The notes beneath the pieces were generated by a model, which saw nothing but the letters and a program-made list of their open reading frames with translations, ran no database searches and was not told where the DNA came from. A program made the position numbers and the translations under genes. Positions 1-64,000 of a stretch of 64,000 nt of DNA are shown one piece after another (positions within the stretch are counted from its first letter, which is position 1; every line of letters begins with the position of its first letter). The stretch spans positions 1 through 64,000 of the forward strand of contig JAQBPY010000299.1 of the NCBI GenBank assembly GCA_028287285.1, read 5' to 3'. Source of the stretch: Gemmatimonadota bacterium (GTDB lineage Bacteria; Gemmatimonadota; Gemmatimonadetes; Gemmatimonadales; Gemmatimonadaceae).

Positions 1-327
1 ACGAGTGCATTGAAGCGTATGTCGGTCATTGCGTCAGACCAGACGCACCGTATTCGCCTCTCGTTCAATTCAGGCTTGTTGCGTTTCAGTGTCCAGACTC
101 CGGACCTTGGCGAGGCAACAGACGAGCTTGCGATCCGGTATACGGGGGATCAGCTCGATATTGGATTCAACGCGAGCTACCTGCTCGAGATCCTGCGATA
201 CATCCCCACCGAAGAAGTGAAGCTGACATTCAAGGCACCGGAACGGGCTGCCACAATTGAACCTGAAGGGTGGAGTGACCCCGCCACATACCTCTGTCTG
301 GTAATGCCACTTCGTCTCATTGATTGA
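1..327 (+). CDS. dnaN: DNA polymerase III beta clamp, C-terminal part (partial)
   Basis: This is the last third of the sliding clamp that tethers DNA polymerase III to the template. The open frame runs in from base 1, so the 5' part lies outside the window. The visible segment matches clamp domain III: an FNASYLLE-like stretch followed by a beta-rich region, ending YLCLVMPLRLID, close to the usual C-terminal VMPMRL that lines the partner-binding pocket. dnaN usually follows dnaA next to oriC, so the origin probably lies just upstream of this window; that is inferred. Confidence 0.9.
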   Translation, partial: TSALKRMSVIASDQTHRIRLSFNSGLLRFSVQTPDLGEATDELAIRYTGDQLDIGFNASYLLEILRYIPTEEVKLTFKAPERAATIEPEGWSDPATYLCLVMPLRLID

Positions 328-412
328 GCACATTCCACTGTACGCAAATGGGGTATGTGTACGGTGGTGTGTCATTGTATCAGGATGAGTACATGGACCC
401 TGGAATGAGTCG

Positions 413-1066
413 ATGAATGCACTGCAGACACTTGCACAGGCAGCAGGTGTTGCTTATGCAGCCGGGCTCAACTTGTATGCGACGATCGGGATCATTGGTC
501 TCGGGTCGCGTTTTGGCTGGATTGGTCCACTTCCAGGGAGTCTGACAGGATTGAGCTCATGGTGGGTCATTGGTGTTGCGCTGACACTGATGCTGATTGA
601 GTTCTCCGCGTCTCTTGTTCCAGCTGTAGCATCGATCTGGGACACTCTCCATTCGCTCATCCGGCCTCCTGCCGCAGCGGCCCTTGCTGCTGCTACAGCC
701 TGGCATGGAGATCCTCTGTTTGTGCTTGTTGCTGCGCTCCTTGGTGGAGGGCTCGCAGTCACAACGCATACCACGAAACTTGGCTTACGGTATGCCATCG
801 ATGCATCACCAGAGCCCATAACAAATGGGGTCACGAGTGTCACAGAGCTCACCCTGGTTGCCACCATCTCACTTGCATTGTGGCAACACCCCTTTCTGAC
901 GCTGTTGTTTGCCCTGATTGTGCTGGCTATTCTCATTGCAATGGTTCGGTTGATCTGGAGGACATTGCGCCAGGTTTTTTCAGGCCGGTGGGTTCCACGT
1001 CATGGCTTCCTGCAGGATGCTCGTACAAGTGATCGTCTCGAACGGAGGGCAGATGATCATGAGTGA
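413..1066 (+). CDS. DUF4126-type integral membrane protein
   Basis: A 217-residue hydrophobic protein with about five predicted membrane segments: near residues 10-30, 45-70, 85-120, 145-165 and 168-190. The glycine-rich N-terminus (AAGLNLYATIGIIGLG) and the central GGGLAVTTHTTKLGLR segment fit the DUF4126 family, whose function is unknown. The C-terminus is charged and probably cytoplasmic. It lies 85 bases after dnaN and could be cotranscribed with it. No catalytic motif is visible. Confidence 0.75.
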   Translation: MNALQTLAQAAGVAYAAGLNLYATIGIIGLGSRFGWIGPLPGSLTGLSSWWVIGVALTLMLIEFSASLVPAVASIWDTLHSLIRPPAAAALAAATAWHGDPLFVLVAALLGGGLAVTTHTTKLGLRYAIDASPEPITNGVTSVTELTLVATISLALWQHPFLTLLFALIVLAILIAMVRLIWRTLRQVFSGRWVPRHGFLQDARTSDRLERRADDHE

Positions 1067-1075
1067 TCATTCTTT

Positions 1076-1106
1076 AGTATTAAGTTATTTAGTATTAATT
1101 AATACT
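1076..1106. repeat. AT-rich palindromic tract between DUF4126 gene and rnpB
   Basis: A markedly AT-rich stretch in a GC-rich region. The motif TAGTATTAA occurs twice, and 1091-1106 is a perfect 16-base palindrome (AGTATTAATTAATACT). It could be a protein-binding site, a melting element or part of convergent termination. No gene is present here. Confidence 0.5.
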
Positions 1107-1125
1107 TAAATACTATATATACCAG

Positions 1126-1155
1126 ACTCTTCTTCTGCCGAAGCAGGAGAAGAGT
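1126..1155 (-). terminator. Stable UUCG-loop hairpin at the 3' end of rnpB
   Basis: Two 13-base arms (1126-1138 and 1143-1155, with one G-U pair) enclose a four-base loop. On the minus strand the loop reads C-UUCG-G, the exceptionally stable tetraloop. It directly follows the RNase P RNA 3' end, so it probably terminates or processes that transcript, and could also stop readthrough from the plus strand. No clear U-tract follows. Confidence 0.6.
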
Positions 1156-1540
1156 GGATAACTGCCGGCCTGTAAGCCGGGTTCTGTCGAGTGTTGCCAC
1201 TCGGACGGTCATTCCTCTAGGAGTACGGTCACCCATACCCTCGAGCAGCCTACCCGCAGCTTGATCGGAGTGGGCCACTCCTCGCTGCCTATTTGGCCTT
1301 GCTCCCACTGGGGTTTACCCGCCGGAGCTGTTACCAACTCCGCGGTGGGCTCTTACCCCACCATTTCACCCTTGCCTGTGTGCGATGGTCTGCACCATTG
1401 GCGGTTTACTTTCTGTTGCACTTTCCGTCGACGTCTTGCGACATCGCCCAGGCGTTACCTGGCAGTGCGCCCTCTGGAGCCCGGACTTTCCTCGAATACG
1501 TAAAGTACTCGCGACCGTCCGGCCGACAGTATCCACCTGA
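1152..1540 (-). ncRNA. rnpB: RNase P RNA, bacterial type A
   Basis: This is the catalytic RNA of ribonuclease P, which matures tRNA 5' ends. On the minus strand the conserved 5' block GAGGAAAGTCCGGGCTCC lies near 1497-1480 and the 3' block ACAGAACCCGGCTTACAGGCC near 1190-1165. The ends pair as helix P1: GGTGGATA-CTG at the 5' end with CAGTTATCCAC at the 3' end, one base bulged. The length of about 390 nt fits type A RNAs. The ends are placed from P1 and could shift by a few bases. Confidence 0.93.
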
Positions 1541-1679
1541 AAGATAACACATTACCACTGCACAAGGATGACGCGTGTATGACGCTTATGGCTAGCCTGT
1601 GTGACATAGTCTGCAACAAGACGCGGTGCAGCGTCCTGGCGACTTTACGCAGCCGATCCTGCATGATGGAGCAGAGCCA

Positions 1680-2570
1680 ATGTCAACGAGCTCAGACAGC
1701 AAGGACCTTCCACCCATAGTCACACTGCTTACGCCGGCGGAACGAACACGAGTCGATGCAATTGGGGAAGGTTACTATCATGCGTTGCATCGCGAAAATG
1801 TTGACGATGTCATTCGCGATCTCAAGTCACGCGAGATTCAGGCGGTTCTTGTATCAGTCAACTGTGCAGGAGTGCACGCAGGGCGGGTTGCATCACTTGT
1901 ACGGGAATTTCCACGGGTACCTGCCGTTGCGCTCCTGAGCGAGCTGGAAGCAAAGACGCCGCACGCAGTGCTGGCATTGGGGCAGAGTGGAATTCGTCGT
2001 TTGGTTGATGTTCGGCTGGCAAATGGATGGCGCGAGCTGCGTGGTGCATTGATGGCCGACTCAGTGAACAGCAGCCAGCGTGTTGCCCTCGGCCAATTGG
2101 CCGTTGATCTCATTGGCGCATCAGCAGATTGTCTGACGTTCTTCGAGATGCTGTTCACGTGCTCGCCACGTATCAGCAATGTTCGGATGCTCGCGAGACA
2201 CCTGTATCTGTTGCCGAGTACCTTGATGAGCCGATTCTTTCGTGTTGGTGCGCCAACACCTAAGCAATATCTGGCTATGGCACGTCTAGTTCGTGCTGCA
2301 TGGTTGTTTGAGAATGCGGGATATTCCATTGCCAATGTTGCCTATCATCTCGACTACAGCTCGCCGCAGAGCTTTGGCCGGCATGTACGTGCTCATTTGC
2401 ACATGACAGCCGGAGATTTTCGGGCTCGTTACGATGGTACTGGAATGTTTGAGCGATTTCGTGCAGAGCTTATTCTTCCGCACTTGAACGCTCTTCGCAT
2501 ACTACGCCCCATGGTGGCCACACCAGGTTGGATACGTGTTGAATCCACCAGGACCTACGGCAGCGAGTGA
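1680..2570 (+). CDS. AraC-family transcriptional regulator with receiver-like N-terminus
   Basis: A DNA-binding protein of about 296 residues. The C-terminal part contains the two helix-turn-helix units of the AraC family: a first one near LARHLYLLPSTLMSRFFR and a second near ANVAYHLDYSSPQSFGRHVR. The N-terminal 120 residues alternate beta and alpha like a response-regulator receiver (VTLLTP, AVLVSVNCAG, AVALLSE), but no clear phosphoacceptor aspartate is seen, so it may be a degenerate or ligand-sensing domain. I chose ATG 1680 because a GGAG lies about ten bases upstream; the frame is open to 1626. Its targets are unknown. Confidence 0.75.
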   Translation: MSTSSDSKDLPPIVTLLTPAERTRVDAIGEGYYHALHRENVDDVIRDLKSREIQAVLVSVNCAGVHAGRVASLVREFPRVPAVALLSELEAKTPHAVLALGQSGIRRLVDVRLANGWRELRGALMADSVNSSQRVALGQLAVDLIGASADCLTFFEMLFTCSPRISNVRMLARHLYLLPSTLMSRFFRVGAPTPKQYLAMARLVRAAWLFENAGYSIANVAYHLDYSSPQSFGRHVRAHLHMTAGDFRARYDGTGMFERFRAELILPHLNALRILRPMVATPGWIRVESTRTYGSE

Positions 2571-2573
2571 TGT

Positions 2574-3131
2574 TCAGGTAGGCAGGCGTGCAACAATTTC
2601 ACTTGCACGTGCCAGCGATACCACCTGAAGGCCAGCCGCATTCAATGCCTCTGTCCCGCCTTCTTCCCTATCAACGAGTGCGAGTACTCCTGTCACGATT
2701 CCGCCGGCAGCCCGAATACTGTCTACCGCGCGAATGGCTGATCCACCTGTGGTGATGACGTCTTCAATGACAGCAACACGATCACCGCTCTTGAATGGAC
2801 CTTCAATCAGGCGCCCGGTACCATGCGTCTTGGCTTCCTTTCGTACAGTGAATGCACGGAGAGGCCGTGACGTATTCGCGCTGGCGTATGCGATTGCATA
2901 GCTCACGGGATCGGCCCCAAGTGTCAGCCCTCCAATAGCCGAAATATCCCAGTTCGTTTGCCCGAGTGCTGCGAGCGCCAACGGACCGATCAGTGCCAGT
3001 CCCTCAGGGCTCATTGTGGTGAGGCGCGCGTCGATATATAAGGTGGACTGACGTCCGGACGCGAGCGTAAAATGTCCACGGCGAGCAGACCGTTCGGCGA
3101 GCAGGCTGAGAAGGCTGTCCAGATCAGGCAT
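2574..3131 (-). CDS. pyrE: Orotate phosphoribosyltransferase
   Basis: Converts orotate and PRPP to orotidine 5'-phosphate in de novo pyrimidine synthesis. The 185-residue protein shows the diagnostic PRPP-binding motif VAVIEDVITTGGSA near residue 115 and the FTVRKEAKTHG loop that contributes catalytic lysines. The N-terminal RRGHFTLASGRQSTLYIDAR is typical of the bacterial enzyme. It is convergent with the AraC-type gene (3 bases apart), and its start faces the histidine kinase gene. Confidence 0.95.
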   Translation of the reverse strand: MPDLDSLLSLLAERSARRGHFTLASGRQSTLYIDARLTTMSPEGLALIGPLALAALGQTNWDISAIGGLTLGADPVSYAIAYASANTSRPLRAFTVRKEAKTHGTGRLIEGPFKSGDRVAVIEDVITTGGSAIRAVDSIRAAGGIVTGVLALVDREEGGTEALNAAGLQVVSLARASEIVARLPT

Positions 3132-4896
3132 GGAAGTGGTTGACGTGAGTGAAAAAATAGACGGTGGTCAGGCAGTGGAGCATATGGCGGAGGAACGTAC
3201 TGGAATGGGACTCCTGTCCCGATTTCTTGGTGCGGTATTTCTTGTACTGCTCGGCGGCCTGCTCCTTCTCGATCGCGCGTTGCTCAAAGCCAATCAGTAT
3301 CAGGCGACACTCGATGCGCAAGCAGCGGGCTTGCTGACGGAAGCATTTGTTGCCCAGCAAACTGTAGTACTCGACCGTGTCATCACCGCGGCTGAAGAGA
3401 AGAACGGAGTGCATGACACTGCTGCGGTCCGGGGAGCGGTGCAACGACTCCTCACGACTGCTCCCGGACTGCGCCAGGCGTGGTTGCTGGGCATGAATGG
3501 TCGTGTGGATCTCGATGTCTCGGAGAGCTCGGTCGAACGAGTACTGCCGGTCGCGTTAATAGAGCGACTTCATGCAACGCAGCCGGCAGGCGGGCTGACA
3601 ATTGACGTGATTCCGGTGGCCTCCGGCCACTCGCTGGTCACATTGGTGAAGCCACTGAGAGCATCGACTGGTGCCACAATGGGTGTCGCTGGTCTGGTGT
3701 TTGACGGCGACACGCTCCGAGCATGGCTCGCGCGCACAAAACCGGGAACACGCCTGACGCTGCTCGTCATGTCAGGCGAAGATACGGTGACATTTCTTGG
3801 CCAGCCTGGTGAAAGTGCCCAGGCGCTGGCCACTGAGTACACCATTGTCCGGCTGCCCACCGGGGGTACGTGGCGTATTGTCACAACGCATGCGCTTACC
3901 ACCCGATCGTTGCGATGGGCGCTGTGGACACTTGGTGTTGCCGGCGTCCTGTTCCTTGCACTCGGGCTATTGAGGGAGCAGCGGAGAGCACTCCAGGTAG
4001 CTGAACGGTCAGCGGAGCTGGAACGGCTCTACAGTGACGTAAAAAAGGCGAATCAGGCGAAGAGCGAATTTCTCGCGAACATTTCGCATGAGCTTCGTAC
4101 TCCGCTGAATGCAATTGTGGGGTTCGTCGAGCTGCTGCATGATGGCTTTTATGGCGAGCTCTCTCCCCGTCAGGCCCTGCCGGTCGATCGTATCTCCGCC
4201 TCGGCGACGCACCTTCGTCATCTCGTGGATCAGGTGCTGGACATTGCCAAGATTGCTGCCGGACGTCTCGAAGTGCATGCAGAAACGATAGTGCTGCGTC
4301 CATTCGTGCTCAATGTCGCAAGTGAGCTGGAGTCACTTGTGGGTGAGCGTGACCTGGCATTCTCCATCACCATCAGCACATCACTTCCGCGTGTACGTAC
4401 GGATCCGACCCACCTGAGGCAGATCCTCATCAACCTCATTGGAAATGCGATGAAGTACACTCCGGCGGGCCAGGTAGGCGTGCGTGCCCGGCTCGTTGAT
4501 GCCTCCGGTATTCCTGCCGATCGTCGTGTTGGGGCAATACGCCGAGAGGAGGCGCGAAACGCGGCCTCGGCCATACGTCCACCCCGCAATGGAACGTGGG
4601 TGGCGCTGCAGGTGGTAGACACGGGAGTTGGCATCGCGCCAGCCGATCAGGAGCGAATCTTTGACGAATTCGAGCAGGTGAATGCTGGACCTCGAGGTGA
4701 TTCGATGAATCGTGGAACCGGGCTCGGGCTCGCGATCTCCCGCCGTCTCGCCCGTCTGCTCGGCGGCGAAATCGAGGTTGAAAGCGAGCTCGGCAAGGGT
4801 TCCACGTTTACCGTGTGGCTTCCCGTCAACACGGCGGATCTTGTACCAGAACCAAACGGTGATATCACGCCGGGTGGTGACGAGCTCAGCGCTTGA
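3130..4896 (+). CDS. Membrane-bound sensor histidine kinase
   Basis: A 588-residue two-component sensor. One membrane segment lies near residues 27-49 and a second near 256-276; they bracket a sensor region of about 200 residues that is probably periplasmic. A short coiled linker leads to the HisKA dimerisation domain with the H-box ISHELRTPLN (phosphoacceptor His about residue 320). The ATP-binding domain has an N-box (NLIGNAMKYTP), a G1 box (VDTGVGIA), an F-box and a G2 box (GTGLGLAI). The last base of pyrE overlaps ATG 3130; ATG 3184, preceded by GGAG, is an equally good start. No response regulator is adjacent, so it is an orphan kinase. Confidence 0.9.
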   Translation: MEVVDVSEKIDGGQAVEHMAEERTGMGLLSRFLGAVFLVLLGGLLLLDRALLKANQYQATLDAQAAGLLTEAFVAQQTVVLDRVITAAEEKNGVHDTAAVRGAVQRLLTTAPGLRQAWLLGMNGRVDLDVSESSVERVLPVALIERLHATQPAGGLTIDVIPVASGHSLVTLVKPLRASTGATMGVAGLVFDGDTLRAWLARTKPGTRLTLLVMSGEDTVTFLGQPGESAQALATEYTIVRLPTGGTWRIVTTHALTTRSLRWALWTLGVAGVLFLALGLLREQRRALQVAERSAELERLYSDVKKANQAKSEFLANISHELRTPLNAIVGFVELLHDGFYGELSPRQALPVDRISASATHLRHLVDQVLDIAKIAAGRLEVHAETIVLRPFVLNVASELESLVGERDLAFSITISTSLPRVRTDPTHLRQILINLIGNAMKYTPAGQVGVRARLVDASGIPADRRVGAIRREEARNAASAIRPPRNGTWVALQVVDTGVGIAPADQERIFDEFEQVNAGPRGDSMNRGTGLGLAISRRLARLLGGEIEVESELGKGSTFTVWLPVNTADLVPEPNGDITPGGDELSA

Positions 4897-5791
4897 AGAT
4901 TCCCTTGACGCGTGAAAGCAGGCCCTGTGATGCGGCTTCTTCCGGGGCGTTCAATGCCGTGTCGAGCTCGCGAGCAAAGGTCACCGTGTCCGGATAGCGC
5001 TGGCGTGGATCCTTGCTCAGACCGCGCATGATGACCTGTTCAACAGCGGAGGAAAATTTCAGGTTTGGCCGAGCGGCGTTGAGGGGAATAGGCGGCTGTG
5101 AGAGCAGCTGTGAGAACATCTCGCGAGGAGTCTTTGCCGTGAACGGCAGGCAGCCGGTCAGCAGCAGATAGGCAATGGTCGCCAAGCTGTACTGGTCGGC
5201 AGCAGGCGAAACAAGCTCTCCGGAGAGGGCTTCGGGAGCCACATACATGAGCGTCCCCACGAAAAAGCCAGCACGGGTCAGTCGTTGCTCCGGCGCCATG
5301 TCGGTATCGGTGGCGATACCAAAATCCAGCAGCTTCACCTGGCGGCTGGTTGGATCGTACATGACGTTGTCGGGCTTCAGATCGCGATGGACGATGCCTA
5401 CGACGTGCGCGGCGTGTACAGCGTCGCCGATCTGGCGAATGATGGTGGCAACTTCATCCTGGGGAAGCGGGCCACGTTGTTTGGCGTAGCGCTCCAGGAG
5501 TTCGCCGGCAGCCCACTCAATGGCCAGGAAGTGCATTCCCGGGCCGGCTTCTCCAACTTCGATGGTCTGGACGACGTTCGGGTGCTGCACACGTTCGCCG
5601 TATCGTGCTTCACGCACAAAACGGGCGACCGCCGTCTTGTCCTGGCGGAGCTTTTCGCGCAGGACCTTCACGGCCACCGTTCCATGGGTGGCGTGTTCGG
5701 CGCGAAAGACGGCAGACGTGCCGCCTTCGCCAACTTCTCCGCGCAGGGTATACCCGGCGAGTGATCTACCTATCAGGTTCTCTTTTGGCAC
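4886..5791 (-). CDS. Soluble serine/threonine protein kinase
   Basis: A 301-residue Hanks-type kinase that consists of little more than the catalytic domain. Visible elements are the glycine-rich loop (GEVGEGGTSAVF), the ATP-anchoring lysine in VAVKVL, the catalytic loop VHRDLKPDN, the metal-binding DFG in LLDFGIA, and GTLMYVAPE after the activation segment. No membrane segment or PASTA sensor domain follows, which is unusual for bacterial family members, so the input must come from a partner. It converges with the histidine kinase gene and shares its last 11 bases. It is divergent from polA. Confidence 0.92.
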   Translation of the reverse strand: MPKENLIGRSLAGYTLRGEVGEGGTSAVFRAEHATHGTVAVKVLREKLRQDKTAVARFVREARYGERVQHPNVVQTIEVGEAGPGMHFLAIEWAAGELLERYAKQRGPLPQDEVATIIRQIGDAVHAAHVVGIVHRDLKPDNVMYDPTSRQVKLLDFGIATDTDMAPEQRLTRAGFFVGTLMYVAPEALSGELVSPAADQYSLATIAYLLLTGCLPFTAKTPREMFSQLLSQPPIPLNAARPNLKFSSAVEQVIMRGLSKDPRQRYPDTVTFARELDTALNAPEEAASQGLLSRVKGIFKR

Positions 5792-5902
5792 GAGGCGAAC
5801 CTAACGTCTCCGCGCAGGTGGTAGCAAGCAGGATGATGGAGGTTTTGTGAGAGTTTGTGTGCGGTGGGGTAGAAGGCATACCGCCCTGTGGGCGCACGCC
5901 CT

Positions 5903-8890
5903 ATGCTTCGCGCATCCCGACTGCCTGCTTCCGTGACTGATCCTACATCATCTCCCAAGTCCATCCCGACGCGGCCGTCCGAGCCGCGGCTCTTTCTCGT
6001 GGACGGATATGCGCTGATTTATCGCGCCTTCTTTGCCCTGATCTCACGACCATTGACGACCGCACGTGGGGAGAACACGTCAGCGGCGTGGGGTATTGCC
6101 AATTTCGTGCAGCGCCTGCGCGCGAATCACCGCCCCGACTACCTGGGCTGGGTTCACGACTCGGGAATGAGCTTCCGGCATGAGAAGTATCCCGCCTACA
6201 AGGCCACGCGCGAGAAGCTCACAGAGGAATTGCAAAGCGATTTCGACACGGGCATGGAGCGTATCAAACAACTGCTCGATGCACACCGCATCCCCATCCT
6301 GTCGCTCGCCGGATATGAGGCGGATGACGTCATTGGCACGCTGGCAAAACAGGGGGCGGAGCAGGGCATCAACGTGGTCATTGTCTCGGGCGACAAGGAC
6401 TTTCAGCAGATGGTGCGGCCTCATGTCTGGCTCCTCAACCCCGGCCGAGGTGGGCCGGCGAGCGTGGAGGAGCAGTGGGTGTCTGTGGAGAATGGCTCCG
6501 AACGCCTTGGCGTGCCTCCGGCCCATGTGACTGACTATCTGGCGATGGTGGGTGACTCGTCCGACAACGTGCCGGGCGTAAAAGGGGTGGGAGAGAAGAC
6601 GGCGCAGGAGCTCGTTGCGCAGTTTGGCGATCTCGAGGCAATTCTCGCGGCTGCGCCCACATTGGCCAAGAAGCGTCCGCGCGAAGCGCTGATGGAGCAT
6701 GCAGCATCGGCCCGGTTGTCAAAGGAGCTGGTAACGATTCAGTGTGATTTGCCACTGACGCTCTCACTCGACGAGCTGCGGATTCGGGAGCCGGATTCTG
6801 CGCGGCTGCGTCAGATTTTCGTGGAGCTCGAGTTTCACACGCTGGTGAAGAGTCTGCCCGACACTTCGGCGACAACGGTCATGTCGCCGGATGCTGTAGA
6901 TGCCCCTGTCGAAGCGTCGCCGCGCCCCGCCACGAACTATGTCACTGTCGATACGCTGTCCGCGCTCGACGCGATGATTCACCGTGCGCGGAGCGCTCCG
7001 TACATCGTGTTCGACACGAACACCATGATGGAATCCGATAGCCCACAAAAGGGCGATCCGCTCAGGAGCACGATCGCGGGCATCTCCATCGCGGTCGCGC
7101 CGGGTGAGGCGTACTATCTGCCCCTTCGGCACCGGGAGCTGCAGCCCGCACAGGGTGACTTGCTGCTTGGTGACGCGCCGGAGCTAGGAAAGCCGGCAAC
7201 GAGGCGTGCCACCAAGTCGGCGGAGCCATCAAGCATCGCGGCGCGTGCGCTGGCCGCTGGTCCTTCGTCAACGAAGAACCTGCCGGCGCTCGACGACCCG
7301 GCCATGGCACCGCTCCGTGCCCTGCTCGAGGATGCAAACGTCTCCAAAGTGGCGCAGGACGCCAAGCGGGGCATTCTCGTGCTGCGCCGCGCGGGAATTG
7401 CGCTGCGTGGCCTGGTCTCCGATACGATGATTGCCAGCTACGTGCTGGATCCAGGCCGGAGGTCGCACGGCCTGGATCTCCTTGCCTTGGAGTTTCTCGA
7501 TCGCACCATCACGAGCTACGACGATCTCTGTGGAAAGGGCAAAACAGAAGTTGCATTCGATGTTGTGCCGGTTTCCGCGGCGCGCGACTATGCCTGCGAG
7601 CAGGTGGACGTCACCTGGCAGCTCGAGGAACAGTTCCGTCCTCAGCTGGAAGCGCAGCAGGTCCTCGAGCTCTACCGCGACATAGAGATTCCATTGGCCG
7701 GCGTGCTCGCCGACATGGAATGGACGGGCATTGAGATAGATCGTGCATGGTTTGCATCGCTCAAGGAGCGGTTCGAGCGCGAGCGCCGCCGAGTGGAGCA
7801 GGAGATTTACGCGGCGGCCGGAGGAGAGTTCAACATCAACTCCAACCCCCAGCTCAGGGACGTTCTGTTCGATCGTCTTGGACTTCCCATCAGCAAGAAG
7901 ACGGCAAGTGGCCCATCGACAGATGTGACGGTGCTGCAGGAGCTTGCGGACGCAGGGCATGAGCTGCCTGTGCTGCTCATGGAATACCGTGAGTTGAGCA
8001 AGCTCGAAAGTACGTACATCGATGCGTTGCCGATTCTGGTGAATCCACACAGCGGCCGCATTCACACCACGTACAGTCAAACGGTCGCGGCAACGGGACG
8101 TCTCTCGTCGGGCGATCCGAATCTTCAAAACATCCCGATTCGACGCGAGCTCGGGAAAGACGTGCGTCGCGGCTTCATTCCGCGCAGCGGGTGGAAGCTG
8201 CTCGCGGCGGATTACTCGCAGATCGAGCTGCGGCTGTTAGCCCACCTGTCCGATGATCCGGCGTTCGTAGCGGCGTTCAAGTCGGGCGGTGATATCCACC
8301 GGCAGACGGCCGCGCTGATCTTCGATGTTCCATTGGCCGACGTCACGTCGGAAATGCGGGCGCGCGCAAAAACCATCAACTTCGCAACTATCTACGGACA
8401 AGGGCCTCACGCCCTCTCCCGCCAGCTTAAGATCTCGCACGCCGAAGCGAAAGAGTTCATCGAGAAGTACTTCGTTCGCTTTCATCGTGTGCGGGAATAC
8501 CTTGATGCCATGGTGGACTATGCGCGCACACACGGCTACGTGGAAACGCTGTTCAAGCGCCGCCGGTACGTTCCCGAGCTGCGTGATCGCAACTTCAACA
8601 TCCGTGCATTTGGCGAGCGTACGGCCGCCAATTCCCCCATCCAGGGCTCGGCGGCGGACCTGATCAAGATCGCCATGATCAACATCCGTGAGCGTCTCGC
8701 AGTGGAACAACGCCAGGGGCGTATGTTGCTGCAGGTGCATGACGAGCTCGTGTTGGAAGTACCGGACGACGAAATCGACGTCGTCACGGCGCTGGTGAAA
8801 CACGAGATGGAGCATGCGGCGGAGCTCTCCGTGCCGCTGCTGGTAGATGTGGGTGTAGGCTCGAACTGGGTGGAGACGAAACAGGGCTGA
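5903..8890 (+). CDS. polA: DNA polymerase I
   Basis: Repair and Okazaki-fragment polymerase of about 995 residues. The N-terminal 5'-3' exonuclease domain begins at FLVDGYALIYRAF and includes VSGDKDFQQMV and VGDSSDNVPG. The polymerase domain has motif A (LLAADYSQIELRLLAHL), motif B (RAKTINFATIYGQ, phenylalanine at the sugar-selecting position) and motif C (LLQVHDELVLEVP). The middle 3'-5' exonuclease domain is damaged: FDTET is FDTNT, the YD carrying the second aspartate is deleted (VAQDAKRGI), and the third aspartate is glutamine (ACEQVDVT). It also carries a low-complexity insert of about 55 residues after YYLPLRH. Upstream GTG 5888 is an alternative start. Confidence 0.95.
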   Translation: MLRASRLPASVTDPTSSPKSIPTRPSEPRLFLVDGYALIYRAFFALISRPLTTARGENTSAAWGIANFVQRLRANHRPDYLGWVHDSGMSFRHEKYPAYKATREKLTEELQSDFDTGMERIKQLLDAHRIPILSLAGYEADDVIGTLAKQGAEQGINVVIVSGDKDFQQMVRPHVWLLNPGRGGPASVEEQWVSVENGSERLGVPPAHVTDYLAMVGDSSDNVPGVKGVGEKTAQELVAQFGDLEAILAAAPTLAKKRPREALMEHAASARLSKELVTIQCDLPLTLSLDELRIREPDSARLRQIFVELEFHTLVKSLPDTSATTVMSPDAVDAPVEASPRPATNYVTVDTLSALDAMIHRARSAPYIVFDTNTMMESDSPQKGDPLRSTIAGISIAVAPGEAYYLPLRHRELQPAQGDLLLGDAPELGKPATRRATKSAEPSSIAARALAAGPSSTKNLPALDDPAMAPLRALLEDANVSKVAQDAKRGILVLRRAGIALRGLVSDTMIASYVLDPGRRSHGLDLLALEFLDRTITSYDDLCGKGKTEVAFDVVPVSAARDYACEQVDVTWQLEEQFRPQLEAQQVLELYRDIEIPLAGVLADMEWTGIEIDRAWFASLKERFERERRRVEQEIYAAAGGEFNINSNPQLRDVLFDRLGLPISKKTASGPSTDVTVLQELADAGHELPVLLMEYRELSKLESTYIDALPILVNPHSGRIHTTYSQTVAATGRLSSGDPNLQNIPIRRELGKDVRRGFIPRSGWKLLAADYSQIELRLLAHLSDDPAFVAAFKSGGDIHRQTAALIFDVPLADVTSEMRARAKTINFATIYGQGPHALSRQLKISHAEAKEFIEKYFVRFHRVREYLDAMVDYARTHGYVETLFKRRRYVPELRDRNFNIRAFGERTAANSPIQGSAADLIKIAMINIRERLAVEQRQGRMLLQVHDELVLEVPDDEIDVVTALVKHEMEHAAELSVPLLVDVGVGSNWVETKQG

Positions 8891-8978
8891 GGCGACAAAC
8901 GTCTTGCAGAGTGCGCCGGTTCGGGCAGATCGAACGAGCCAGCTGGTACACATGCCTTCGCGTCAGATAGCCTAACTA

Positions 8979-9008
8979 TTGACAGCACAATGTCTTAGCG
9001 CATATGAT
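8979..9008 (+). promoter_or_regulatory. Sigma70-type promoter for the prepilin gene
   Basis: A perfect TTGACA (8979-8984) is followed after 18 bases by TATGAT (9003-9008). Transcription would start near 9015, leaving an untranslated leader of about 73 bases before ATG 9088. The leader has no obvious strong ribosome-binding site. Confidence 0.65.
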
Positions 9009-9087
9009 TGCGCAGGGCACCGTGCTTGCCTTGGTGGGCATCGTGACTACCCGCCCATATTCTCACCGACAGCATCGGACTCCCGTG

Positions 9088-9477
9088 ATGCCGCGTCCTC
9101 GTGCCGCCTTCACCTTGATCGAGCTGCTGATTGTCGTTGTGATCATCGGCATTCTTGCAGCGATTGCCATTCCCAAGTTCCAGAACACCAAGGGCAAGGC
9201 CAATGCGGCGGCACTTCGCAGTGACCTGCGCAACCTCGCCGTGGCCGAAGAGGCCATCTTCTACGATTCGACGAAGTACTCCACGGATACGGCGGCGCTG
9301 AAGTTCCGGCCGTCGCCGGGTGTCATCGTGACCATCGGACTCCCGGTCTCAGGTGGCGGCTGGGCGGCGACAGCCACGCACCCCCTGTCGTATCCGCTTC
9401 ACTGCACGATCTACTACGGTCCGGTTTCACCCTTGCCAGCACCCGCAACACAGGAAGGCGTGCCGGCGTGCCAGTAG
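9088..9477 (+). CDS. Type IV prepilin / pseudopilin-like protein
   Basis: A 129-residue protein with a class III signal: a short basic leader (MPRPRAA), then FTLIELLIVVVIIGILAAIAIPKF, the hydrophobic helix that prepilin peptidase cleaves before and N-methylates. Glu at position +5 is present. The residue before the cleavage site is alanine rather than the usual glycine. The globular part is small and ends with a cysteine near the C-terminus (VPACQ), possibly forming a disulfide with the cysteine in LHCTIYYG. The frame is open from 9004, but ATG 9088 gives the correct leader. No other pilus genes are in the window. Confidence 0.85.
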   Translation: MPRPRAAFTLIELLIVVVIIGILAAIAIPKFQNTKGKANAAALRSDLRNLAVAEEAIFYDSTKYSTDTAALKFRPSPGVIVTIGLPVSGGGWAATATHPLSYPLHCTIYYGPVSPLPAPATQEGVPACQ

Positions 9478-9752
9478 GAGATTCACCATATCTCGAGTTC
9501 GAAAAGCGGCGCGACGGGATGATTCATGCCATGGATGGCGGGCTGTGGATGCACCGTCACGTATGGAAAGGCCGGCCCATGGCGCATCTCGTCTCGACGA
9601 ACAAGGAGCTGTTGCTTCACTACGGCACGCTGATTGGAGTTACACCGGAGCGGCTGCAATACAAGCCGCTCAAGGATCCACGGACCGGCATACGTCGCGA
9701 TGCGTGGCACTGGGACCTTGGTGGCCCGTACTTGCCACCCAGGGCGCGTTAG
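9468..9752 (+). CDS. Small protein of unknown function, coupled to the prepilin gene
   Basis: A 94-residue soluble, basic protein that I do not recognise with certainty. It starts with GTG 9468, overlapping the prepilin stop by ten bases, with AGGAAGG about ten bases upstream; ATG 9519 is an alternative. The sequence has several conserved-looking aromatic and histidine positions (GLWMHRHVW, HLVSTNKELLLHYG, AWHWDLGGPY) that recall small DUF4031-like proteins, but this is a weak resemblance. It is probably translated together with the prepilin. Confidence 0.55.
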   Translation: MPVGDSPYLEFEKRRDGMIHAMDGGLWMHRHVWKGRPMAHLVSTNKELLLHYGTLIGVTPERLQYKPLKDPRTGIRRDAWHWDLGGPYLPPRAR

Positions 9753-11158
9753 GCGCGTTGCGGGACTCGTCGCATCAATAACAGCGACGCGGCAAACATG
9801 GCGACGACGGTGAGCACTGCGGCGCGATATGCCACGCCAGTTCCCAGGGACGGCTCGAGGACATCGACGGTAGCGGCCCAGATGAGCGGGCCCCCAACCG
9901 CGGCCGCGCGGGATGACAACAACATCAGGCTGAAGAATCGTCCTGCTTCTTCCTTTGGCACCAGCGACAGGAGCATTGGCCGTTCGGCTGTTGGGACCGC
10001 GCCGAAGATCAAGCCAATGAGCAGGCCAACCGCCCAGAATCCTTTCTGGCTCGGCGCAAGAATCATGGCGATGAGCAGGATGATCCAGCCCATGATGGTG
10101 AGGACGAGCGTTCGCCTGGGGCCAATGCGATCGGTGAGAATGCCGGCAAAGTAGCTGCCGAAAATGGCGGGAATGGTCAGCACGAGAAACAGCGTCGTCT
10201 CGGTTCCATCGGGGAATTTCATGGCCTTCACCGCGTAAATCGCCATGAATGATACAATGGTGCCGATGGCGTCCTGATAGAGAAATGACGCCAGGATAAA
10301 GGGCAGCGCGCCACGGTATTTCCGGGAGTCGCGCAATGTATGGAGCACGTCGCGAAATCCTTCGCGCCAGTCCAGGGGGATCTTCTCGGTCACGGGATGA
10401 TGATCGCGACAGAAAAAGAACAGAGGCAGGGAGAAGACGAGAAAGAGAATTCCCGTGGGCACGAAGGTGGAGACACGACCGCCGTGGCTCGTGAAGGGAA
10501 AGACGCCGTGCAAGGTGTTGATGAAGCCCGCTGGAAGTGCGCCGACCAGCGGCAGGTTACCACCAAAGAACGGAGAGACCAGCAGCAACCCCACGATGGT
10601 GCCAACATATCCAACAGCGGTGCCGATGCCTGACAACCGGCCTCGCTCCTCGGGCGGAACGAGCTCCGGCATCATGGCATTGTAGAATGGCTGTGCAGCC
10701 TGATAGGTATAGTTGGCGATGGTGAAGGCCAGAATCACCCAGCCAAAGGCACCAAAGGACGGATGCCAGCTTGCCGGGGCAACCACACCATCAATGGTCT
10801 TGGCGCCCATGATGGGCAGTGTGAGCTGGCCAAGAATGCCGATGGCAGCGCAGGCGAGGCAGGAGGCGATGGTGAAGCCAACGACCCAGCCTTTGCGTCT
10901 CCGTCTCGCATCGGAGAGAGCGCCGAGTATGGGGACGGACAGGAAGACGAGCAGGGAGGATGCGGCGTTGCCTACCGCATAGACCGTGTTGGAGGCGCCA
11001 AGATCGTTGATCAGCCATACAGAGAAGTACAACGTCGCGACATTCATCGAGAAGATGGTGTTCGCGAAATCGTAGAGGGCCCAGCTGGCTCGTTCCCGAA
11101 CGGGGGCGCGCGTCACCGTTGCCGGCAGACCGGTGTGGCCCGGGTGTAGGTCCTGCAT
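9749..11158 (-). CDS. MFS transporter, UMF1/Atg22-like family
   Basis: A 469-residue membrane transporter with about twelve membrane segments. The N-terminal SWALYDFANTIFSMNV is characteristic of the UMF1 branch of the major facilitator superfamily, related to the yeast vacuolar effluxer Atg22. MFS loop motifs are visible as LGALSDARRRRKG after the second helix and LTDRIGPRRTLVL in the second half. The substrate is unknown; the Atg22 relation suggests amino-acid efflux, which is only an inference. The gene ends four bases inside the upstream small ORF and is divergent from the lipoprotein gene. Confidence 0.85.
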   Translation of the reverse strand: MQDLHPGHTGLPATVTRAPVRERASWALYDFANTIFSMNVATLYFSVWLINDLGASNTVYAVGNAASSLLVFLSVPILGALSDARRRRKGWVVGFTIASCLACAAIGILGQLTLPIMGAKTIDGVVAPASWHPSFGAFGWVILAFTIANYTYQAAQPFYNAMMPELVPPEERGRLSGIGTAVGYVGTIVGLLLVSPFFGGNLPLVGALPAGFINTLHGVFPFTSHGGRVSTFVPTGILFLVFSLPLFFFCRDHHPVTEKIPLDWREGFRDVLHTLRDSRKYRGALPFILASFLYQDAIGTIVSFMAIYAVKAMKFPDGTETTLFLVLTIPAIFGSYFAGILTDRIGPRRTLVLTIMGWIILLIAMILAPSQKGFWAVGLLIGLIFGAVPTAERPMLLSLVPKEEAGRFFSLMLLSSRAAAVGGPLIWAATVDVLEPSLGTGVAYRAAVLTVVAMFAASLLLMRRVPQRA

Positions 11159-11209
11159 TACTTCGTCTCCTTGATTGACGCCCCCGCTCGACGCCCCAAA
11201 TTACCGCGA

Positions 11210-12133
11210 ATGACACTCCGCCGCTTTTGCTGCCTGTTTGCCGTTACAGGAATGCTTGCATTCGCCGTGGGGTGCGAGCGGAGCAAGCCCGCAAACCGCG
11301 CCGCGAGCGTACCGCCAGCGGTGGAAGAGGGCACACTGCCCAGGCACGTGGTCGTGCCGGATTCCGGATGGAGCGATGCCGCAGGGCCCGTCCTCCTGAT
11401 TCAGGGCGAGGGGCGCGACGAAGCACTCGTCATTCCTCCTGCCGAAGACGACAGTGGTGCCGCTACGCGTCTGGCAGTGCTGGGGGGGCAGAATTCGGCC
11501 GTGACGTTGTTCGGCCGCGGCGGAGAGCACCTCACCGGGGAGCTCGAGGCATCGCCAAAGACGTCAGATACCCAGTGCCGCCTCTGGCCGCTGCGCGCCG
11601 TGCACGGAGCAGAAGGCTGGGCGGTTGGCTTCATTGGGGGGCAGACGTCTGCCATGGCGCTCGATTCGGTAGAGCGACTGAGTCCGCGCGACAGTCTGGC
11701 ACTCGCGGCCGAAGTCTCACGTCTTGCCTCAAGTGTCACGACTGCAACGGCACCGTCATTTCAGGGGCTGCGCTTTACGGCGCACGACATTCGTCGCTTC
11801 GAGGTCTCGCCGGGCGTCCAGGCCATTGTCGCGCATCTGATTCGGCGAGTGAACCAGGAGGCGAGCCCGCTGGAGGAGCAGACGCTTCTCATTGCGGAGC
11901 GTGACAGCGGTGTCACCACCGGGCCGTATCAACTCAGGTACGTGGACCGTGCGAACGGAATGGAGGAAGAAGTGCCGGTACCCGAAGTGGTTGGCGCGGT
12001 ACGCATCGAGAGCCGGCCAACGCTCATTGTTGCGCGGGACAGCGATACGGGGGTGACGTACTCAATGTTGGAGCGTACGCGCGATCATCATTGGCGCATC
12101 CGATGGATGAGTGGTCCGCAACGGTGTGAGTAG
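11210..12133 (+). CDS. Predicted lipoprotein of unknown function
   Basis: A protein of about 307 residues with an N-terminal signal peptide ending in a lipobox-like FAVGC, so it is probably lipid-anchored in the envelope. ATG 11210 places the charged n-region (MTLRRF) directly before the hydrophobic core; the frame is open from 11171. The remainder has no motif I recognise. It may be secreted and beta-rich. It converges with the ABC permease gene across a short palindromic repeat. Confidence 0.6.
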   Translation: MTLRRFCCLFAVTGMLAFAVGCERSKPANRAASVPPAVEEGTLPRHVVVPDSGWSDAAGPVLLIQGEGRDEALVIPPAEDDSGAATRLAVLGGQNSAVTLFGRGGEHLTGELEASPKTSDTQCRLWPLRAVHGAEGWAVGFIGGQTSAMALDSVERLSPRDSLALAAEVSRLASSVTTATAPSFQGLRFTAHDIRRFEVSPGVQAIVAHLIRRVNQEASPLEEQTLLIAERDSGVTTGPYQLRYVDRANGMEEEVPVPEVVGAVRIESRPTLIVARDSDTGVTYSMLERTRDHHWRIRWMSGPQRCE

Positions 12134-12178
12134 CAGGTCCTTCACTGCGCTCAGCGCAACAGAAGCGCTCAGGACTTC
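12134..12178. repeat. Intergenic palindromic repeat, family 1, copy a
   Basis: The core CAGGTCCTTCACTGCGCTCA is followed by a second half ending GCGCTCAGGAC. GTCCT and AGGAC can pair to form a hairpin. The TCAGGAC part includes the stop codon of the minus-strand permease gene. Related copies are at 15417, 35308 and, degenerate, 48453. Confidence 0.7.
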
Positions 12179-13074
12179 CCCAATGACGCTGGCGCGCGCC
12201 CTCGGCCCGCAGCGCTGGCGAGACCAGCAAGGGTAAGCAGATATGGCAGCGCAAGAAAGAGTTGATATGGCGCGTGCCACCCCATGGCCTGGAAGGCAAA
12301 CTGCAGCGCACTTGCTCCGCCAAAGACAAGCGCGGCCAGTGCGACGCCAAGTGGTTGCCAGCGCCCTAGCACCACGATGGCAATGGCAATGAACCCACGT
12401 CCCGACGACATCCCCTCGGCAAATGTGCCCGCCTGAGCAAGGACCAGCGTGCCCCCGGCGAGCCCGCCAAGCACTCCTCCAGCAAGTATGGCCAGCACGC
12501 GCACCCGGGCGACCGAAATTCCGGCGGCACGTGCAGCGTCCGGCTTTTCCCCAATGGCTCTTAGCGACAACCCGCCATGTGTACCGGCCATCCACCATGC
12601 AATGGACGGGACGAGTAGATACATGACGTACGTGATGGGAGGCTGGGCAAACAGCGCGGCACCAACGAGGGGAAGCCGTGACAGGCCCGGTATGGCAAAT
12701 GGGGCGCTCGTGGGAAGCGCGAGGGCTGCGCCGGAACTGCCGTACAACGCGCGATACAACGTTCCGGTGGTGCCTACGCTCAACAACGTGAGTGCAGTAC
12801 CGGTAATGATCTGATCGGCTCTCAGGCCAATGGCAAACACGGCAAACAGGATGGCGATCAGGACCCCGCCCACCATCGCGCCGGCAAAGCCGCCAGCTAC
12901 ACCGGCGCCCGTTGCACCCACGAGTGCGCCAAATGCACCAGCAAGGATTGCCCCCTCGAGGCCGATGTTGATCAGCCCCGCTCGTTCAACGATTACCTCG
13001 CCCAGGGCGGCCAGCGCCAACGGCGTTGCGGTGCGAATGGTGGCCGCGAGGAACGGCGCAATGACATCGCTCAT
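12169..13074 (-). CDS. ABC nucleoside importer permease 2 (YufQ-like)
   Basis: A membrane permease of about 301 residues in the BMP-type (branched-chain/ribose-like) ABC importer group. It has eight to ten hydrophobic helices and the characteristic ALGEVIVERAGLINIGLEGAIL near the N-terminus, and GEKPDAARAAGISVARVR, the loop contacting the ATPase. ATG 13074 overlaps the stop of the upstream permease as ATGA, so they are translationally coupled; the longer frame to 13395 is not coding. With the neighbouring lipoprotein it probably imports purine nucleosides; the substrate is inferred from the family. Confidence 0.85.
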   Translation of the reverse strand: MSDVIAPFLAATIRTATPLALAALGEVIVERAGLINIGLEGAILAGAFGALVGATGAGVAGGFAGAMVGGVLIAILFAVFAIGLRADQIITGTALTLLSVGTTGTLYRALYGSSGAALALPTSAPFAIPGLSRLPLVGAALFAQPPITYVMYLLVPSIAWWMAGTHGGLSLRAIGEKPDAARAAGISVARVRVLAILAGGVLGGLAGGTLVLAQAGTFAEGMSSGRGFIAIAIVVLGRWQPLGVALAALVFGGASALQFAFQAMGWHAPYQLFLALPYLLTLAGLASAAGRGRAPASLGKS

Positions 13075-14138
13075 CCCGGCACCACGGGCACCACGGGTGC
13101 GTCGGAGGCATCCATGGAGGCCGATCGTGAGCGCCACCGTGCGGCCTGGACGGCGATGACGGCAAGAATGAGCAGCGCCTCGATAACGGATACGAGTGTT
13201 GCGGGGACGTTGGCATCGCGCTGCATGGCACCCTCGCCGGCCTCGAGCGCCGCAAAGAGTGTAGCAGAAAGCACGATGCGCCACGGATCGAGGCCCGCGA
13301 GCAATGCAACGGCAATTGCCGTGTATCCATAGCCGGGGGAGATGTCCTCGTAGAGCGCGAAGGTCACGCCAAGCACCTCCACGGCTCCGGCACATCCGGC
13401 AAGTGCGCCGCTCAGAAAGAAAGCCCTCCGGGTGGTACGAGCGACGTCGATCTGACCGGCACTCGCCGCCGCCGACGGGCTCTCACCGGCGACGAGCAGC
13501 CGGAACCCCTCTGCGGTATGGCGAAACAGCCAACCACAGGCGAGGAGCAGAGCAAGCGCCAGGAATAGACCAACATGCAACCGGCCGGCACCCGGGATGC
13601 GCGTGAGCTGCACACCCTGCACAATCGTCGACGTCTGCGGATAGACATGAGTCGGCTCCTGCAGCGGTCCACGCACCAGGTAGGACAGCGCATGCAGCGC
13701 GATGAAATTGAGCATGATGGTGCTGATGACTTCGAGCACTCCAAAGCGAGAGCGCAGCAGGGCCGCGATTCCCGCCCACGCTGCGCCGGCAACTGCCCCG
13801 GCGGTGAGGGCCAGCATTGACGTGATGATGCCGCCCTGTGGCAGTGCGAGTGCGACAGTTGCCGCCGCCGCTGCTCCGACCAGCAGCTGGCCCTCCGCGC
13901 CAATGTTGAACACGCCCGCGCGAAACGCGACGGCAACCGCGCCCCCCGTGAGCATCAGCGGTACGGCGCGGACCAATGTGGCGGACGTCAGTGCATACCA
14001 GGAGCCCAGGGATCCACTCCACAGTGCGAACAGCGCCGTGTGGGCCGGGTAGCCACCAGTCATGAGCAGCACCGACATTGCGACGAGCAACGCCGCAATG
14101 AGCGCAAGAGCAACGAGTGTGGACTTCAGAAACGACAT
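13071..14138 (-). CDS. ABC nucleoside importer permease 1 (YufP-like)
   Basis: A 355-residue permease with about ten membrane helices. FRAGVFNIGAEGQLLVGAAAAA is the family hallmark, and the ATPase-contacting loop is seen around AGESPSAAASAGQIDVARTTRRAF. It forms a heterodimer with the downstream permease, with which it overlaps by four bases. Upstream of it, where the ATPase gene would be expected, lies an MFS gene on the opposite strand, so this half of the operon may need its own promoter in the 50 bases before ATG 14138. Confidence 0.85.
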   Translation of the reverse strand: MSFLKSTLVALALIAALLVAMSVLLMTGGYPAHTALFALWSGSLGSWYALTSATLVRAVPLMLTGGAVAVAFRAGVFNIGAEGQLLVGAAAAATVALALPQGGIITSMLALTAGAVAGAAWAGIAALLRSRFGVLEVISTIMLNFIALHALSYLVRGPLQEPTHVYPQTSTIVQGVQLTRIPGAGRLHVGLFLALALLLACGWLFRHTAEGFRLLVAGESPSAAASAGQIDVARTTRRAFFLSGALAGCAGAVEVLGVTFALYEDISPGYGYTAIAVALLAGLDPWRIVLSATLFAALEAGEGAMQRDANVPATLVSVIEALLILAVIAVQAARWRSRSASMDASDAPVVPVVPG

Positions 14139-14188
14139 GCCGTTCCGGAGAGGCGCGATGTGTCTGCATCAACTACCATTGACCTTCG

Positions 14189-15412
14189 ATGCACGCACAC
14201 ACGGAAAGTGCCTCTCGCACACCAGACGCGGTAGCCGAGGATGTTCGTCGGTGGAGAATGCTGGCGCTCATTGCGCTCGCGGAGCTCCTCGGGATGTGTG
14301 TGTGGTTTGCCGCGAATGCCGTGGCGCCACAACTCGCGCAGCGGTGGGGACTTTCCCCCAGCGAAACCGGGTGGCTCAGCACGGTCGTACAACTGGGTTT
14401 CGTAGTTGGAACAGCCGGTGCCGCATTGCTCAATCTCGCGGACACGCTGCCCTCGCGATGGTACTTTGCATGCGCCGCCCTGGCGGCCGCAGGCGCGAAT
14501 GGGGCATTGATCTGGGCTCCGGGCTTTCGATCTGCTCTGTTGTGTCGAGCGCTTACCGGCATCTGCCTTGCGGGTGTGTATCCGCCGGCAATGAAGATGG
14601 CGGCAACCTGGTTTCGGTCTCGCCGCGGGCTTGCCATTGGCGTGGTGGTTGGTGCGCTCACGATAGGCAAGGCGACGCCATACCTCGTGCATGCCGTTCC
14701 CGGAGCCGGAGTCACGCCGGCCATCGTATGTGCATCAGCCGCCGCCGTGCTTGCGGCACTCCTCGTTGCTGCAGGCTATCGAGACGGACCGGCACCATTT
14801 CCACGACGGCCCTTTGATCTTGCACTCGTTGGCGTGGTGCTCCGCGACTCAAAGTACCGGCAGGTTCTTGGCGGCTACCTGGGGCACATGCTCGAGCTCT
14901 ACGCATGCTGGATCTGGCTGCCGTCATTCCTGGCGGCGAGTGCGGCTACACGCGGTCACAGCGCGGAAAGCTCGGCGGCATGGGTCAGCGTGCTTTCCTT
15001 TGTCGTGCTCGCGGCTGGTGCCATTGGCTGCGTGATTGGGGGTGAGCTGGCCGACCGTGTTGGTTACGTGCGATTGGTGGTCGCGGCCATGGTCGTGAGC
15101 GGAACGTGCGCGTTGCTCACACCGCTAGTATTTGGTGCCTCGTCAGCCGTCGTGATTACCTTGCTGCTCGTGTGGAGCATGAGTGTCATTGCCGACAGTG
15201 CGCAGTTCTCGACGCTCGTCACGCGCGTGGTTGCACCTCATGCCATTGGCACCGCGCTCACGCTGCAGACGTCGTTGGGGTTCCTTGTCACGACGATCAC
15301 GATTCAGCTCGTGCCGATGATCGTGGGCGTGGTGACGTGGCGGTATGCCTTTCCCGTTCTGGCGCTCGGGCCGGCGCTTGGTGTGGCGGCGATCAGGCGG
15401 CTGCGGGTGTGA
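14189..15412 (+). CDS. MFS transporter inserted within the nucleoside ABC locus
   Basis: A 407-residue major facilitator with about twelve membrane helices. Features include a short charged N-terminus, WFAANAVAPQLAQRWG in the first helix-loop, RALTGICLAGVYPPAMKM in helix 4-5, and GGELADRVGYVRL in the mid loop. It resembles the cyanate/nitrite-type (CynX-like) branch, but the substrate cannot be told. It is on the plus strand between the ATPase and permease genes of an otherwise minus-strand importer operon, so it was probably inserted later. Family-1 repeat sequence follows it directly. Confidence 0.85.
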   Translation: MHAHTESASRTPDAVAEDVRRWRMLALIALAELLGMCVWFAANAVAPQLAQRWGLSPSETGWLSTVVQLGFVVGTAGAALLNLADTLPSRWYFACAALAAAGANGALIWAPGFRSALLCRALTGICLAGVYPPAMKMAATWFRSRRGLAIGVVVGALTIGKATPYLVHAVPGAGVTPAIVCASAAAVLAALLVAAGYRDGPAPFPRRPFDLALVGVVLRDSKYRQVLGGYLGHMLELYACWIWLPSFLAASAATRGHSAESSAAWVSVLSFVVLAAGAIGCVIGGELADRVGYVRLVVAAMVVSGTCALLTPLVFGASSAVVITLLLVWSMSVIADSAQFSTLVTRVVAPHAIGTALTLQTSLGFLVTTITIQLVPMIVGVVTWRYAFPVLALGPALGVAAIRRLRV

Positions 15413-15416
15413 ACAA

Positions 15417-15459
15417 CAGGTCCTTCGCTCCGTTCAGGACGACAAATGGCGCTCAGGAC
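15417..15459. repeat. Intergenic palindromic repeat, family 1, copy b
   Basis: CAGGTCCTTCGCTCCGTTCA followed by GGACGACA, then a second GCGCTCAGGAC half. It lies between the convergent MFS and ABC ATPase genes and may act as a bidirectional terminator. Confidence 0.7.
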
Positions 15460-15464
15460 AAATG

Positions 15465-16916
15465 TCACGGAAGCCCGAGCATCGCACGACCAACCGCCTC
15501 GCGGTCAACGGCTATCTCGCGGACAGTGCCGGCATAGAGCACCAGCACGCGTGTCGCGAGCGATAGAACTTCGTCGAGATCGCTCGAATAGAAGACAACC
15601 GCCGCGCCTCGTGCGCACGCGTCATGGAGTCGCGCGTGGACGTCGGCCGTTGCCCGCACGTCGAGCCCACGAGTTGGATTCTCGACGACGAGCGCCTCAG
15701 GCTCCTTGAGCTCTGATGTTGCCGAAAGCTCTCGAGCGAGCACCAGCTTCTGCTGATTGCCACCAGACAATTCCCGCATGTTCGCGCGCGCGCCGGATGC
15801 GCGAATGTCGAACGCGCCGAGTAGCTCCTCGGTTCGCGTACGAAGCGCGTTCCATGGCATCATGCCAGCTCGCACACCCGCACCCCGAAGAGCAACGGTG
15901 TCTACCAGGGCGCGATCGAGCAGTACGGCATCGCGGTGCCGGTCTTCGGGAATGAACCCCACCAACGTGGGCCGCTTCAGGCGGCCGGCAGAAACGGGAT
16001 ATCGGTCAGCAAGGGCTCTCAACAACTCGCGCTGCCCTGCCCCCTCCACGGCGGCGATACCGACGAGCTCTCCACCTCGAATTGCGAACGACGCATCACG
16101 AATCCGGGTGCGGCCATCGGGATCCGTCAGTGCGAGATCCGTGGCCTCGATCACGATCTCGCCAACGGGATAACGACGGGACGACGCCACCGTGGCCGTG
16201 GCTGATCCGATCATCGCTTCGGTCAGTGCCTGGGCCGACGTTGTCGCCGCCGCACCGCAGAACACCACGCGGCTATGTCGCAACACCGTCACATCGTCCG
16301 CGACCGCGAGCGCCTCGCGAAGCTTGTGCGTGATGATCACGGCGGAATGTCCTTCGCTGACATAGGCACGCAGCCAGCGAATCAGATCGTCCACCTCTGC
16401 TGGAGCGAGCACTGCCGTTGGCTCGTCGAGGATGAGCAGCGTAGCGCCATGTGCGAGTGCCTTGGCAATCTCGACGCGCTGCTGCGCACCCACGGGGAGA
16501 GTGTCAATCCGTGCATCCGGATCGAGTGCAAAACCGGTACGGCTGGCAATCCGGCGCACTCGAGCCACCATCTCACTCCTCCGCAACAGACCTCGACCGC
16601 CCAACGCGACATTCTCGGCCACCGTCATCGCGGGCACGAGCGTGAAGTGCTGGTGCACCATGCCCACGCCGTGGGCAATCGCGTGTTGCGGCGACGTGAT
16701 GTGCGCGCGATGTCCCCCCACGCTGATCCGTCCCGCGTCGGGACGCACCATCCCGTACGCAACATGCATGAGCGTCGTCTTGCCGGCGCCATTTTCGCCC
16801 AGGAGCGCGTGCACCGTGCCTGCACGCACCGTGAGCGACACGTCATTGAGCGCAACCACCGGCCCGTACCGCTTGCTCACGCGCAGGAGCTCGAGCGCGC
16901 ACGAAGCATCCGCCAC
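15465..16916 (-). CDS. ABC nucleoside importer ATP-binding protein (two cassettes)
   Basis: A 483-residue protein with two fused ATPase cassettes, as in sugar and nucleoside importers. The first cassette is complete: Walker A GENGAGKTTL near residue 40, a signature-like LPVGAQQRVEI and Walker B LLILDEPTAVL. The second lacks a standard Walker A (VEGAGQRELLRAL), as is usual in this family, but has a good signature LSGGNQQKL and Walker B region VVENPTRGLD. It powers import through the two permeases further downstream and lies three bases after the Nif3-family gene. Confidence 0.92.
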   Translation of the reverse strand: MADASCALELLRVSKRYGPVVALNDVSLTVRAGTVHALLGENGAGKTTLMHVAYGMVRPDAGRISVGGHRAHITSPQHAIAHGVGMVHQHFTLVPAMTVAENVALGGRGLLRRSEMVARVRRIASRTGFALDPDARIDTLPVGAQQRVEIAKALAHGATLLILDEPTAVLAPAEVDDLIRWLRAYVSEGHSAVIITHKLREALAVADDVTVLRHSRVVFCGAAATTSAQALTEAMIGSATATVASSRRYPVGEIVIEATDLALTDPDGRTRIRDASFAIRGGELVGIAAVEGAGQRELLRALADRYPVSAGRLKRPTLVGFIPEDRHRDAVLLDRALVDTVALRGAGVRAGMMPWNALRTRTEELLGAFDIRASGARANMRELSGGNQQKLVLARELSATSELKEPEALVVENPTRGLDVRATADVHARLHDACARGAAVVFYSSDLDEVLSLATRVLVLYAGTVREIAVDREAVGRAMLGLP

Positions 16917-16918
16917 CT

Positions 16919-17695
16919 TTAGAGGCCTGTAGGCGCGGCGACGAACGACCAGGGAAGCCCAAATGCCCGCTCGAGCTCAGCGCCAAGCGCGCGCACGCCA
17001 AAGGTCTCGGTGGCATAGTGCCCGGTGTACAGCACCGCGATCCCAAGCTCGCGTGCTTCCACCCCTGTGTGATGCGATCCCTCGCCAACGATGAGTGTGT
17101 CCACTCCGGCGGCGACCGCCTCTTTCAACGTGTCGCTCGATACTCCGGCGCCGCTGCAGATTGCCCAACGGCGGGTGTACCGGCCCTGCGTGTTGCCTAC
17201 GACCACCGCCGTACCAGCATCGCGTCGCGCGATGGCCGCCGCACGCCGCGCGAGCTCGGCGGTTTCGATATTGGAGTTGCCCATGACGCCGATGTACGTG
17301 TCCTGGTAGCGGCCGAATGGACCTGACGCCTCGAGATCGAGCTCGCGTGCGAGCAGTACGTTGTTGCCAACCACCGGATGGAGATCGAGCGGAATGTGCG
17401 CGCTGTAAACGGCAATGTCGTGCGTGATGAGCTGGCGAAAACGTTCATAAATGTGCCCGCGCAACGGCTGCGCACCGGACCAGAACAATCCGTGATGAAC
17501 GATCAACAGGTTTGCGCCAGCCAGGATGCTGCCGTTGATCGTCTCGAGCGAGGCATCGACGGCAGCGGCAACCCGATGAATGGGCGCCCGGTTTTCCACC
17601 TGCACACCGTTGTGCGCCCCGCCATAGTCCGGCACTTCGGCGACACGAAGCAACGTGTCGAGATGTCCGGCGACGTCCGCAAGCGAGGCGCTCAT
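16919..17695 (-). CDS. Nif3/DUF34 family dinuclear-metal protein
   Basis: A 258-residue member of the widespread Nif3 (YbgI/DUF34) family, whose hexamers bind two metal ions and whose role is disputed (it has been annotated as GTP cyclohydrolase I type 2). Probable metal ligands are visible: LLIVHHGLFW near residue 67, YSAHIPLDLH near 100, and the C-terminal GEGSHHTGVEA and YTGHYATE. Its ATG overlaps the stop of the BMP lipoprotein gene as ATGA, and the ABC ATPase gene follows after two bases. Within a nucleoside-import operon this suggests a role in nucleoside or nucleotide handling; this is inferred from context. Confidence 0.9.
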   Translation of the reverse strand: MSASLADVAGHLDTLLRVAEVPDYGGAHNGVQVENRAPIHRVAAAVDASLETINGSILAGANLLIVHHGLFWSGAQPLRGHIYERFRQLITHDIAVYSAHIPLDLHPVVGNNVLLARELDLEASGPFGRYQDTYIGVMGNSNIETAELARRAAAIARRDAGTAVVVGNTQGRYTRRWAICSGAGVSSDTLKEAVAAGVDTLIVGEGSHHTGVEARELGIAVLYTGHYATETFGVRALGAELERAFGLPWSFVAAPTGL

Positions 17696-18717
17696 GGCTG
17701 CTTGCTCGCCGCCTTGGGCGAGAAGCGCCCCGCACGCATTTCGGCACGGATCGAATCCACGGCATGCGTCGTTGCAGGTGGTATGCGTGACGCGAGTGCC
17801 GGATTCATCACGAGGGAGACGACGTCGCTCGAGGTGCCAAGCGTGATGACGCGTGGCGTGAACTTTCCTTCCTTCACCTCGCGCGCGACCGTGAGGAACG
17901 CATGCGGCAGGTCGATGACGACGCTGCCGATCGTAACCTCTGGCGCCACGGAATTCTGGTTGGAGTTGGAGCCGATGATGAGCGCCTTCTTCGACTCCCG
18001 AGCTGCCTGGAAGATGCCAAGGCCGGCCGCGTCTGCATTCTGGAAAATGATGTCCGCACCTCGCCCGATCTGCGCCAAAGCCTGCTCCTTGCCAGCGCTC
18101 ACGTCATCCCAGTTGCCGATGTAGGAATTGAGGATCTTCACCGTTGGGTTTACGACCCTGGCCCCCTCTTCGAAGGCGGCAAAGCTCTCGACAACAGGCG
18201 GCAGCTGCGTCCCGCCAATGACGCCGAGGACGTTGGATTTGGTCATGGTACCCGCGACCATGCCGGCAAGGTACGACGCGTCCGCGAAACCGAATGACAT
18301 GCCGGCCACGTTGGTGCCGCTCGTGGTGCTCGACGTGGTGACGTAGATGGTTTTCGGGAAATCCGGCCCGACACGTTTCGCGGCGTCCTGGAACTCGAAC
18401 CCGTGGCCGAACACGAGATCATACCCCTGCGACCCATATTGCCGAAACTGTTCCTCGAACTCGGCCGGCGTCTTGGTCTGGATGTGGCTGACGGATGCGC
18501 CAAGGCTGTCCTTGATGCGCATGAGGCCCTGGTAGGCACCCCCGTTCCATGATTGGTCGCTGATTGGACCAGGCGTGAGGAGCGCTACGCGAAAGACCGT
18601 CGTGCTCGGCGCAGGGTTTTTGGTGGCGGCTGCGTCTTTCCCCGAGCAGGCAGACAGTGCCAACACGACGGCTGTGGATAACACTGTGTACAACGTATTA
18701 GGCCGTGCCATAACCAT
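17692..18717 (-). CDS. BMP-family nucleoside-binding lipoprotein
   Basis: The solute-binding subunit of the importer, about 341 residues. The signal peptide ends in the lipobox LSAC, anchoring the protein to the membrane. The mature part follows the BMP/PnrA/Med pattern: VALLTPGPISDQSWNGGAYQGL at the N-terminus, YDLVFGHGFEFQDAA, and the central GADIIFQNADAAGLGIFQAA. Close relatives bind purine nucleosides. MVMARP allows start at 18717 or 18711. It is the first gene of the minus-strand operon and is followed by the Nif3 gene with a four-base overlap. Confidence 0.92.
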   Translation of the reverse strand: MVMARPNTLYTVLSTAVVLALSACSGKDAAATKNPAPSTTVFRVALLTPGPISDQSWNGGAYQGLMRIKDSLGASVSHIQTKTPAEFEEQFRQYGSQGYDLVFGHGFEFQDAAKRVGPDFPKTIYVTTSSTTSGTNVAGMSFGFADASYLAGMVAGTMTKSNVLGVIGGTQLPPVVESFAAFEEGARVVNPTVKILNSYIGNWDDVSAGKEQALAQIGRGADIIFQNADAAGLGIFQAARESKKALIIGSNSNQNSVAPEVTIGSVVIDLPHAFLTVAREVKEGKFTPRVITLGTSSDVVSLVMNPALASRIPPATTHAVDSIRAEMRAGRFSPKAASKQP

Positions 18718-18776
18718 TTGTCAGTGCAGGTAGTTACATGATGTTGACAATATTAACACAAACTAACGTTTACACG

Positions 18777-19724
18777 CTAGTCGAAGTCGTTTCGTGTTCG
18801 CCCCAGCACGATATCGAGCACCCGCTCGAGGTCGTCGTGGCTGTAGAACGAGATACGAATGGCGCCTCGTTCCCCGCCCAGCTGCTGGACGGAGACGTCG
18901 GTCTGGAGCCGCTTGCGAAGCTGCTCCTCAATGCGACGGACGGATGGATCGGCGTTGAGTGGTGAGGGCTTGGGCGCCGCTTTTCCTGGGGTGAGTCTGG
19001 AACTGGAGGCGCCGCCGTTCCCAATTTCACGGGCACGTGACTCCACGTCTCGCACGGACAACTGGTGTGCAACGATCTCGTTCGCGAGCTCGATCTGCCG
19101 GCGTTCGTCCTTTACCGCCAGGAGTGCGCGGGCGTGTCCGGCGGTGATGTGGCCCTGCTCCACCATCTGCCGGACGGCGGCGGGAAGGGCGAGCACTCGC
19201 AGGAGATTGGTGATGGTCGTGCGATCCTTGCCGACGGCATCCGCGACCTGTTGCTGGGTCAGCTCGAACTCTTCGATCAGGCGCTGATAGCCTTCAGCCT
19301 CTTCGAGCGCATTGAGGTCGCTGCGCTGCAGATTCTCGACCAGCGCAAGGGTGAGCATCTGCTTGTCGTCGAACTCGTGGACGATGGCCGAAATTTCCGT
19401 CCAGCCAAGACGCGTTGCGGCACGCAGCCGACGCTCTCCGGCCACGAGCTCCCAGCCGCCTCGTGGCCTGGTCCTGACCGTGATGGGCTGCAGGAGGCCG
19501 CTTGCCTTGAGCGAGGACTCCAGCTCCAGCAGCTCCGGCTCGGAGAACACACGGCGCGGCTGGAGCCGGTTGGGAGAGATTTCCGAGATGCGTATCGTCT
19601 TGAGGTCGGATGCGGGGATGCGCTGTTCAACGCTGGATGGCGCGTCACTTTCGCGTTGCTGTCTGGCGGTGGAGATCAAGGCTTCGAGCCCTCGTCCAAG
19701 GCGGCGCGGCGTATCGGCACTCAT
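18777..19724 (-). CDS. parB: Chromosome-partitioning protein ParB
   Basis: A centromere-binding CTPase of about 315 residues. The N-terminus MSADTPRRLGRGLEALI is typical of chromosomal ParB. The CTP-binding core contains LQPRRVF, GLLQPITVR and GERRLRAA; the helix-turn-helix that reads parS follows at LTQQQVADAVGKDRTTITNLLR; the C-terminal dimerisation domain ends the protein. ATG 19724 overlaps the parA stop by four bases; the longer frame to 20087 lies inside parA and is rejected. It acts with ParA on parS sites such as those at 20600-20669. Confidence 0.95.
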   Translation of the reverse strand: MSADTPRRLGRGLEALISTARQQRESDAPSSVEQRIPASDLKTIRISEISPNRLQPRRVFSEPELLELESSLKASGLLQPITVRTRPRGGWELVAGERRLRAATRLGWTEISAIVHEFDDKQMLTLALVENLQRSDLNALEEAEGYQRLIEEFELTQQQVADAVGKDRTTITNLLRVLALPAAVRQMVEQGHITAGHARALLAVKDERRQIELANEIVAHQLSVRDVESRAREIGNGGASSSRLTPGKAAPKPSPLNADPSVRRIEEQLRKRLQTDVSVQQLGGERGAIRISFYSHDDLERVLDIVLGRTRNDFD

Positions 19725-20536
19725 GACGCTGTCTCGGCTTTGGCCGTCTTGGCCATAGTAGCCGCAGCATGTTTTTCCCGAGCAATGAGCTCGTGCGCGA
19801 CGGCCATGTACGCCTGTGCGCCGATGCTCTGCACGTCGTATAGAACGATGGGCTTCCCGAAGCTGGGTGCTTCGGCCAGCCGCACGTTCCGTGGTACGAC
19901 TGTCTCGAAGACCTGGGCACCGAAATATTCGCGTGCGTCTTCGGCTACCTGGCGCGAAAGGTTCAAGCGCGCGTCGTACATGGTGAGGAGTACGCCCGAG
20001 ATTCCCAGCGCCGGGTTTACCCCGTGCTGAATGAGGTGGACGGTATTGAGGAGCTGGCTCAGGCCTTCGAGCGCATAGTACTCGCACTGGAGCGGAATCA
20101 GGAGTGTGTCCGCTGCGGCAAGCATGTTGAGAGTGATCAGCCCAAGTGATGGCGGGCAGTCGATGAGGATGAAGTCGTATTCGTCGCGGACGGGCGCGAT
20201 AGCGGCGCGCATCTTTCCCTCTCGGCCAGCCACGCCAACCAGCTCGACTTCGGCGCCGGCGAGGTCCGGTGTTGCGGGCAGGACGTCGAGGCGACTGAAC
20301 TGGATCTCTCGCCGGCGAGCGTCGGCAATGGTCGACTCTCCAAGCAGGACGTCGTACGTTGTTGCCTCGAAGCTGCCGCGTTCAACGCCAACGCCGCTCG
20401 TGGCATTGCCCTGTGGATCACCGTCAATGAGCAAAGTGCGCTTTTCCGCGACGGCGAGACTTGCTGCGAGGTTCACGGCGGTGGTCGTCTTTCCGACTCC
20501 GCCCTTCTGATTTGCGATTGCGATGACGCGAGCCAC
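19721..20536 (-). CDS. parA: Chromosome-partitioning ATPase ParA
   Basis: A 271-residue P-loop ATPase that moves ParB-parS complexes over the nucleoid. It begins with MARVIAIANQKGGVGKTTTA, the deviant Walker A carrying the extra lysine; the second signature DFILIDCPPSLG lies near residue 116. It is the first gene of the parAB operon, with two parS-like palindromes just upstream. mnmG lies nearby, matching the frequent bacterial origin-proximal cluster. Confidence 0.96.
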   Translation of the reverse strand: MARVIAIANQKGGVGKTTTAVNLAASLAVAEKRTLLIDGDPQGNATSGVGVERGSFEATTYDVLLGESTIADARRREIQFSRLDVLPATPDLAGAEVELVGVAGREGKMRAAIAPVRDEYDFILIDCPPSLGLITLNMLAAADTLLIPLQCEYYALEGLSQLLNTVHLIQHGVNPALGISGVLLTMYDARLNLSRQVAEDAREYFGAQVFETVVPRNVRLAEAPSFGKPIVLYDVQSIGAQAYMAVAHELIAREKHAAATMAKTAKAETAS

Positions 20537-20599
20537 GGAGCCTGAGGACAGGGTCTGACCAACACGTGCAGTCTTCCCAAGCTAACGGTGCGCAGACGT

Positions 20600-20615
20600 T
20601 GTGGCACGTGGAACT
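20600..20615. promoter_or_regulatory. parS-like site 1
   Basis: TGTGGCACGTGGAACT keeps the CACGTG core of the parS consensus (TGTTTCACGTGAAACA) with four mismatches. It lies about 65 bases upstream of parA. Confidence 0.5.
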
Positions 20616-20653
20616 ACCCCAGGCTCATCAATGGTGCCTCGTTAAGTAGACAA

Positions 20654-20669
20654 TGTGCCACGTGACACA
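20654..20669. promoter_or_regulatory. parS-like site 2
   Basis: TGTGCCACGTGACACA is an almost perfect palindrome around CACGTG with three differences from the parS consensus. Flanking A and T extend the symmetry to 18 bases. It lies 118 bases upstream of parA, a typical position for parS. Confidence 0.6.
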
Positions 20670-20706
20670 TGTACTTTGCTAGCGAGCCCTTGTGAGTGAT
20701 ACCTGC

Positions 20707-21453
20707 CTATCGATTCGGCTGAAACTGCCAACGCGCGTTCACGAACACACTGACTGTTTGCTCACCAGGATTCACGGGAGTCGGTGCCGCATCTGCCATA
20801 CCCTTTGCCCGTGCGGCCAAGGCATACATCGGATGCGGGGTCGACGTTGGTCCATTGGTCGAGAGCTCAATCAATGCCCCCAACGAACCACCTGCCGCTT
20901 TTGCCATGGCGTCGGCATCTGCCCGTGCGCTGGCTACGGCGGTACCAATGGCTTGCCTGCGAGCCTCGTCAATGGAAGATGCGTAAAAGCTCAGGCTGTT
21001 GATCATGTTGCCGCCCGCCCCCAACGCTGCGTCGACGATCACCCCGGCCTGCTCCGGGCGCTTCGTTTCCGCCTTGATGGAGTTGGTCACGACATAGCCA
21101 CTCACGCGTGGCTGCCCACCGTTCTTGTCATACTGCATCTCGGGATAGACCGTGTAGCCTTCCGTGGAAAGCTGGTCACGCGACAGACCCAGCTTACCAA
21201 GAGCGTCCAGGACGGCCCGGGTCTTCGTGGCGTTTTCAGCGGCAGCAGCGGCAGCCGTTGCCCCGCGCGTCTGGACGTTGACCATGACCGAAGCACGATC
21301 CGGGGTGACCTTGGCCTCGCCTTGGCCGGAGGCTGCCACTGTGGGTGGCGCAGGCACGAGTGTCGGGCTCACCTGGGCGACGAGTGCGCCCGATGGAAAT
21401 GCAGCAAGCAGGAACAGCGCCGAGTAGCGTCGCAGAGGACTGAGGGGAGACAT
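20707..21453 (-). CDS. SIMPL (DUF541) domain protein, secreted
   Basis: A 248-residue protein with an N-terminal signal peptide ending near LVAQ, then a SIMPL/DUF541 domain: VAASGQGEAKVTPDRASV, the LSTEGYTVYPEMQYD region and a C-terminal VSVFVNARWQF strand. Relatives are periplasmic or outer-membrane proteins of unclear function, linked to stress and to binding partners of signalling proteins. The AT-rich 30 bases upstream contain the palindrome ATTAGTAACTAAT, a possible operator. Confidence 0.85.
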   Translation of the reverse strand: MSPLSPLRRYSALFLLAAFPSGALVAQVSPTLVPAPPTVAASGQGEAKVTPDRASVMVNVQTRGATAAAAAAENATKTRAVLDALGKLGLSRDQLSTEGYTVYPEMQYDKNGGQPRVSGYVVTNSIKAETKRPEQAGVIVDAALGAGGNMINSLSFYASSIDEARRQAIGTAVASARADADAMAKAAGGSLGALIELSTNGPTSTPHPMYALAARAKGMADAAPTPVNPGEQTVSVFVNARWQFQPNR

Positions 21454-21677
21454 GGGGACCTCGTGTGGTGGGAATTAGTAACTAATGGATACTTATTAGT
21501 GTCGAACTGGCGTCGATACCGGCTTCATTAGGGAGACGTCGTGTACGTCCCCGGCTTGCACATAGGTGATGCGGGAATCATTCCCGTCCTGCAGGCGCAG
21601 ATGACACGGAGAAAGCGTATTCGTGTTACCTGCAAGTCCCGGCCTCGCTCCGGCGGGATGGCGGGTTTTGTTGTCTT

Positions 21678-21872
21678 GTCATCTCGCATGCGCGGCGTGC
21701 GTGCTCGGAGAGGCTCTCCACTCTGTTGGCCGGAATGGCGAAAAGTGCGGCAAGGTAGCTCCCGACAGTCGTTCGCTCCGCTTACTCCTGCGGGATGACA
21801 AAGGTTTGTTTGGGCCGCCATTTGGTCGCCGTTTGTCATCCTGCACGTGCTGAGCGCGTGTCGGGGAGATGC
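21678..21872. repeat. Inverted-repeat block, family 2, three copies
   Basis: The roughly 480 bases between the SIMPL gene and mnmG hold no convincing gene. They contain three diverged copies of an element with ends GTCATCCCGCA and TGTCGGGAGAT: 21678-21713, 21756-21799 (inverted) and 21835-21872. The first two can fold into a large hairpin. A related pair lies at 59132-59246. Confidence 0.7.
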
Positions 21873-21937
21873 TCCACAATCCGCGTTCCGAGCCATGGCA
21901 CGTGATCGCCCCTGAAGCCGATCACGGCCTAGACGAA

Positions 21938-23896
21938 TCAGCCTGTCGAGCTCCGACGTACACGCCCGCGTCGAGGCCCGTTCCGGCGGCGCTTTTCGAT
22001 CTCGATCACGAGATTCTGCACGTCCGTCACACTCACCCCTGGCGCGCCTGCGGCTTGTGCGAGGGTACGCGGTTTCAGGCGCACGAGCTTCTGCCGCGCC
22101 TCGAGCGACAGCGACAGCATTTCCTCATACGGCAACTCGGCGTCGAGGGGAAAGTCGCCCATGCGACGCATCTTGTCCGCCTGCGAGCGCTCGCGGTCGA
22201 AATAGCCGGAATACTTGAGCTCCAGCTCCGTGCTGATCACCGCATCCGCCGGAATGCCCGCGCCAACGTGCATCGTGCGGAACAATGACTCCAGCGAAAT
22301 GTCCTGACGACGGGCGAGCTCCGAGAGGCGAATTGCATGCGCGAGTGGCGCACTGTTCGCCGCCATGAGCACAGGCTCTGCCTGTTCCGGCGTGATCGAC
22401 GTCGCATCGGCGATCGCACGGGCCTCGACTTCGAAAGCGAGACGCTTGTCGACATGGACCTGCTCCGCATCGCTGTACAAACCCATGGTTGCAGCAATCG
22501 ACGCGAGACGCCGCAACGCATTGTCCTGCCGCACGGTAAGACGAAACTCGGAGCGCGACGTGAAGAGGCGATACGGCTCGTCCACACCACGGGTAACCAG
22601 GTCATTCACCAGCACGCCGATGTAGGACGTCTCGCGTCCGAGCATGAGCGGCGCGAGCCCGAGGGCAAGGGCGGCGGCATTCGCGCCGGCAACCACGCCC
22701 TGGCCCGCGGCCTCCTCATAACCCGTGGTGCCGTTGATCTGGCCGGCGAAAAACAATCCGGGAAGCGCACGAACCTGCAGCGTGGCATCGAGCTGCGTGG
22801 GTGGATAATAGTCGTACTCAATGGCATACCCCGCGCGTGTCATCCGAACGTGCTCGAGCCCGGGTACGGTGTGCATGATGGCGAGCTGCACGGGCGCGGG
22901 CAGTGACGTCGAAAGTCCATTGACGTACATCTCGCTCGTGTCGTGCCCTTCGGGCTCGAGGAAAAGCTGATGGCGTTCGGCCGCGGGAAACTTCACGATC
23001 TTGTCTTCGACGGACGGGCAATAGCGCGGTCCGCGTGATGCGATCGCCCCGCCGTACATCGCCGACTCGTTGATGTGCTCCTCGATGATCTGCTTCCCGT
23101 CGGCGCCAAGGAAGGTGATGAGACAGGGCAGCTGATCGGGGTGACGCGTGGCACCGGAGATGTCGCGACGCGGCGTGGTCCAGAAGTGCGACCAGGTATA
23201 GTCGAACTGCTCGATCTCGCTTTCCTGCACCGTCAGCGTGGAGCGATTCACTGTTCGGCCATCAATGCGCGGCGGTGTGCCGGTCTTGAAGCGTGCAACG
23301 TCCAACCCGGCCTGCTCGAGTTGCTCCGCCAGATGCGTCGCGGAATTCTCGCCCGCTCGGCCGCCGGCAATGGATGTCGTGGTGCCGATGTGCAGACGAC
23401 CGCGCAGGAACGTTCCGGTAGTGACCACGACCGTGCGCGCACCAAAGCGACGTCCCTCGAGCGTCTCGACACCGACGACACGATCCCCGTCGAGGATCAA
23501 CCGGGCCACGGTGCCCTGCACCGTCTCGAGATTGGAATGCGCTTCGATGAGGGTGCGCACCGCGCGGCGATACAGTCCACGATCGCACTGCGCACGGGGC
23601 GCCCACACCGCCGGCCCCTTGCCACGGTTGAGCATGCGAAACTGCAGCGACGCGAGATCCGTGGCGCGCGCCATGATGCCACCCAGCGCATCGACCTCGC
23701 GCACGACCGTTCCCTTGGCCACGCCTCCAATGGCCGGATTGCACGACATCTGGCCAATGGTCTCCAACGCGCTCGTCACTATGACCGTCCGCGCTCCGCG
23801 CCGAGCGGCGGCGACGGCAGCTTCCGTCCCCGCATGACCGGCACCTATGACCAGGACGTCGTACTCGGCTTCGAAGAACGGGAAGGACGGTGACAT
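21938..23896 (-). CDS. mnmG: tRNA uridine 5-carboxymethylaminomethyl modification enzyme MnmG (GidA)
   Basis: An FAD protein of about 652 residues that, with MnmE, modifies the wobble uridine of tRNAs. The N-terminal dinucleotide fold reads YDVLVIGAGHAGTEAA. Both family signatures are present: GPRYCPSVEDKIVKF and AGQINGTTGYEEAAGQG. The C-terminal helical domain follows the normal length. ATG 23896 gives the usual short N-terminus; the frame is open to 23935. mnmE is not in this window, but the location near parAB is the common one. Confidence 0.96.
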   Translation of the reverse strand: MSPSFPFFEAEYDVLVIGAGHAGTEAAVAAARRGARTVIVTSALETIGQMSCNPAIGGVAKGTVVREVDALGGIMARATDLASLQFRMLNRGKGPAVWAPRAQCDRGLYRRAVRTLIEAHSNLETVQGTVARLILDGDRVVGVETLEGRRFGARTVVVTTGTFLRGRLHIGTTTSIAGGRAGENSATHLAEQLEQAGLDVARFKTGTPPRIDGRTVNRSTLTVQESEIEQFDYTWSHFWTTPRRDISGATRHPDQLPCLITFLGADGKQIIEEHINESAMYGGAIASRGPRYCPSVEDKIVKFPAAERHQLFLEPEGHDTSEMYVNGLSTSLPAPVQLAIMHTVPGLEHVRMTRAGYAIEYDYYPPTQLDATLQVRALPGLFFAGQINGTTGYEEAAGQGVVAGANAAALALGLAPLMLGRETSYIGVLVNDLVTRGVDEPYRLFTSRSEFRLTVRQDNALRRLASIAATMGLYSDAEQVHVDKRLAFEVEARAIADATSITPEQAEPVLMAANSAPLAHAIRLSELARRQDISLESLFRTMHVGAGIPADAVISTELELKYSGYFDRERSQADKMRRMGDFPLDAELPYEEMLSLSLEARQKLVRLKPRTLAQAAGAPGVSVTDVQNLVIEIEKRRRNGPRRGRVRRSSTG

Positions 23897-23948
23897 TCCG
23901 AAACATAGTGCGGACGATAACTTGCAGCCCACCAACTACCCGACCCAC

Positions 23949-24248
23949 ATGCCACTCGCCATTGCGCAGGGAGTCCCGACGCTCTTCTTTCGCCGAACCG
24001 CCTATGAGCGTTCCGGCCTGACGCGCACAGCGTTGGACACACGACTGGGATTGACCGACGAGGAATTTCGTGTCGAAGGCGACATCATCGCGATGGGCCC
24101 GATCTACGACGTGGATGCACTTGGCGCGCTCGTGGACGAGCTGGAGTCAGCCGGGCTCACGTACTACGAGGACTTCTTCGAGATGAGCGGCAGTTGGCCA
24201 GAGTGGCTGATGCTCCTCGCGCGCGGAAGTGGCCCGGCGCTGGCGTAG
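23949..24248 (+). CDS. Small conserved-looking protein of unknown function
   Basis: A 99-residue acidic, soluble protein without signal peptide or membrane segment. ATG 23949 (MPLAIAQGVPTLFFRR) avoids overlap with mnmG, from which it is divergent; the frame is open from 23847. The sequence is rich in Asp, Glu and Gly, with an alternating helix-strand pattern. I do not recognise the family. Only about 50 bases separate it from mnmG, so the two promoters must overlap. Confidence 0.55.
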   Translation: MPLAIAQGVPTLFFRRTAYERSGLTRTALDTRLGLTDEEFRVEGDIIAMGPIYDVDALGALVDELESAGLTYYEDFFEMSGSWPEWLMLLARGSGPALA

Positions 24249-24321
24249 CCATCGGCCTCGGTCGCCGCACATTTACCCAGACGGCGAACCTTATTTGGCA
24301 CGCGGGGAGTGGCCATAGACC

Positions 24322-24606
24322 TCACGGCAACAGACTCCCCGATTTGTTCGGTTCTTGCGCAGGCGCCACCGGCAATGCCTCCTCGAGCCGCAGCAGGCCA
24401 TGCCAGTCACACTCGAAGCACCAGCTCGACCGCAAGCCGGGCAACAAGAAGTTCAAACCCCGTGACTCGACGCGAAGCGTGGCCGCATCGCAGTTCGGGC
24501 AGCGATCACTCTGCGGCAGCAGGAAGTAGAAGAAGACGGTCGCAGCAACGCCGCGGATGACAAAGAGTCCCGCGAACACACCGATGAACAATATCGCGTC
24601 AGTCAT
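24322..24606 (-). CDS. Small membrane protein with zinc-ribbon
   Basis: A 94-residue protein with one N-terminal membrane helix (about residues 3-27) followed by a cytoplasmic four-cysteine zinc ribbon: CPNC near residue 37 and CFEC near residue 63. ATG 24606 is chosen because the upstream frame is not protein-like. It follows the NfeD-like gene by 23 bases on the same strand and may be a subunit of the same membrane system. The function is unknown. Confidence 0.6.
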   Translation of the reverse strand: MTDAILFIGVFAGLFVIRGVAATVFFYFLLPQSDRCPNCDAATLRVESRGLNFLLPGLRSSWCFECDWHGLLRLEEALPVAPAQEPNKSGSLLP

Positions 24607-24629
24607 ACCGTCTCCTCTGCCGGCAGCGC

Positions 24630-25157
24630 CTAGAGCCGACTCTCCACGAGCGACCAGAGCTCCACATGTGCTACGCCGTCCTCGATGCGTTCGATGCACA
24701 CCTCATCACCCGCAGGGATCGCGCCGCCCAGGATGTTCCGTGCACGGAGCTCCTCCGCCACGCCAGTACCGTCAAAACGAATGCGTCCTTCCCCCGCGGC
24801 AGGGATTGTGACGGTGACGACGCCCACCACTCCCTGATGCACGTAACGCGGGTCGTCGGGGTCGTGTTCCGGCTTGATCCGCGCCGCGGCAATGGCCACC
24901 CGTGTGACCACGGCGGCAAAGACGAGCGCCAACGTGGCGGCCATGAGTGCAGTGATGCCAGGGGAACGCCCACTGTTGCGGCCAAGTAGATAGCCCGCAG
25001 TCCCGAACATGGCGACGAACGCGACGGCGGCCGGTTCGGACCGTCTGAGTGGCAACACCTGCGGAGAGGGCAGACGTCGACGTTCCGCCCCAAAGAACAT
25101 GAGCCGGACAGCGAACAGCAGGCCAATGACAAACGACGCCAAGTACAGGTAAGTCAC
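24630..25157 (-). CDS. NfeD-like membrane protein
   Basis: A 175-residue protein with about three hydrophobic segments (residues 4-22, 45-60 and 70-92) and a C-terminal beta-rich domain of about 75 residues beginning HQGVVGVVTVTIPAAGEGRIRFDG. This fits the OB-fold of NfeD-type proteins, which partner with membrane proteases or flotillins. No such partner is adjacent, so the assignment rests on the fold pattern. It lies three bases downstream of the hydrolase gene. Confidence 0.55.
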   Translation of the reverse strand: MTYLYLASFVIGLLFAVRLMFFGAERRRLPSPQVLPLRRSEPAAVAFVAMFGTAGYLLGRNSGRSPGITALMAATLALVFAAVVTRVAIAAARIKPEHDPDDPRYVHQGVVGVVTVTIPAAGEGRIRFDGTGVAEELRARNILGGAIPAGDEVCIERIEDGVAHVELWSLVESRL

Positions 25158-25160
25158 GAC

Positions 25161-26168
25161 TCAGCCACTCCGCGCAATCCGATCGCACAAAAACTCCACA
25201 ACCCGCTCCTCGGCAAAATAGTGCGTTTTGAATGGAAACGTGCCACCCACGAAGCCCACGTGGCCACCTCTGTCGTAGAATTCTGTCTCTAAATGTCGAT
25301 TTAATAGCGCCACTTTCAAGACATCATCAACTACTGATCGCGGCAAAAACGGGTCATCCGTTGAGCTCAGCAACAACGTGGGCCGACGAATACGGCTCAG
25401 GAACCCCAAAGAGCTCGATTTCGAATAGTAGTCGTGCGCGTCGGCAAACCCGTGCAGCGGAGCGGTGACCGCATCGTCGAAGGCATGGAGCGTCTTTGCG
25501 CGTTCAAGGGCGCTGGCGTCGAAGGCCTCCGGGTACCGAGCGAGCTTTGCGCGTGCCTTGACCTTGAGTGTCTTGAGAAAATGGTGCCCATAGATACGCG
25601 AAAAACCATGTTCAATATGCCGAGCGCTGCGTTCGAGGTCGAATGGAACAGATACGGCGGCGGCCGCTATCAGGGTGTCCGGAACGCTGGTCCCCTGCTC
25701 TCCAAGCCATTTGAGCAGCACGTTGCCACCAAGGGAAAACCCAACGGCAACGAGGGGCTGCCCCGGATTTTCGGCGACCAGCCGACGCACCACAAAGTCA
25801 ATGTCGGTGGTTTCGCCGGAGTGGTAGAGACGGCGGGCGCGATTGGTTTCGCCATTGCACCCGCGAAAGATGAGGACATCCGCAGCCCAGCCGCGTGCAC
25901 GCGCCTGGTGCAGCACACCCTGCAGGTAGTGCGACCGGATGGTGCCTTCGAGCCCGTGGAGAACAATTAGTCGCGGAATGCTACTATTACTGCCGACAGG
26001 AGCGTCGAGGCGGCGAATCTCGATCTCGTCGTCGTCGGGAGTGTGCCACCGCTCCGACCGCGTGAAGACCTCGGGCGTGCGACGCACGAGCTTTCCCCAC
26101 AGGGTGTGGAGATGCGCGCCCGGTACCCACCACGCGGGGGTATAGGTAAGTTCGCTGGAGGGTCGCAC
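25161..26168 (-). CDS. Alpha/beta hydrolase, YheT family
   Basis: A 335-residue hydrolase. The N-terminus (YTPAWWVPGAHLHTLWGKL) is typical of the YheT/ABHD-type family. The catalytic triad is visible: nucleophile Ser in GFSLGGN near residue 144, Asp in STDDPFLP near 270, and His in GGHVGFVGG near 299. The oxyanion region follows LIVLHGLEGT. The natural ester or amide substrate is unknown. It is the first gene of a three-gene minus-strand group and is divergent from the ArsC-like gene. Confidence 0.9.
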   Translation of the reverse strand: MRPSSELTYTPAWWVPGAHLHTLWGKLVRRTPEVFTRSERWHTPDDDEIEIRRLDAPVGSNSSIPRLIVLHGLEGTIRSHYLQGVLHQARARGWAADVLIFRGCNGETNRARRLYHSGETTDIDFVVRRLVAENPGQPLVAVGFSLGGNVLLKWLGEQGTSVPDTLIAAAAVSVPFDLERSARHIEHGFSRIYGHHFLKTLKVKARAKLARYPEAFDASALERAKTLHAFDDAVTAPLHGFADAHDYYSKSSSLGFLSRIRRPTLLLSSTDDPFLPRSVVDDVLKVALLNRHLETEFYDRGGHVGFVGGTFPFKTHYFAEERVVEFLCDRIARSG

Positions 26169-26230
26169 GTAAGCGATTCGAGGCAGGACGCGGCCAACCC
26201 GCGCCGTTCAATTATACCAATGCCGCGCGG

Positions 26231-26581
26231 ATGGACGTTCAAGTCTTCGGGACAAGGAAAAGCGCCGAGACACGAAAGGCGCTCCGGTTCTTTGCGGAGC
26301 GTCGGATGAAGACGCACTTCGTGGATCTGCAGGAGCGCGCTGCATCACGCGGCGAGCTCACGCGCTTTGCCCAGAAGTTTGGTGTCGTCGCGTTAGTGGA
26401 TGCGCAGTCCCGGCGGTACCTGGACCTGGGGCTGCATGCCGGACGCTATAGCGAAGAACGCTGGCTCGATGTCCTCATTGACGAGCCACTCATACTAAAA
26501 GTGCCCCTCGTGCGGCATGGAAACGCGCTCACCATTGGCGCGGCGGAGACGACGTGGAAGAGCTGGTTGGCAACAGCATGA
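26231..26581 (+). CDS. ArsC/Spx-like protein lacking the catalytic cysteine
   Basis: A 116-residue protein with the arsenate-reductase-like thioredoxin fold: VQVFGTRKSAETRKALRFF, then MKTHFVDLQERAASRGEL, and LILKVPLVRHGNALTIG, which matches the family's cis-proline and arginine region. The usual CxxC or C in the first loop is replaced (GTRKSAETRK), and the protein contains no cysteine at all. It cannot work as a cysteine-dependent reductase and may be a binding or regulatory protein, as Spx is. It precedes the ABC-F gene by 16 bases. Confidence 0.75.
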   Translation: MDVQVFGTRKSAETRKALRFFAERRMKTHFVDLQERAASRGELTRFAQKFGVVALVDAQSRRYLDLGLHAGRYSEERWLDVLIDEPLILKVPLVRHGNALTIGAAETTWKSWLATA

Positions 26582-26597
26582 CCGTGGTACGCGGGTC

Positions 26598-28541
26598 ATG
26601 ACGCAGATATCCATTGGCGCCGTCGGCGTCGAATTTGGCGCGACGACGCTCTTTACCGACATCACGGTGACGATCAGCGCCGGCGAGCGCTGGGGAGTGG
26701 TGGGGCGGAACGGGACGGGCAAGACTACGCTGTTCAGGCTCATGACGGGCGATTTGGCTCCGTCCAAAGGCACAGTCGCTCGGCAAACGGGTTTGGTTGT
26801 GTCACTGTTAGGACAGCATCGCGACTATGGCGAAGCAACGACCGTGTGGGAAGCCGCCGCCGGTCCATTCGCAGAGCTGCTTGCATTGGAGATATCGCTG
26901 GCGGAACAGGCGCATGCGCTTGCCGACGTGCACGACGAAGCCGCCCTGACAAAGTATGGCCGCGATCTGGAGCGGTTCGAGCGCGAGGGTGGATACACCA
27001 TTGCGCCGCGTGTGGATGCCGTGCTTCAGGGCCTTGGCTTCGATGCGACTGCGGCACGCACGCAGATGCTCACCACCCTCAGCGGCGGCGAGCGCGGGCG
27101 TGTTGGCCTTGCTCGCCAGCTGGTGGCGCCGTCCGACATTCTGCTGCTCGACGAACCGACCAACCACCTGGACCTCGAGACCACGCAGTGGCTCGAGGAG
27201 TATCTGCGGGAAACGGAGCGCACGGTGGTGCTCATCAGCCACGATCGCGCCTTTCTGGCGGCGGTGGTGGATCACGTGCTGCACTTTGAGGGAGGAAGCG
27301 CCGAAGCCTATACGGGCGGCTACGAATCATTCATCATGCAGCGCGAAGAGCGACGTCTCTCCCTGCAGCGCGCCTTCGACAAGCAGCAGAAGGTGATTGC
27401 CGCGCAGGTGGACTACATCGCGCGCAACCTTGCTGGCCAGAACACCAAACAGGCCAAGGGACGTCGCAAGCTGCTCGCGCGGCTTCCGCGACTGAGCAGC
27501 CCCGTACCGCCCGATGGCGTGATGTCACTGCGGCTGGAAGTTGCCGAGCGAGGTGGCGATCAGGTAGCGGTTGCGGAGCATGTGAAGATCGGGGTTCCTG
27601 AGCGAACGTTGATTGATGATTTCAGCGGCCGTATCATGCGCGGCGACCGGCTTGGCGTCCTGGGGCCGAACGGCTCAGGCAAGTCGACACTGCTCAAGAC
27701 GCTCGTGGGCGAGCGCGAGCCGGAAGGCGGCGAGCTCAAGGTGGGCAATTCAATCCAGGTGGCGTACTACGACCAGAATCTTGGTCAGGTGCCGTTGGAC
27801 AAGGCGCTGTACGATGTGATCAGTGAGCTGCGTCCTGCCTGGGAGCGACGGATGGTGCAGGGTCATCTGGGCCGTTTTGGATTTTCCGGCGACGAAGCGC
27901 AACGCAAGGCGGCGACATTGTCAGGCGGCGAGCGTGCGCGCGTTGCACTTGCCATGCTCATGCTGACGCGTGCCAATCTCCTGGTGCTCGACGAGCCCAC
28001 GAACCATCTGGACGTCGAAACGATCGAAATCCTGGAAGAGGCAATTGAAGCTTACGAGGGAACGATTATCCTGGTGAGCCATGATCGCGCCATGCTTCGG
28101 GCGCTGGCGTCGAAGGTATGGGTACTGCACGACCGGCACATCACGGAGTTTGACGGCAGCTTTGCGGAGTGGGAAGTGGTGAGTGAGGAACGCGCGCACG
28201 CGGCATCGGTGCGGGCGTCCGAAGAAGTGGCGCTACGGCGCGTGGATGAAAAAAAGCGCACGGCGCATCGCGAGGAGAAGTCGCAGGCCGACGATCCAAA
28301 GCGTGCGATCAAGAAGGCGCGCGAGCGCACGGACAAGGCGGAGAACGACGTGGCGGAGCTCGAGGCGGAAGTTACCCGGCTCACGACGACACTGGACGAC
28401 CCGGGGCTCTATACGCGCCGCACCGGGGTAGAAGAAGCACACAAGCTGGGCTCGGAGTTGGACAAACTGCGCAAGAAGCTGGATCGCGCGCTGGCGACGT
28501 GGGAAAAGGAAACTGCGGCACTCGAATCACTCGAGCGCTGA
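26598..28541 (+). CDS. ABC-F family ATPase (Uup-like)
   Basis: A 647-residue soluble protein with two ATPase cassettes and no membrane segment; ABC-F proteins act on ribosomes. Cassette 1 has Walker A GRNGTGKTTL, signature LSGGERGRV and Walker B LLLLDEPTNHLDLET. Cassette 2 has GPNGSGKSTL, LSGGERARV and LLVLDEPTNHLDVET. They are joined by a charged linker, and the C-terminal 100 residues form a coiled coil as in Uup. ATG 26598 starts at MTQISIGAVGVEFG. The target is not shown by sequence. Confidence 0.93.
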   Translation: MTQISIGAVGVEFGATTLFTDITVTISAGERWGVVGRNGTGKTTLFRLMTGDLAPSKGTVARQTGLVVSLLGQHRDYGEATTVWEAAAGPFAELLALEISLAEQAHALADVHDEAALTKYGRDLERFEREGGYTIAPRVDAVLQGLGFDATAARTQMLTTLSGGERGRVGLARQLVAPSDILLLDEPTNHLDLETTQWLEEYLRETERTVVLISHDRAFLAAVVDHVLHFEGGSAEAYTGGYESFIMQREERRLSLQRAFDKQQKVIAAQVDYIARNLAGQNTKQAKGRRKLLARLPRLSSPVPPDGVMSLRLEVAERGGDQVAVAEHVKIGVPERTLIDDFSGRIMRGDRLGVLGPNGSGKSTLLKTLVGEREPEGGELKVGNSIQVAYYDQNLGQVPLDKALYDVISELRPAWERRMVQGHLGRFGFSGDEAQRKAATLSGGERARVALAMLMLTRANLLVLDEPTNHLDVETIEILEEAIEAYEGTIILVSHDRAMLRALASKVWVLHDRHITEFDGSFAEWEVVSEERAHAASVRASEEVALRRVDEKKRTAHREEKSQADDPKRAIKKARERTDKAENDVAELEAEVTRLTTTLDDPGLYTRRTGVEEAHKLGSELDKLRKKLDRALATWEKETAALESLER

Positions 28542-28578
28542 GTCATCGCACTGGGAGAACTGTGAGAGAGGACGGCCT

Positions 28579-29349
28579 GTGACCCCCTGGGTCCTGCGAT
28601 TGTTGATCGCGAACGTCTTTGTGTATTTCGTGCAGCAGACGGTGCCGGGCGTCACGAACGACCTCGCGTTTGTGCCAACGCAGCTGTTCGTGCAGCCATG
28701 GACGCTCATCACGTACATGTTCCTGCACGGGAGCATCGGGCACCTGTTCTTCAACATGCTCGCACTCTACTTCTTTGGGTCGCGGGTGGAGGACCGGCTG
28801 GGGCCACCGCGTTTCTTTGCGCTCTATTTCATCAGCGGCATCGCCGGTGGACTGCTCTCGTACGTATTCTCCCCGCGCTACCCAATCATCGGTGCATCCG
28901 GCGCGGTGTTTGGCGTCAGCCTGGCCTTTGCGCGCTTCTGGCCGCGCGACCAGATCCTGATCTGGGGCATCATCCCGGTAGAAGCCCGGTGGCTCATCGT
29001 CATCATGACGGCCATGGCGCTCTTTGGCGTGGGCTCAGGGGTGGCGCACTTCGCGCATCTGGGCGGATTCCTGGGCGGATATCTCTACCTGTTGTATCTG
29101 GAGCGGAACTCCGGCGCGGCGCGATTCAAGCGACAGGTCACGTCCGGGCCGCCTCCTGATGCGCTCGCAACAACGTGGCAAAAGGTCAATCGCAACAGCA
29201 TTCACTCCGTGAACAAGGACGAAGTGAACCGCATTCTCGACAAGATCAGCGCTTCTGGAATCAAGAGCCTGACGCCGCAGGAGCGGTTGTTCCTGTCCAA
29301 CTTCGTGCCCATGGACGACCGGCCCAAACCGCCGCTGCCGCCGAGCTGA
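28579..29349 (+). CDS. Rhomboid intramembrane serine protease
   Basis: A 256-residue polytopic membrane protein with about six helices. The catalytic serine lies in GASGAVFG near residue 111 and the histidine in the last core helix (FAHLGGFLGGY); an HGSIGHLFFNML segment supplies the conserved His/Asn region. It starts with GTG 28579. The C-terminal tail carries a helical motif DEVNRILDKISASGIKSLTP often attached to rhomboids in this type of bacterium. The substrate is unknown. Confidence 0.9.
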   Translation: MTPWVLRLLIANVFVYFVQQTVPGVTNDLAFVPTQLFVQPWTLITYMFLHGSIGHLFFNMLALYFFGSRVEDRLGPPRFFALYFISGIAGGLLSYVFSPRYPIIGASGAVFGVSLAFARFWPRDQILIWGIIPVEARWLIVIMTAMALFGVGSGVAHFAHLGGFLGGYLYLLYLERNSGAARFKRQVTSGPPPDALATTWQKVNRNSIHSVNKDEVNRILDKISASGIKSLTPQERLFLSNFVPMDDRPKPPLPPS

Positions 29350-29366
29350 CGTGTGTTACAAACCCA

Positions 29367-30341
29367 CTAGAACTCGCCGATGAAGTTGATCTCCGGCTCC
29401 AGGCTGTGACCGAACTTCTCTTTCACGGCGCCCTGTGCATGGGCAATGAGCGCAATGACGTCGGCACTCGTGGCATGGCCAAGGTTCACCATGATGTTCG
29501 CGTGGATGTGCGAGATCTGCGCATCCCCGACCCTGAAGCCCTTGAGACCGCACTGATCGACAAGACGCCCCGCCCCCACGCCTTCTATCTTCTTGAAGAT
29601 GGAGCCCGCGCTCGGGTGCCAGTCGAGCCACGGGTGCCGGCCGCCCCGCCAGCTCAGGTTCTCCTGCAGGATGCGATGCATCACATCGGGCTCCTGCCGC
29701 GTCAGGTGAAACGTGGCCGCCAGCACGAAGTCGGCACGATGGTGAAGAATCGTGTCGTCGTAGCCAAAGCGCATGTAGCCGGCGTCGACGGTCTTTCGCT
29801 CGCTCTCCTGCGTGAGCAGCTCGGCGGATTCGAACACCTCCGCGATGAACATCGTCCGTTCACGCTCCGGGGCCGGCGACAGGAAATGCAGATTCTGCCA
29901 GATCGCGCCACCAACGGTGCTTGGAATACCAACGTAGTGCTCGAGGCCTGACCAGCCGCGGCGAACCGCTTCGGGAATGAGCTTTGCCATGACGGCACCA
30001 CTCTCCACCCAGAGCCGGCCATCCTCACGAAACTCGAAGTGCGAGGCCACATTGCGAATCACGAGGCCGCGCACTCCCTTGTCGGCAATCAGTACGTTCG
30101 CGCCCAGGCCGAGCACAAAAAAGGGAACCCCGGCCTCGCGCGCGGTTACGATGGCAGATGCCAGCGAATCTGCGGAATGCGCTTCATACATGAGATCGGC
30201 GGGTCCGCCAATCTTGAACGTGGTAAAGGGCGCGAGCGGTTCGTTGCGCCGGAGGTGCGGACCCGCGAGCGTATGGGCAACACGCTCGAGGGCAGCAAGG
30301 TCAATCGCAGGCGCGTTGGACGCGGAGGGGAGTGTGGACAT
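29367..30341 (-). CDS. murB: UDP-N-acetylenolpyruvoylglucosamine reductase
   Basis: An FAD enzyme of peptidoglycan precursor synthesis, reducing UDP-GlcNAc-enolpyruvate to UDP-MurNAc. The 324-residue protein has the FAD-binding FTTFKIGGPADL, LGLGANVLIADKG and GIPSTVGGAIWQN motifs, the catalytic serine in AGSIFKK near residue 240 and the C-terminal glutamate in EINFIGEF. No other cell-wall genes adjoin it. It is divergent from the M16 peptidase pair, with only 18 bases between starts. Confidence 0.9.
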   Translation of the reverse strand: MSTLPSASNAPAIDLAALERVAHTLAGPHLRRNEPLAPFTTFKIGGPADLMYEAHSADSLASAIVTAREAGVPFFVLGLGANVLIADKGVRGLVIRNVASHFEFREDGRLWVESGAVMAKLIPEAVRRGWSGLEHYVGIPSTVGGAIWQNLHFLSPAPERERTMFIAEVFESAELLTQESERKTVDAGYMRFGYDDTILHHRADFVLAATFHLTRQEPDVMHRILQENLSWRGGRHPWLDWHPSAGSIFKKIEGVGAGRLVDQCGLKGFRVGDAQISHIHANIMVNLGHATSADVIALIAHAQGAVKEKFGHSLEPEINFIGEF

Positions 30342-30359
30342 TGGCCAGGGAAAGAAATC

Positions 30360-31772
30360 ATGAACGTCGGGCAGTCGCTACTACGTCGTCCCTTTCTACG
30401 CACGACGCTCGCCACAGCGCTTGCGCTCGTTGCCGTCGCTACCTCACTCGGCGCCCAACGTGCAGAGCTGGAGAAGCGAATTCGTCGCGAAGTGTTACCA
30501 AATGGGCTCGAGGTGATCGTCGTCGAGAACCATGGGGTTCCCCTGGTGACCGTGGAGGCGGACTCGAAGAACGGATCGTTCACGCAGTCGCCCACGTATG
30601 AGGGGTTGTCGCACCTGTACGAGCACATGTTTTTCAAGGCGAACGCCACGTTCTCGCAGCCGGAAGCCTTCGTGAACCGTGCCTCCGAGCTTGGCGCCGT
30701 CTTCAATGGCACCACCCAGGAAGAGCAGGTCAACTACTACCTTACCGTGCCCTCCGACAGCACCTACCAGGCACTCGCCCTGCTGTCGTCGGCGCTGCAG
30801 TCGCCGCTCTTTCTCAAGGACGAGCTCGAACGCGAGCGTGCCGTGGTGATCGGTGAATACGATCGTGCCGAGTCCGACCCGTTCTACGCGCTGCGGACGG
30901 TGACAGGTAAAGCCCTCTGGGGCTCCGCCTGGAGCCGCAAGAACCCACTCGGCGAACGGAAGGTGATTCTTGCGACGACCCCCGAGCAGATGCGCACAAT
31001 TCAGCGAAAGTACTACGTGCCAAACAACATGGCGCTCATCGTTACCGGCGACGTGAACGGCGACTCGGTGTTTGCTGCGGCCAGAAAGCTGCTTGGCAGC
31101 TGGCCGCGCGCTGCAGATCCCTTTCAGGTAGACCCCATCCCGCCCGTGCCTGCGCTGGCAAAGAATGTCGGCATCGTGGTGGAGCAGCCGGTGAATGCCG
31201 TGCTGGTGATGATGCAGTGGCAGGGCCCGGGCGCACATGCGGACATTCCGGCCACCTACGCCGCCGACGTTTTTTCCGACGTGCTCAACCAGCCGGGCTC
31301 GCGCTTTCAGCGCAAGCTCGTGGACAGTGGGTTGTGGCAGTCGCTTGGCGTGAATTACTACACACTCAACAATGTTGGACCCATCACGATCCAGGGGGAA
31401 GTCGCACCCGACAAGCTGCGAGAGGCGGTTGCGGCGCTGAACAAGGAGCTGCTGGAGGTGGTGAAGCCCGGGTACATCACCACCGAAAACGTGGATGGAG
31501 TAAAGAAAAAGCGCATTGTGGGAACCATGGAGAGCCTGGAGCGGGCGTCGGGGTTCGCACACCAGCTTGGGTTCTGGTGGGCGGTGACCGGCCTGGACTA
31601 CTTCTTTGGATACGTGGATACGATGGCCAAGCAGACTCCCGATGATCTTCGCCGGTATGCCTCGCGATACATCATCGGCAAGCCACGCGTCACGGGCGTC
31701 CTGTTGTCGCCGGAAACGCGCCGCGCCATCAAGCTCACGGAGAGTGAGCTCGCAGGTGGAGGCGTTCCGTGA
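30360..31772 (+). CDS. M16 zinc peptidase, catalytic subunit
   Basis: A secreted peptidase of about 470 residues. A signal peptide precedes the mature start near GAQRAELEKR. The inverted zinc motif HxxEH is present as HLYEH in LSHLYEHMFF, with the distal glutamate expected in the following helix (ERERAVVIGEYDR). It is paired with the downstream M16 protein, with overlapping start and stop (GTGA), as in two-chain periplasmic M16B proteases. ATG 30360 gives the signal peptide; the longer frame to 30039 is antisense to murB. Confidence 0.9.
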   Translation: MNVGQSLLRRPFLRTTLATALALVAVATSLGAQRAELEKRIRREVLPNGLEVIVVENHGVPLVTVEADSKNGSFTQSPTYEGLSHLYEHMFFKANATFSQPEAFVNRASELGAVFNGTTQEEQVNYYLTVPSDSTYQALALLSSALQSPLFLKDELERERAVVIGEYDRAESDPFYALRTVTGKALWGSAWSRKNPLGERKVILATTPEQMRTIQRKYYVPNNMALIVTGDVNGDSVFAAARKLLGSWPRAADPFQVDPIPPVPALAKNVGIVVEQPVNAVLVMMQWQGPGAHADIPATYAADVFSDVLNQPGSRFQRKLVDSGLWQSLGVNYYTLNNVGPITIQGEVAPDKLREAVAALNKELLEVVKPGYITTENVDGVKKKRIVGTMESLERASGFAHQLGFWWAVTGLDYFFGYVDTMAKQTPDDLRRYASRYIIGKPRVTGVLLSPETRRAIKLTESELAGGGVP

Positions 31773-33118
31773 TACGCATGCGTCTGGCGACACTCGCTCT
31801 GGTCCTCCTGAGCAGCGCGGCGCGCGCGGATGCGCCGCGAGTGGCTCGTGTAATGGCGGCGATGCCCGGTGTCGCCGCAGAGACGGCGACCACCGTAAAG
31901 TTCGACGTCAACGGTGTGTCGGTGATCCTGCGCAGGAATCCGGCAAACGAAGTAGTCGTGGCGAACCTGTACCTGCTGGGCGGCGCGCGTCAGCTCACGC
32001 CGGCAAACGCCGGCATCGAGGCCATGATTCTCGCCGCAAGCGAGCGCGGAACGAAGCGTTTTCCCGGTGCGGCCGTGCGGCAGCTCACGGCGCGTCTTGG
32101 CAGCACCATCGGCATCGAGGCGAGTGACGATTGGAGTGCCATTGGCCTGCGCGCCATTCGCGCGACGTTTGATTCCACGTGGGCCATTCTGGCAGACCGG
32201 GTGGCGGCGCCAACGCTCGACCCCATCGAAGTCGGGCTGGTACGCGAGCAACTGCTCTCCGTTGCGCGCGAGCGTTCGACGTCGCCGGACGACGCGGCCT
32301 CCCAGCTCGCCGACAGTCTGCTGTACGTGAATCATCCGTACGCGGTTGCGCCCACGGGCACGCCGGAATCCATCTCCTCGCTGACCATCGCACAGCTCAG
32401 GCAGTATCACGCGCAGCAGTTCGTCACGTCGCGCATGCTGCTCGTGGTGGTGGGCAACGTCGATCGTGACCAGGTGGAGCGATTGGTGCGTGGAACCATC
32501 GCGAACCTTCCCCGGGGCACCTACCGCTGGACGCCTTCGCCACCGGTGACCACCACCGGCCGGGCGCTCGCCGTGGACAATCGTCCGCTGCCCACCAACT
32601 ACCTGTTGGGCTATGTGCCCGGCCCTGCCGCGACCAACCCTGACTACGCCGCTCTGCGGGTGGCCACGGCCATCCTCTCGGGCCGGCTGTTCACGGAGGT
32701 CCGCTCGCGCAGGAATCTCAGCTACGCGGTGGAGGCGCCGTTCATCGAGCGCGCGAATGCCGTAGGAGGGCTGTATGTCACCACGGTCGATCCCAATCAG
32801 GTGCTGCGGATCATGCGCGAGCAGCTGACGATCCTGCAGACGGAATCGGTGGAAGCCACCGGCCTGAAGCGGCTCGAGCAGCAGTTCATCACGGAGTACT
32901 ACCTCAAGAACGAGACGAACGCCGACCAGGCAAATGTGCTTGCCCGCGCGGAGCTCTATGAGGGAGACTACCGCAACGCCGACAAGTTCATGGCGGGTCT
33001 CCGTCAGGTCACTCCGGAAGACGTCCGCCGAGTGGCGCGCACGTACCTGAAGGATTTCCGTTTCGCGTATGTGGGTGACGCGAGCAAGCTCGATCGCTCA
33101 CTGCTCGCGCAGTTCTGA
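31769..33118 (+). CDS. M16 peptidase-like non-catalytic subunit
   Basis: A 449-residue partner of the preceding peptidase. It has a signal peptide (MRLATLALVLLSSAARA) but lacks HxxEH: the corresponding stretch reads NAGIEAMILAASERG. It keeps the arginine-tyrosine motif RSRRNLSYAVEA in the second half, which in heterodimeric M16B enzymes completes the substrate pocket. GTG 31769 overlaps the upstream stop; ATG 31778 is an alternative. Its 3' end overlaps hisIE on the opposite strand by 21 bases. Confidence 0.88.
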   Translation: MIRMRLATLALVLLSSAARADAPRVARVMAAMPGVAAETATTVKFDVNGVSVILRRNPANEVVVANLYLLGGARQLTPANAGIEAMILAASERGTKRFPGAAVRQLTARLGSTIGIEASDDWSAIGLRAIRATFDSTWAILADRVAAPTLDPIEVGLVREQLLSVARERSTSPDDAASQLADSLLYVNHPYAVAPTGTPESISSLTIAQLRQYHAQQFVTSRMLLVVVGNVDRDQVERLVRGTIANLPRGTYRWTPSPPVTTTGRALAVDNRPLPTNYLLGYVPGPAATNPDYAALRVATAILSGRLFTEVRSRRNLSYAVEAPFIERANAVGGLYVTTVDPNQVLRIMREQLTILQTESVEATGLKRLEQQFITEYYLKNETNADQANVLARAELYEGDYRNADKFMAGLRQVTPEDVRRVARTYLKDFRFAYVGDASKLDRSLLAQF

Positions 33119-33718
33119 CGGCCTCGCAGCCTCGTGTCGTGCGGCCAGGATAGCCTGGACGTCTGCGAGCGTGCCGCCCACAGCGTGCAACGCAACCAGG
33201 CTGTGGTAGATCACGTCGGCCGCTTCTTCCCGCGCACGGTCAACGTCGCCGTCGGCGCAGGCCGTCACGAGCTCCGCTGATTCTTCGCCAAGTTTTTTCA
33301 GGCGCAGGTTGCGATCGGTGAGGAGCTTTTGCGTGTAGCTCGGGCTCGGCGCCGCCGAAGCGCGCTGGCTGATCAGCGTGTCCAGCATGTTCAGGGCGCC
33401 GGCTGTTTCCGTGCCGAAACACGAGCGCGTGCCCGTATGACATGCCGGACCTGCAGACGTCACCCGCGCGAGCACCGCATCACCGTCGCAGTCGGCCGCC
33501 AGTGAAACGACGCGCTGCGTGTTGCCGCTCGTCGCACCCTTGTGCCACAGGCCGCGCGTGCGTGAGCGATAGTGCATCTCGCCGGTGTCCAACGTGTGCT
33601 GGAGCGCCTCGCGGTCCGCGTGCGCCACCATCAGAACTACACCTGTAGTTGAATCCTGGGTCACGACGGTGACGCTGCCGTCGCCCTTCGCAAAATCCAG
33701 CTGGTTCAAGTCGAGCAT
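33098..33718 (-). CDS. hisIE: Bifunctional phosphoribosyl-AMP cyclohydrolase / phosphoribosyl-ATP pyrophosphatase
   Basis: Catalyses the second and third steps of histidine synthesis. The N-terminal HisI part (residues 1-115) includes TRGLWHKGATSGN and the zinc ligands in DCDGDAV and ACHTGTRSCF. The C-terminal HisE part has LRLKKLGEESAELVTA and EEAADVIYHSLVAL, the magnesium-binding helices of the MazG-like pyrophosphatase. It is the last gene of the histidine operon. ATG 33718 is chosen since the upstream frame lies in a non-coding gap of 52 bases. Confidence 0.93.
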   Translation of the reverse strand: MLDLNQLDFAKGDGSVTVVTQDSTTGVVLMVAHADREALQHTLDTGEMHYRSRTRGLWHKGATSGNTQRVVSLAADCDGDAVLARVTSAGPACHTGTRSCFGTETAGALNMLDTLISQRASAAPSPSYTQKLLTDRNLRLKKLGEESAELVTACADGDVDRAREEAADVIYHSLVALHAVGGTLADVQAILAARHEAARPSELREQ

Positions 33719-33770
33719 GTCAATGTTCCCGAGGAGCCTGATTGTCGACGACACGAAGAAATGCGGCGAG

Positions 33771-34532
33771 TCACTCTTTACGCAGGAGAGATCGCACGGT
33801 CGTGGCGAGCGCCCTGTTCGTTGCAACGGCACTGCCGCCGAACGCCGTTGCCCTGCCACTCCAATCTGTAAACACCCCGCCGGCTTCGGTGATGATTGGC
33901 TGCAGGGCCGCCGCATCCCACGGTGACATGACCGGATCCACCATCACTTCTGCCCGACCCGTGGCAACAAGGAGATAGCCGAAACAATCTCCCCAGATGC
34001 GACTCACGCTGGCGGCACGGGACACACGTTGCCAGCCAGCGTGAAACTCCCGTCGTTCGCGAAAGCGCTCATCGGTTGTAAGAGCCGTTGCGTCAGCGAG
34101 GGAGGATACGGACGACACACCACAGCGCGCACCATTCCACCAGCACCCCTTGCCGGGAGCGGCAACAACAATCTCATTCACGGCCGGAAAATAGGCGGCG
34201 CCCACGAGCACGTCCTCTCCCTCACACAACGCAACGAGCGAGCCCCACAGTGGCGAGCCGCGCACGAACGACTTCGTGCCGTCGATAGGGTCAATGACCC
34301 ACCGCCGCTGTGCCCCCGGACGTTCCTCACCAAACTCCTCGCCGAGTATGCCGTCTGCGGGATGGAGACGATTGACCCATTCCCGCGCCGCGGTCTCGGC
34401 CGCACGGTCTGCCACCGTAACAGGCGACCCATCCGCCTTGATCTCGACGTGGAGATGCGAGCGATAGTGCCGGAGCGCGATGTCGCCGGTGAGACGGGCC
34501 AGCTCCGACGCAGCGTCGAGAAGCGTGCTCAC
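33771..34532 (-). CDS. hisN: Histidinol-phosphate phosphatase, inositol monophosphatase type
   Basis: A 253-residue magnesium phosphatase of the IMPase fold that probably removes phosphate from histidinol phosphate. Family motifs are GEEFGEE, the metal-binding WVIDPIDGTKSFVRG near residue 83 and the C-terminal DPVMSPWDAAALQPIITEAGG. GTG 34532 overlaps the hisF stop. The location between hisF and hisIE supports the histidine role, since the hisB here encodes only the dehydratase. Confidence 0.88.
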   Translation of the reverse strand: MSTLLDAASELARLTGDIALRHYRSHLHVEIKADGSPVTVADRAAETAAREWVNRLHPADGILGEEFGEERPGAQRRWVIDPIDGTKSFVRGSPLWGSLVALCEGEDVLVGAAYFPAVNEIVVAAPGKGCWWNGARCGVSSVSSLADATALTTDERFRERREFHAGWQRVSRAASVSRIWGDCFGYLLVATGRAEVMVDPVMSPWDAAALQPIITEAGGVFTDWSGRATAFGGSAVATNRALATTVRSLLRKE

Positions 34533-35287
34533 GCCGCGCGCACCATGAGATGCACCCGGCGCATGGCATCCTTGATCTCGCCAACGGTCGTTATGCCATC
34601 GTGCAGGATGCCGGCAACGAGCGCTGCATCCGCACCACCATGCTGAAACACGTCGCACACATGCTGCAGCGAGCCCGCGCCACCCGAGGCGACCACCGGC
34701 ACGTCCACCGCTGACGACACGGCACGCGTGAGCTCGATATCGTAACCGGTGCGCGCACCATCCTGATCGATGCTCGTCAGCAGGATCTCACCGGCCCCTC
34801 GGCGGACGCATTCGGCCGCCCACCTGATCGCGTCGAGCTCCGTGCGCTCACGTCCGCCTTTCACGTGCACGAACCAGTGCGATCCTTCACGTTTGGCATC
34901 AATACTGGCTACCACACACTGCGATCCAAAGCGCCGCGCCGATTCCGTGAGCACTTCCGGCCGAACAACCGCAGCGGAATTGATGCTCACCTTGTCTGCA
35001 CCGGCGCGCAACGCGCTGCCCACATCGTCGGCAGAGCGAATGCCACCACCCAGGGTGAGTGGAATGAATAGACGCTCCGCGGTACGACGGGCGACGTCGA
35101 GCAGCGTTCCACGTTCCTCTGCGCTCGCGGAGATGTCCAGCAGCACGATTTCGTCGGCGCCGGCCAGCTCATAGCGAGTTGCCAGCTCTACTGGATCGCC
35201 AACGTCCCGAAGGTTCACGAACGACGTGCCTTTCACCACACGTCCTCCGCGGACGTCAAGGCACACGACGACGCGTTTGGTCAGCAT
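34529..35287 (-). CDS. hisF: Imidazole glycerol phosphate synthase, cyclase subunit
   Basis: The TIM-barrel subunit that, with ammonia from HisH, forms imidazole glycerol phosphate and AICAR. The 252-residue protein begins MLTKRVVVCLDVRGGRVVKG with the catalytic aspartate near residue 11; the second catalytic aspartate lies in SIDQDGARTGYDIEL. It follows hisB after a 63-base gap that contains a family-1 repeat. Its stop overlaps hisN. Confidence 0.96.
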   Translation of the reverse strand: MLTKRVVVCLDVRGGRVVKGTSFVNLRDVGDPVELATRYELAGADEIVLLDISASAEERGTLLDVARRTAERLFIPLTLGGGIRSADDVGSALRAGADKVSINSAAVVRPEVLTESARRFGSQCVVASIDAKREGSHWFVHVKGGRERTELDAIRWAAECVRRGAGEILLTSIDQDGARTGYDIELTRAVSSAVDVPVVASGGAGSLQHVCDVFQHGGADAALVAGILHDGITTVGEIKDAMRRVHLMVRAA

Positions 35288-35307
35288 GTTCCCCCGGGCA
35301 AGAAAAA

Positions 35308-35357
35308 CAGGTCCTTCGCTGCGTTCAGGACGACAACTTTGTCGGCCATATCAGGAC
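35308..35357. repeat. Intergenic palindromic repeat, family 1, copy c (inside the his operon)
   Basis: CAGGTCCTTCGCTGCGTTCA and GGACGACA, then TCAGGAC, which contains the hisB stop codon. It sits in the only sizeable gap within the front part of the operon and may act as a processing or stability hairpin. Confidence 0.7.
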
Positions 35358-35896
35358 GCACCGTTGATACGGAGTGCTATCGCGCCCTTGGTGCTGAACA
35401 CGGCGCCCGAATCAACAAACGCGTCGCGCACGGCAAGACCAAGTGCCTTGAACGCCGCCTCCACGATATGGTGCCGGTCCGTGCCGCGCAGCACCCGCAC
35501 GTGCAGTGTGGCGCCTGCATTGTCACTGAACGAACGCATCCAGTGATCATACAGGCCGCTCGGCAACGGCCCCCGGTAATACGGACGTCCGCCCAGGTCG
35601 AGCGCGCAGTGTACCAGCGCGTCATCCATTGGAATTGTGCGATCGCCGTATCGGGCTGCCGTGGCGGGCAGCAGCGCCCTCATTGCCGCACCAACACAAA
35701 TGCCAACGTCCTCGATGAGGTGATGCCTGAGATCACCCGTGGCCGTGAGAGACAGATCGAGCCCGCTGTACCGCGAAAAGGCCACGAGCATGTGATCGAA
35801 AAAAGGCAGCCCTGTAGAAACGCCGGCAGCACCCGTGCCAACGGTCAGCTCGCAACGAATGTTCGTTTCCCTGGTTTCACGAGCCACGACGGTCAT
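35351..35896 (-). CDS. hisB: Imidazoleglycerol-phosphate dehydratase
   Basis: A manganese enzyme that dehydrates imidazole glycerol phosphate. The 181-residue protein shows the metal-binding LPFFDHMLVAFSRYSG and DLRHHLIEDVGICVG, and a second copy of the HHIVEAAFKALG motif. There is no phosphatase domain, unlike the fused enterobacterial HisB, so HisN supplies that step. ATG 35896 gives MTVVARETRETNI. It lies 22 bases downstream of hisA. Confidence 0.95.
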   Translation of the reverse strand: MTVVARETRETNIRCELTVGTGAAGVSTGLPFFDHMLVAFSRYSGLDLSLTATGDLRHHLIEDVGICVGAAMRALLPATAARYGDRTIPMDDALVHCALDLGGRPYYRGPLPSGLYDHWMRSFSDNAGATLHVRVLRGTDRHHIVEAAFKALGLAVRDAFVDSGAVFSTKGAIALRINGAS

Positions 35897-35918
35897 TGGA
35901 CACTCCACGAGTGAAAAA

Positions 35919-36632
35919 TCATTCGCCGAACTCGTCTGCCACCACGATGGGATCGAGCGCTCCTGTGTAGAGCGCCATGCCAATGACGACGCCCGCCAGC
36001 CCGCGATGCTCCAGGGCACGGATGTCATCCATCGTGGTCACGCCACCAGATGCCAGTACCGGAAAATTCGACAGCTCAGCGACGTCTTCCATAAGGGGAA
36101 GATCTGTCCCCTGCATCTGCCCCTCCCGATGGACCGCCGTCACGAGCAAGCCGCCAAGTGCAAGCGAGTTGAGCTCGCCCACCACGTCGAGAATGTCAAC
36201 GGGAAGCGTGTGTGCCCAGCCACGCGTGGTCACCCTCCGTTCGCGGACGTCGCACGCAACGATGATCTCACCCGGATAACGGGCCGCCAGATCCGCGAGC
36301 CACTCGGGCTCTTCAATGGCGCGGGTCCCGACGATCACACGTGATGCCCCGGCGTCGAGCAGCTCCTCGACGAGGTCACTCGATCGCACACCGCCGCCCA
36401 CCTGGACACTGATGCCGCTCGACGTGAGCAGCGCACGAACAATGGACAGGTTGGATCCACGATTCGTTGCCGCATCGAGATCCACCACGTGCAGCCGTTG
36501 AAAGCCATAGTGCTCCCACGAACGGGCGACCTCAACAGGGTTCTCGAGCCGCACTTTTTCCTGCGCGAACGATCCACCCACGAGCTGCACACACGCTCCG
36601 TCCCGGAGATCAACGGCGGGAATGGCAATCAC
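35919..36632 (-). CDS. hisA: ProFAR isomerase
   Basis: TIM-barrel isomerase of the fourth histidine step, about 237 residues. It starts VIAIPAVDLRDGACVQLVGG with the catalytic aspartate at residue 8. Phosphate-binding loops are seen at VQVGGGVRSS and VLASGGVTTMDD, and the second catalytic residue region at LVTAVHREGQM. GTG 36632 overlaps the hisH stop by four bases. Confidence 0.94.
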   Translation of the reverse strand: MIAIPAVDLRDGACVQLVGGSFAQEKVRLENPVEVARSWEHYGFQRLHVVDLDAATNRGSNLSIVRALLTSSGISVQVGGGVRSSDLVEELLDAGASRVIVGTRAIEEPEWLADLAARYPGEIIVACDVRERRVTTRGWAHTLPVDILDVVGELNSLALGGLLVTAVHREGQMQGTDLPLMEDVAELSNFPVLASGGVTTMDDIRALEHRGLAGVVIGMALYTGALDPIVVADEFGE

Positions 36633-37231
36633 GGCGTTACTCCGGTCTTGAGAAAGGCGTGCAGCAGTTGCACGCCGGCGGCAGAGCTCTTCTCGGGATG
36701 AAACTGGAGGCCAACCGTATTTCCAGCACGTACAGCCGCCGGAAAACGATCCCCCTCGTGTGTCGTCCACGCAGCCACGGCCAATTCATCCGTGGGCCGG
36801 CACACGAAGCTGTTGGCATAGTACGCCATGGACAATGGGGCCGATGCGAACAGCGCATCTCCGGCAACAGGGGTCACGTCATTCCAGCCGATTTGCGGAA
36901 CACGTGCAGCATTCAAGCGTGTCACGCGTCCCGCAATGACGCCCAACCCTTCTCCCGCTCCTTCATCACTCGCATCGAACAACAGCTGCATGCCAAGGCA
37001 GATGCCAAGTGTCGGCAGGCCACGTTGAATGGCATCGCGCATGATGCCGCGCCCAGATGCCAGTCGCTCGGCCGCCGCGCCAAAAGCACCAACGCCAGGC
37101 AGCACCAGCACGTCCGTTTCAACGGCGCGCACAGGATCCGTCTCGATCGCGAGCGAAACATCAGTCGTGTCGAGCGCCTTCGCGAGCGAGTGCAGATTCC
37201 CCGCCCCATAGTCAAAGATTGTTACACGCAT
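36629..37231 (-). CDS. hisH: Imidazole glycerol phosphate synthase, glutamine amidotransferase subunit
   Basis: Hydrolyses glutamine to feed ammonia to HisF. This class I amidotransferase of 200 residues begins MRVTIFDYGAGNLHSL. The nucleophile cysteine lies in GICLGMQLLFD near residue 82, and the His-Glu pair in LQFHPEKS near the C-terminus. The PGVGAFG oxyanion region is present. The start codon shares a base with the hisC stop (TGATG). Confidence 0.95.
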   Translation of the reverse strand: MRVTIFDYGAGNLHSLAKALDTTDVSLAIETDPVRAVETDVLVLPGVGAFGAAAERLASGRGIMRDAIQRGLPTLGICLGMQLLFDASDEGAGEGLGVIAGRVTRLNAARVPQIGWNDVTPVAGDALFASAPLSMAYYANSFVCRPTDELAVAAWTTHEGDRFPAAVRAGNTVGLQFHPEKSSAAGVQLLHAFLKTGVTP

Positions 37232-38307
37232 CAGAGCACCGGTGCCAGTCTGTCCAGCAGTCCCTGCATCATCTCCCACGGACCAACACCGATACGTAAC
37301 GCCGCACCGTTGCTTGCCGCGAGCATCGGAATCTCCAGCGGCAACCCGGTGAACGGCCGAACGAGCACACCCTGCTCCCGCAACGCAATGCCGATCTCTC
37401 GCGCCCTGGCCAGCGGCACCATCACAAAGCTCGCAGCACTTGGCAGCACCGGCAGCCCAAGAGTGGAGAGCGCTGCAGCAAGCCGATTGCGATTGGTTAC
37501 GGCGAGCGCTGCATGTTCACGCACCCAGCCCAATCCGTCCGGCGTGGTATCGAGCGTAGCGAGGACAGCGCGCTCCGCGAGGGAGCTCACCTTGTACGGA
37601 CCACGCGCGCGCTCCACGAGACGAATGATCTCGCGCGATCCCACGCCGTAGCCAACACGCAATCCCGCCAGACCAAATGCCTTGGAGAACGTGCGAACAA
37701 CGATGAGCCGGTCGTTGTTGGCCACAAGATCAGCGAACGTTTCCGGCGCAAACTCCGCGTACGCCTCATCCAGCATCACGATGCCGCGCGCACGTGCGAC
37801 CACGTACTCCACCGCCGATCGGGATATGCTGGTTGCGGTGGGGTTATTCGGCGCGCAGAGATAGGTAATCTTTGCCTCACAATCCACGAGCTGCTCGGCG
37901 TCAACATCGAAATCCGGCATCAGTGGCACTTCACGCAGTGCCAGGCCATTGAGTCGAGCGAGCACGGGGATCATCGAGAATGTCGGCACCGAGTAGGCGA
38001 TGGAGTTGCCGGTGTCGCCAAACGCGCGCATCGTGGAATCGAGCACGTCGTCCGATCCACAGCCCGTTACCACGCTCGCGTCAGTCAACTCCACGTACTG
38101 CAGGATCGCACCGCGAAGCGGCTCGGAATAGACAGACGGATATCGCGACACCGAGGATCCCATTGCCGAGGAGATCATGCGTAACGCCGCCGGCGGTGCG
38201 CCCCAGAGATTCGTGTTGTCGCTGACGTCGATGTCACACGTTGTTCCATCGGGAGCATAGAGCGGCAGCTCGCGCACGCCAGTGCGCGCCAGTTCATTCG
38301 CGCCCAT
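37231..38307 (-). CDS. hisC: Histidinol-phosphate aminotransferase
   Basis: A PLP aminotransferase of about 358 residues. The cofactor lysine is in TFSKAFGLAGLRVGYG near residue 215; YLCAPNNPTAT and IVMLDEAYAEF form the cofactor pocket. ATG 38307 lies inside the end of hisD, with a 14-base overlap, giving MGANELARTGVREL. The frame is open to 38382, but this would overlap hisD further. Confidence 0.93.
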   Translation of the reverse strand: MGANELARTGVRELPLYAPDGTTCDIDVSDNTNLWGAPPAALRMISSAMGSSVSRYPSVYSEPLRGAILQYVELTDASVVTGCGSDDVLDSTMRAFGDTGNSIAYSVPTFSMIPVLARLNGLALREVPLMPDFDVDAEQLVDCEAKITYLCAPNNPTATSISRSAVEYVVARARGIVMLDEAYAEFAPETFADLVANNDRLIVVRTFSKAFGLAGLRVGYGVGSREIIRLVERARGPYKVSSLAERAVLATLDTTPDGLGWVREHAALAVTNRNRLAAALSTLGLPVLPSAASFVMVPLARAREIGIALREQGVLVRPFTGLPLEIPMLAASNGAALRIGVGPWEMMQGLLDRLAPVL

Positions 38308-39607
38308 GAACGGCCTCCGCGAATGCACGCGCGGCCAACGCATGTCCGCCAAGTCCTTCGGCGTCGGCAAACACACCGACATCCTGCGACAGACGCGCCG
38401 CAGCCGCGGAGGAAATGCGTTGATACGTGGTCCATCGCACGAAATCCAGTGTGGAAAGTCCCGAGTGCGAGCGTGCGAGCCCGCCGGTGGGGAGCACGTG
38501 ATTCGCGCCGGTCATGTAATCACCAAATGCGACGGATGCATGCGGGCCAACGAATATGGTGCCTGCGTTCCTGATGCGATCGAGAATATTCTCTGTGTCG
38601 CCCACGACGAGCAGGAGATGCTCCGCTGCATACGCGTTCGCAAACTGAACGGCGTCGTCAAGCGAGTCAGCGTAAAGCACCGCGCCCTGGCCGGCCAACG
38701 CCTCCAATGCAACATCGGCGCGTGGCTGTGACGGAAGCAGTGATGCAATGGCCTCACCCACTGCGCGTGCAACAGGCGCGCTCGTTGCAACAACGACGAC
38801 AGCCGCCATGGGATCATGCTCCGCCTGGGCGAGTACTTCGCGTGCGACGAAGCGCACATCTGCCGAGTCGTCCGCCAACACCAATAGTTCGCTTGGCCCC
38901 GCCGGTGAATCGATCGCCACGCTGCTGGACACCTGGATCTTTGCTTCGGCCACGTAAGCATTGCCGGGCCCCACCACGCAGTCGACACGCGGCACGCTCT
39001 CGGTGCCGTAGGCCAACGCGGCGATCGCACCCGCGCCGCCCAACGCAAAGACACGATCGGCACCGGCAAGTGCAGCCGCAGCCAGGACAACGGCAGATGG
39101 TTGTCCGCTCCCACGCACTGGCGGCGAACAGACGATGATCTCGCCAACGCCGGCGACACGCGCCGGAATGACGCCCATGAGCACACTGCTCGGATACGCG
39201 GCGCGCCCACCGGGTGCATAGACCCCCACTCGTCCCAGCGCGTCCGGTCGACGTCCAACGACAATGCCCGGTTCACTTTCCGTCTCCTGAGCAATGGGGC
39301 GAAACGCCTCGTGTACGCGACGGATATTTGTGGCGGCGCGCTGCATCACACGCCGCAGATCGGGCGTCAGTGCCTCCAGCGCGGCCGCACACACGTGACG
39401 AGGCACCTCGAGCGACGCGAGGGACACGCCATCCAGCTCGACGGCCAGCGCCCGCAACGCCGCGTCGCCACCGGCCCGAACGCGTGCAATGATGTCCGAG
39501 GTCCGGTGCCGCACCACGTCATCACTCGACTGCGACCGGTCGAGCAGCGCTCGCCGGTCTGCCACAGACAGGGCCGATACCGCGCCAGTCCAACGAACGA
39601 GTGTCAT
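38294..39607 (-). CDS. hisD: Histidinol dehydrogenase
   Basis: A zinc-dependent NAD oxidoreductase making histidine from histidinol in two steps. The 437-residue protein contains VYAPGGRAAYPSSVLMGVIPA, GPGNAYVAEAKIQV, the signature around DSPAGPSELLVLAD and QAEHDPMA, and the C-terminal YMTGANHVLPTGG with the catalytic histidine. ATG 39607 overlaps the hisG stop by four bases. Confidence 0.96.
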   Translation of the reverse strand: MTLVRWTGAVSALSVADRRALLDRSQSSDDVVRHRTSDIIARVRAGGDAALRALAVELDGVSLASLEVPRHVCAAALEALTPDLRRVMQRAATNIRRVHEAFRPIAQETESEPGIVVGRRPDALGRVGVYAPGGRAAYPSSVLMGVIPARVAGVGEIIVCSPPVRGSGQPSAVVLAAAALAGADRVFALGGAGAIAALAYGTESVPRVDCVVGPGNAYVAEAKIQVSSSVAIDSPAGPSELLVLADDSADVRFVAREVLAQAEHDPMAAVVVVATSAPVARAVGEAIASLLPSQPRADVALEALAGQGAVLYADSLDDAVQFANAYAAEHLLLVVGDTENILDRIRNAGTIFVGPHASVAFGDYMTGANHVLPTGGLARSHSGLSTLDFVRWTTYQRISSAAAARLSQDVGVFADAEGLGGHALAARAFAEAVHGRE

Positions 39608-40467
39608 GCCATCAACCTCTCGATGCGCGTGACCAAAATGCCCTCGGCGCCGAGTGACTTGAGATCCGCGATCGTTCTGTAGATCGTTTCTGCCGCGACG
39701 ACAGAATGCACGGCGACGAATGCGCCGCCGTTCATGATGTCGATCACCGTTGGTCCATTGAGCCCCGGAACCACACGCTTCACCTCGTCGAGCCGTTCGC
39801 GCGGGACATTCGCCATCACGTACCGCTTTCCGCGGGCAGCGATGACGCTGGCCAGCGCGCCAACCAGCTCATCGAGCGCGCGCACGCGATTCGGGTCGCT
39901 CCGCACCGTGCGATTGGTGATCAGGCGGCTAGTGGACTCGAATACCGTTCCAAGCTCGCGCAACCCGTTCACGCGCAGTGTGGATCCCGTGGACACGAGG
40001 TCCACGATGATGTCCGCGATTCCAAGGTGTGGGGCGATCTCCGCGGCGCCCGACATGGGCACGACGTCCACGGCGATGCCGCGAGCGGCAAAGAATCGGG
40101 TGGTGATATTGGGAAACACCGTGGCCACGCGCATGCCGGCGCGCACGTCGTCAACTGCGTGCAGGCCGCTGTCGTCTCGGGCGGCGACGGCCAGGTGACA
40201 GCGGCCGAACTCGAGATCCGCGAGCTCCTCGAGGTCGCGTCCCGATTCTTGGATCAGGTCGAATCCGGTGACGCCAGCATCGGCCGCACCATCGGCGACG
40301 AATTCCGGAATGTCCTGCGCGCGCACGAACAGCGCCTCGAACTCGCCGCCCAGTGAGGCGGTAAGCGCGCGCGGGCCCGCGGAGCGGATGGCGAGGCCGG
40401 CATCCGTGAGCAGCTCCTGACACTCGTCGGAGAGGCGGCCTTTATTGGGTAGTGCGATGCGAAGCAT
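39604..40467 (-). CDS. hisG: ATP phosphoribosyltransferase, long form
   Basis: The committing enzyme of histidine synthesis. About 287 residues: the catalytic domains begin MLRIALPNKGRLSD and include the PRPP-binding DLVSTGSTLRVNGL near residue 156. The C-terminal 75 residues form the ACT-like regulatory domain (VIDIMNGGAFVAVHSVVAAETI), so this is the HisZ-independent form that histidine inhibits directly. ATG 40467 is 25 bases downstream of the attenuator terminator stem. Confidence 0.95.
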   Translation of the reverse strand: MLRIALPNKGRLSDECQELLTDAGLAIRSAGPRALTASLGGEFEALFVRAQDIPEFVADGAADAGVTGFDLIQESGRDLEELADLEFGRCHLAVAARDDSGLHAVDDVRAGMRVATVFPNITTRFFAARGIAVDVVPMSGAAEIAPHLGIADIIVDLVSTGSTLRVNGLRELGTVFESTSRLITNRTVRSDPNRVRALDELVGALASVIAARGKRYVMANVPRERLDEVKRVVPGLNGPTVIDIMNGGAFVAVHSVVAAETIYRTIADLKSLGAEGILVTRIERLMA

Positions 40468-40491
40468 GTGTGACGAAGGTCTGGTAGCAAA

Positions 40492-40521
40492 GAAAAAGGC
40501 CCGTCCGGAAAGGGACGAGCC
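40492..40521 (-). terminator. Histidine operon attenuator terminator
   Basis: On the minus strand GGCTCGTCC pairs with GGACGGGCC (nine pairs, one G-U) around a six-base loop and is followed by TTTTTCT. It is a classical intrinsic terminator between the leader peptide and hisG. Confidence 0.85.
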
Positions 40522-40561
40522 AAGGAACCGACAACTGCGCTGGGACCAGGAAGCTGGCCGC

Positions 40562-40642
40562 TTACCCCTCTGCGCGTGCGTCGCCCTGACCCGAAAGGCC
40601 ATGGTGATGATGCACGTGGTGGTGGGGGCGGGCGCTGGTCAT
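40562..40642 (-). CDS. hisL: Histidine operon leader peptide
   Basis: A 26-codon ORF, too short for normal gene calling. It begins MTSARP, then HHHVHHHH, seven histidine codons in eight, and ends DARAEG with TAA. It lies 41 bases upstream of the terminator and 95 bases upstream of hisG. By analogy with enterobacterial his operons, ribosome stalling at the His codons when His-tRNA is scarce would favour an antiterminator and let transcription enter hisG. An AGGGG...AGC stretch at the leader's end could pair with the terminator's first arm (GCTCGTCCCTT), but I have not folded it. The start codon coincides with the predicted transcription start. Confidence 0.82.
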   Translation of the reverse strand: MTSARPHHHVHHHHGLSGQGDARAEG

Positions 40643-40649
40643 GGATCGC

Positions 40650-40678
40650 AACCTATCCGGGTCATTGCCCGAGGTCAA
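40650..40678 (-). promoter_or_regulatory. Histidine operon promoter
   Basis: On the minus strand TTGACC (40678-40673) and TAGGTT (40655-40650) are separated by 17 bases. The predicted start is at 40642 or 40643, the first base of the leader-peptide ATG, so the transcript would be leaderless. Confidence 0.6.
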
Positions 40679-40757
40679 CGCCAGCGTGGTGCATGTGCTG
40701 CGGCTCATTTGGGTGTGCTGGTGCTTGGGAAGCGAGCTGATTTGCGTCTACACCCCC

Positions 40758-40775
40758 TTGTGAATAAATTCACAA
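40758..40775. promoter_or_regulatory. CRP-type operator palindrome
   Basis: TTGTGAATAAATTCACAA is a perfect dyad and contains TGTGA-N6-TCACA, the consensus of CRP-family sites. It lies 58 bases before the cupredoxin start and about 80 bases upstream of the his promoter, in the divergent region. Confidence 0.55.
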
Positions 40776-40776
40776 T

Positions 40777-40798
40777 GCCGCCCGGGGCCCCGTGCGGC
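40777..40798 (+). other. GC-rich hairpin in the cupredoxin leader
   Basis: GCCGC and GCGGC flank the palindrome CGGGGCCCCG, forming a stable stem before the ribosome-binding site TTTTTGGAGG of the cupredoxin gene. Confidence 0.4.
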
Positions 40799-40832
40799 GC
40801 AACTCACGATCAGTTTTTGGAGGCTTCAAGAA

Positions 40833-41351
40833 ATGCGGTTCTACGGTATTGCACTCCTCACGGGCGCTGCGCTCATGAGCGCGTGCGGCGGCGAGAAGAA
40901 AGCAACGGATTCAGCCGCTGCGGCGCCTGCGGCAAGCACCACCCCGGCAGCGACGACTACCCCAGCCGCCGCCGCTCCGGCAGCTGGCGCGGCAGCCGCT
41001 GCTCCGATCACCGGCAAGACGGTCGAAGTCAAGATGATCGGCGATGCCACCGGCTACAAGTTCGAGCCCGCCACCATCACCATCAAGAAGGGTGACGGCG
41101 TGAAGTTCATCATGGTCTCCGGCGGACCGCACAACGTCGCATTCCAGAACGTGGCCGATGCCGGCGCCTCGGCGCAGCTCGACGCGAACATGCCCGGCAC
41201 CGACAAGCTTGGCCCGCTGTCGTCCCACCTACTCTCCGCTCCGAACGAGTCGTACGTGGTCTCCTTCGGCAATGTGGCAGCCGGTTCGTACGACTACATC
41301 TGCACGCCGCACGCGGCGATGAACATGAAGGGCACGATCAAGGTCGAGTAA
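40833..41351 (+). CDS. Plastocyanin-like blue-copper lipoprotein
   Basis: A 172-residue lipoprotein: signal peptide ending at lipobox LMSAC, then a 45-residue Ala/Thr/Pro linker and a cupredoxin domain. Type 1 copper ligands are visible: His in SGGPHNVAF, then Cys, His and Met in YDYICTPHAAM. The domain starts VEVKMIGDATGYKFEPATITIKKGD. It probably carries electrons in the periplasm, anchored to the membrane with the flexible linker. GGAGG lies 11 bases before the ATG. The adjacent CRP-type palindrome may regulate it. Confidence 0.92.
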   Translation: MRFYGIALLTGAALMSACGGEKKATDSAAAAPAASTTPAATTTPAAAAPAAGAAAAAPITGKTVEVKMIGDATGYKFEPATITIKKGDGVKFIMVSGGPHNVAFQNVADAGASAQLDANMPGTDKLGPLSSHLLSAPNESYVVSFGNVAAGSYDYICTPHAAMNMKGTIKVE

Positions 41352-41370
41352 TCGCCGGCTCACCAGCCGG

Positions 41371-41413
41371 GTGCGACGGGGCGGATGCTGTGATGGCATC
41401 CGCCCCGTCGCAC
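41371..41413 (+). terminator. Perfect 18-base-pair hairpin after the cupredoxin gene
   Basis: Arms 41371-41388 and 41396-41413 are exact reverse complements around a seven-base loop. A shorter GCCGGCT...AGCCGG stem precedes it. There is no T-tract, so it may protect the mRNA 3' end or aid factor-dependent termination. Confidence 0.6.
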
Positions 41414-41500
41414 GTTCACATTGGAAACGGCCGTGGTGCACGACGTGCATACGTCCGCCGGATGGCTGCACGCCGTACCATCACATATCGTCCGTAGTTC

Positions 41501-43258
41501 ATGAGTTCCCCTCGCCGCTTGCCGCGCAAACGCCCCAATTCCGCCTCGTCCGCTGCGGCGACGTGGATTGCCGCGCGCGCACGAAATGCACTTCGCCGGC
41601 CGGCGTTCATCAGCGCCGTGGGTGTCTTTACCTTTGTCGCTTCGCTGATCGCACTGGCGATCGTGCCCCAGCAGGCCCGCAAGGCGGCTGCCGCCCTGCG
41701 GCCTGCGGCTGCACTTCGGCCCGACACCGAGCCTACGGCCGCCGCCCTGCGCGAGGCCGAACGGCAGGCCCTCGTTGCTGATTCAGCGGCGCTTCGCGCT
41801 CGAACAGAGCTGACCCAGCTCGTGTCGGCCACGGCGGTGGCAGACACGGCGCTCATGAACAAGCCCGTGGACGCGGCCACCAGGACGCGCCACGATACAC
41901 TCACCAGCCAGATTGCCCTGCTCGGCAGGCTCATCGCCCGGTCGGAGAATGCGCCACTGCTGGGGTCGTATCGCGCACTTGCCCAGTCACCGCCCATGCA
42001 GGGGGACCCCCGGGTAAAGCAGCTGCTGGATTCCCTCGTCGAAATCGAGCGGGAACGCGACAGCTACAGTGCGGTGGGTGGCGTCGATCCGGTTTTTGTC
42101 TCCCTCACTGCCCGTGCGAACGAGCTTGGGCGCAACATTGCCAGCCTGGCGGACGCACGACGGTCTGCGCTCAAGACCGAGCTGGGAACCCTCACGCCGG
42201 TTCCCATTCTCCCGGCGGCCATCGCCGCCCGTCCGCTGCCCGATACGCTCGCGGCGTCCCAGGCGCGCACCGCCGCCCACGCCGCCGTGGCCGTCGTCTC
42301 GACTCGACTCCAGCGTGAACATGCTGAGCTCGTGGCGCTAGACGAGCGCGAGGAACGCGCGAACGAGCTGTCGAACGTCGGCGCTTCACCCGCCGCCATC
42401 CTCGCGGCCGCCCTGGTCTTTGGCGCGGTACTCGGCTTTGGCGTTGCGCTGTACCAGGAGGTTCGCCGCCCCCGTATTGCCGACGCCTATGAAGCCCAGC
42501 GTGCCACCGGCGTACGCGTCCTCGCAGAGATTCGGCCCGTACCCCTGCCCGCCAACCTCGATCGCCGGACGGTGGAGCGCGCAGGATCCCGCTATATCGA
42601 TCCGGGGGCGGATGGGCACCAGCTCATCTATCTCACCATCGCGACAGCGGGCGCAAACACCGTCATGCTCACCGTGACGGGCGACAACCCGTCAGTCACG
42701 TCCATCGTGGCGATCAACTTTGCCGCCATTGCCGCGGATGAAGCACGGTCCACGCTCCTGATCGACACGGACGGCCTTACTTCGAGTGTGACAGCCGCCC
42801 TTCGCATGCGTACCAGCGCGGGCGTACGCGGCCTGGCGGCCGGAACGCACAGCTGGCCCGAGGTGACCCGCACTGCGCGCCTTGGCCGAGATCGCACCAT
42901 TGACATGGTGCCCAGCGGTGATAGTGCTGTTGCCGTGGAGGCAATCAGCGAGCTCTTCCGGCGAGATGCGGAACAAATGACCAAGCAATATGACGCCATT
43001 GTGGTAGCAAGCTCCGCTGCGCAAGCCGTCGCAGGACTCCCAGCGGTGCTGGCTATTCCGGATGTCATCTATTGCGCGAGGGCCGGCCAGACGCCAGTTG
43101 CCGAGCTCAAGCTTGCGCTGCATCAGATTGCGGAGAGTGGTGCGAGGGTGCGTGGTATTGTGTTGTGGAATGCTCCGGATCCGGTGCTGGCAGAGCTCAG
43201 GCCTGTGGAAGATGGTGATAGTGAGATCCATGAATACGCTACACAAGACGGGCAATAA
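41501..43258 (+). CDS. Wzz/BY-kinase-like membrane protein with degenerate nucleotide site
   Basis: A 585-residue protein resembling polysaccharide co-polymerases of the Wzc type. Helix 1 is near residues 34-53 and helix 2 near 297-320, enclosing a long helical, periplasmic coiled region rich in Ala and Arg. The cytoplasmic part follows the BY-kinase fold: STLLIDTDG fits Walker A', and VIYCARAGQTP the later strand. The P-loop position reads VTGDNPSVTS instead of GxGKS/T, and no C-terminal tyrosine cluster is present. It is probably an inactive pseudokinase. No exopolysaccharide genes are nearby. Confidence 0.7.
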   Translation: MSSPRRLPRKRPNSASSAAATWIAARARNALRRPAFISAVGVFTFVASLIALAIVPQQARKAAAALRPAAALRPDTEPTAAALREAERQALVADSAALRARTELTQLVSATAVADTALMNKPVDAATRTRHDTLTSQIALLGRLIARSENAPLLGSYRALAQSPPMQGDPRVKQLLDSLVEIERERDSYSAVGGVDPVFVSLTARANELGRNIASLADARRSALKTELGTLTPVPILPAAIAARPLPDTLAASQARTAAHAAVAVVSTRLQREHAELVALDEREERANELSNVGASPAAILAAALVFGAVLGFGVALYQEVRRPRIADAYEAQRATGVRVLAEIRPVPLPANLDRRTVERAGSRYIDPGADGHQLIYLTIATAGANTVMLTVTGDNPSVTSIVAINFAAIAADEARSTLLIDTDGLTSSVTAALRMRTSAGVRGLAAGTHSWPEVTRTARLGRDRTIDMVPSGDSAVAVEAISELFRRDAEQMTKQYDAIVVASSAAQAVAGLPAVLAIPDVIYCARAGQTPVAELKLALHQIAESGARVRGIVLWNAPDPVLAELRPVEDGDSEIHEYATQDGQ

Positions 43259-43293
43259 AGCGCCATAATCAGGACACTATAGGCATATTGTCG

Positions 43294-43881
43294 CTACTTC
43301 TTCTTTTTCGTCTGTAAAAACTGGGCAAGGCGCTCCCCGTTTGCCGAACGTTCGATCAGTGTGAGAAGTCGCCGAGCACGGGTTTCGGGACGTTTGGCCC
43401 CGACGACGTAGAATGTGGCCAGGCGCTGATAATACGGCGCCTGGGCCGTAAAAAAGGCCCATGCTGCCCGGTTTGCCTTGAAGGCGCGCAGGGCGTTCTT
43501 GTCGAACACGGCGGCCTCGCGCTCGAACGAGTAGATCCCGGAGCGTTGTGGATCTCGCTTTTCCCAAGCTGCGATGCCGGCAGGCGCCATTCTTCCCTGT
43601 TCGAGCAGGACCCCCACTTTCCTGATGTTGACGTTGCTCCAGATGCTCGTTGTCTTGCGTGGGGTAAAGCGGATGGAGTAGCTGGTATCATCGATGGTCT
43701 TGCGCACGCCGTCGATCCAGCCAAAGCAGAGTGCCTCGTCCACGCTCTCGGGCCATGTCATGCACGGCTTCCCCGATCCAACGCGATACAGGCCCACCAG
43801 GAGCTCGGTCTCGCGTGCGTGATGTTTTTCGAGCCACGCGCGGAATTTTTCCGGGGTGCTGAAGAAGCGGGGAGATTTCAT
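43294..43881 (-). CDS. YdeI/OmpD-associated family protein
   Basis: A 195-residue soluble protein of the YdeI family, linked in some bacteria to bacteriocin or peptide resistance but without defined chemistry. Motifs are FFSTPEKFRAWLEKHHA, the central WPESVDEALCFGWIDGVRKTID and RFTPRKTTSIWSNVN, and a lysine-rich C-terminus. ATG 43881 gives MKSPRFF; ATG 43917 would overlap the divergent membrane protein gene. The promoter regions of these two genes must overlap. Confidence 0.85.
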   Translation of the reverse strand: MKSPRFFSTPEKFRAWLEKHHARETELLVGLYRVGSGKPCMTWPESVDEALCFGWIDGVRKTIDDTSYSIRFTPRKTTSIWSNVNIRKVGVLLEQGRMAPAGIAAWEKRDPQRSGIYSFEREAAVFDKNALRAFKANRAAWAFFTAQAPYYQRLATFYVVGAKRPETRARRLLTLIERSANGERLAQFLQTKKKK

Positions 43882-43910
43882 CCGGGAACGATGTGCGCTA
43901 CCCTTCGCAG

Positions 43911-44348
43911 ATGCCATCCTTGTATGCCGATACCCTGCAATCTGCGGAGCGACTTCACCTCATCAGACTGCTCCTCTGGGGTGCCGCGAGCATCCTGGCT
44001 GGAAGTGGGTTGCTCACGTGGATGATGATTCGTGCGCAGAAATCGGATCTGTTGTGGCACTTTGCCGTGCAGATTGCGGCATGGGGTGCGGTCGACGCGA
44101 TCATCGGCGCGATCATGCTCCCGCAGATTGTCATGCGTGATATCCATTCGGCCACGCGCCTCGATCGCTTCTTATGGCTGAACATTGGACTCGACGTCGG
44201 CTACGTGCTCGTTGGTATCACGTTGCTGGCTACGGGCTGGCGACTTGGACGACGACTTGGCCTCGTTGGCGCGGGAATGGGTGTCGTCGTGCAGGGGCTC
44301 GCGCTTGCTCTGCTCGACATGATGTTCATTGCCCGCATCTCGCTCTAA
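43911..44348 (+). CDS. Small four-helix membrane protein
   Basis: A 145-residue protein with four hydrophobic segments (about residues 20-40, 48-70, 86-105 and 113-135). The start could also be 43893. A short charged loop follows each pair of helices. It resembles DUF6992-type proteins that I cannot assign a function. It is divergent from the YdeI gene and only weakly connected with the HD hydrolase gene downstream. Confidence 0.55.
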   Translation: MPSLYADTLQSAERLHLIRLLLWGAASILAGSGLLTWMMIRAQKSDLLWHFAVQIAAWGAVDAIIGAIMLPQIVMRDIHSATRLDRFLWLNIGLDVGYVLVGITLLATGWRLGRRLGLVGAGMGVVVQGLALALLDMMFIARISL

Positions 44349-44473
44349 GCGTCTCGTAGCGTGGTTTGCACAACAGAACCATGGAGCTGCGAGTATACAG
44401 CATACGCGTGCAGTGCCCGGGTGCGCGCAGTATCTTGCAGGACCTCAGTCTCCACGCCGTCTCGTGTGACGTA

Positions 44474-45082
44474 ATGACGACCCGCGGCTATTCAGATCGC
44501 ATCAACCATGCATTCGCGTTCGCCGCGAAGCACCACGACCGGCAGGTCCGGAAGGGAACGCGTCTTCCGTACCTGACGCATCCCGCGAATGTGGCGGTGA
44601 TCCTGACGGCGTACGATCAAGATGAGCAGACGGTTGTCTCGGGCATCCTGCACGATGTCATCGAAGACTGCGTGCGCGATGGGTACACGCGCGACATGCT
44701 CGAGCAGCGCATCGGTGACAAGTTCGGCACGGACGTTCTCGAGATCGTACTGGCGGTCACGCAGCGTCAGGTGGACGAAGAAGGCATCGAGCTTTCCTCC
44801 GAGGAGCGGAAGGACGACTACCTTGCGCGCCTGGCCGCTGCGCCGGAAAGTGCGCGCTGGGTGTGCGCCGCGGACAAGATTCACAACGGCAGCTCCATTC
44901 TTGCCGACTTGCATCGCACGCTCGATCCGGACACGGTGTGGTCGCGGTTCAATGTGGGCCGTGTTGGAACAGTGCGCTGGTATCGTCGCGTGTACGAGCG
45001 GCTGCGAGAGGTGAACTTTGTCGCGTCCATCATGGATGAGCTGCGCGACGTTGCCGAGCAGCTGGAGAAAATCGGCAAATAG
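44474..45082 (+). CDS. HD-domain hydrolase, SpoT-like
   Basis: A 202-residue protein similar to the hydrolase domain of RelA/SpoT. The HD-type metal ligands are visible: KHHDRQVRKGTRLPYLTHP, SGILHDVIEDC and AADKIHNGSS. No synthetase domain is attached. It may degrade a nucleotide such as ppGpp; small alarmone hydrolases have this layout, but the substrate is inferred. ATG 44474 is used because the frame upstream lacks protein-like composition. Confidence 0.8.
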   Translation: MTTRGYSDRINHAFAFAAKHHDRQVRKGTRLPYLTHPANVAVILTAYDQDEQTVVSGILHDVIEDCVRDGYTRDMLEQRIGDKFGTDVLEIVLAVTQRQVDEEGIELSSEERKDDYLARLAAAPESARWVCAADKIHNGSSILADLHRTLDPDTVWSRFNVGRVGTVRWYRRVYERLREVNFVASIMDELRDVAEQLEKIGK

Positions 45083-45104
45083 GTCGTGGCTTTGGTCGGT
45101 ATGG

Positions 45105-46337
45105 CTACGCCCCTACCAGCACCTCGGCCGGATATGTGCGCGCCACGTAATCTTCGAGGATCACGAGAAACTCCTGCACGATGTGATCGCCCTTGAGGGT
45201 GGTGAGCAGCTTGCCGTCCATGTACACCGGCGCCTTGGGCTCCTCGAAGGTGCCAGGCAGCGAGATGCCAAGGTTGGCGTGCTTGGATTCACCGGGGCCG
45301 TTCACCACGCAGCCCATGACCGCAACGTTCATCGTCTCCACGCCGGGCCGGCTCGTTCTCCACACGGGCATCTGCTCGCGAAGGTACGTCTGGATGTCCT
45401 CGGCCATATGCTGAAAGAACGTCGACGTGGTGCGTCCGCATCCGGGACACGCCGTGACCTGCGGGGCAAAGCTTCTCAGGCCAAGCGACTGAAGAATTTG
45501 CTGCGCCACGAGCACTTCTTCCGTGCGATCGCCATTGGGTTTTGGTGTGAGCGACACACGAATCGTGTCGCCAATACCTTGCGCGAGCAGGATGGACAAA
45601 GCGGCCGTGCTCGCGACCTGTCCCTTCATTCCCATGCCGGCTTCCGTAAGGCCCAGATGCAGCGGATAGTCGCAGCGTGACGCGAGACGTTGATACACCT
45701 CGACCAGGTCCTGCACATGCGAGACCTTTGCCGAGATGAGGATCTTGTCGTGGCCGAGCCCAACGTCTTCGGCCATTTCCGCCGAGCGAAGCGCGGAGGC
45801 CAGCATCGCCTCGATGTAGACGTCCTTGGCCGTGCGCGGTGCCGCCGCACCGGCGTTTTCGTTCATCATCTCGGTGAGAAGGTCCTGGTCGAGCGAGCCC
45901 CAGTTCACGCCAATGCGCACCGGCTTGTTGTTGTCCGCCGCGATCCGGACGATGGTGCGAAAGTGCTCGTCGCGCCGCTTGCCGCCCACGTTGCCGGGGT
46001 TGATGCGATACTTGGCCAGCGCGCGCGCGCACTCCGGATACTTCGCGAGCAGCAAATGTCCGTTGTAGTGAAAATCACCAACAACCGGCACGGTGATGCC
46101 GGCGTCGGACAGCTGCTTCACGATGTCCGGAACCGCGGCCGCCGCTTCCTCGTTGTTCACGGTAACGCGTACCAGCTGCGAGCCAGCCGCGGCAAGCGCG
46201 GCGACCTGCTGCACCGTGCCGCCCACGTCGGCCGTATCCGTGTTCGTCATGGACTGCACGACGATGGGATGTGACGAGCCAACGGCGACGTCGCCGACGA
46301 CGGCAGTCACGGTGGTGCGGCGGGGAGCGAAGGACAC
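45105..46337 (-). CDS. ispG: 4-hydroxy-3-methylbut-2-en-1-yl diphosphate synthase
   Basis: The iron-sulfur enzyme of the MEP isoprenoid pathway, about 410 residues. The TIM-barrel part starts [20 protein letters not shown]. The 4Fe-4S domain near the C-terminus has cysteines in ACPGCGRT and [20 protein letters not shown] chose GTG 46337, giving [10 protein letters not shown]; the open frame extends to 46910, but that region is unlike the family. Convergent with the HD gene. Confidence 0.93.
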
Positions 46338-46457
46338 GGTAGCCTGGGTTCGAGGACCCTTGAAATCTACAAGCCCGGTCCATATGCGTGAAACACGCGG
46401 CGGCCGTAGTTTCTCATGTAACAAGGCGCACTGCCTCACCCAATGGAGACTCCCAGG

Positions 46458-46877
46458 ATGGACGACGAGCGCACGCCCGATACTCCCGCACCCGCTCCAC
46501 CGCGCGCCAAGCGGCGTCGCTGGCCGTACGTGCTCGCTGCCGTGGTCATCCTTCTGCCCATGGCCGTGGTAACGGTGTGGGGGGAGATCGCGCTCCATTG
46601 GTCGTACTCGAAAGGCATTCGCCCCGGGTTCCTGCAGAAATTCTCCCAGAAGGGCTGGATCTGCAAAACGTGGGAAGGTGAGCTCTCGATGGTGAACCTT
46701 GCCGGGCAGTCGCAGGAGAAGTGGGCGTTCACCGTCCGGAGCGACAGCCTTGCCCAGGAGCTCAACAAGGTCATGGGCTCGCATGTGTCGCTCGCGTACG
46801 AGGAGCATCCCGGCATTCCCAACTCGTGCTACGGCGATACCCGGTACTTCGTAACTGGCCTGAAAGTCATTCCCTGA
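46458..46877 (+). CDS. Membrane-anchored protein of unknown function
   Basis: A 139-residue protein with a proline-rich, basic cytoplasmic start ([21 protein letters not shown]), one membrane helix (about residues 20-40) and a small external domain containing two cysteines that could form a disulfide (WICKTW and NSCYGD). ATG 46458 is preceded by GGAG; 46443 is possible. I do not recognise the family. It is divergent from ispG. Confidence 0.6.
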
Positions 46878-46900
46878 ATACCCGCTAACGGACACAGCTA

Positions 46901-46929
46901 TTGACGCCACTTTTAGGCGTTGCTACGTT
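46901..46929 (+). promoter_or_regulatory. Promoter of the cold-shock gene
   Basis: TTGACG (46901-46906), 17 bases, then TACGTT (46924-46929). The start near 46936 leaves an untranslated leader of about 130 bases, similar in length to those of thermosensing csp mRNAs. Confidence 0.6.
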
Positions 46930-47067
46930 TGCCTTGGCTGACGCCCGGACAACGGGCTTGGCGCACTCGTTCCGGCGGGACATTGGTGTGCCCGCGAGGT
47001 CAGGGGTATTGTCGGGGTACCGGTCTGTTCCGCTCCCTGGACAATCAGTTTCCAACAGGAGTGGGAC

Positions 47068-47274
47068 ATGCGTACGACCGGCAAAGTGAAGTGGTTCAAC
47101 GACGCGAAGGGATTCGGTTTCATTACCCCGGACAACGGGGACAAGGATTGCTTCGTTCATTACAGCGCCATCCAGGGCAATGGCTTCAAGTCGCTGGCGG
47201 AGGGCGATGCGGTGGAGTTTGATACGGTACAGGGAGCCAAGGGGCCGGCGGCGGAGAACGTGTCAAAGGCGTAG
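47068..47274 (+). CDS. csp: Cold-shock protein, CspA family
   Basis: A 68-residue single OB-fold RNA/DNA chaperone. RNP1 is KGFGFI and RNP2 FVHYSAI, both intact, after the start [18 protein letters not shown] precedes the ATG by six bases. The long leader suggests post-transcriptional control by temperature, as in known csp genes. Confidence 0.96.
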
Positions 47275-47337
47275 CTCAAAGACGTAGCGGCTTGATGCAC
47301 GTGTCGCACCTGGTGGCTTGTTGCAGAAGTTGTAACA

Positions 47338-47367
47338 ACGTCCGCCTAGGTGCGCGTGGGCGGACGT
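47338..47367. terminator. Bidirectional hairpin between csp and the unknown minus-strand gene
   Basis: ACGTCCGCC (47338-47346) and GGCGGACGT (47359-47367) form a nine-base stem. It overlaps the stop of the minus-strand gene. It may terminate both convergent transcripts. Confidence 0.45.
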
Positions 47368-47714
47368 CCACGTCTGGGAGTGGGTGCGGACTCCAGTGCC
47401 TGGGTGAGCCGTGCATCGAGTTGCTGCTCGAGTGCGGCGATGTCGAGCGTGAGCGTGATTACCCCGCTCTGGTGGGTGCCGCTCGTCGCGAGGTCCGACG
47501 CTACCCGGAGTGCCGCGGCCACGCTCATTCCAACTTCGCGTTGAAGATGCCGGACCAGCGCGAGGCAGATAATTGCGGAGTGTGTGAGTCGTCTGGCGAC
47601 GCCCTGTTTGCTGGACATGACGCCAGGCACCGTATGTTGGGAGAGGACATTGTCGGTCCACTTTGCCGGCGCTTCAATGGCAAGTGATGCGATACCAATG
47701 TCATACGCTCTCAT
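47346..47714 (-). CDS. Possible DNA-binding protein with AT-hook-like tail
   Basis: A 122-residue protein that I cannot place in a family. The middle has helix-turn-helix-like spacing (KQGVARRLTHSAIICLALVRHLQ), and the C-terminus ends RRGRPPTRT, which contains the GRP core of an AT-hook. Its N-terminal half (SLAIEAPAKWTDNVLS) looks conserved. It is divergent from the outer-membrane protein gene across a strongly AT-rich region with an imperfect dyad, so it may regulate that gene or itself. This is an inference. Confidence 0.55.
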   Translation of the reverse strand: MRAYDIGIASLAIEAPAKWTDNVLSQHTVPGVMSSKQGVARRLTHSAIICLALVRHLQREVGMSVAAALRVASDLATSGTHQSGVITLTLDIAALEQQLDARLTQALESAPTPRRGRPPTRT

Positions 47715-47722
47715 ATAAATAT

Positions 47723-47772
47723 CCTAATTATGTAGGAACATTATTGGCGTGTAATTTCCCTATAATATTAGG
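47723..47772. promoter_or_regulatory. AT-rich divergent promoter region with dyad symmetry
   Basis: CCTAAT and ATTAGG mark the ends of an imperfect inverted repeat; TATAAT occurs at 47761-47766 and again at 47775-47780. It is the likely control region of the divergent genes on both sides. Confidence 0.45.
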
Positions 47773-47870
47773 AATATAATGTGCCGTGGAATACACCGTC
47801 ACGTCACGCCGATGGCACAAATATCGAAGGAAACGGTTGCGCACTTCACAACTCCTTCGGAGGTTACTCC

Positions 47871-48404
47871 ATGGCACGACGACTTTTCGCGGCGCTCCTC
47901 GTTGGCGCCCTTTCTCTCACCCCGGTAGCAGCCCAGTCACAAACATCCTTCACCGTTGCCGGTGGCCTTACCGCCCCGGTGAGCGACCTGGGTGATTTCG
48001 CCGACATAGGTTACCATCTGGCCGCCGGCGTGAACCTGGGCATGCCCCTCATGTCCTACGGTTTCCGGCTGGAGGGCGCGTACGATGGTCTGAGTCTCAA
48101 GAATGGATCCGGCGACGTCCGCATCATCTCCGGCACGGCCAACATCGTGGCCAACGTGGGTGCTACCCGTGATGCGCCCTACGTGATCGTAGGCATCGGC
48201 GCATACAACAGGAATTTCAGCAACAACGCATTCGGCTACGGCGATGGAAAAACCGCCGTCGGCATCAACGGCGGCGGCGGGTTGCGCTTCCCCCTTGGCA
48301 CCATCAGCACCTACTTCGAAGCGCGCTACCACGTGATGCTTGGCAACTCCACCGAGGGCACCAATTATCAGTTCATTCCAATCACGTTCGGCATCAACTT
48401 CTAG
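47871..48404 (+). CDS. Outer-membrane beta-barrel protein
   Basis: A 177-residue protein with a clear signal peptide (MARRLFAALLVGALSLTPVAAQ) and a mature part of alternating strands rich in Gly, Asn and aromatic residues, ending ITFGINF with C-terminal phenylalanine, as expected for insertion by BAM. It resembles small eight-stranded barrels. GGAGG lies eight bases before ATG 47871. The role is unknown. Confidence 0.85.
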   Translation: MARRLFAALLVGALSLTPVAAQSQTSFTVAGGLTAPVSDLGDFADIGYHLAAGVNLGMPLMSYGFRLEGAYDGLSLKNGSGDVRIISGTANIVANVGATRDAPYVIVGIGAYNRNFSNNAFGYGDGKTAVGINGGGGLRFPLGTISTYFEARYHVMLGNSTEGTNYQFIPITFGINF

Positions 48405-48452
48405 GACGGTCTCGTCCCGAGTGCAACGACGGGCCTGCTCCCTGGCCCGTGA

Positions 48453-48476
48453 AACCACATCCTTTGCTGCGCTCGG
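48453..48476. repeat. Degenerate family-1 palindromic repeat
   Basis: ATCCTTTGCTGCGCTCGGCA resembles the family-1 core with several changes. It lies between the convergent barrel-protein and hrpB genes. Confidence 0.45.
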
Positions 48477-48488
48477 CACGACAGATCA

Positions 48489-50987
48489 TCATGACGACAA
48501 CGGCCGCGGCCTGGCACGGCGAGTCGGTGTGGCAGACATCGGATCCTCCGGCCACGAGTGTTTCGGGTACCGGCCACGCAAATCCTTGCGGACGTCGAAG
48601 TAGGACGACCGCCAGAAACCAGCGAGATCCTTTGTCACCTGCACCGGTCTGTGCGCCGGCGACAACAGGTGCAGCGTGAGCGGTATGCGTCCACCACCAA
48701 CGCGGGGTGTATCGGCAAGCCCGAACATCTCCTGGAGACGCACCGCCAACACGGGCGACAGGGGATCGCTGTAGTCGACAGGGAGCCGGCTCCCCGTGGG
48801 GACTTCGACATGAGAGGGCGCGAGTGTATCGAGCGCGCGTCGCTGCTCCCACGTGAGCATCTCGAGCAGGATGTCGTGCAGCGGAAGCCGGTCGACGTCG
48901 GCCCTGCGACGCAATCCGTGCAGGTGTGGCCGAAGCCAACGCGACATGGACGAATGCAGGGCCGCACCATCCATGTCAGGCCAGAGACCATCGAGCGTGC
49001 GAAGGAACATCACACGCTCGCGCAAGCGCCGAGCGGCATCGCTCCAGGGCAAGGCAATGCCGTCCTGGCGCTGCAACGCGTCGAGCAGCACGTCCGCGAC
49101 GACGTCGGCGTCAACGTCCCGCACCATGCCCTCGTACAGGACAATTGCGCCAAGCACCTCTCGGCGAACGGCGGTGACTGCGCCCGCGGCCGCGTCCCAC
49201 TCAACCACCGCAACACGTTCGATGCTGTCGGCAAACACAGATTCGAGATCCGCGAGACTCACCGGCGCCGCCAGAAAAATTCGTGCGTGGGGCGATCGTT
49301 CGTCGATGTCCGCGACCGCGAGATAGGCCGCATCCGCAAGCACGCCAGGATCCGCCAGCACAGCGCCGGACCCGTTGCGCAACAAATACCGGTGACCACG
49401 TCCGCCACGCCACTGCGCCACACGCTCCGGATAGGCGAGTGCAAGCAGACGGCCGGTCTCGTTCTCGTCGACGCGGCCGGATGCAGGCAGGTGCAGCAGC
49501 CGGCGCCATGTCCGGTACTGCTCGCGTACGCGTCGCAGTGCGTCACGATCCACATCGGCTCCCGCACGAGCGTCAGATGCATCGACGAGTGCGACTCGTG
49601 TACGCATGTCGACGTCGCGCCGGGCTGCATCACGCCGAACGATATCGCGCTCCTCGACGAGCGCCGCAACGGCACACGCCGTGGCTGAGCGGGCGGTGAG
49701 CAGCATGTGTGCAAGGCGCGGATGCGTCGCGAACGCTGACATCTCGCGACCATGTGCCGTGATTCGACCGTCGGCGTCGAGGGCACCGAGCTGCACGAGG
49801 AGCTCGCGGGCATGCGCCATGGAAGACGCCGGCGGAATATCGAGCCAACGCAGCTCGCCAGCATCCGTGATGCCCGCCGCTGCAAGATCGAGCACGAGCG
49901 TGGACAGGTCTGCCTCGAGCACTTCAGGCCTGGCATGCTCGAGCAGCTGGGCATCTTCGCCCGCTGGCCAGAGCCGATAGCAGACGCCAGGCGACATGCG
50001 GCCGGCGCGGCCGCAGCGCTGGGCCGCAGACGAGCGCGACACACGAATCGTCTCCAGCCGCGACATGCCGCTGCCCGCAGAAAAGCGCGACACGCGCGAG
50101 ACCCCGCCATCCACCACCACCCGCACGCCTTCGATCGTCAAGCTCGTCTCGGCGATGGATGTCGCAAGCACCACCTTTCGTTCTCCAGGAGCAGGCGGTG
50201 CAATGGCCGCGTCCTGTTCGGCCGGCGACAGTTCGCCGAACAGCGGCAGAATGCGGACGTCGTTCGCTACCGAAGGCGCGAGCAGGTCCATGCAGCGGCG
50301 GATTTCTCCCATGCCAGGCAGGAACGCGAGCACGCTTCCGTCGTCATTCGCGAGTGCGAGACGGACCGCGCTTGCGACGGCTTCTTCGATGCGTGCGCCC
50401 TGCCGTGGCGTAATGTGGCGGACGTCGACGGGAAATTGCCGGCCAACACTGGTGACGATGGGGGCGCCGCCCAACAGCGCCGACACAGGGGTGCCAGCAA
50501 GTGTTGCCGACATGACGACGATGCGAAGGTCTGGACGCAGGAGCGCCTGCGTTTGCAATGCGAGCGCGAGGCCCAGGTCGGCGTGGAGACTGCGCTCGTG
50601 GAACTCGTCAAAGAGCAGGGCGCCAACATGGTCGAGCGTGGGGTCGTCGAGCAGCATGCGCGTGAGCACCCCTTCGGTAACGACTTCAATGCGGGTTGCG
50701 GCGCCAACGCGCGTCTCGCCACGCACGCGAAAGCCAACTGTCGCCCCCACAGATTCGCCAAGCATGGCGGCCATCCGCCGCGCGGCGGCGCGCGTGGCAA
50801 GCCGGCGTGGTTCCAGCATGATGACTTTTCGATCTCCGAGCCACGGCTCGTGCAGCAACGCGAGAGGAACGCGTGTTGTCTTGCCCGCACCCGGCGGCGC
50901 CTGAAGCACGAGCGACGAGCCGGCGCGCAGGTGCTCGAGCAGCGCCGGAAGCGAGCGCTCGATGGGAAGCGCGGAGTCGATTCTCAT
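48489..50987 (-). CDS. hrpB: ATP-dependent helicase HrpB
   Basis: An 832-residue DEAH-type helicase. Motif I is APPGAGKTTRVPLALL near residue 32, the DEAH-box position reads LLFDEFHERSLH, motif III is VMSATLAG and motif VI QRCGRAGR. The C-terminal domain unique to HrpB follows, with FWRSSYFDVRKDLRGRYPKHSWPEDP near the end. Its cellular role is uncertain; it is not the pathogenicity gene of the same name. Large open frames on the opposite strand here are shadows. Confidence 0.95.
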   Translation of the reverse strand: MRIDSALPIERSLPALLEHLRAGSSLVLQAPPGAGKTTRVPLALLHEPWLGDRKVIMLEPRRLATRAAARRMAAMLGESVGATVGFRVRGETRVGAATRIEVVTEGVLTRMLLDDPTLDHVGALLFDEFHERSLHADLGLALALQTQALLRPDLRIVVMSATLAGTPVSALLGGAPIVTSVGRQFPVDVRHITPRQGARIEEAVASAVRLALANDDGSVLAFLPGMGEIRRCMDLLAPSVANDVRILPLFGELSPAEQDAAIAPPAPGERKVVLATSIAETSLTIEGVRVVVDGGVSRVSRFSAGSGMSRLETIRVSRSSAAQRCGRAGRMSPGVCYRLWPAGEDAQLLEHARPEVLEADLSTLVLDLAAAGITDAGELRWLDIPPASSMAHARELLVQLGALDADGRITAHGREMSAFATHPRLAHMLLTARSATACAVAALVEERDIVRRDAARRDVDMRTRVALVDASDARAGADVDRDALRRVREQYRTWRRLLHLPASGRVDENETGRLLALAYPERVAQWRGGRGHRYLLRNGSGAVLADPGVLADAAYLAVADIDERSPHARIFLAAPVSLADLESVFADSIERVAVVEWDAAAGAVTAVRREVLGAIVLYEGMVRDVDADVVADVLLDALQRQDGIALPWSDAARRLRERVMFLRTLDGLWPDMDGAALHSSMSRWLRPHLHGLRRRADVDRLPLHDILLEMLTWEQRRALDTLAPSHVEVPTGSRLPVDYSDPLSPVLAVRLQEMFGLADTPRVGGGRIPLTLHLLSPAHRPVQVTKDLAGFWRSSYFDVRKDLRGRYPKHSWPEDPMSATPTRRARPRPLSS

Positions 50988-51093
50988 TGCAGGAGAAGCT
51001 ACGCTGCCGAGCAGCGCGAACGCAGCCGGTTTTCACTTTCGCTGTACTCGAGAATAGGCGCATTGCCCAGGACACCTGTATCTTGCATGCTCA

Positions 51094-51297
51094 ATGGCCA
51101 AGATCGAATTCTTCCGAAGCTCGCAGATCAGCACGGATTGCGACCAGTGCCAGGGCAGAGTGGATCTGATCAAGGGTGGCGTGTGTACGCGCTGCCGGCG
51201 GATCCTGTGTTACCAGCACCTTCATGGCAGCTGGTTTCGTCGCCTCATCTGCGACTTGGGTGCGGCCACGCTTTGCGTTAAATGCAGAGCCGGCTAA
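51094..51297 (+). CDS. Small cysteine-rich, probably zinc-binding protein
   Basis: A 67-residue basic protein with four CxxC-like pairs (CDQC, CTRC, then C-x-x-H and CVKC), enough for two zinc sites. It has no signal peptide. The family is not recognised; the arrangement resembles small treble-clef proteins. It is divergent from hrpB and precedes the diguanylate cyclase gene. Confidence 0.55.
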   Translation: MAKIEFFRSSQISTDCDQCQGRVDLIKGGVCTRCRRILCYQHLHGSWFRRLICDLGAATLCVKCRAG

Positions 51298-51388
51298 TGA
51301 CGAACTGAGCCGGAGCACTTACCTTGAGTTGCAGTGGCGCCTCGTGATGACGCGAGCGCGCGGTGTCTCTCATTTCCACTGCCCACTC

Positions 51389-53098
51389 ATGAGCAGCTGG
51401 TCGATCTTCCGGGCCCTGGCGGTTGGTGTGGCGCTCATGGGTACCGCGGCGCCTGGTCAGGCGCAGGGCACGCCGCCGCAGGCAGCGCCCGTTACCATCG
51501 CAAAGGCGCTCGCCGGCCAGGTGGCCGGCCGCGAAGTCTCGCTGGCTGGCCGAGCACTCGTGAGCTCGGGCAAGCTGCAATCGAGTGTATTCGACATTGC
51601 GATCGAGGATGCGACGGGCGGCATCCGGATCTTCTCGCGCACGCAGCAGCAGGATGTGCACGAAGGTGACAGCGTGATGGCGACCGGCGTGATCAAGACG
51701 TACCGCGGCAACGTGGAGCTCGCGGCAACGCACGTGAATGTCATCAACACGCCGCGGCGCCTCATTCCGCCGCGCGACATCTCCATCGACCCAAAGGTTC
51801 TGGAGCAGAATTCCGGACTCCTAGTGCGCGTGCATGGGCGCGCCGCGGGGTTCGGGCATAGCGAAGGCGGGCAATATCTGCGCGTGCGCGATGCGTCGTC
51901 GGCAGCGCATGGCACGCTCACCATCTGGGTGCCGGCCAATCACGGTGCGCCCATCAACCTGGAGCGCGGCAGCATCGAGGACAGCCTGACCGTGACCGGC
52001 ATCGTGACCGCCTACAAGGACAACGCGGACGATCCCATGGTATGGCAGCTCGTGCCGCGCGACGCCGCCGACGTGCAGATTACCGCGCAGCCGCCGGGCC
52101 TTCGCGCATGGCTGCTCTGGATTGCCCTTGGCATTGCGGTGATCATCGGCATCGCGCTTGCCGTGAGCCGTATTGCAGCGCGGCGCCAGCTTCGCGCCCT
52201 GCGGGAAACAGAAGCGCGTTACAGCCAGCTGCTCGCGTTGCTTCCCGACGCCGTCATCGTGCATGCGCGTGGAGAAATTTTGTTCACGAATCCGGCGGCG
52301 GCAGAGCTGCTGCAGATGCCCTCCGAGCAGGCGTTGGCACAGCGGCCGCTCGTGGATTTCGTGTTATCGGAATCACATCTCGTGTTTGCCGACCGGCGTG
52401 GAACGAGCGCCCCCGGCGAGCGCGCCCCCAGGATGCGCGCGAAGATGGTCACCGCCAACGGCGACGTGGTCGACGTCGAAGTGGCGTCGAGCCCGTGTGT
52501 GTATCACGACCGGCCGGCCACCGTGGCGCTGGTGCGGGACATCACGTCGCAGCTGCGGTATGAGCGCGACCTGCATGCCCTTGCACTCGTCGATGATCTC
52601 ACCGGCCTCCAGAACCGCCGCGCCTTCACACTCTTCGCCGAACAGGAACTCGCACGGGCCCGGCGGCACGGCCGCACGCCGGTGCTCGTATTTGCCGATC
52701 TCGACGGCCTCAAGCGGATCAACGACCAGTTCGGCCACGCGGCTGGCGACACCGCGATCAAGCTCGTGGGGAATGCATTGCGAAGCATCTTCCGCGAGAC
52801 GGATGTCGTTGCACGCTGGAGCGGTGACGAGTTCGTGGCACTCATGGTGGACGGCAGCGAGGAAGCAACCGATCGCATCAGCTCGCGCCTCGATGCGGCG
52901 ATCATGGCGCAGTCGCCGGCGACGCTCCCGTACGTGGTGACGGCGAGCATCGGTGCATGCCCCCTGGACCCCGCGCTCCCACTGCGCGATGCGATGGAGC
53001 GCGCCGACGCCGAGCTGTACGCGCAGAAGAAGCGGATACGCCGGAGCAAGATCCGCCACACTCCCATGGGCGTCGACGCCATCAAGGATGAGCACTAG
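51389..53098 (+). CDS. Membrane diguanylate cyclase with OB-like sensor and PAS domains
   Basis: A 569-residue c-di-GMP synthase. Signal peptide to about residue 26; two tandem beta-rich, OB-fold-like regions (about 35-120 and 125-225) in the periplasm; a membrane helix near 237-258; a PAS domain near 275-390; then GGDEF at the C-terminus. The active-site motif is SGDEF, and RETD five residues upstream forms an intact inhibitory I-site (RxxD). There is no EAL domain. ATG 51389 gives the signal peptide; the longer frame overlaps the upstream gene. Confidence 0.85.
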   Translation: MSSWSIFRALAVGVALMGTAAPGQAQGTPPQAAPVTIAKALAGQVAGREVSLAGRALVSSGKLQSSVFDIAIEDATGGIRIFSRTQQQDVHEGDSVMATGVIKTYRGNVELAATHVNVINTPRRLIPPRDISIDPKVLEQNSGLLVRVHGRAAGFGHSEGGQYLRVRDASSAAHGTLTIWVPANHGAPINLERGSIEDSLTVTGIVTAYKDNADDPMVWQLVPRDAADVQITAQPPGLRAWLLWIALGIAVIIGIALAVSRIAARRQLRALRETEARYSQLLALLPDAVIVHARGEILFTNPAAAELLQMPSEQALAQRPLVDFVLSESHLVFADRRGTSAPGERAPRMRAKMVTANGDVVDVEVASSPCVYHDRPATVALVRDITSQLRYERDLHALALVDDLTGLQNRRAFTLFAEQELARARRHGRTPVLVFADLDGLKRINDQFGHAAGDTAIKLVGNALRSIFRETDVVARWSGDEFVALMVDGSEEATDRISSRLDAAIMAQSPATLPYVVTASIGACPLDPALPLRDAMERADAELYAQKKRIRRSKIRHTPMGVDAIKDEH

Positions 53099-53147
53099 CT
53101 TTCATGGGGCACGCCCGGGATGGGCACACGCATCACACGGTGACGAC

Positions 53148-53630
53148 ATGACGATCACGCGACGCGACTGGATTGTGCGGATGGTGGGAACGGTGGCGAG
53201 CGGAGCGGCTGTCAGCGCACTGCTGCCAATGTGTGCCGAGGCGCACGCGGTGCCGCCGCTGTTCATGGTCTACAAGGATCCCAACTGCGGATGCTGCGCG
53301 AAGTGGATCACGCACATCAAGGCGAATGGGCTCTCGCCGGTGGTCGAAGACCGCAAGGACATGGACGCGCTCAAAGACAGTCTTGGCGTGCCCAAGGCGC
53401 TGCGCTCGTGCCACACCGCCGTCTATGGAAAACTGCTCATCGAAGGGCATGTTCCGGCGGCCGACGTAAAGAAGTTGATCGCGACGGCACCAAAGGGCGT
53501 GCTGGGACTTGCCGTGCCGGGCATGCCAACGGGCTCGCCTGGAATGGAGATGGGCAGCAAGATGGACAGGTACGACGTGATGGCATTCAGCGCGGATGGC
53601 AAGACGCACGTATTCGCGACACACGGGTGA
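53148..53630 (+). CDS. DUF411 metal-binding protein, exported
   Basis: A 160-residue protein of the DUF411 family, associated with copper handling. The N-terminus MTITRRDWIVRM and hydrophobic segment suggest Tat-type export. The CGCC motif in YKDPNCGCCAKW is the likely metal site; a Met-rich stretch (GMPTGSPGMEMGSKM) lies towards the C-terminus. With the cupredoxin at 41 kb it may belong to copper homeostasis. It overlaps the next gene by four bases (GTGA). Confidence 0.85.
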   Translation: MTITRRDWIVRMVGTVASGAAVSALLPMCAEAHAVPPLFMVYKDPNCGCCAKWITHIKANGLSPVVEDRKDMDALKDSLGVPKALRSCHTAVYGKLLIEGHVPAADVKKLIATAPKGVLGLAVPGMPTGSPGMEMGSKMDRYDVMAFSADGKTHVFATHG

Positions 53631-54373
53631 CGCGTGCAGCGGTTCGCGCGGTGGTCGGTGTTGCGCTCTTCGCTGGAATTGCAGCGGCACAGAGCGCACC
53701 TTCCGTGGCGGACCGTCGCATCGCGCTTCCCTTCAGGGTCGGTGAAGAGCTGGTCTACAAGGTAAAGTTCGGCAGGATTCCGGCGGGAACGGCGCACATG
53801 AAGGTTGTCGGCGTCGAAGATATTCGCGGCCATCCGTCGTTTCATGTAGTGTTCACGGTGGACGGCGGCGTGAAGTGGGTGATGGAGGTACATGACCGCT
53901 GGGATTCGTGGATCGACACGGTGACGCTTGCATCGCGGCGTCATGTGCAAGACATTCACGACGGTCGGTATCAGCGTCATACCCGCTACGAGATTTTTCC
54001 GGAAGAGAAGCAGTATCAGAAAAACGACGAGGCGGTGCAGCCGAGTGTGGCGCTGCCGCTGGATGAAGGGTCGTTCATCTATTTCATGAGAACCGCTCGC
54101 GTTCCAGTCGGGCAGGCGCGAGAGTTTCACCAGTATTTCATGCCTGATCGGAACCCGGTTGTCATCCGGGCACTCCGGCGCGACACGGTCGAGGTGCCGT
54201 CCGGGCGGTACCCGGCCGTCGTCGTGCGTCCCACGATTCGCACCAAGGGGCTCTTCGCGGAGGATGGCGAGGCCCAGATCTGGTTCAGCGACGATGCGAA
54301 GAGCTACGTCGTACAGATGCAGACGAAATTCGCGGGGTTCTCGCTCTCGCTGCAGCTGGCCGAAGTCCACTAG
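53627..54373 (+). CDS. DUF3108 family exported protein
   Basis: A 248-residue protein with signal peptide, starting at GTG 53627, coupled to the DUF411 gene. The DUF3108 pattern is seen in RIALPFRVGEELVYKVKFGRIPAGTAHM and the central YEIFPEEKQYQ. Repeated beta strands with conserved Tyr, Asp and Gly fit a periplasmic beta-barrel-like fold. The function of the family is unknown. Confidence 0.85.
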   Translation: MTRAAVRAVVGVALFAGIAAAQSAPSVADRRIALPFRVGEELVYKVKFGRIPAGTAHMKVVGVEDIRGHPSFHVVFTVDGGVKWVMEVHDRWDSWIDTVTLASRRHVQDIHDGRYQRHTRYEIFPEEKQYQKNDEAVQPSVALPLDEGSFIYFMRTARVPVGQAREFHQYFMPDRNPVVIRALRRDTVEVPSGRYPAVVVRPTIRTKGLFAEDGEAQIWFSDDAKSYVVQMQTKFAGFSLSLQLAEVH

Positions 54374-54393
54374 CGGGCGCGGTACGTGCATTC

Positions 54394-55077
54394 GTGCACG
54401 TCATGCCGCCCCGAATATTACGACCCCATCTTGCGTCGAATGGTGACGCGCTTTCGCGCCGGCATCATCTGGCGCTCGCGGCCGTGGCGGGTAGCGGCGT
54501 GGCGCTGTTGGCCGCGCTGGTTGCAGAGCTCGACGCCGATGAGCACTGGCCCATGGATCATCGGATCCGAGCGGCACTGGCAACACACAAGGCGCCGCTC
54601 TTTCGGGCGTCACTCAAGACGGCCGGTCTTGCGGGGTCAATTGGGGTGTATGCTCCGGCGACGCTGATTGCCATGTGGGTCGTTGCGCATCGTCGCCGAA
54701 CGACGCGGCATGCGTGGCCAATTGCCGGATCCGTGGTCGGAGCCGCAGCCGCCAGCCTTCTCCTCAAACAGCTCGTGAGACGTCCGCGGCCGCGCGCACT
54801 CCCGGGTCCGGAGAACGAGAAACCGAGCTTTCCAAGCGGACATGCCACGCGTGCCAGCGCGGCGGCACTCGCCATCGCATACGTGCTCGTTCGGGAACGC
54901 ATGGCCGCGCGCGGCGTTGCCCTGCCGCTCGCCCTGGGCATCGCGGCAGCGGCCGGTGTGAGCCGGGCGTATGCCGACGCGCACTGGACCACCGACGTGA
55001 TTGGCGGTTGGGCACTTGGTGGTGCTGCCGCGGCCACGTCAGCGCTGGTGTACGAGCGTGGGCGAGCCAATGACTGA
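54394..55077 (+). CDS. PAP2-type phosphatase 1
   Basis: A 227-residue membrane protein with five to six helices and the complete phosphatidic-acid-phosphatase signature: KQLVRRPRP near residue 129, PSFPSGHATR near 148, and SRAYADAHWTTDVIGGW near 191 with the catalytic histidine. It probably hydrolyses lipid phosphates such as undecaprenyl diphosphate. GTG 54394 or ATG 54403 may be the start. It overlaps the second copy by eight bases. Confidence 0.88.
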   Translation: MHVMPPRILRPHLASNGDALSRRHHLALAAVAGSGVALLAALVAELDADEHWPMDHRIRAALATHKAPLFRASLKTAGLAGSIGVYAPATLIAMWVVAHRRRTTRHAWPIAGSVVGAAAASLLLKQLVRRPRPRALPGPENEKPSFPSGHATRASAAALAIAYVLVRERMAARGVALPLALGIAAAAGVSRAYADAHWTTDVIGGWALGGAAAATSALVYERGRAND

Positions 55078-55717
55078 TGTCGCGCCGCATGGCGAAGGGC
55101 GCGGCAATCACAGTGCCGGGGCATTGGCGGTGCTCATCGCCACGAGCACACTGCTGGCATTCGTCGCAGAGAAAGTGCGCCGCGGTGAAACGAAGGCGTT
55201 TGATCAGTCTGCGCGCGAAGCAATGCAGCGGCAACGGACCGCCGCACTGGACGCCACCGCGCGGCCCATCACGGTGCTCAGTCTTCCCGTTGTGGTCGTG
55301 GGCGCGACGGCGACGCTTGTCTGGTGGTTGCAGCGCAACGAGCGCACGAATGCGGCACGCACCGTTGCTGGGGTGCCCATCGTTGCGGCCATTGTCGGGC
55401 AGGGCTTCACGATGTTCTTTCCGCAGCAAACGCCGCCGGATGCAACGAGCAGCGGGGCCGCACATGAAGCGAGCTTTCCGAGCGGGCACACCACGGGTGT
55501 TACGGCCGAAGCACTCTCGATTGCGTTCGTGCTGCAACGTGAGCGGCTCGCATCACCGGCCGTTATTGCGGCGCTGCTCGCCTGGCCGGTCGTTGTTGGA
55601 GTGAGCCGCATCTATCGCGACCGCCACTGGACGAGCGACATACTCGCCGGCTGGATGGCCGGCACGGCCGTGGCGGCAGGCGCCGCACTATTCCACGAAC
55701 GCGGCGCCTATGGTTGA
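55070..55717 (+). CDS. PAP2-type phosphatase 2, degenerate first motif
   Basis: A 215-residue paralogue of the preceding gene, coupled by an eight-base overlap. Motifs 2 and 3 are intact (SFPSGHTTGV and SRIYRDRHWTSDILAGW), but motif 1, normally Kx6RP, reads GFTMFFPQQTPPD, without lysine or arginine. It may have lost activity or use another substrate. The last ten bases overlap argH on the opposite strand. Confidence 0.85.
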   Translation: MTDVAPHGEGRGNHSAGALAVLIATSTLLAFVAEKVRRGETKAFDQSAREAMQRQRTAALDATARPITVLSLPVVVVGATATLVWWLQRNERTNAARTVAGVPIVAAIVGQGFTMFFPQQTPPDATSSGAAHEASFPSGHTTGVTAEALSIAFVLQRERLASPAVIAALLAWPVVVGVSRIYRDRHWTSDILAGWMAGTAVAAGAALFHERGAYG

Positions 55718-57147
55718 GCGACAACATTGTTCGATGACCGCGGCGCCGGTGGCGGCAGCAGTGCCATTCGTGCCGCCTCCAGTTGCGCGCGCACCGCCGC
55801 CGGCCCGGTGCCCCCTTCGACCTCGCGATGCGCTACGGAATTTGCCGCACTCAGGGCATCCATCACGCCGGCCGTGAACAGCGGGTGGGCTGACGAGAAC
55901 GACGACATGGGCAGCCGCTGCATCTCCACACCCGCCGTCTCGCTTTCGCGAACCAGCTTTCCCACGGCGGAATGTGCCTCACGAAACGTTGCGCCCTTGC
56001 GCACGAGATAGTCGGCCAGGTCGGTCGCCATCATCGTTGACGACACCGCCGCCGACATCCGCTCGCGCCGGAACGTGCATTCCGCCAACGCGCCGGACAC
56101 TGCGGGCAACACCAGCAACAATGTGTCGGTGGCATCAAAGAGCGGACGCTTGTCGTCCTGCAGGTCCTTGTTGTAGCTCGTGGGCAGGCCCTTGAGCGTG
56201 GCGAGGAGCGAGACAAGTGAGCCGAGCATCCGCGCCGCGGATCCGCGTGCCAATTCCAGCGCATCGGGATTCCGCTTTTGAGGCATCATGCTCGATCCGC
56301 TGGTGTAGCCTTCGCCGAACTGTACAAAGCCGAACTCGCTGGACCCATAGATGATGAGATCTTCGGCGAGACGCGACAGGTGCGTCCCGATCATCGTTGC
56401 CGAAAAAAGTACCTCGGCGACGAAGTCGCGATCGCTTACCGCATCGATGGAATTGGGCGATACCGCATCGAACCCCAACGTCCCCTGCAGCAGGACGCGC
56501 GAGACAGGATATGCGCAGCCCGCAACAGCACCCGAGCCCAGCGGCAATACGGCTGCGGACTTGAGCGCCGCCTTGAGACGTGCACGATCCCGCTCGAGGG
56601 GCCAGAAGTGCGAGAGCATCCAGTGTGCGCCGCTCACGGGAATCGCACGCTGCATGTGGGTGTACGCCGGCATCAACGCATCCTCGAGCGTTGCCGCCTG
56701 ATCGAGCATCGCCTGCTGAAGCATGCGCACGGCCGCATCGAGCCGCGTGCAGACCTCCATCGTCCACAGGCGCGTGGCCGTCGCGACCTGGTCGTTGCGA
56801 CTGCGTCCGGTGTGCAGCTTGGAGGCGACGTCGCCCGCTTCTTCATGAAGCAGCCGGTCGATCAGGGTATGCACATCCTCGTCGGAGTCCAGGATGGGCT
56901 CACCGGCCTCGATGCGCACTGCAACAGCAGCGAGCCCGCGCTCGATTGCCTGACTTTCGTCGAGCGTGAGGACTCCTGCATTCCACAGCGCCACGGCCCA
57001 TGCCTTCGACAGGCGGACGTCGTGCGGCCAGAGGCGAAAATCAACGCCGATGGAATTGTTCAGCGCATCAAACGCCGCTGTGGGGCCGGCGCCGAAGCGT
57101 CCGCCCCACAGCTTGTGCGACTTCTTTTCCGGGGCGGGGTCAGACAA
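55708..57147 (-). CDS. argH: Argininosuccinate lyase
   Basis: Cleaves argininosuccinate to arginine and fumarate. The 479-residue protein begins [19 protein letters not shown] and has the signature [13 protein letters not shown] with the catalytic serine near residue 290. [16 protein letters not shown] and [13 protein letters not shown] complete the active site. Its start overlaps the argG stop by eight bases, so the two are coupled. Confidence 0.97.
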
Positions 57148-58396
57148 CGGTCAGCTCTTCCACCGGTGTGGCGGCAATCAGTTCGCGGGCGGCCGCAAGC
57201 TCCTGATCCTTGATCGCCCGGACGCGGTTCGGAAGCGCGAACAACCGGATGAAGCCGGCTGCATCGCTCTGTTGGTAGACGTCGTCTTCGCCGAACGTGA
57301 CGAAGCGCTCGTCGTACAGCGCGTGCTCGCTCTCGCGTCCCACCACCTGCATGCCACCCTTGTAGAGACGCAGCGTGACGGTGCCCGTGATGCGCTCCTG
57401 CGTGACGGTGACGAATGCGTCGTAGGCTTCGCGCTCCGTGGTCCACCAGCGGCCCTCGTACACGAGGTCCGCATACCGCGGCGCGATCATGTCCTTGGCC
57501 GAGAGTGTTTTGCGGTCCAGGATGAGCTGCTCGAGCTCCGAGTGTGCGGAATAGATCAACGTGCCGCCCGGCGTCTCGTACACGCCGCGCGATTTCATGC
57601 CCACCATGCGGTCTTCCACGAGGTCGATGCGGCCCACGCCGTGACGCGCACCGATCGCATTGAGCGCCGATACGAGTGCAAAGGGACCGAGCGCCTCACC
57701 GTTCACGGACACGGGCGTGCCCTTCTCGAACCCGATGACGACGTCTTCCGGTGCGTCGGGCGCGGCCTGCGGATCCACGGTCAACATGAACATGTCGGCC
57801 CTGGGCGCGGAGTTCGGATCCTCGAGGTTGCCGCCTTCGTGGGAAAGATGCCAGAGATTGGCATCTCTCGAGTAGATCTTTTCTTTCGTCGCCGCGATGG
57901 GAATGCCCTTGGCCGTGGCGTAGTCGATGGCGTCTTCACGGCTGCGGATGTCCCACTCGCGCCAGGGGGCGATGACCGGGAGGTGCGGCGCCAGCGTGGC
58001 GAAGGTCATCTCGAAGCGAACCTGATCGTTGCCCTTGCCGGTGCAGCCGTGCGCAAGCGCGTCCGCACCGATGCGGAGTGCGACTTCGACCTGTCGCTTG
58101 GCGATGAGGGGCCGGGCCATGGCGGTGCCCAGCAGGTATTTGCGATTGTAGATGGCGCCGGCGCGGACGGTGGGGAAAATGAAGTCGCGCACGAACTCCT
58201 CGCGCAGATCTTCGACGTAGCACTCCTCGGCACCTGAGGCGAGGGCTTTTTCGCGGACGCCCTTGAGCTCGTCGTTGCCTTGGCCGATGTCGGCGGCGAC
58301 GCAGATGACGCGGGCGTTGTAGTGTTCACGCAGCCAGGGCACGATGATGGAGGTGTCGAGGCCACCGGAGTAGGCGAGGACGATAGTCTTGGTCAT
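57140..58396 (-). CDS. argG: Argininosuccinate synthase
   Basis: Joins citrulline and aspartate using ATP. The 418-residue enzyme has the pyrophosphatase P-loop [16 protein letters not shown] at the N-terminus and [13 protein letters not shown] near residue 117. It lies downstream of argR with 103 bases between, which contain its own promoter and ArgR-like sites. Confidence 0.97.
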
Positions 58397-58412
58397 GGTG
58401 CTGGCTGCTCCG

Positions 58413-58467
58413 TGTAATGAATATGCAGAACTTATGCATATTTACACACTTTCCTTGCCGCAGTCAA
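58413..58467 (-). promoter_or_regulatory. argG promoter and ArgR-like operator
   Basis: On the minus strand TTGACT (58467-58462) and TAAATA (58444-58439) are 17 bases apart. Two TGCAT half-sites, 11 bases apart, overlap and follow the -10 element within an imperfect dyad (58413-58446), as expected for repression by ArgR. Confidence 0.6.
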
Positions 58468-58499
58468 GCCTTCGTACTGCGGGGATGGAGTGCCGGGAC

Positions 58500-58961
58500 T
58501 CAATCTCGCTCGGCGAGGGCGAGCAGCCTGGCGGTCAGCGCGATACGCGCCTCCGCGGATCGTGTCACGATGAGAATGGTATCGTCTCCGGCAATCGTCC
58601 CGAGGACCTCGGCAAATTCCTCCTGATCGATAGCCTCGGCGATGGGCTGCGCACCGCTCCGCATGGTGTGCAGCACGATGAGCTCGCCCACGCCGTCGAT
58701 GCGGGCAAAGAGCTGCGGCAGGAGATTGCTGAGGAGGGGCTTGTCCCCATCGTCGCCGAGCGACTCGGGGGAGACGTACCGCGCCCCGTCTTCCGTTGAT
58801 ACCCGGGCCAGCCCCAGATCGTGGATGTCGCGCGAGAGGGTGGCCTGGGTGACTTCCATGCCGCGTGTGGACAGCAGCTGCCGGAGGTCTTCCTGGCTGG
58901 CGACCACATGCGCGGCAACGAGATCGAGAATGGCTGCCTGGCGCGCTCGCTTCTTGGTCAT
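58500..58961 (-). CDS. argR: Arginine repressor
   Basis: A 153-residue regulator. The N-terminal winged helix has QEDLRQLLSTRGMEVTQATLSRDIHDLGL, and the C-terminal oligomerisation and arginine-binding domain contains the GDDTILIV segment. ATG 58961 is selected; the longer frame is not protein-like. It presumably controls argG and the divergent argC operon through the ARG-box-like palindromes. Confidence 0.95.
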   Translation of the reverse strand: MTKKRARQAAILDLVAAHVVASQEDLRQLLSTRGMEVTQATLSRDIHDLGLARVSTEDGARYVSPESLGDDGDKPLLSNLLPQLFARIDGVGELIVLHTMRSGAQPIAEAIDQEEFAEVLGTIAGDDTILIVTRSAEARIALTARLLALAERD

Positions 58962-59076
58962 CGGGTCTCCGGTGGGTCGCAAAGTGTAGCACGGCACCTG
59001 CCATTTCGCACGCGAGCTGTCCTGTACTCCGTACGCCGTGTGGCAACGTGCCGGGTCCATCCGGTATTCGCCTTAC

Positions 59077-59108
59077 CGACCTATCGACCTATCGACCTAT
59101 CGACCTAT
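59077..59108. repeat. Tandem repeat, four perfect copies of an 8-base unit
   Basis: CGACCTAT repeated four times without change in the 480-base argR-argC interval. A candidate length-variable tract. Confidence 0.85.
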
Positions 59109-59131
59109 CCGGCCGACCTCGTACCCGTCCT

Positions 59132-59246
59132 GTCATCCCGCATGAGCGAAGCAAATGTCGGGAGATAGCATGTCGGCTTTTTGGCCCGAGCCCCGGGCGT
59201 AAGAAACGGTACAGTAGCTCCCGACACGCTGCGCGTGCGGGATGAC
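59132..59246. repeat. Inverted-repeat element, family 2
   Basis: The left arm 59132-59166 starts GTCATCCCGCATGAGCGAAG and ends TGTCGGGAGAT; the right arm 59216-59246 is its inverted counterpart, with small gaps. About 50 bases lie between. Same family as the block at 21678-21872. The rest of this interval, 59247-59408, holds no recognisable gene. Confidence 0.75.
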
Positions 59247-59408
59247 AAGTCCGGGGCGTACGGATGACAGGTTCAGGTGCGCGGGAGGACAGGTTGGGGA
59301 CTAGCGCGAGATGACAGCCGAGCACACCAACCACGATGAGAGGAAGGGACGCTCAACTACCAACGACATACCAGAGGCACATTGGATGATACCGGCAGAG
59401 AGCGACCA

Positions 59409-59439
59409 TTGACGTAAAGATAATGCATGATTATGCATT
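59409..59439 (+). promoter_or_regulatory. argC promoter with embedded ARG box
   Basis: TTGACG (59409-59414), 17 bases, then TATGCA (59432-59437). The 18-base box AATGCATGATTATGCATT (59422-59439) overlaps the -10 element and matches the ArgR consensus form TGCAT-N4-ATGCA. The predicted start falls on GTG 59444. Confidence 0.7.
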
Positions 59440-59443
59440 ATGC

Positions 59444-60430
59444 GTGAATAGAATACCCGTGGGAATCCTTGGCGCCAGTGGGTACGCCGGCCGCGAGCTC
59501 TGCATGCTCCTCGCCGACCACCCCAGTTTCGCGGTCGCATTCGCGACGGCGAACGAACAGCGCGGGCAAACGGTTCGCGTTGGCCGGCATACCATGACGT
59601 TCATCGCGACCGACGATGCGCCGCTCCACCAAGCCCAGGTCGTCTTCAGCGCGTTGCCGCACGGGACGTCCCTGCCGTGGGTGACCAGGGCGCGGGAGGC
59701 CGGCGCGCGTGTGGTCGACCTGTCAAATGACCTGCGGCCCGGCAACGGCAATAGCAACGGCCACGAGACGACGAATGCGCCGTATGGCATGCCGGAGCTT
59801 GGCGCACGCACGCGAGCGGCCATTGCGGCGGCGGGCATCGTCGCCAACCCGGGCTGTTATCCCACGTCCATACTGCTGGCGCTCACGCCGCTGGCCAACG
59901 CAGGCCTCATCGCACCGGGCGCCACCATCGTGGCCAATTCGGCCAGCGGCGTGAGCGGCGCAGGCAACGCACCAAAGCGCGAGCTATTGTTCGCCGAAGT
60001 GGCGGAGGATTTCCGCGCATATGGTGTCGCCAACACGCATCGTCACCTGAAGGAGATGTCGGCGACGCTGAAGACACTGCACGTCGATGCCGACCTGGTG
60101 TTCACGCCGCACCTGCTGCCGGTGGTACGAGGCATTCTGTCCACGATCACGGTTCCGCTGACGTCGGCGTTGAGTGACGCACTCGCGCCTTACCGCAACG
60201 CATACGCGGACGAACCGTTCATCGAGGTCACGAGCGACGAGCCCAGGCTCGTGGACGTGCAGCGTCGCAACGTCGTCCGCATGACCGCGACGATGATCGG
60301 CGGCACGCGGACGCCGACGCTGCTCGTACGCAGTGCGATCGACAACCTCACCAAGGGGGCCGCCGGCCAGGCAATCCAGAACGCGAACATCATGTTCGGC
60401 CTGGCCGAGACGGCAGGGCTGCCGAGATGA
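59444..60430 (+). CDS. argC: N-acetyl-gamma-glutamyl-phosphate reductase
   Basis: NADPH enzyme of the third arginine step, about 328 residues. The nucleotide-binding VGILGASGYAGRELC is at the N-terminus and the catalytic cysteine in NPGCYPTSILL near residue 143. GTG 59444 yields MNRIPVGILG; ATG 59423 lies within the promoter. There is no Shine-Dalgarno sequence, consistent with a leaderless mRNA. Its stop overlaps argB as ATGA. Confidence 0.93.
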   Translation: MNRIPVGILGASGYAGRELCMLLADHPSFAVAFATANEQRGQTVRVGRHTMTFIATDDAPLHQAQVVFSALPHGTSLPWVTRAREAGARVVDLSNDLRPGNGNSNGHETTNAPYGMPELGARTRAAIAAAGIVANPGCYPTSILLALTPLANAGLIAPGATIVANSASGVSGAGNAPKRELLFAEVAEDFRAYGVANTHRHLKEMSATLKTLHVDADLVFTPHLLPVVRGILSTITVPLTSALSDALAPYRNAYADEPFIEVTSDEPRLVDVQRRNVVRMTATMIGGTRTPTLLVRSAIDNLTKGAAGQAIQNANIMFGLAETAGLPR

Positions 60431-61194
60431 TGCGGGTGATCAAGGTGGGCGGGCGTCCGCAAATGGATGCCGCGTTGCCGGCCGCCCTGTGCGCCGCGCA
60501 TCGCGTGCAGCCAGGCTCACTCGTGGTCGTCCATGGCGGCGGCGACGAAGTATCCACATTACAACGGCTTTACGGCACCACGTCGGAGTTCAAGGGCGGC
60601 CGCCGAGTGACGAGTGACATTGACCTCGAGATCATTCGGATGGCATTGTCAGGCTCTGCTAACAAGCGTCTTGTCAGCAGCCTCGTCAACGGTGGCGCAC
60701 CCGCCATCGGGCTGTCCGGAGAAGACGCCGCATTGCTCACCGCCACTCCCTTTGGCGAAGGCACGCTTGGCTTCGTCGGAGTGCCCAGCGAGGTGAATGT
60801 CGGTCTGTTGCACCATCTGATGACAGGCGGATACCTGCCGGTGCTGTCGCCGGTGAGCAGAAGCACCGACGCGCGGCTCGGGGCAACGCTCAACGTGAAC
60901 GGCGACGATGCAGCGGCCGCCATTGCCGTGGCGCTCGCGGCAGATGAGTTGCTCCTGGTGTCCGACGTGGAAGGGGTGCTGGTGGATGGGCGTACGCTCA
61001 CCGCGCTCGCGTCCGACGACGCGCAGCGCCTGATCGATGACGGCATCGCGAAGGGCGGCATGGGTGCAAAGCTGCAGGCGGCCATGCACGCGCTGGACGG
61101 CGGCGTGCGGCGAGTCCGGATTTCTGATATTGCCGCGATCGGTGATCTCGATCGCGGAACAGTGTTGACCCGAGTCGGGAGTACATGCGCATGA
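60427..61194 (+). CDS. argB: Acetylglutamate kinase
   Basis: Phosphorylates N-acetylglutamate. The 255-residue amino-acid kinase begins MMRVIKVGG, has VVVHGGGDEV with the ATP phosphate loop near residue 34, the substrate-binding GGRRVTSD near 77, and NVNGDDAAAAIAVALAADELLLVSDVEGV near 158. The C-terminal GGMGAKLQAA contributes the catalytic lysine. Short N-terminus, so it is probably not the arginine-inhibited hexameric form. Confidence 0.94.
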   Translation: MMRVIKVGGRPQMDAALPAALCAAHRVQPGSLVVVHGGGDEVSTLQRLYGTTSEFKGGRRVTSDIDLEIIRMALSGSANKRLVSSLVNGGAPAIGLSGEDAALLTATPFGEGTLGFVGVPSEVNVGLLHHLMTGGYLPVLSPVSRSTDARLGATLNVNGDDAAAAIAVALAADELLLVSDVEGVLVDGRTLTALASDDAQRLIDDGIAKGGMGAKLQAAMHALDGGVRRVRISDIAAIGDLDRGTVLTRVGSTCA

Positions 61195-62399
61195 CCGCAC
61201 CAACCGTGAAGCCGATGACCGAGCCCTCCGCCCCCACGGCCAACCCCATGGCCAGCGCCATCCTTGGCACATACAAACGCGCCCCAGTGGAGTTCGTCCG
61301 TGGCAGCGGCGTGCACCTGTATGATGCGGAAGGCAAGGCGTACCTCGACTTCGTTGCCGGCATCGCCGTGAATGCCCTTGGCTACGACGACGCGGGTCTC
61401 AAGGCGGCGATGCATGCGGCCGTGGACGGGTTGATTCATACGTCGAACCTGTACAGCACCTCGCCGGGTGAGCAGCTCGCCGCGGCGCTCGTGTCGAAGT
61501 CGTTTGCCGACAAGGTGTTCTTCTGCAACTCCGGCGCAGAGGCCAACGAAGGTGCGTTCAAGTTCGCACGCCGCTGGGCACGCACCCTGGGCGACGCGAA
61601 GCACGAGATCATCGCGCTGCGTGGTGCATTCCATGGACGTCTGTTCGGTACGCTCGCCGCAACCGATCGTCCGGCGTACCGCCTGCCGTTCCGTCCCCTC
61701 GTGCCCGGCGTCTCCATCTTCGAGCGTGATCTCGCCGAATTGGATGCGGCGCTCAGCGAGGATACGGTGGCGGCGTTGATCGTGGAGCCGGTGCAGGGTG
61801 AGGGCGGCGTGCGCGTGCTCGACCACGGATTCCTTCGCGAGCTGCGTGCGCTCACGACGTCGCGCAACATCGCGCTCATTCTCGACGAGATTCAGTGCGG
61901 CTTTGGGCGTACGGGAACGCTGTTCGCGTACGAGCAGGCCGGCATCGTGCCCGACATGGTCACGCTCGCCAAGCCCATTGCCGGTGGCTTGCCCATGGGT
62001 GCCATTCTCATGACCGAGGAGATCGCGTCGGCCATCGCGTATGGCGATCATGGAACGACCTTTGGCGGCGGGCCGTTCGTCGCGTCCGTTGCGTTGCACG
62101 TGGTGGAACGGCTGTCGGACCCTGCGATGCTCGCGCACGTTCGCGAGACCGGTGCGTGGTTCGGCAGGCAGTTGCACGAGATCGCGCAGCGCACGGGGCG
62201 CATTCGCCAGGTGCGAGGGACGGGCTTCATCTGGGGCATCGACGTGATGGGTACGGCGGCGCACGTGGTGTCCGAAGCGTTGACGCGTGGGCTGCTCGTC
62301 TGCTCGGCGGGTGATTACACGGTGCGCATGCTGCCACCACTGGTTGCAACGCGGGAAGAGCTGGCACGCGGCCTCGCCATTCTCGAGGAAATTCTCTGA
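61185..62399 (+). CDS. argD: Acetylornithine aminotransferase
   Basis: A class III PLP transaminase of 404 residues. FCNSGAEANEGAFKFAR and ALILDEIQCGFGRTG are in the cofactor pocket, and the PLP lysine is in TLAKPIAGGLPMGA near residue 262. The starts MRMTAP at 61185 and 61191 both overlap argB. It may also serve in lysine synthesis, as in other bacteria. Confidence 0.95.
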   Translation: MRMTAPTVKPMTEPSAPTANPMASAILGTYKRAPVEFVRGSGVHLYDAEGKAYLDFVAGIAVNALGYDDAGLKAAMHAAVDGLIHTSNLYSTSPGEQLAAALVSKSFADKVFFCNSGAEANEGAFKFARRWARTLGDAKHEIIALRGAFHGRLFGTLAATDRPAYRLPFRPLVPGVSIFERDLAELDAALSEDTVAALIVEPVQGEGGVRVLDHGFLRELRALTTSRNIALILDEIQCGFGRTGTLFAYEQAGIVPDMVTLAKPIAGGLPMGAILMTEEIASAIAYGDHGTTFGGGPFVASVALHVVERLSDPAMLAHVRETGAWFGRQLHEIAQRTGRIRQVRGTGFIWGIDVMGTAAHVVSEALTRGLLVCSAGDYTVRMLPPLVATREELARGLAILEEIL

Positions 62400-62893
62400 T
62401 GGCGCCAGACCTGTTCGTGCGACGGGCACGGGCGGCGGATGCCGGCGCGATTTCCGTGTTGAACAACACCTTTGCCGACGACGGGCAGATGCTGCGGCGG
62501 TCGCCCGAGGTGATCTCGCTGGCGATCGATGATTATGTCGTGGTGCAGAACGCCGCCGGTGTATTGCTGGCGTGCGGAGCCCTCAAGGAGTATTCGCCCA
62601 GCGTGGCGGAGGTTGCCGCGATTGCCGTGTCGAAGGATGCGCACGGCCGTGGCCTGGGACGCGCGATCGTCACGGCCGTGGAGGAGCTGGCGGTGAAACG
62701 CGGTATCCATGATGTGTTCGCGTTGACGCTGCAGCCGGCGTTCTTTTCCGCGATTGGCTACCAGCGTGTGGACCGCGCGCGGTACCCCGAGAAGATTCGC
62801 CGCGACTGTCTCGGGTGCGCGCGGCGGTTTGCCTGCAACGAGATCTGTTTTTCCAGGAAGCTGATGGCGCGGGAGTCCATTCTCGCCGCGTAG
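62399..62893 (+). CDS. argA: N-acetylglutamate synthase, short GNAT type
   Basis: A 164-residue GNAT acetyltransferase placed as the last gene of the arg operon, with a one-base overlap of argD (TGATG). The acetyl-CoA binding motif is AVSKDAHGRGLGRAIV near residue 80; the C-terminus has cysteines (CLGCARRFACNEICF) usual for short NAGS forms. It probably starts the acetyl cycle. argJ, argE and argF are not in the window. Confidence 0.85.
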   Translation: MAPDLFVRRARAADAGAISVLNNTFADDGQMLRRSPEVISLAIDDYVVVQNAAGVLLACGALKEYSPSVAEVAAIAVSKDAHGRGLGRAIVTAVEELAVKRGIHDVFALTLQPAFFSAIGYQRVDRARYPEKIRRDCLGCARRFACNEICFSRKLMARESILAA

Positions 62894-63024
62894 CGGTGCT
62901 CCTTGGGGCTGTCGAGTTCCATCCCATGTGAAAGCAGGCAAGGGTTTACCCTTGTTTTCGGTATTTGTTCGCTATATTGTGTGTGGGGGGTGGGGCGCGT
63001 TTCTTCTTTAATGAAGGACTTCCG

Positions 63025-63426
63025 ATGGCTGACAGTCTCGTTGGACTCGCCACAGTACCTAGTTGGAGCAGTGGCCTTCTTGGCCGGCACCATCGTCCCG
63101 GATGGAAACCCCTTCGTGTCCGGGAGTCGGTGCCGCGGTATGAAAACGGCGGGGACGTACGATTCTCGCAGGGGTCGATGTCGGTTGGCGGAGAGGCGTG
63201 GTGGTCCGTCACGCTCTCCGTGCCCGAGGGGCCCGAGGTGATGGCGGAAGACATCGTTTTTCTGCAGCTCGAGCGTCATGGGGCACTCCCGGCCGGCTAC
63301 CGGGGTGAGACGGAGGTGCATGTCTCCCTTCCGCGGGCCGAAGTCGACGGGGTGGTGGCGTTGCTGGCCGGGGTCGTCGATCAGGCGCATCAGAGCGGAG
63401 TGCTGCCCTTGCGCCGCGCGTCCTGA
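63025..63426 (+). CDS. Protein of unknown function
   Basis: A 133-residue soluble protein without signal peptide or membrane helix. AAGGA precedes ATG 63025 by nine bases; TATATT upstream near 62973 may be a -10 element. The composition is Gly/Val/Glu-rich with probable beta strands in the middle. No known motif is seen. Confidence 0.6.
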   Translation: MADSLVGLATVPSWSSGLLGRHHRPGWKPLRVRESVPRYENGGDVRFSQGSMSVGGEAWWSVTLSVPEGPEVMAEDIVFLQLERHGALPAGYRGETEVHVSLPRAEVDGVVALLAGVVDQAHQSGVLPLRRAS

Positions 63427-63464
63427 TCGTTTGCAGCGCCGGTGGGGTATGGCGCCGGCGCTGT

Positions 63465-63689
63465 CTAACGCTCGTGTTCGGCCTCGAGGAAAAGGCGCGA
63501 GACCGGGAGATTGAGGGTGTGTGCGACTCGCTCGATGTTATCGAGGGAGATGTTGATTTCGCCCCGCTCGATTGACCCGATATAGGTGCGATGAAAGCGG
63601 CATGCGTCCGCAAAGCGCTCCTGCGAAAAGCCGGCGTCGCTCCGGAATTTTCGCACCGCTCGGCCCAGTTTTTCCCGCAGCGTCGCCAT
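63465..63689 (-). CDS. XRE-family small regulator 1
   Basis: A 74-residue single-domain helix-turn-helix protein: LREKLGRAVRKFRSDAGFSQERFADACRFHRTYIGSIERGEINISLDNIERVAHTLNL is a complete Cro/CI-type fold. ATG 63689 gives the typical short N-terminus. The upstream palindrome CACTCT-N6-AGAGTG is its likely own operator. It is closely similar in plan to the next gene. Confidence 0.9.
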   Translation of the reverse strand: MATLREKLGRAVRKFRSDAGFSQERFADACRFHRTYIGSIERGEINISLDNIERVAHTLNLPVSRLFLEAEHER

Positions 63690-63738
63690 GCGGAAGGCTC
63701 GCCCGCCGACCTTTTTAGATCTACAGCGTATGCATAGA

Positions 63739-63756
63739 CACTCTTTACATAGAGTG
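63739..63756. promoter_or_regulatory. Operator-like palindrome for XRE gene 1
   Basis: CACTCTTTACATAGAGTG is an inverted repeat with six-base arms and six-base spacer, 50 bases upstream of the XRE start, between a TTGATC (minus strand) and a TATGCA. Confidence 0.5.
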
Positions 63757-63806
63757 ATCAATGCGCTAAGCTCGGCCTGATTGCTCCGGTGTCGTCACTG
63801 CGCTAA

Positions 63807-64000
63807 TCAGTGTTCGTGCTCTGCTTCGGCGAGGAGCTGGCTCGGAGAGATGCCCAGGGCGGTGGAAATTTTCTGGATGGTGATGATGGTAGCCGCGACC
63901 CGACCGCGCTCCACAAGGCCCATGTATGTGCGGTGGATGCCGGCGGCAGCGGCGAAGGATTCCTGCGAATAGTCGGCTTGCGCGCGGAGACGGCGGACGG
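63807..64000 (-). CDS. XRE-family small regulator 2 (partial)
   Basis: The reading frame runs out of the window at the right edge, so the N-terminus is missing. The visible 63 residues include RRLRAQADYSQESFAAAAG and IHRTYMGLVERG, the helix-turn-helix of a Cro/CI-type regulator, ending AEAEHEH. It resembles XRE 1 throughout, including the ending (EAEHER there), so the two probably arose by duplication. Confidence 0.85.
   Translation of the reverse strand, partial: VRRLRAQADYSQESFAAAAGIHRTYMGLVERGRVAATIITIQKISTALGISPSQLLAEAEHEH

Follow-up and report, generated by a model that had tools for sequence, protein, structure and literature searches.

A predicted leaderless, ribosome-mediated attenuator ahead of the histidine operon in Gemmatimonadaceae, and candidate sister switches with codons for other amino acids

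By what means could a soil bacterium of the Gemmatimonadaceae adjust its histidine operon to the supply of histidine, and could the short reading frame lying just ahead of hisG be the sensor? Ribosome-mediated attenuation, a textbook mechanism, was reportedly placed by Vitreschak et al. in 2004 in gamma- and alphaproteobacteria plus some cases in other groups. The locus considered here belongs to a window of 64,000 nucleotides (positions 1 to 64,000, forward strand, of contig JAQBPY010000299.1, assembly GCA_028287285.1), within a 6.1 Mb draft genome whose HisG is nearest, among named records, to those of MAGs titled Gemmatimonadaceae or Gemmatimonadetes. A previous reading of this DNA, made from the sequence only, had pointed to a 26-codon frame encoding HHHVHHHH and to a nine-pair terminator with a U-tract ahead of hisG, and both are present. 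The hisL-like leader peptide frame, MTSARPHHHVHHHHGLSGQGDARAEG, occupies 40562–40642 of the minus strand (26 codons and a TAA), with its regulatory codons CACCACCACGTGCATCATCACCAT, seven of them for His, at 40601–40624. In the list of open reading frames it extends upstream to an ATG at 40708, giving 48 amino acids; its start is placed at 40642 because of the relatives and the position of the promoter. Its His density is unique among the short frames of the window (15–45 amino acids), since more than four His codons in a nine-codon stretch occur in only 1 of 1372. After a gap of 40 bases comes the terminator stem-loop C:D, GGCTCGTCC-CTTTCC-GGACGGGCC (40498–40521, minus strand), whose nine pairs are conserved; it runs into the U-tract TTTTTCTTTGC (40487–40497), reading GGCTCGTCC-CTTTCC-GGACGGGCC-TTTTTCTT when written through that tract, and 30 bases separate the stem from the hisG ATG at 40467.

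The genes downstream, all on the minus strand, form an operon in the order hisG-D-C-H-A-B-F-N-IE, spanning 33098–40467. The first is hisG, for ATP phosphoribosyltransferase (39604–40467, TIGR00070), and profile matches define hisD (38294–39607), hisH (36629–37279), hisA (35919–36770) and hisB, for imidazoleglycerol-phosphate dehydratase (35351–36028). The aminotransferase gene at 37231–38382 is hisC-like, hisC being its best match, under the curated cut-off; hisF (34529–35287), hisN, for histidinol-phosphatase (33771–34658), and hisIE (33098–33916) were identified further downstream. hisG itself is not preceded by a Shine-Dalgarno sequence, and the bases ahead of its ATG (40468–40497 in the window) are rich in C and T in most relatives.

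When the region upstream of hisG was aligned among relatives and folded, as the sequence-only reading had advised, the His run and the stem both proved to be conserved, and the RNA was found to have another fold with which the terminator is incompatible. Three mutually exclusive conserved helices can be recognized: a protector A:B, an antiterminator B:C and the terminator C:D. Arm A adjoins the 3′ side of the His codons (GGCCT in the window, usually GGCCC in relatives) and is followed by B (CGGGTC), the two making up the protector hairpin GGCCT-TTC-GGGTC at 40588–40600; the antiterminator joins its 5′ strand B, CGGGTCAGGG (40584–40593, placed by alignment and fold model), to the 3′ strand CCTTGGCTCG (40516–40525), which overlaps terminator arm C, all on the minus strand. 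In alignment A1 (67 sequences, 66 of them distinct), whose pair counts were compared with 500 shuffles and with slides of 1–3 columns, the terminator is paired in 96% of cells, the protector in 86% (over the 66 sequences) and the antiterminator in 84%; for all three helices the percentage lies above every slide and was reached by 0/500 shuffles. Double changes number 22 in the terminator (shuffle mean 5.1, 0/500 as high) and are few in the antiterminator taken alone (8 cells; shuffle mean 3.8, 13/500 as high), since B and C hardly vary. The argument for a putative antiterminator is thus built on positional constancy and on the sister leaders described below.

This constancy is found in the CGGG core of B: in 86 of 101 leaders it comes 6–8 bases past the last His codon. 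In at least seven of them (L010, L014, L026, L031, L070, L083, L098) the core falls in a different reading frame, giving peptides such as SRAGA (L010), LRVGA (L026) and PRAAA (L031, L098) in place of the usual PTGRG, and therefore it is the RNA word, not the peptide, that is conserved; an automatic tally of 18 out-of-frame cores is inflated by other CGGG words caught in L005, L006, L049 and L090. Shuffle tests of B:C pairing in single leaders (p ≤ 0.05 in 40/105, often not beyond the shuffles) are weak in such G+C-rich sequence, and the alignment counts were used in their place. Folding the whole region gave z values of only −1.6 and −1.0, which carry no information for a switch that alternates between states.

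The effect of a ribosome on these helices was modelled by masking the bases that it would cover, to 12 past the first base of the A-site codon, in a transcript extending up to arm C. On the window's transcript, the antiterminator forms in this model with a probability of 0.98 when the ribosome is stalled, whichever of the seven His codons it occupies; without a ribosome the values are 0.001 for the antiterminator, 0.96 for the protector and 0.998 for the terminator. Once arm D has been made, the terminator is favored at equilibrium in every state (0.95–0.99 even with a stalled ribosome), and therefore the decision of the switch must be kinetic; hisL of E. coli K-12, where attenuation is established, has the same equilibrium outcome under the same model. 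In the 105 homologues, sequestration of arm C amounts to 0.76 with a stalled ribosome, 0.39 with the ribosome at the stop codon and 0.62 with none, and it is quite frequent with a shuffled linker too (0.61, stalled).

Where would such a ribosome be loaded? Comparison with relatives places a −10 box, TAGGTT, at 40650–40655 and, across a 17-base spacer, a −35 box, TTGACC, at 40673–40678 that is kept in them (both minus strand). A strict scan for promoter hexamers over 40000–41200, either side, returned nothing and missed the promoter that comparison shows, so that its placement rests on comparison. Transcription from sigma-70 promoters starts about seven bases past the −10 box, and the predicted start here is at about 40643–40642, that is, at the leader ATG; no Shine-Dalgarno sequence fits between this predicted 5′ end and the start codon. 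In 87 of 105 family leaders a perfect promoter (TTGAC, 16–18 bases, TAnnnT) ends 4–12 bases 5′ of the start codon, while at seven shifted positions the pattern fits 1/105 at one and 0/105 at the six others; this shifted-position test was relied on, as the distance to the best-placed −10 box is bounded by the range searched. An abutting promoter in so many leaders argues that the his leader is likely translated leaderless, from a transcript whose 5′ end would lie at the start codon or within a few bases of it.

If these parts are put together, they suggest the following sequence of events. RNA polymerase would start at the leader ATG or no more than one or two bases away, and a ribosome would load straight onto the 5′ AUG and trail the polymerase. 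With ample charged His-tRNA, this ribosome would reach the stop codon, A:B would re-form behind it, and arm C would be left free to form C:D, halting transcription ahead of hisG. With histidine short, the ribosome would stall on the His run, preventing A from pairing and leaving B free to pair with C before D is made, in such a way that the terminator would be missed and hisG-D-C-H-A-B-F-N-IE would be transcribed. Stalling, readthrough and leaderless initiation are steps that we infer; that histidine scarcity turns the switch on through stalling at the His codons is probable, judging from comparison and modelling. The locus has a leader frame in which codons for histidine, the product of its operon, stand in a run, an intrinsic terminator between that frame and the first structural gene and, according to comparison and model, an antiterminator that excludes the terminator and would be exposed by a stalled ribosome. 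The attenuator proposed by the sequence-only reading is thus supported by the comparison of relatives and by the ribosome-mask model, and is very likely; we would give a probability of roughly 0.93 to the his operon being controlled by ribosome-mediated transcription attenuation, the ribosome likely loading on a leaderless 5′ AUG.

Other explanations for the same arrangement are that the attenuator is real but its leader is read from a longer 5′ UTR, that the His-rich frame encodes a functional small protein, or that the hairpin is a plain insulator. The longer 5′ UTR, beginning for example ahead of the ATG at 40708, would agree with the frame being open up to that codon and with the approximately 25-base 5′ UTR of a Met leader ahead of homoserine dehydrogenase; however, the frame upstream of 40642 is not kept in relatives, the perfect promoter lies as close to the conserved start as described and almost never at the shifted positions, and the space is too small for any Shine-Dalgarno sequence, which together make this version unlikely.

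We consider the other two less probable still, and to an equal degree. A small protein that binds metals, for example, and whose message is merely ended by the hairpin, is not a strange idea, as His runs bind metals. A leader peptide can also act in trans, as has been reported of peTrpL in Sinorhizobium meliloti (PMC7298713). This explanation is opposed by the RNA word being kept where the C-terminal half is read in another frame, by the constant placement just ahead of hisG, and by sister leaders that carry Tyr/Phe or Thr runs ahead of genes of the matching pathway. As for a terminator that shields hisG from transcription arriving from upstream, the gene having its own promoter past the hairpin, a strong terminator close ahead of a gene can indeed insulate, and the empty strict scan fits the idea; yet the roughly 30 bases from stem to hisG leave no room for both a promoter and a leader, the promoter conserved in relatives sits 5′ of the leader frame, and the conserved antiterminator word would be left without a role.

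The attenuator so understood is not limited to a single genome. Of 179 Gemmatimonadaceae genomes, 133 have a match to the window's HisG; the 46 without one, some of them more than 95% complete, may be auxotrophs or have another form of HisG. Among 107 hisG upstream regions of the family, 105 have a His-rich leader (at least four His codons in nine), MPTLRQHHHHAHHGHGPTGRGYYVHAQVIGR being that of genome G042, and the two exceptions are L058, with Ns in a leader whose His run is still visible, and L081, without a His-rich leader. HisG homologues at 32–34% identity (L108–L111) also follow a His leader, with a terminator of different sequence. At E ≤ 0.01 a covariance model of the his switch, R1, has hits in 244 of 395 Gemmatimonadota genomes. 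Some in three other families (f2, f4, f5) are strong, and His leaders precede hisG there at loci L257, L258, L260 and L264 (gene names assigned by eye). One genome (G237, contig C210) has two His leaders about 9.5 kb apart, L264 ahead of hisG and L263 ahead of a hisC-like gene, again by eye; this pair reads as an attenuator duplicated in a split his operon.

Outside the phylum, R1 matches below E 1e-11 occur in 68 of 193 genomes drawn from the phylum of the Myxococcus record, the same parts stand ahead of hisG in Myxococcus, Corallococcus, Archangium and Hyalangium, and three Eisenbacteria MAGs match at E 1e-25 to 1e-27, a His-rich leader preceding hisG in Eisenbacteria as well. The switch is phylum-wide and also common to Myxococcaceae and Eisenbacteria. 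In a HisG tree these two groups are nearer to Gemmatimonadaceae than are two HisG of another Gemmatimonadota family, in a sample picked by similarity and with deep forks that are unsupported. Many weak R1 matches (E about 1e-3; L231, L236, L268, L269, L271) were set aside as chance stretches, probably inside genes. The titles of two records (L174, L127) look wrong: the HisG of 'Comamonas sp. KCTC 72670' falls among Myxococcus, and a record titled 'Candidatus Kuenenia' matches the Gemmatimonadaceae genome G071 in hit position.

In relation to the known systems, the likeness to enterobacterial hisL that had been drawn in size, composition and position stands only in part. Shared with hisL of E. 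coli K-12 are the seven His codons, the terminator before hisG, the alternative helices and a terminator favored at equilibrium; in contrast, the leader has 26 codons against 16, its last His codon lies 36 bases from the stop against 6, its promoter abuts the start codon and its protector hairpin sits directly behind the His codons. Rfam His_leader does not match the region even at E ≤ 10, and the whole window yields only RNase P in Rfam, with no known leader or T-box; this RNase P RNA, of bacterial class A, lies at 1157–1530 of the minus strand. Fifteen homologous or sister loci also gave no Rfam match at gathering score, and the switch is an RNA family absent from Rfam.

In 2010 leader-peptide systems were known only from Proteobacteria and Actinobacteria, Bacillus then being added (PMC2965389), and Firmicutes his attenuators followed in 2022 (PMC9413887). 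The latter, and the hisS/hisZ leaders (PMC2965389), are similar in having a His leader, an antiterminator and a terminator, predicted by comparison, but they carry runs of three to five His codons and are scattered in few groups, whereas the present switch is near-universal in Gemmatimonadaceae. The leaderless trpL of S. meliloti also has its leader frame at the 5′ end of the transcript and ribosome-mediated attenuation, although it senses Trp rather than His, belongs to Alphaproteobacteria and, in the accessible part of that paper, is accompanied by no report of the layout being reused for other amino acids (PMC7298713). Actinobacteria attenuators have similar G+C-rich complementary words but concern Trp, Cys, Leu and ilv operons, with no his attenuator in the accessible part of the source (PMC1262725). 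Our search, which took in few subscription papers, found no paper on leader-peptide attenuation in Gemmatimonas or Gemmatimonadetes, or on a Myxococcus his attenuator; as far as that search extends, the mechanism is classical and the novelty lies in the lineage, in a leaderless layout for his, and in how broadly that layout occurs and is reused.

This reuse is seen among the weaker R1 matches, which include leaders of the same layout with other codons, the genes downstream being identified by NCBIfam. The window's own genome (contig C155, 50939–51130; L280, L298, L315) has a leaderless leader, MSSRAQYSVFFFSYRYPDTGRGWRRCA, and a terminator ahead of DAHP synthase, which reads as a putative Tyr/Phe attenuator conserved in the family: an aromatic-rich leader and terminator precede 15 of the 17 closest family homologues (L327 has few aromatic codons in its leader, and L317 is cut by the contig end), with a perfect abutting promoter in 12 of the 17. 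The B and C words of these leaders differ from those of his yet match each other (TCCACGGGCCG/TGGCCCGTGGA, CCGGGAGCCGG/TCGGCTCCCGG), and own pairs outscore swapped pairs in 14/18 (p 0.02). With the same layout, a Thr-run leader lies ahead of aspartokinase (L265, G364) and a Tyr leader ahead of phenylalanine 4-monooxygenase (L266, G107). Ahead of homoserine dehydrogenase in the window's genome (contig C5, 9053–9211; L274) there is a Met-rich leader, MLRSARMLMPMMMTAFPLGETDGRARVYDA, with a terminator and the 5′ UTR of about 25 bases mentioned above; L346 (G001) has a similar leader. In Myxococcus xanthus AM003 the GTG-started leader VSFVITTTTTGTTTRFGGRGTVRVTW (L229) precedes thrS, and from its sequence it is probably a Thr attenuator. 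Two of nine family genomes (L365, G111; L367, G090) have leader frames rich in Val, Ile and Leu, with terminators, ahead of ilvB, and the other seven upstream regions show no such attenuator. A leaderless Leu/Val-rich leader with a strong terminator, MQRSAAVLLLTSALGRVIGRGLLCLGGSTE, also occurs in the window's genome (contig C115, 48449; L292), with no clear gene within 1.4 kb downstream.

It is conceivable, as a tentative proposal to which we give somewhat less than even odds, that all of these are one modular leaderless chassis (abutting promoter, short frame, antiterminator word behind the regulatory codons, GGCCCGT-type terminator arm) recoded across Gemmatimonadota and Myxococcota to sense His, Tyr/Phe, Thr, Met or branched-chain amino acids, and that the his version moved between phyla with the his operon. 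Ribosome-mediated amino-acid attenuation would in any case be extended to Gemmatimonadota, there as the rule rather than the exception, which would imply tight coupling of transcription and translation and efficient leaderless translation in this phylum. The dozens of natural variants of a single switch offer material for work on where the ribosome stalls and on kinetics, and in soil bacteria that have been little studied the leaders with Tyr/Phe, Thr, Met or branched-chain codons yield predictions of the amino acid to which each downstream gene responds. In the window's genome as a whole, the pattern of TTGAC and TAnnnT abutting an ATG was found 23 times and its reversed form 4 times, and several of the 23 (e.g., L290, L301) abut the ATG of full-length reading frames; leaderless genes may therefore be frequent there.

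Follow-up and report, generated by a model that had tools for sequence, protein, structure and literature searches.

We conclude that the histidine operon of the window (the whole 64,000-nucleotide stretch of Gemmatimonadota DNA analyzed here) is probably controlled by a ribosome-mediated his attenuator whose transcription is predicted to begin on the ATG of its leader peptide or about a base ahead of it; we put the probability of this reading at about 0.82. The leader ORF (Table 1) is short and carries a run of histidine codons, as expected of such an attenuator, and the genes downstream of it (hisG, hisD, a hisC-like gene, and hisH) make the amino acid that would be sensed. The hisC-like ORF as listed overlaps hisD, and its real start is probably further in. 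Most of the argument for a leaderless, or nearly leaderless, 5' end comes from the spacing between promoter and start codon, which recurs in many relatives.

Table 1. Coordinates of the features discussed, in nucleotides of the window
Feature	Position	Strand	Basis
Bacterial RNase P RNA, class A	1157-1530	minus	RF00010, 305.6 bits
hisH	36629-37279	minus	TIGR01855, E 1.8e-53
hisC-like aminotransferase	37231-38382	minus	TIGR01141, E 1.2e-69; 234.8 bits, under the curated cut-off of 276.55
hisD	38294-39607	minus	TIGR00069, E 7.7e-139
hisG, first structural gene, ATP phosphoribosyltransferase	39604-40467	minus	TIGR00070, E 7.9e-62
Segment 4, terminator 3' arm GGACGGGCC, then TTTTTCTTT	40498-40506	minus	Hairpin scan and alignment
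Segment 3, terminator 5' arm GGCTCGTCC	40513-40521	minus	Hairpin scan and alignment
Segment 2, TCGGGTCA, pairs with segment 1 or 3	40587-40594	minus	Alignment columns 21-28; single-sequence antiterminator fold of 40612-40508
Segment 1, TGGCCT, pairs with segment 2	40596-40601	minus	Alignment columns 13-18
Regulatory codon run HHHVHHHH, 7 His in 8 codons	40601-40624	minus	Sequence and locus comparison
Leader peptide ORF, MTSARPHHHVHHHHGLSGQGDARAEG and stop, 26 codons, ATG at 40642-40640	40562-40642	minus	Sequence and locus comparison
Predicted transcription start (A 40642 favored, C 40643 possible)	40642-40643	minus	Inferred from spacing and purine preference
-10 box TAGGTT	40650-40655	minus	TA..TT kept in 8/8 same-genus loci
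-35 box TTGACC	40673-40678	minus	Sequence read; TTGAC conserved across leader loci
Perfect palindrome TTGTGAATAAATTCACAA (TTGTGAAN4TTCACAA)	40758-40775		Flanked by the his promoter and by the divergent cupredoxin gene
Small cupredoxin (plastocyanin-like), divergent from the his operon	40833-41351	plus	TIGR02656, E 2.5e-21, below the curated cut-off

The preliminary description had placed a TTGACC-N17-TAGGTT promoter just before the leader ATG, and the arrangement was confirmed on the minus strand, where TTGACC is followed by 17 bases, TAGGTT, the seven bases GCGATCC, and then the ATG. The usual distance from a -10 box to the start would put the first transcribed base at C 40643 or A 40642. The A is favored because transcripts mostly start at purines, which account for 97.1% of leaderless starts in Streptomyces lividans (PMC8079986). 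Taken alone, this predicted promoter is a weak match: TAGGTT agrees with TATAAT only at T, A, and the final T, and a generic promoter scan of positions 40300 to 41200 returned no site because its rule demands 9 of 12 matches. Its credibility comes from conservation.

The comparison drew on 110 hisG loci, 30 from one search and the best 80 of 206 relatives from another; the six best HisG relatives (77 to 84% identity) belong to Gemmatimonadetes or Gemmatimonadaceae metagenome-assembled genomes. One locus (L029) lacks the 5' end of hisG, and removal of exact duplicates from the other 109 left 99 distinct upstream regions, some near-duplicates still among them. As in the window, a His-run leader ORF with a start codon is present in 94 of these 99 regions, from Gemmatimonadota, Myxococcota, and Eisenbacteria by record titles, the start codon having been picked blind to the promoter as the nearest ATG before the His run, or else GTG, or else TTG. 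Three of the five regions that missed end at contig edges (L052, L066, and L108, with 20, 77, and 190 bases upstream). Another, L006, has a looser His run that the rule passed over, together with TTGACC, N17, TAGGTT, and a gap of 7. The last, L030, has a distant HisG, and its leader (MTMRRHLARHHHHGHMTCPGAVS, gap 8) sits further up: at this place (L224, G037:C135:15600-17400), a leaderless-type His leader is followed, by eye, by a HisI-like ORF, upstream of hisG. Two records carry leaders at odds with their titles, a Myxococcus-type leader in one titled Comamonas (L046) and a Gemmatimonadota-like leader in one titled Candidatus Kuenenia (L093).

In leaderless mRNAs, a TA-like (-10) signal precedes the start codon by about 10 bp and takes the form TAnnnT in high-GC groups (PMC3160421); the window has such a signal at a gap of 7 bases. 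With the promoter motif defined as a TTGACA-like box (at least 4 of 6 matches), 15 to 19 bases, and TANNNT within 90 bases of the start codon, 62 of the 94 leader loci have the full motif, at gaps of 5 to 11 in 60 of them and of 19 and 23 in the other two. Gaps of 4 to 10, into which the window falls, occur at 59 of the 94 loci, whereas 100 dinucleotide shuffles gave 0.58 of them on average and never more than 3; at any gap, the shuffles contained 4.2 promoters on average, against the 62 observed. The pentamer TTGAC lies 34 to 41 nt before the start codon at 73 of the 94 loci; of 93 control stretches immediately upstream, one contains it. At 12 further loci, mostly Myxococcota, it lies 45 to 52 nt before the start, the rule having taken the second of two in-frame GTG codons (the earlier one is at 36 to 37), and at 9 it is absent within 75 bases. 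In an alignment of eight same-genus loci, the spacer has diverged around a preserved TTGACC, a preserved TA..TT, and a preserved start codon, which is GTG at one locus and ATG at the other seven.

Most of the 32 loci that lack the full motif are Myxococcota-like (22). These keep TTGAC, with the start codon about 36 to 38 bases after its first T, and have -10 regions (TAACCC, TACTCA, TACTGA) without the final T; a Myxococcus xanthus record (L075) has the layout too, its -10 box being weaker. Eisenbacteria-labelled loci are mixed, two with only TTGCGC (L067 and L071) and one whose full motif has a gap of 11 (L051). On the assumption of a start at a purine 5 to 8 bases after the -10 box, 28 of the 62 loci would have a 5' UTR of 0 nt and 29 one of 1 to 4 nt; the predicted value is -2 at 3 loci and 12 or 16 at the other 2. 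The preliminary description had set the start on the ATG or one base before it; the comparison supports a predicted 5' UTR of 0 to 4 nt, in the genome of the window and in many relatives, and the exact position is still a prediction.

In the window, the hairpin GGCTCGTCC-CTTTCC-GGACGGGCC (40521 to 40498) is followed by the T tract TTTTTCTTT, which gives the intrinsic terminator expected between a his leader and hisG, and a terminator-like hairpin with a T tract lies between the His run and hisG at all 94 leader loci, against 17 of 94 base-shuffled ones. An alignment of 68 of the 94 loci, from which near-duplicates (by shared 6-mers) and N-containing sequences had been dropped, has a consensus fold of two parts: a small hairpin (1:2, in which GGCCC pairs with GGGTC) that follows the last His codon at once, and the terminator (3:4). 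Together the two show covariation, with 95.5% of cells paired and 30 double-change cells, and neither value is reached in any of 500 shuffles; for helix 1:2, 91.6% of cells are paired over the 68 sequences, and double changes occur in 2 of its 6 pairs. Segment 2 (ACGGGTC) also complements segment 3 (GGCCCGT), with 92.3% of cells paired and at most 44.4% in slid controls; this antiterminator pairing has no covariation beyond shuffles in the 68-sequence alignment. In a duplex test, the antiterminator ranked in the top 5% against shuffles of the same locus at 34 of 94 loci, and the window is not one of these. The 2:3 form of the window, at -36.5 kcal/mol with the terminator 3' arm omitted, is no better than shuffles, and the same is true of the single-sequence folds of the window. 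A four-segment attenuator fits the alignment, in which the recurring peptide stretch GPTGRG probably reflects a constraint on the RNA and not a function of the peptide.

Three other accounts of these observations have to be weighed. The nearest one overlaps with the reading that we prefer and differs in having a very short 5' UTR (1 to 4 nt) with near-terminal initiation, not a strictly leaderless start. It is suggested by gaps of 9 to 11 at 22 of 53 nonredundant loci, by the predicted UTRs of 1 to 4 nt at 29 of 62 loci, and by the possible start at C 40643 in the window, where the gap of 7 and the A at 40642 nonetheless favor 0 nt. The functional difference may be small, as the authors of the S. 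lividans study call starts at 0 to 3 nt leaderless (PMC8079986). We regard this account as possible, with the odds some way against it. Chance lies at the other extreme: the promoter-like site would be a coincidence and the ORF a random His-rich frame. The escape of the window promoter from the generic scan and the unexceptional single-sequence folds of the window would agree with it. The elements co-occur in relatives far above shuffles, however, and we judge a chance promoter joined to a chance His-rich ORF to be refuted already by these comparative data, leaving it a negligible probability.

The remaining account has a real but leadered attenuator, transcribed from another promoter upstream, in which GGATAGG would direct ribosomes to the leader ATG in the manner of a Shine-Dalgarno sequence. 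This heptamer overlaps the -10 box and does resemble a Shine-Dalgarno sequence, and the stretch before the ATG in the window (ACCCGGATAGGTTGCGA) forms a duplex of -5.3 kcal/mol with the anti-Shine-Dalgarno sequence. In this respect the window is an exception in degree among the loci. Locus L044, with AAAAGGATA ahead of its ATG and no TTGAC, also points this way and may itself be leadered. Across the 53 nonredundant promoters, in contrast, the middle bases of the -10 box vary (the T, A, and final T are invariant by selection), and a role for TAGG as a Shine-Dalgarno sequence is disfavored because no GG is kept. Moreover, Shine-Dalgarno 4-mers precede the leader start at chance frequency (6 of 94 loci, 6.33 expected from shuffles), and the conserved TTGAC 17 to 18 bases further up would be needless for a Shine-Dalgarno sequence. 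Such 4-mers precede hisG at 19 of 94 loci, and the mean duplex energies (-1.57 for the leader, -2.01 for hisG, and -1.82 for shuffled hisG) do not separate the classes, so that duplex energy taken alone weighs neither way. Overall, we consider the leadered account very unlikely.

On the preferred reading, a leaderless or nearly leaderless leader, the switch would operate as follows, according to its anatomy and the known his mechanism (PMC3896937), from which we infer the steps. A ribosome would have to load on a 5'-terminal AUG with no Shine-Dalgarno sequence to guide it. If charged His-tRNA is plentiful, this ribosome would pass the His codons, segments 1 and 2 would pair behind it, and the terminator (3:4) would then halt transcription ahead of hisG. 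With charged His-tRNA scarce, the ribosome would stall in the His run and cover segment 1, so that segment 2 would pair with segment 3, no terminator would form, and the operon would be transcribed. A stronger proposal is that the his attenuators of Gemmatimonadota and Myxococcota form a distinct class, their promoter and start codon locked together because the switch includes leaderless loading. We think this rather unlikely; if it were true, the leader would sense both His-tRNA and the ease of starting at a 5'-terminal AUG (e.g., the abundance of 70S ribosomes under stress).

This group seems to make wider use of leaderless starts, because matches to a promoter pattern exceed background at gaps of 4 to 8. 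The pattern, TTGAC-N18-TANNNT-N(0-30)-ATG, has 81 matches in four genomes, against 17 for the reversed pattern, a few matches sharing one promoter. The gap is 4 to 8 in 31 matches (6.2 per position), 0 to 3 in 9 (2.25 per position), and 11 to 30 in 35 (1.75 per position), and three of the 81 are his leaders. Counts of TANNNT alone, in the window and in 400 kb of one genome (G030), were set aside as too weak for a general leaderless signal; before ORF starts in the latter they have only a slight excess, at gaps of 5 to 7, and it was the addition of TTGAC that gave the clear excess. Of 150 genomes in the phylum, 56 contain the pattern with two His codons added and 2 contain it reversed; not all of the forward matches are his leaders. 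The same promoter and a His leader were found in another family of the same order (L222 and L223) and in another family of the same class (L221), in each case ahead of a hairpin and of an ORF that resembles HisG by eye; the hairpins of L221 and L222 have a T run, that of L223 has none. In the genome of the window itself, a site of this type (L225; G000:C346:15500-17700, minus strand) has TTGACA-N17-TAACGT and an ATG 8 bases later that opens a frame of at least 663 codons (MANTTIIRIPVSGMTCAACQ...), the start of which resembles a copper-transporting ATPase; it is a candidate for another leaderless gene. Centre-ORF scans of 30 loci each, taken from longer lists, gave candidate Trp leaders at 2 of 30 trpE loci and a candidate branched-chain leader at 1 of 30 ilvB-like loci, none of them convincing.

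Upstream of the his promoter lies a perfect palindrome, which we take to resemble a Rex or CRP/FNR operator. With up to 2 mismatches, it is found in 39 of 94 hisG upstream regions, against 0 of 94 shuffled ones. Of the 94 leader loci, 49 hold a cupredoxin relative within the stretch fetched, 35 of the 39 with the palindrome as opposed to 14 of the 55 others, and because of this co-occurrence the palindrome is probably an operator of the cupredoxin gene. A role as his operator was set aside, as the palindrome travels with the divergent gene. At gathering scores, the only Rfam match in the whole window is the RNase P RNA.

The enteric his leader has a 5' UTR. The hisL attenuator of Escherichia coli and Salmonella has a His-codon leader peptide, alternative hairpins, and an intrinsic terminator before the his genes (PMC3896937). 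The window resembles enteric hisL (RF00514) in these points, its alternative hairpins being predicted, and differs in that its start codon coincides with the predicted start point of its promoter; no match to RF00514 (His_leader) was found in 40440 to 40720 up to an E value of 1. Outside Proteobacteria, the his attenuators of Firmicutes have His leader peptides with a terminator and an antiterminator (PMC9413887); leaderless starts are not mentioned in the available text of that paper, and "gemmatimonad" and "myxococc" have 0 occurrences in its main text. A review reports leaderless his operons in Corynebacterium glutamicum (cg0911-hisN, hisEG, and hisHA-impA-hisFI) and, in its available text, no His-rich leader ORF for hisDCB (PMC3896937).

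Leaderless attenuator peptides are documented for other amino acids. In Sinorhizobium meliloti, the trpL attenuator RNA (rnTrpL) has its 5' end at the ATG of the leader ORF (PMC7298713), much as is predicted here; it concerns tryptophan and a 14-aa peptide, and the paper states the 5' end, whereas that of the window is a prediction. S. lividans leuL, trpL, ilvL, metL, and thrL are leaderless leader ORFs with regulatory codons, several of them followed by hairpins, and they serve other amino acids, with no his among the eight listed (PMC8079986). The ilvBNC operon of C. glutamicum has a three-hairpin attenuator, its H1 called an antiantiterminator, that is discussed in terms of leaderless mRNA initiation (PMC11857589); it differs in its branched-chain amino acids and its phylum. 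According to a review, mycobacterial polycysteine leaderless short ORFs act as attenuators that control downstream genes (PMC9031893); they share with the window a run of codons for the sensed amino acid and differ in that this is cysteine and that they are described as regulating the translation of downstream genes. The mechanism had been called unusual beforehand, and this is somewhat too strong for leaderless attenuator peptides as such, given trpL, the Streptomyces leaders, ilvBNC, and the polycysteine ORFs. Among the literature matches listed (subscription papers mostly outside their scope), we recognized no leaderless his leader peptide; nor did we recognize, among the matches listed, his attenuation or leaderless attenuators in Gemmatimonadota or Myxococcota. 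The window thus appears to hold a well-supported new case of a leaderless-type attenuator peptide and not a new mechanism.

The case would extend leaderless attenuators to his operons and to phyla for which no mapped example was found. Attenuation requires a ribosome in step with RNA polymerase from the first codons, and a leaderless start drops the Shine-Dalgarno loading step, which raises the testable question of how ribosomes can load in time to act on a terminator whose far end lies about 145 nt past the predicted start. Myxococcus xanthus, in which the layout recurs, can be grown and manipulated. The arrangement would also aid annotation, as promoter and leader start predict one another.
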